This document shows, one piece after another, positions 1 to 6,626 of a stretch of 6,626 nucleotides of DNA. Location of the stretch: positions 1 to 6,626 of the forward strand of contig JABDPK010000231.1 of assembly GCA_013042795.1 (NCBI GenBank). Direction: 5' to 3'. The notes beneath the pieces are model-generated. The model saw only the letters and a list, made by a program, of their open reading frames with translations, was not told where the DNA came from and ran no database searches. Source of the stretch: Saprospiraceae bacterium. GTDB lineage: Bacteria > Bacteroidota > Bacteroidia > Chitinophagales > Saprospiraceae. The position numbers and the translations under genes are program-made. Positions within the stretch are counted from its first letter, which is position 1. Each line of letters begins with the position of its first letter.

Positions 1-309
1 GGTCGTATATTCCTTGTGCCACTATTTGAAGGTATTGGCCAGCAAAATAAAATCCTGGAAGCAATGGCAATTGGAATACCCGTTGTAACAACTCCTGATG
101 TTGCCAAAGCCCTGGGAATGGAACATGGTAATCAATTACTGGTTGCCGATACAGCCAAGTCATTCAGTGATTGTATACACCAATTCTTAACAGACAAAGA
201 TTTCACCATCGGGATGATGGACAGAGCTCGCCGTTTTGTCAGTCTGAATTATGAATGGCATGCCGTATGTCAACCATTAATAAAACTTATCCAAGGCTCT
301 AAAGATTAA
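1..309 (+). CDS. Glycosyltransferase, GT-B fold (GT4-like), C-terminal fragment
   Basis: The 5' end lies outside the window. The open frame runs from base 1 (G-R-I-F-L-V-P-L-F-E-G) to TAA at 307-309, so the GTG at 16 should not be read as the start. About 102 residues are visible. The string V-P-L-F-E-G-I-G-Q-Q-N-K-I-L-E-A-M-A-I-G, followed by P-V-V-T-T-P and a later N-Q-L-L-V-A-D, is the nucleotide-sugar-binding half of GT4-type retaining glycosyltransferases. The acidic residues around the N-K-I-L-E-A-M-A helix are the usual donor-contacting positions. The wording is closest to what I remember of the sugar transferases associated with exosortase/EPS loci, but a C-terminal fragment cannot fix the subfamily. 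The family transfers sugars to lipid or polysaccharide acceptors at the inner face of the cytoplasmic membrane, so a surface polysaccharide role is inferred. The 3' end is intact, and the next gene starts 50 bp downstream on the same strand. Confidence 0.88.
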   Translation, partial: GRIFLVPLFEGIGQQNKILEAMAIGIPVVTTPDVAKALGMEHGNQLLVADTAKSFSDCIHQFLTDKDFTIGMMDRARRFVSLNYEWHAVCQPLIKLIQGSKD

Positions 310-359
310 TATCATATATTTATTTTTACAATATAAATTAAAATCAACCGCCATACACT

Positions 360-833
360 ATGAAAAAGATTAATGAGCCTTACCCATTGAATGATGTTTC
401 AGAATTCCATGAAACATTCGATCTTCCTATTTGTCCTGAACCGCTGATACCTTCACCGGACCGCTGCCGATTGAGAATCAACCTTATCGAAGAGGAACTC
501 GAAGAATTGAAAGAAGCGATCAAAGATGGTGATATCATAGAAGTGGCAGATGCATTTTGTGATCTCCAGTATGTATTATCCGGTGCAATCCTGGAATTCG
601 GACTAGGCGACAGATTTAAAGCCTTGTTTGAAGAAGTACAGAGATCGAATATGAGTAAAACATGCAAAAGTATGGATGAGGCATTGGCGACTCAACTCCA
701 TTACGAAAAGAGGGATGGAACGGTATCAGAAATCATTCACAGGGGTGACGAGTTTATTGTATATCGAAAAAAAGATGGTAAAGTCCTGAAGTCCGTTAAC
801 TATTCAAAAGCAGATCTGACTCAATACTTGTAA
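360..833 (+). CDS. MazG/PRA-PH-like nucleoside triphosphate pyrophosphohydrolase
   Basis: This 157-residue protein fits the all-alpha NTP pyrophosphatase superfamily. Its members hydrolyse (d)NTPs or phosphoribosyl-ATP to the monophosphate and pyrophosphate using Mg2+ held by acidic residues. The metal-binding signature is visible: E-E-E-L-E-E-L-K-E at residues 44-52, then E-V-A-D (61-64) and D68, giving the ExxE...ExxD pattern. A conserved-looking E-V-Q-R-S-N-M-S-K-T (92-101) follows, and the last 40 residues form a predicted beta-rich tail. It is too short for classical two-domain MazG and lacks the HisI/HisE context, so it is probably a stand-alone house-cleaning or nucleotide-pool enzyme; the substrate cannot be read from sequence. 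The ATG at 360 has no Shine-Dalgarno sequence, as is common in Bacteroidota. The 50-bp gap upstream contains TATATTTA (315-322), one mismatch from a Bacteroidota -7 box but with no matching -33 box. The stop codon lies 3 bp from that of the convergent lipoprotein gene. Confidence 0.83.
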   Translation: MKKINEPYPLNDVSEFHETFDLPICPEPLIPSPDRCRLRINLIEEELEELKEAIKDGDIIEVADAFCDLQYVLSGAILEFGLGDRFKALFEEVQRSNMSKTCKSMDEALATQLHYEKRDGTVSEIIHRGDEFIVYRKKDGKVLKSVNYSKADLTQYL

Positions 834-836
834 TTC

Positions 837-1781
837 CTAAAGTGAAAGTATCCTTTGCTTTAATTCGCTTTCTTTAATAAGACTGGGATTTATGGAAATA
901 TCTAAACCGTTATCAGTGATAATGACCTGGTTCTCTGAAAAATAATATTGGTCCTCTATCTTTGAAATTGTAATCAATTTTACGCCACCGCCTTCATGCA
1001 ACATTAATTCACTGGAACAAAAAGATGGGTTGTAGTCATCACTATTCATCCTGGTTATAAAATTAAAATCGGAAGACAACAGGTAGACTAGGGTATTGGA
1101 TTTATCAAATTGATCCGGCACAGATATACAGAATTCGAAGTCTCCTCTTGTATTGTTAACCGGTGATGCCAGGCTATACCAGCCTGGCTTACCAAGCTCG
1201 AATTCATAACCATATTCAATAGTTTCTGTGCCATCCGGAGAAGTACTCGTCCATCCTGTGTAAGAGAAATCATCCACCAGTCCATCTATATTGTAGTCAA
1301 ATACCAGCTTATTTTGATTGACCATACCTCGTCCAAGTACCAATTCTTCAACGGGTTCCTGGCTGGGCACCCTGACAACAAGTTTTTCACCTGTCTGAAG
1401 ATCAAGACTGTTTGAGTTCAAACTTGCATCAACATAAATGCTGTAAAAAGGAGAATATATTTTATCTCCGGTATAATGATCATTGTTGTGCAGCATAAAA
1501 TCCGCGTAGTTCTTCATTTCAATCAAATGCAATTGATAAGAAATATCTGAAGCTTCTGCTTTTGAAAGGAAGGTTCCTGATTCAACAAGGAGTTGCACAT
1601 TATAGTCAGTTACAATTACATGATCTTCTCCATTATCGATCTGTAGTATGTCAGATGTGCTTGGTATTAATGATTTCAGAGATTCTAAAGGTCCTTCTTC
1701 ATCATGTGGAATGAAAAACTCGGAATCTTCATAACATGAAAACATTAAAATGCTAAAGAAGAACAAAACCAGAAATCTCAT
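837..1781 (-). CDS. Predicted lipoprotein, third gene of the sigma/anti-sigma operon
   Basis: The 314-residue protein starts with a short, very hydrophobic signal sequence ending in a lipobox, L-M-F-S-C, with the lipidated cysteine at 16. The residues after Cys16 are Y-E-D-S-E, an acidic stretch like the export signals of Bacteroidota surface lipoproteins, so the outer face of the outer membrane is a plausible location. The remainder looks beta-rich. It resembles, from memory, a Bacteroidota lipoprotein type with an N-terminal all-beta module (L-V-E-S-G-T-F ... L-D-L-Q-T-G-E-K-L-V-V-R-V-P) and a C-terminal module with N-T-L-V-Y-L-L, V-K-L-I-T-I-S-K, Q-Y-Y-F-S-E-N-Q-V-I-I-T-D and a final helix. 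No enzymatic motif is visible, so no biochemical function is claimed. The gene lies 60 bp downstream of the barrel/anti-sigma gene on the same strand, with no convincing terminator or promoter between them. An accessory role in sensing is inferred from position only. Confidence 0.8.
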   Translation of the reverse strand: MRFLVLFFFSILMFSCYEDSEFFIPHDEEGPLESLKSLIPSTSDILQIDNGEDHVIVTDYNVQLLVESGTFLSKAEASDISYQLHLIEMKNYADFMLHNNDHYTGDKIYSPFYSIYVDASLNSNSLDLQTGEKLVVRVPSQEPVEELVLGRGMVNQNKLVFDYNIDGLVDDFSYTGWTSTSPDGTETIEYGYEFELGKPGWYSLASPVNNTRGDFEFCISVPDQFDKSNTLVYLLSSDFNFITRMNSDDYNPSFCSSELMLHEGGGVKLITISKIEDQYYFSENQVIITDNGLDISINPSLIKESELKQRILSL

Positions 1782-1841
1782 ATTTATTTGGATTTTATAC
1801 TGCTTAGATACATCAGGAATGGTTTGCGCTGCTTGATTACT

Positions 1842-3158
1842 TTATAATCGGTATTTAATGCCGGTCATAATACCAAGTTTAGTGTATTCTTCATTAATCT
1901 GGTTGGAAGGCAGACTAAAACTATTTGGATAATACCTGAAATTTGCTCCTGCATAGAATGAAAATGATTCATTCAAATCAGCTTCAAGATTCAATCCTCC
2001 TGTATAACTGAATCCTATATTGGTTTTAAAATACGAGTTATCATTATTACTGCCAGAACCGTATGCAATTGGAAAATCATTCAACCCCAGCATATGTCCT
2101 TTATTCGAAGATGTGATATTTATCAGAACACCTCCTTTTAAACTCAATCTTAGTCTTTCACTTATTGGAAATTCATATCCTAGTACAAGTGGTATGTCTA
2201 TTTGGGTAAAACTATTGTATGTGGTGACTTCATTGAGACCAGTTTGTTGTACAATCATTGTATCTGTCTGAATAATTGTATCAATATCATTCAGAATCAT
2301 TGTATCAATTGTGATCACAGTACTATTCTTAATGGCATTCTCGTCACGGTGATGAAACTTTATATTGATCCGGTCAACAGCAAGTCCTGATTCAGCAATG
2401 ATACCGTTATCGAACATATATCCAACTCCGAGTGTCGCAGAAAATGAATATGCAGAAGATTCAGTAGTTCTTCGTTTTTGCAGATACTCAATAAATTCAG
2501 CATTCTTGGCATTCAGACTTTGAAATGGAATGTCCGAACTGTATTGGGCATATAGATAAAACCCCGGGTGATATATATTAAAGCTGGGACACTCAGACCC
2601 TGTATTCAAGCCGAAAAGTGAAGGGGATTTGAGATCCCTGAACTCTCCACCTGAGTTCAATGTATTCCACCCAAACTCACTGGACTTTACATGATCTGAT
2701 AATACACTTGTATGCCGTAACATATTCCGATGATTATCACTTTCAGCATTGATAGCACTTTCAGTATTCAAAACACTGGAATTCAAATCTGCTTCAGACT
2801 CAGTATGAAATAAGACATTAGTCGATTGAATGTCGGTGCTCTTAGAAAAATGGATAGGGGAGAGACTGAACCCGAACGACATTCTTTCATTATCAATACT
2901 GGCTACTGGAAAAGCATCACCCGACGAAATAACATCCAATGTTTCGAGTAAGCGTGATTCATTTAGTGTGTGACTGTTTTCAAATTGATATACAAGGAAG
3001 GCTGGTAGAAAAAGGAAAGGCAACAGGAAGAAGAACCAGTACCTCGAATGATCTCTGCGCGGAATAATCCTGGCTTCTATAGCTTCCCATAAGCCATCGG
3101 AAACTGACATCTCAGCATCGATGAGTTTTTCTCTGATATTCTTGTCAAATTTGTTCAA
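1842..3158 (-). CDS. Dma-like dual membrane-spanning anti-sigma factor with outer-membrane beta-barrel
   Basis: The 438-residue protein has four parts. Residues 1-38 are a cytoplasmic anti-sigma-like segment (F-D-K-N-I-R-E-K-L, then S-D-G-L-W-E-A-I-E). R30, R34, R35 and R39 precede one hydrophobic helix at about 39-57, which predicts N-in/C-out topology. Residues about 60-195 are a Ser/Asn/Glu/His-rich linker that looks disordered. Residues about 199-438 alternate like an OMP_b-brl (PorT-type) barrel, with strands such as G-F-Y-L-Y-A-Q-Y, F-T-Q-I-D-I-P-L-V-L-G-Y-E-F and a final G-I-K-Y-R-L. There is no zinc-type HxxxCxxC motif and only one cysteine (190). The architecture matches the Dma proteins of Bacteroides thetaiotaomicron. 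The start is TTG at 3156-3158, inside a TTGA overlap with the sigma stop codon. No in-frame ATG was found in the codons just upstream, and the next Met (17) would remove the conserved-looking N-terminus. Sigma-factor binding is inferred from architecture and gene order. Confidence 0.82.
   Translation of the reverse strand: MNKFDKNIREKLIDAEMSVSDGLWEAIEARIIPRRDHSRYWFFFLLPFLFLPAFLVYQFENSHTLNESRLLETLDVISSGDAFPVASIDNERMSFGFSLSPIHFSKSTDIQSTNVLFHTESEADLNSSVLNTESAINAESDNHRNMLRHTSVLSDHVKSSEFGWNTLNSGGEFRDLKSPSLFGLNTGSECPSFNIYHPGFYLYAQYSSDIPFQSLNAKNAEFIEYLQKRRTTESSAYSFSATLGVGYMFDNGIIAESGLAVDRINIKFHHRDENAIKNSTVITIDTMILNDIDTIIQTDTMIVQQTGLNEVTTYNSFTQIDIPLVLGYEFPISERLRLSLKGGVLINITSSNKGHMLGLNDFPIAYGSGSNNDNSYFKTNIGFSYTGGLNLEADLNESFSFYAGANFRYYPNSFSLPSNQINEEYTKLGIMTGIKYRL
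2251..2316 (-). repeat. Short in-gene repeat encoding D-T-(M/I)-I units in a barrel loop
   Basis: On the plus strand the octamer ATTGTATC occurs three times, at 2257-2264, 2275-2282 and 2299-2306, followed by the related ATTGTGATC at 2308-2316. The spacings of 18 and 24 bases are multiples of three. In the encoded barrel protein this gives D-T-M-I (285-288), D-T-I-I (293-296) and D-T-M-I (299-302). The acidic, Thr-rich stretch lies between two predicted strands, so it probably forms or lines one long loop. Whether the repeat varies in copy number between strains cannot be told from one sequence. Confidence 0.55.
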
Positions 3159-3715
3159 CCAGCCAGTTTTTGTATAGTCAATAATTTTTCCTTCAACATT
3201 TTCCTGGCTTTCACCAGTTGAGAACGGGAAGTACTTTCACCAATTCCCAGCAACTCTGCAATATCTTTATGACTATATCCTTCTATAACATAAAGATTGA
3301 ATACAGCTTTATAGCCATCGGGAAGGGTTTGAACCAATTTGAGGATTTCATCCCGGCTCATTTCCTGAATGACTGTCGGACTGTTATCAAATAACTGATG
3401 CTCTCCGATTTCGGAATAAGCATATTTAACAACATACCGTTGTCTGTATTTCAAAGCAGTATTGATCATGACACGCTTCATCCATGCTTCAAATGACCCA
3501 TGTCCGCTATACAGATGTAATTTATTGAAGACTCTTACAAAACCTTCCTGCAGGATGTCTTCTGCTTCACTTCTGTCCCTCGCGAATCGATAACATAAAG
3601 CCATTAATTTACCTGAGTAAGCGTTAAATAATTGCTTGCATGCCAACCTGTCCCCTTCAAGGCAAAGGCCTATAAGTTCCTGTTCTGTATTATTATTTAG
3701 GAAAAATGGGGACAT
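3155..3715 (-). CDS. ECF-subfamily RNA polymerase sigma factor
   Basis: The 186-residue length is normal for an ECF (group 4) sigma factor, which directs RNA polymerase to a small regulon when released by its anti-sigma factor. Region 2 spans about residues 23-95: D-I-L-Q-E-G-F-V-R-V-F (53-63) is the core-binding region 2.2, and F-E-A-W-M-K-R-V-M-I-N-T-A (75-87) covers the -10-recognising segment. Region 4 spans about 120-178, with the helix-turn-helix Y-S-H-K-D-I-A-E-L-L-G-I-G-E-S-T-S-R-S-Q-L (147-167). No regions 1 or 3 and no C-terminal extension are present. The ATG at 3715 directly follows TTAA and lacks a Shine-Dalgarno sequence. The stop codon overlaps the start of the anti-sigma gene (TTGA), implying translational coupling. 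The gap to the upstream repeat-protein gene is 58 bp. A TATCTTTT (3744-3737) there is one mismatch from a TAnnTTTG box but lacks a -33 partner, so the operon promoter is not identified. Confidence 0.95.
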   Translation of the reverse strand: MSPFFLNNNTEQELIGLCLEGDRLACKQLFNAYSGKLMALCYRFARDRSEAEDILQEGFVRVFNKLHLYSGHGSFEAWMKRVMINTALKYRQRYVVKYAYSEIGEHQLFDNSPTVIQEMSRDEILKLVQTLPDGYKAVFNLYVIEGYSHKDIAELLGIGESTSRSQLVKARKMLKEKLLTIQKLAG

Positions 3716-3773
3716 TTAACTGATTCAATATATTATAAAAGATACTATAAGTTACGATTTTGCTGCCTCAGTA

Positions 3774-4589
3774 TCAACCTTCTTCGTCGATGATAGCATC
3801 ATCAATGATTTCGTTTCCGTCACCATCAAGGTCTTCGAAGCCTGCAATGGGCTCCTGGCTGAGGATTTGATCTTCCGATTTGCCTGTTTCATGGATTGTG
3901 ATTTTTCCTTCTGAAAAAGCATCATATTGTCCTGAAGCGAATTTGTCAGCTTTTGAAAAGAAATCATCCGTTCCTTCAAGCAGAGATCCGCTGGCATCCA
4001 GATCTTCTTCTGCAAAATCTCGTTTAGGTTTTGCCTTTTCTGCTTCAGCCCATGCCTCTGCCTTGTCCATTGTTTCATCCAATTTCTCTGATATTCTTTC
4101 CGAAGCTTGTTTTGCTTTTTCAAATATATCATCCTTCACTTCTAGTACTTTTTCACCAACTGACTCGCTTACCGTTTTTGACTTTTCGAGTAAATCACCG
4201 CCTTTTTCAATCACTTTTTCACCAACCTTTTCAGAAATATCAGAAGCTTTCTCTAAAATATCGCTTCCGGTAGACATCACTTTTTCTCCGACTTCTTCAG
4301 TTATATCCGCAGCTTTCTGAACGACAGGGCTCTCAGCAATTTCATCCTTAACGTCAGAAATTTTCTCCTTGGTCCTTTCAATCAAATCCGCAGAATTCTC
4401 AAGAATAGAATCCTTCAGGCCGGAGGTTTTATCTTCAATGATATCACCTGTTTTTTCAGCGACCTCTTTCGTTTTATCAATGATTTCAGAACCGCTTTCC
4501 ATGACGAAATCGGTGGTTTTTTCTGTGACCGTTTTTCCGACTGCAGTCGCGCCAAAAATTATTTTCTTTAAATCGTTTAAAATTCCCAT
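3774..4589 (-). CDS. Amphipathic 11/22-residue repeat protein (LEA/apolipoprotein/YtxH-like), acidic C-terminus
   Basis: I recognise the type of protein but not a specific function. The 271 residues have no signal peptide or transmembrane helix, so it is probably cytoplasmic. After an N-terminal amphipathic stretch (M-G-I-L-N-D-L-K-K-I-I-F-G), residues about 14-184 are helix-forming, rich in Glu/Lys/Asp/Ser, and periodic at 11 or 22 residues. The clearest units are 97-118, 119-140, 141-162 and 163-184, each starting (T/S)-E-x-(V/I)-(G/S)-E-K. Such repeats occur in LEA-like, apolipoprotein-like and YtxH-labelled stress proteins, which coat membranes or protect against desiccation. Residues 185-271 differ: P-K-R-D-F-A-E-E-D-L-D, several Phe/Gly positions, and a strongly acidic tail with D-L-D-G-D-G-N (253-259). 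That tail resembles the start of an EF-hand or dockerin loop but is not a canonical one. The ATG at 4589 is the only sensible start. The gene is divergent from the coiled-coil gene and 58 bp upstream of the sigma gene. Confidence 0.8.
   Translation of the reverse strand: MGILNDLKKIIFGATAVGKTVTEKTTDFVMESGSEIIDKTKEVAEKTGDIIEDKTSGLKDSILENSADLIERTKEKISDVKDEIAESPVVQKAADITEEVGEKVMSTGSDILEKASDISEKVGEKVIEKGGDLLEKSKTVSESVGEKVLEVKDDIFEKAKQASERISEKLDETMDKAEAWAEAEKAKPKRDFAEEDLDASGSLLEGTDDFFSKADKFASGQYDAFSEGKITIHETGKSEDQILSQEPIAGFEDLDGDGNEIIDDAIIDEEG
4038..4301 (-). repeat. Four tandem imperfect 66-bp repeats inside the amphipathic repeat gene
   Basis: The units run 4301-4236, 4235-4170, 4169-4104 and 4103-4038 on the minus strand, each encoding 22 residues. 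On the plus strand the landmark ACTTTTTCACCAAC, or a close variant, begins at 4147, 4213 and 4279, exactly 66 bases apart. It corresponds to the V-G-E-K-V codons. The fourth unit is the most diverged. The conservation at DNA level suggests fairly recent internal duplication or continued homogenisation, as well as selection on the protein. Confidence 0.85.
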
Positions 4590-4642
4590 AATTGTATTAT
4601 CTCTTTGAATACTAAAGCTACCAAAAAGTGCCTTAAAACATT

Positions 4643-4680
4643 TAAATAAAACACAATTATTCCACTGAGTATTTTATTTA
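4643..4680. promoter_or_regulatory. 9-bp inverted repeat in divergent intergenic region (possible operator)
   Basis: TAAATAAAA at 4643-4651 is the exact reverse complement of TTTTATTTA at 4672-4680, separated by 20 bases. The centre (about 4661) is close to the middle of the 133-bp gap between the two divergent start codons (4589 and 4723). The gap must hold promoters for both genes; the best -7-like matches are TACTTTCG (plus) and TAGCTTTA (minus), each with one mismatch and no clear -33 box. Because the arms are only A and T in AT-rich DNA, chance is a serious alternative. Confidence 0.3.
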
Positions 4681-4722
4681 GACTTTAATAATTACTTTCG
4701 ATTCTTTAGATTGTATGCGAAT

Positions 4723-5670
4723 ATGGATAGTTTATCACAAGTACAACAGGAAATTAAATCGACATTGGAAGAGTATGAATCTCTTAAAAATGTCGAATCC
4801 CATATCAACGAAATTGAATCTAAACTCAAACTTGCGTACAACAATTTAAAAGAATTAAGCAAGAGACTGGATAAAGAACTTAAGGATATAGAAAATCTGG
4901 AAGGTATAAGCCTTAAAGGTCTGTTCTACAAAACCTTAGGGAACAAGGAAGACCAGATGGATAAAGAGCGCCAGGACTATCTTGAAGTCTCTTTGAAATA
5001 CAAGGAGTATAAGAAGGAGATCGAACTCATGGAGTTTGAGCATAAGTTGCTAAGAAAAAAGCTTAATAATCTTCCAGAATTGAAAATCAAACTCGAGGAC
5101 TTAAAAAAGAAAAGAACAAACGAGATTCTGAGTAGTCCTCAAATACATCTAAGAAATGAATTCCAGGAAATATTAAGGAAAATGGATACTTCCATTTTAT
5201 TGAACAGGGAACTTGAGGAAGCCATTGAAGAAGGTGAAAAAGCTGTTAAACTCTTGGCTGTGGTCAGCTCTTATTTAAGGAAGGCAGGAAAATGGGGGCA
5301 ATGGGATATGGCAGGAAAGAATAGGAGAGGAGCCTATATGAAGCACCAGACTATTGATAAAGCATTAAAGGAATTACCCAGGGCTCAACACCAACTCAAT
5401 ATCTTTACCCGGGAATTAAAAGATCTTGGAGAAAATAATATCAATTTCAAATTGAATATGGTTCAGTTTAACCGCTTTACAGATTTTTTCTTTGATAACC
5501 TGATATCAGACTGGATTATCCAGCAGCGGATAAAAAGTACAATAAACAATATCGAATCGACCAGGGATCATACACAAAGAATTTTATTGAACCTTAAGCA
5601 GGAAAAAGAGCATAATGACGCACGATTTGCCTCTTTAAATGATGAAAAAAACCATATCCTTCTAAGCTAA
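4723..5670 (+). CDS. Conserved coiled-coil protein with WGxWD motif, function unknown
   Basis: I prefer the ATG at 4723 (315 residues); the in-frame TTG at 4711 would add only four residues. There is no signal peptide or membrane helix. Residues about 5-65 and 75-135 are heptad-like Glu/Lys/Leu-rich coiled coils. They are separated by L-E-G-I-S-L-K-G-L-F-Y-K-T-L-G-N-K-E-D-Q (about 55-74), which reads like a conserved hinge. A second conserved-looking block is W-G-Q-W-D-M-A-G (191-198), followed by K-H-x-T-I-D-K-A (207-214), and then F-T-D-F-F-F-D-N-L-I-S-D-W (252-264). A C-terminal helix has further coiled-coil character. From memory, proteins with the same WGxWD...KH..ID.A and F.D.FFD.L..DW blocks occur as uncharacterised proteins in Bacteroidota and Firmicutes. 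No catalytic motif is visible, so a scaffolding or filament-like role is only a guess. The helical-protein gene starts 40 bp downstream on the same strand, so a shared transcript is likely. Confidence 0.8.
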   Translation: MDSLSQVQQEIKSTLEEYESLKNVESHINEIESKLKLAYNNLKELSKRLDKELKDIENLEGISLKGLFYKTLGNKEDQMDKERQDYLEVSLKYKEYKKEIELMEFEHKLLRKKLNNLPELKIKLEDLKKKRTNEILSSPQIHLRNEFQEILRKMDTSILLNRELEEAIEEGEKAVKLLAVVSSYLRKAGKWGQWDMAGKNRRGAYMKHQTIDKALKELPRAQHQLNIFTRELKDLGENNINFKLNMVQFNRFTDFFFDNLISDWIIQQRIKSTINNIESTRDHTQRILLNLKQEKEHNDARFASLNDEKNHILLS

Positions 5671-5710
5671 TACGGTATTTTCATATTATTGCATACGTAA
5701 TGATTTATAA

Positions 5711-6481
5711 ATGGAAAAGAAAAAAATAGAAAAACTCTTTAAGTACAGGCAACTTCCTGTGATGATGCAAACCATGCCTAAAGAGGAAAGAAAAGCTTTA
5801 AACAAGAAACTAGTGAAACTCCAGAGTGCTATTTATGCTCTTGATTTATACCTGGAAAGTAACTGGAAACTTTCAGATGAAGCATTGAATAACTACTGGA
5901 ATGAGATCAACTCAAGAATGGATGAGTTGGGTGTGTCCGCAGATGGAAGAACAAAACTTACAGCCAGTATAAAGAGATACCAGTTGCATGAAAGTCAGAT
6001 CAGGGAAAACAAATTACCTACAAGACTGGATCCTGAATACTATTATTATTATAAATCGTGTGATGTGAGACTCATGAGAAACCTGATCTACAGGTTTACG
6101 CCTCAACTGGCAAAATCTGAAAGTGCAACAGATTGGCGATACTATGATCTAATTACAGAGATTAATGATGATATAGGCGATCTCTTTGAGGATCTGGATA
6201 CAATAAATGGAAATTTATTCATCATCAAAATTTTTGAAGAAGGATTGGAAGAATCCGTGAAATTCTTTTCTGATTTTCTCGATGATATATTATTGAAATC
6301 TATAGAAAGGTTCAGGTCAAAATCGAAGGAAGAACTACGATATATCTCGAATTTAACTTTTGTGCGCTATGTAGAGACAAAATCACTGCTGAATAAGATG
6401 AAAAATGATATTGAAAAGAAAGGGATAAGCAGCAAAAAAGCAATGATTAAAAAACTTAGAAAATTGAAAAAATCACAATAG
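5711..6481 (+). CDS. Alpha-helical protein of unknown function, partner of the coiled-coil gene
   Basis: I do not recognise this 256-residue protein. It begins at ATG 5711 (M-E-K-K-K-I-E-K-L-F) and ends at TAG 6479-6481. It has no signal peptide, transmembrane segment or lipobox and looks entirely helical and cytoplasmic. The first 100 residues are basic and amphipathic. A run of five tyrosines (Y-Y-Y-Y-Y, about 110-114) is followed by the most family-like part: C-D-V-R-L-M-R-N-L-I-Y-R-F, D-W-R-Y-Y-D, and the acidic E-I-N-D-D-I-G-D-L-F-E-D-L-D-T-I-N-G-N. The C-terminus is strongly basic (K-K-x-M-I-K-K-L-R-K-L-K-K). The E-x-N-D-D-x-x-D cluster could bind metal, but no known enzyme signature is completed, so this is not claimed. 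Its 40-bp spacing from the coiled-coil gene, with no terminator visible, argues for one operon and possibly one complex. The alternative is a simple neighbour of unrelated function. Confidence 0.77.
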   Translation: MEKKKIEKLFKYRQLPVMMQTMPKEERKALNKKLVKLQSAIYALDLYLESNWKLSDEALNNYWNEINSRMDELGVSADGRTKLTASIKRYQLHESQIRENKLPTRLDPEYYYYYKSCDVRLMRNLIYRFTPQLAKSESATDWRYYDLITEINDDIGDLFEDLDTINGNLFIIKIFEEGLEESVKFFSDFLDDILLKSIERFRSKSKEELRYISNLTFVRYVETKSLLNKMKNDIEKKGISSKKAMIKKLRKLKKSQ

Positions 6482-6499
6482 CAGAAATTTATGTTTGCA

Positions 6500-6530
6500 A
6501 TTTCATTAGAAATCTGACTTTTTATTTTTA
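6500..6530 (+). terminator. Weak hairpin plus T-rich tract after the helical-protein gene
   Basis: ATTTC (6500-6504) and GAAAT (6509-6513) form a five-pair stem with a four-base loop. The T-rich tract CTGACTTTTTATTTTTA follows. It lies about 20 bases after the stop codon, as a terminator would. The stem has only one G-C pair and would be unstable, so this is a positional candidate rather than a convincing intrinsic terminator. Confidence 0.3.
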
Positions 6531-6554
6531 CAAAAATTTATTTTTCAAAATGTA

Positions 6555-6585
6555 TTTACAAACTAACTGAATTATTGTATATTTG
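6555..6585 (+). promoter_or_regulatory. Bacteroidota-type promoter for a gene beyond the window
   Basis: TATATTTG at 6578-6585 is a perfect match to the Bacteroidota primary-sigma -7 box TAnnTTTG. Exactly 19 bases upstream is TTTA (6555-6558), three of four matches to the -33 box TTTG. Transcription should start near 6590-6595. The ATGs at 6594 and 6611 are followed by in-frame stops within six codons, so the remaining bases are probably a 5' untranslated leader of a rightward gene outside the window. Confidence 0.6.
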
Positions 6586-6626
6586 GAATACTAATGGAAG
6601 TTGTTCTATAATGATTGGCTAGTGTC

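Follow-up and report, generated by a model that had tools for sequence, protein, structure and literature searches.

An outer-membrane signal reaches an ECF sigma factor in the FecA/FecR/FecI system, which divides the roles of receptor, anti-sigma factor and TonB among separate proteins. The Dma family of Bacteroides thetaiotaomicron is marked by location in both membranes, control of vesiculation, a neighbouring ECF21 sigma factor and restriction to Bacteroidota. Dma2 consists of an N-terminal anti-sigma domain, a transmembrane (TM) helix, a long disordered tether and a C-terminal barrel (PMC13088901); its operon has the published order das2-dma2-BT_1557-1556-1555, das2, BT_1557 and BT_1556 are among the genes most induced by deletion of dma2, and glycan sensing is the hypothesis of its authors. 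The accessible part of a report on Phocaeicola vulgatus (PMC9308784) describes the pair M0N98_03761/03760, whose large anti-sigma factor is predicted to span the periplasm and to end in a C-terminal outer-membrane barrel. There, an envelope-damaging toxin raised the sigma factor 33-fold, with envelope stress as the authors' likely signal, the regulon was tied to longer O-antigen, NigD genes rose with the toxin, and a similar pair of B. fragilis responded to oxidative stress.

We analysed a stretch of 6,626 nucleotides from a Saprospiraceae bacterium (the window), in which three minus-strand genes at 837-3715 encode an ECF sigma factor, a 438-aa middle protein and a lipoprotein. Judged from sequence and model, the middle protein appears to have an anchor in each of the two membranes; it probably restrains the sigma factor, which probably activates its own gene and that of the partner lipoprotein upon an event at the cell surface. 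We read the locus as a transenvelope sigma switch of the Dma type that has its own lipoprotein, at a probability of about 0.7; within the reach of sequence evidence, the Dma assignment is supported. The recurrence of the unit across one Bacteroidota order is new, the genome surveys having covered one class, one order and one family. Features, with the evidence for each in brackets, are as follows:

837..1781, minus: 314-aa lipoprotein that has no Pfam match and is predicted to form two beta domains (16/20 related loci; model)
1806..1832, minus: promoter-like GCAGC-N16-GTATCT, 51 bp before the lipoprotein start (motif search)
1842..3158, minus: Dma-type protein, 438 aa, with N-terminal segment, TM helix, tether and barrel (ORF, model, orthologs)
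1848..2564, minus: predicted C-terminal OmpA-like beta-barrel, residues 199-437 (Pfam near-match, model, fold matches)
2589..2591, minus: codon 190 (alignment position 189), for the single, invariant cysteine (32/32 orthologs)
2592..2975, minus: predicted disordered tether, about residues 62-189, without cysteine (pLDDT <50; orthologs)
2976..3038, minus: single TM helix, about residues 41-61 (hydropathy, model)
3039..3158, minus: presumed anti-sigma segment, residues 1-40, with conserved W24 (model, hhalign, orthologs)
3155..3715, minus: ECF sigma factor of the Dma-type (Das) clade, 186 aa (Pfam; tree)
3740..3766, minus: promoter-like GCAGC-N16-GTATCT, 51 bp before the sigma start (motif from relatives, then found here)
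3774..4589, minus: 271-aa helical protein, conserved neighbour upstream of sigma (related loci)
4711..5670, plus: 319-aa protein, divergent conserved neighbour (related loci)

Gene order and relation to described systems

The original prediction had placed here an ECF sigma gene, a gene for a single-TM barrel protein and a lipoprotein gene, and all three are present on the minus strand, the first two overlapping as proposed: the Dma-type reading frame starts with a TTG that shares four bases with the sigma stop codon. The same overlap (spacing -3) occurs in 13 of 20 related loci, which is why the TTG is preferred over an internal ATG at 3110. A sigma gene lies upstream of the Dma-type gene in all 36 distinct loci from the searches, and the Pfam sigma match is found at 37/37 loci, the window's included. 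Among the best 20 further loci the sigma gene occurs in all 20 and a member of the same lipoprotein family, 3' of the Dma-type gene, in 16; since it is missing in the other four, the lipoprotein is not indispensable. Outside 837-3715, a promoter-like site lies 5' of the sigma gene and a conserved gene farther upstream. Homologs of the 271-aa protein stand upstream of sigma in 10/20 related loci and those of the 319-aa protein in 6/20, the copies at locus L001 having 52% and 42% identity, respectively. Matches of 99% come from one Bacteroidia metagenome-assembled genome (MAG) and one Saprospiraceae MAG; the window lipoprotein is 99% identical to one from the latter, which puts the lineage in or near Saprospiraceae. 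Searched against phages, the Dma-type protein gave no match.

The 186-aa sigma product matches Sigma70_r2 (5e-15) and Sigma70_r4_2 (7e-16) in Pfam. In a tree of 148 sigma factors, a single branch (SH-aLRT 99) splits the Dma-type from the other sigma class, and the window sigma falls on its Dma side together with that of a dma2-type operon. A census of two genomes, G001 (a Saprospiraceae MAG, 37 sigma factors examined) and G203 (25 examined), separated 25 sigma factors at 149-235 bits, with a TM protein encoded next in all 25, the N-terminal motif in 23 and a barrel match in 17, from 37 at 27-94 bits, with no barrel match and a marginal N-terminal motif in two. The Dma clade accounts for 20/37 sigma factors in G001 and 5/25 in G203.

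The dma2-type operon at locus L062, which served in our comparisons as a stand-in for the Dma proteins of B. thetaiotaomicron, was reached by the Dma-type profile at 3.9e-7. Its order, sigma - Dma - DUF4943 - DUF4858 - nitronate monooxygenase, is that of das2-dma2-BT_1557-1556-1555; it too has a lipoprotein-type gene downstream and a sigma factor of the window's clade. Dma1/Das1 and Dma2/Das2 have the same order of parts as the window protein, with an adjoining sigma gene. The proposal of a Dma-like operon thus agrees with what was found, namely the four features of the Dma2 paper in sequence and predicted structure, an adjacent ECF sigma factor, here of the clade of the dma2-type operon sigma, and the dma2-order locus. 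The window unit differs from Dma1 and Dma2 in its Bacteroidota order, an invariant cysteine at the tether/barrel junction and two promoter-like motif copies. It falls outside the Dma2 subtype, which has DUF4943, DUF4858 and nitronate monooxygenase genes downstream; hhalign detected no similarity between the window lipoprotein and the DUF4943 protein. The Dma3 type shares TM helix, tether, barrel and sigma clade with the window unit, but its sigma factor is fused N-terminally, whereas here the sigma and Dma genes are separate and overlapping. Seven natural sigma-TM-tether-barrel fusions were found, in which the sigma factor runs directly into the TM helix; lacking the N-terminal anti-sigma segment, they are uninformative on sigma/anti-sigma contact. 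M0N98_03761/03760 of P. vulgatus and EcfO of B. fragilis have the same kind of large anti-sigma factor, predicted to cross the periplasm and to end in a barrel, but in the accessible text the P. vulgatus pair is associated with an O-antigen/NigD regulon and no shared lipoprotein is shown. In contrast to FecA/FecR/FecI, a single chain is found here, and none of the eight window proteins has a Pfam match to a TonB-type receptor or a FecR domain.

Architecture of the Dma-type protein

The short segment expected before the membrane helix is present, with two short helices predicted by AlphaFold (residues 2-13 and 22-29, pLDDT about 50-63). It shares a motif with the dma2-operon protein of L062 (hhalign P 1.3e-7), and its tryptophan 24 is kept in 30/32 orthologs; residues 1-40 are the presumed anti-sigma segment. 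The basic patch of the original prediction is modest, with a net charge of +1 over the 12 residues that lead into the hydrophobic stretch and -3 to +4 in orthologs. A single TM helix was correctly anticipated, as hydropathy gives one strongly hydrophobic stretch (alignment residues 37-60) and AlphaFold a helix at 40-60. The linker, put at about 140 residues in the original prediction, is modelled as a disordered tether of about 130 (residues 59-188, pLDDT <50). From the TM end to the cysteine it measures 129 residues in the window and 120-239 in the 31 orthologs where a TM helix was detected; the stretch C-terminal to the cysteine hardly varies, with 237-255 residues in orthologs.

Absence of a confident barrel in residues 199-438 was set beforehand as grounds for rejection; the model has a confident OmpA-like barrel at 199-437, with pLDDT mostly 87-95 and 58-75 in its two long loops, and suits eight strands. 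The suggested OMP_b-brl profile fell just short of its cut-off (26.2 against 28.7 bits), but the PDB fold matches are outer-membrane barrels: OmpA (9fzc, TM-score 0.71 by target length), NspA (0.66), OprG (0.57) and OmpW (0.53), the top matches by E-value being larger barrels with low TM-scores. Three PDB sequence matches to the family profile (best E 0.005) were judged spurious, and an OMP_b-brl_2 search of three genomes returned many barrels and did not single out the Dma-type family. All 32 of 32 orthologs retain the cysteine where tether and barrel meet, and 27 of them have no other.

The lipoprotein and the promoter-like sites

In the lipoprotein, rightly expected next in order, a segment at the N-terminus is hydrophobic, and the cysteine at position 16 is kept in 21/21 sequences, the window's included. 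Its model has a pLDDT of 77, and neither the window protein nor two relatives have a Pfam match. Two further cysteines co-occur in the same 13/21 sequences and look like an internal disulfide.

The motif GCARC-N16-GTATCT stands 51 bp 5' of both the sigma and the lipoprotein gene and recurs in relatives; copies before both genes make autoregulation by the sigma factor probable, in which case the sites would be its promoters. Written more broadly as GCARC-N15/16-GYRTCW, it occurs within 150 bp of sigma at 14/24 loci, one of these sites (L178, at -130) being doubtful, and of the lipoprotein gene at 7/19, against a mean of 0.009 in single-base shuffles in both cases; it is absent within that distance at 10/24 and 12/19 loci, respectively. 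Exact GGCARC-N16-GTATCT has 26 sites, against five for the reversed pattern, in seven genomes that were picked because most have the motif before sigma; 10 of the 26 precede this operon's sigma or lipoprotein gene and six lie inside larger ORFs. The idea that the 271-aa gene has the promoter in common with them was rejected, with only a relaxed match (4631) in the window and a strict one in 0/9 relatives. This relaxed motif also occurs at 5343 on the plus strand inside the 319-aa gene and is chance-like.

Proposed mechanism and its alternatives

We propose that the Dma-type protein would use its first ~40 residues to keep the sigma factor at the inner membrane, which one helix would cross, while the tether of about 130 residues would run through the periplasm to a small OmpA-like barrel serving as outer-membrane anchor. 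An outer-membrane event, be it a ligand, damage or failed barrel assembly, would free the sigma factor, most likely by proteolysis, first in the tether and next in the TM helix. The freed sigma factor would turn on its own operon and, from the second promoter copy, the lipoprotein, which at the outer membrane may be the barrel's effector or feedback partner. Counting against the proposal, some anti-sigma proteins of the Dma kind are too short to include a barrel, which shows that a covalent link to it is dispensable, and the natural fusions lack the N-terminal segment.

One tentative alternative is that the protein, without any ligand, reports the insertion of its own barrel by the BAM machine, so that failed insertion or outer-membrane damage would expose an unfolded barrel or a slack tether to cutting and thereby release the sigma factor. 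The 33-fold response of the similar Phocaeicola sigma factor to the envelope-damaging toxin, ascribed to envelope stress in the accessible text (PMC9308784), favours such an alarm, as does a disordered, length-variable tether that is never shorter than 120 residues in the 31 orthologs. However, 20 clade sigma factors in one MAG would be redundant for a single general alarm, and a dedicated lipoprotein in 16/20 loci suggests something specific.

Possibly, the barrel and a surface lipoprotein bind an extracellular compound, as its authors proposed for Dma2 and glycans. Many paralogous pairs within one genome and the two predicted beta domains of the lipoprotein fit a ligand receptor, and so do the charged residues after the lipid cysteine (C-x-K-D/E in 11/21 sequences, C-Y-E-D in the window), which resemble the lipoprotein export signal K-(D/E)2 without matching it. 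Against this, K-D alone is insufficient for export according to the accessible part of the source (PMC5080379), comparison of the lipoprotein model with PDB folds gave nothing at E 0.001 or better, and Pfam finds no transport or degradation genes in the 6.6-kb window.

It is unlikely that the junction cysteine acts as a redox switch, its oxidation or a mixed disulfide deciding tether cleavage. Its invariance among the orthologs, 27 of which have no second cysteine, would agree with this, as would the wider set of 47 Dma-type proteins, in which 19 have a cysteine in the junction column and 18 of the 28 others are entirely cysteine-free, and the reaction of the similar B. fragilis pair to oxidative stress in the available text (PMC9308784). 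Yet the 21 lipoprotein sequences offer no conserved free partner cysteine, the two further ones apparently pairing with each other in 13, and the junction cysteine is retained at the four loci without lipoprotein. Least probable is ordinary inner-membrane anti-sigma action with the barrel cut off or never at the outer membrane, which the split forms would allow (8/11 short-anti-sigma loci have a separate secreted third-gene protein, barrel-like by Pfam in six), but which sits poorly with a fused form whose tether never falls below 120 residues and whose barrel part hardly varies in size.

Signalling across two membranes and a cell wall to RNA polymerase is usually explained by a multi-protein relay, and one chain anchored in both membranes, as in the Dma-type switch preferred here, turns the crossing into a directly testable question. 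The locus adds new handles: a conserved lipoprotein partner from another family, two matching promoter-like sites on which a reporter can be built, a single cysteine that can be labelled or mutated, and a genome whose roughly twenty parallel copies allow barrels and tethers to be compared; these four were not found in the accessible literature on the Bacteroides examples. We further consider, as a doubtful extension, a three-part switch in which the cysteine marks the meeting point of tether and barrel and decides the signal, while the lipoprotein, made from a copy of the sigma factor's promoter, binds the barrel and resets or fires it. If this were true, up to half of the ECF sigma factors in some Saprospiraceae would be wired similarly, and private direct lines from the outer membrane to transcription would replace TonB/FecR circuits.

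The three-gene unit and the predicted form of its 438-aa protein

The genes and promoter-like sites of the window are as follows.

3155-3715, minus strand: ECF sigma gene, matching Pfam Sigma70_r2 and Sigma70_r4_2
1842-3158, minus strand: Dma-type gene, 438 aa, TTG start at the sigma stop; OMP_b-brl just below curated cut-off
837-1781, minus strand: lipoprotein gene
3774-4589, minus strand: gene of a 271-aa helical, amphipathic-repeat protein with weak, below-cut-off apolipoprotein/YtxH-like Pfam matches
4711-5670, plus strand: gene of a 319-aa protein, no convincing Pfam match; present in 6/20 related loci
5711-6481, plus strand: gene of a 256-aa protein, no convincing Pfam match; homolog in related locus L174 46% identical
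360-833, plus strand: gene of a protein with a PRA-PH (MazG-like) domain, extended by ~60 residues at the C-terminus
3766, minus strand: promoter-like site of sigma, 51 bp before the start codon
1832, minus strand: promoter-like site of the lipoprotein gene, 51 bp before the start codon

The original prediction of an ECF sigma gene overlapping the next gene, with a lipoprotein gene behind it, is borne out by the two sigma domains, the position of the TTG codon and a lipoprotein whose lipid cysteine is conserved in 21/21 sequences. The lipoprotein has no match in Pfam; its closest database entry is from a Saprospiraceae MAG and that of the 438-aa protein from a Bacteroidia MAG, each at 99%.

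The AlphaFold2 model of the 438-aa protein, built on A1 (an alignment of 14 sequences, numbered as the full product minus one), places two helices (2-13, 22-29) before a transmembrane (TM) helix spanning 40-60; disorder covers 59-188 and the barrel 198-436. This agrees with the claimed N-terminal segment, single TM helix, long linker and C-terminal barrel. Mean pLDDT is 65.5 and pTM 0.49, with pLDDT of 87-95 in most of the barrel and 58-75 in its two long loops. Foldseek matches of the model are outer-membrane barrels: by E-value a Legionella porin, OpcA and CymD lead with low TM-scores; ranked by TM-score over target length, small barrels superpose best (OmpA 9fzc 0.71, NspA 0.66, OprG 0.57, OmpW 0.53). 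The barrel search against the OMP_b-brl profile gave a match, but one that stays just under the curated cut-off.

Between tether and barrel a cysteine stands in all 32 orthologs, and in 27 it is the sole one. A TM helix was detected in every ortholog but P0003, whose N-terminus is missing; in these 31 the stretch from TM helix to cysteine measures 120-239 residues (median 159). The part after the cysteine takes up 237-255 residues in all 32. By arithmetic (0.35 nm per residue) a stretched 120-residue tether reaches ~40 nm and is thus long enough for a periplasm. A variable tether with a near-constant barrel part has the expected look of a rope between two membranes, which is not proof of location. 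Across a broader sample of 47 Dma-type proteins, in which the junction is aligned with less certainty, this column holds a cysteine in 19, and 18 of the 28 others have no cysteine anywhere. The junction cysteine is largely specific to the window's ortholog group.

Probable kinship with Dma systems

The Dma2 paper describes Dma proteins by an N-terminal anti-sigma domain, a TM helix, a disordered tether and a C-terminal barrel, encoded beside an ECF21 sigma (PMC13088901). A class-wide survey with A1, scoring up to six candidates per genome, found matches in 88/247 genomes at 1e-5. All 36 distinct loci among the 37 that this survey and one other search returned (L002-L038) have an ECF sigma upstream of the Dma-type gene, 33 within the locus and three in longer stretches; counting the window's, 37/37 sigmas match Sigma70_r4_2 and 36/37 Sigma70_r2. 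One weak match of the survey, L062, reads sigma, Dma, DUF4943, DUF4858, nitronate monooxygenase, which is the dma2 order given in PMC13088901. Its Dma-type N-terminus aligns with the window family (hhalign P 1.3e-7, 42 columns), and its sigma, 36% identical to the window sigma, falls on the same side of the sigma tree. These comparisons favour the proposal that the window holds a Dma-like operon.

The sigma census started from Sigma70_r4_2 matches, 43 in genome G001 and 29 in G203, most of which were examined. A sigma ORF was recognised in 37 and 25, respectively, the former count being open to inflation by mixing because G001 is a MAG. The six remaining in G001 were four open frames of 70-221 aa, left out, and two without a recognised sigma ORF; the four in G203 were three stretches without one and a 53-aa piece, left out. 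When scored with a model built from Dma-linked sigmas, whose training set included 8 of the 25 high scorers, the sigmas fell into two ranges: 149-235 bits for 20 in G001 and 5 in G203, 27-94 bits for 17 and 20, respectively. A TM protein follows all 25 high scorers, with the N-terminal motif in 23 and a barrel match in 17; the eight partners without barrel match comprise three truncated at a contig end, three short ones (109-197 aa) and two of full length. The genes behind the 37 low scorers gave no barrel match and matched the motif marginally in two cases. A tree built from 148 sigmas splits at one branch (SH-aLRT 99) into 110 high and 38 low; the high side is largely selected because many members were chosen by Dma-type neighbour or high score.

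Neighbouring genes and candidate promoters

In the order of G001, A1 matched at 1e-30 in 81/298 genomes, and the best 20 places outside G203 and G001 were sampled; we call these relatives orthologs because similarity is full-length and neighbours are common. Sigma is present in all 20, and a lipoprotein homolog lies downstream in 16 (absent from L179, L183, L184 and L186) and also in L043 (G203) and L044 (G230). The lipoprotein is predicted from five sequences to form two beta domains (pLDDT 77), and the model has no PDB fold match at 0.001. Two further cysteines co-occur in the same 13/21 sequences. C-x-K-D/E follows from the lipid cysteine in 11/21 and C-Y-E-D in the window. A lipoprotein export signal K-(D/E)2 has been described (PMC5080379). 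Since these residues resemble the signal without meeting it, surface exposure is possible. In L012, L013, L015, L020, L021 and L031 a secreted protein of >480 aa (running past the locus end) replaces the lipoprotein directly downstream.

A homolog of the 271-aa protein directly precedes sigma in 10/20 related loci. Both the 319-aa and 256-aa genes adjoin the operon in L174; beside the operon they are a conserved genomic block without known function.

GGCARC and GTATCT boxes were spotted by eye upstream of 21 operon starts, a set that took in neither the DNA immediately ahead of the window's sigma gene nor that ahead of any lipoprotein gene. An automatic word count on the examined DNA did not beat shuffles; the initial sighting is therefore visual. 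A wider-spacer form occurred within 250 bp in 7/10 sigma-first loci (shuffle mean 0.01). The final pattern, GCARC-N15/16-GYRTCW at <=150 bp from the start codon, whose spacer limits were fixed after the wider-spacer and seven-genome scans, precedes sigma in 14/24 loci (one doubtful) and the lipoprotein gene in 7/19, against a single-base shuffle mean of 0.009 in each case. The exact GGCARC-N16-GTATCT has 26 sites versus 5 for the reversed pattern in seven genomes, picked as most carry it before sigma; ten precede this operon's genes (sigma 6, lipoprotein 4), and the other 16 comprise six within larger ORFs and some that stand ahead of various genes or of no gene. A relaxed match lies 42 bp before the 271-aa gene (4607-4631, minus strand); the strict motif was absent there in nine relatives scanned.

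Given the motif at both starts, the sigma most likely drives its own gene and, separately, the lipoprotein gene from these candidate promoters. This would parallel the strong induction of neighbouring genes upon dma2 deletion and of nigD1 upon dma1 deletion, as told in the Dma2 paper (PMC13088901). Among the listings and papers covered, our literature searches found no report of this lipoprotein, junction cysteine or promoter, nor of so many such pairs in Saprospiraceae, which speaks weakly for their absence from the literature.

Proposed signalling and gene arrangements

Some other anti-sigma factors release their sigma when they are cut. In the mechanism we favour, the Dma-type protein would hold the sigma at the inner membrane until its outer-membrane end reports an event, whereupon cutting, by analogy with those factors, would release it. 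That end could raise an alarm over the assembly of the barrel or damage to the membrane or could, equally, be a ligand receptor. By eye, the N-terminal motif stands in tandem in L029, L033 and L070, as if for two sigma molecules.

The same parts recur in other arrangements. Among class-survey places with a short open frame, the anti-sigma protein is too short for a barrel in 11 loci (L036, L051-L060), in eight of which (L036, L051-L057) sigma and the short TM anti-sigma protein are followed by a third gene for a separate secreted protein. Against OMP_b-brl_2, six of the secreted proteins reach 0.003 or better, three of them exceeding the cut-off, and two have no match. Across 41 genomes from the family that includes G074, seven natural fusions (L128-L134) run from sigma straight into TM helix, tether and barrel, and the anti-sigma segment is absent from them. 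Across the window form, the split form and the fused form, sigma, membrane helix and barrel are bound together as a single functional unit that occurs in three gene arrangements.
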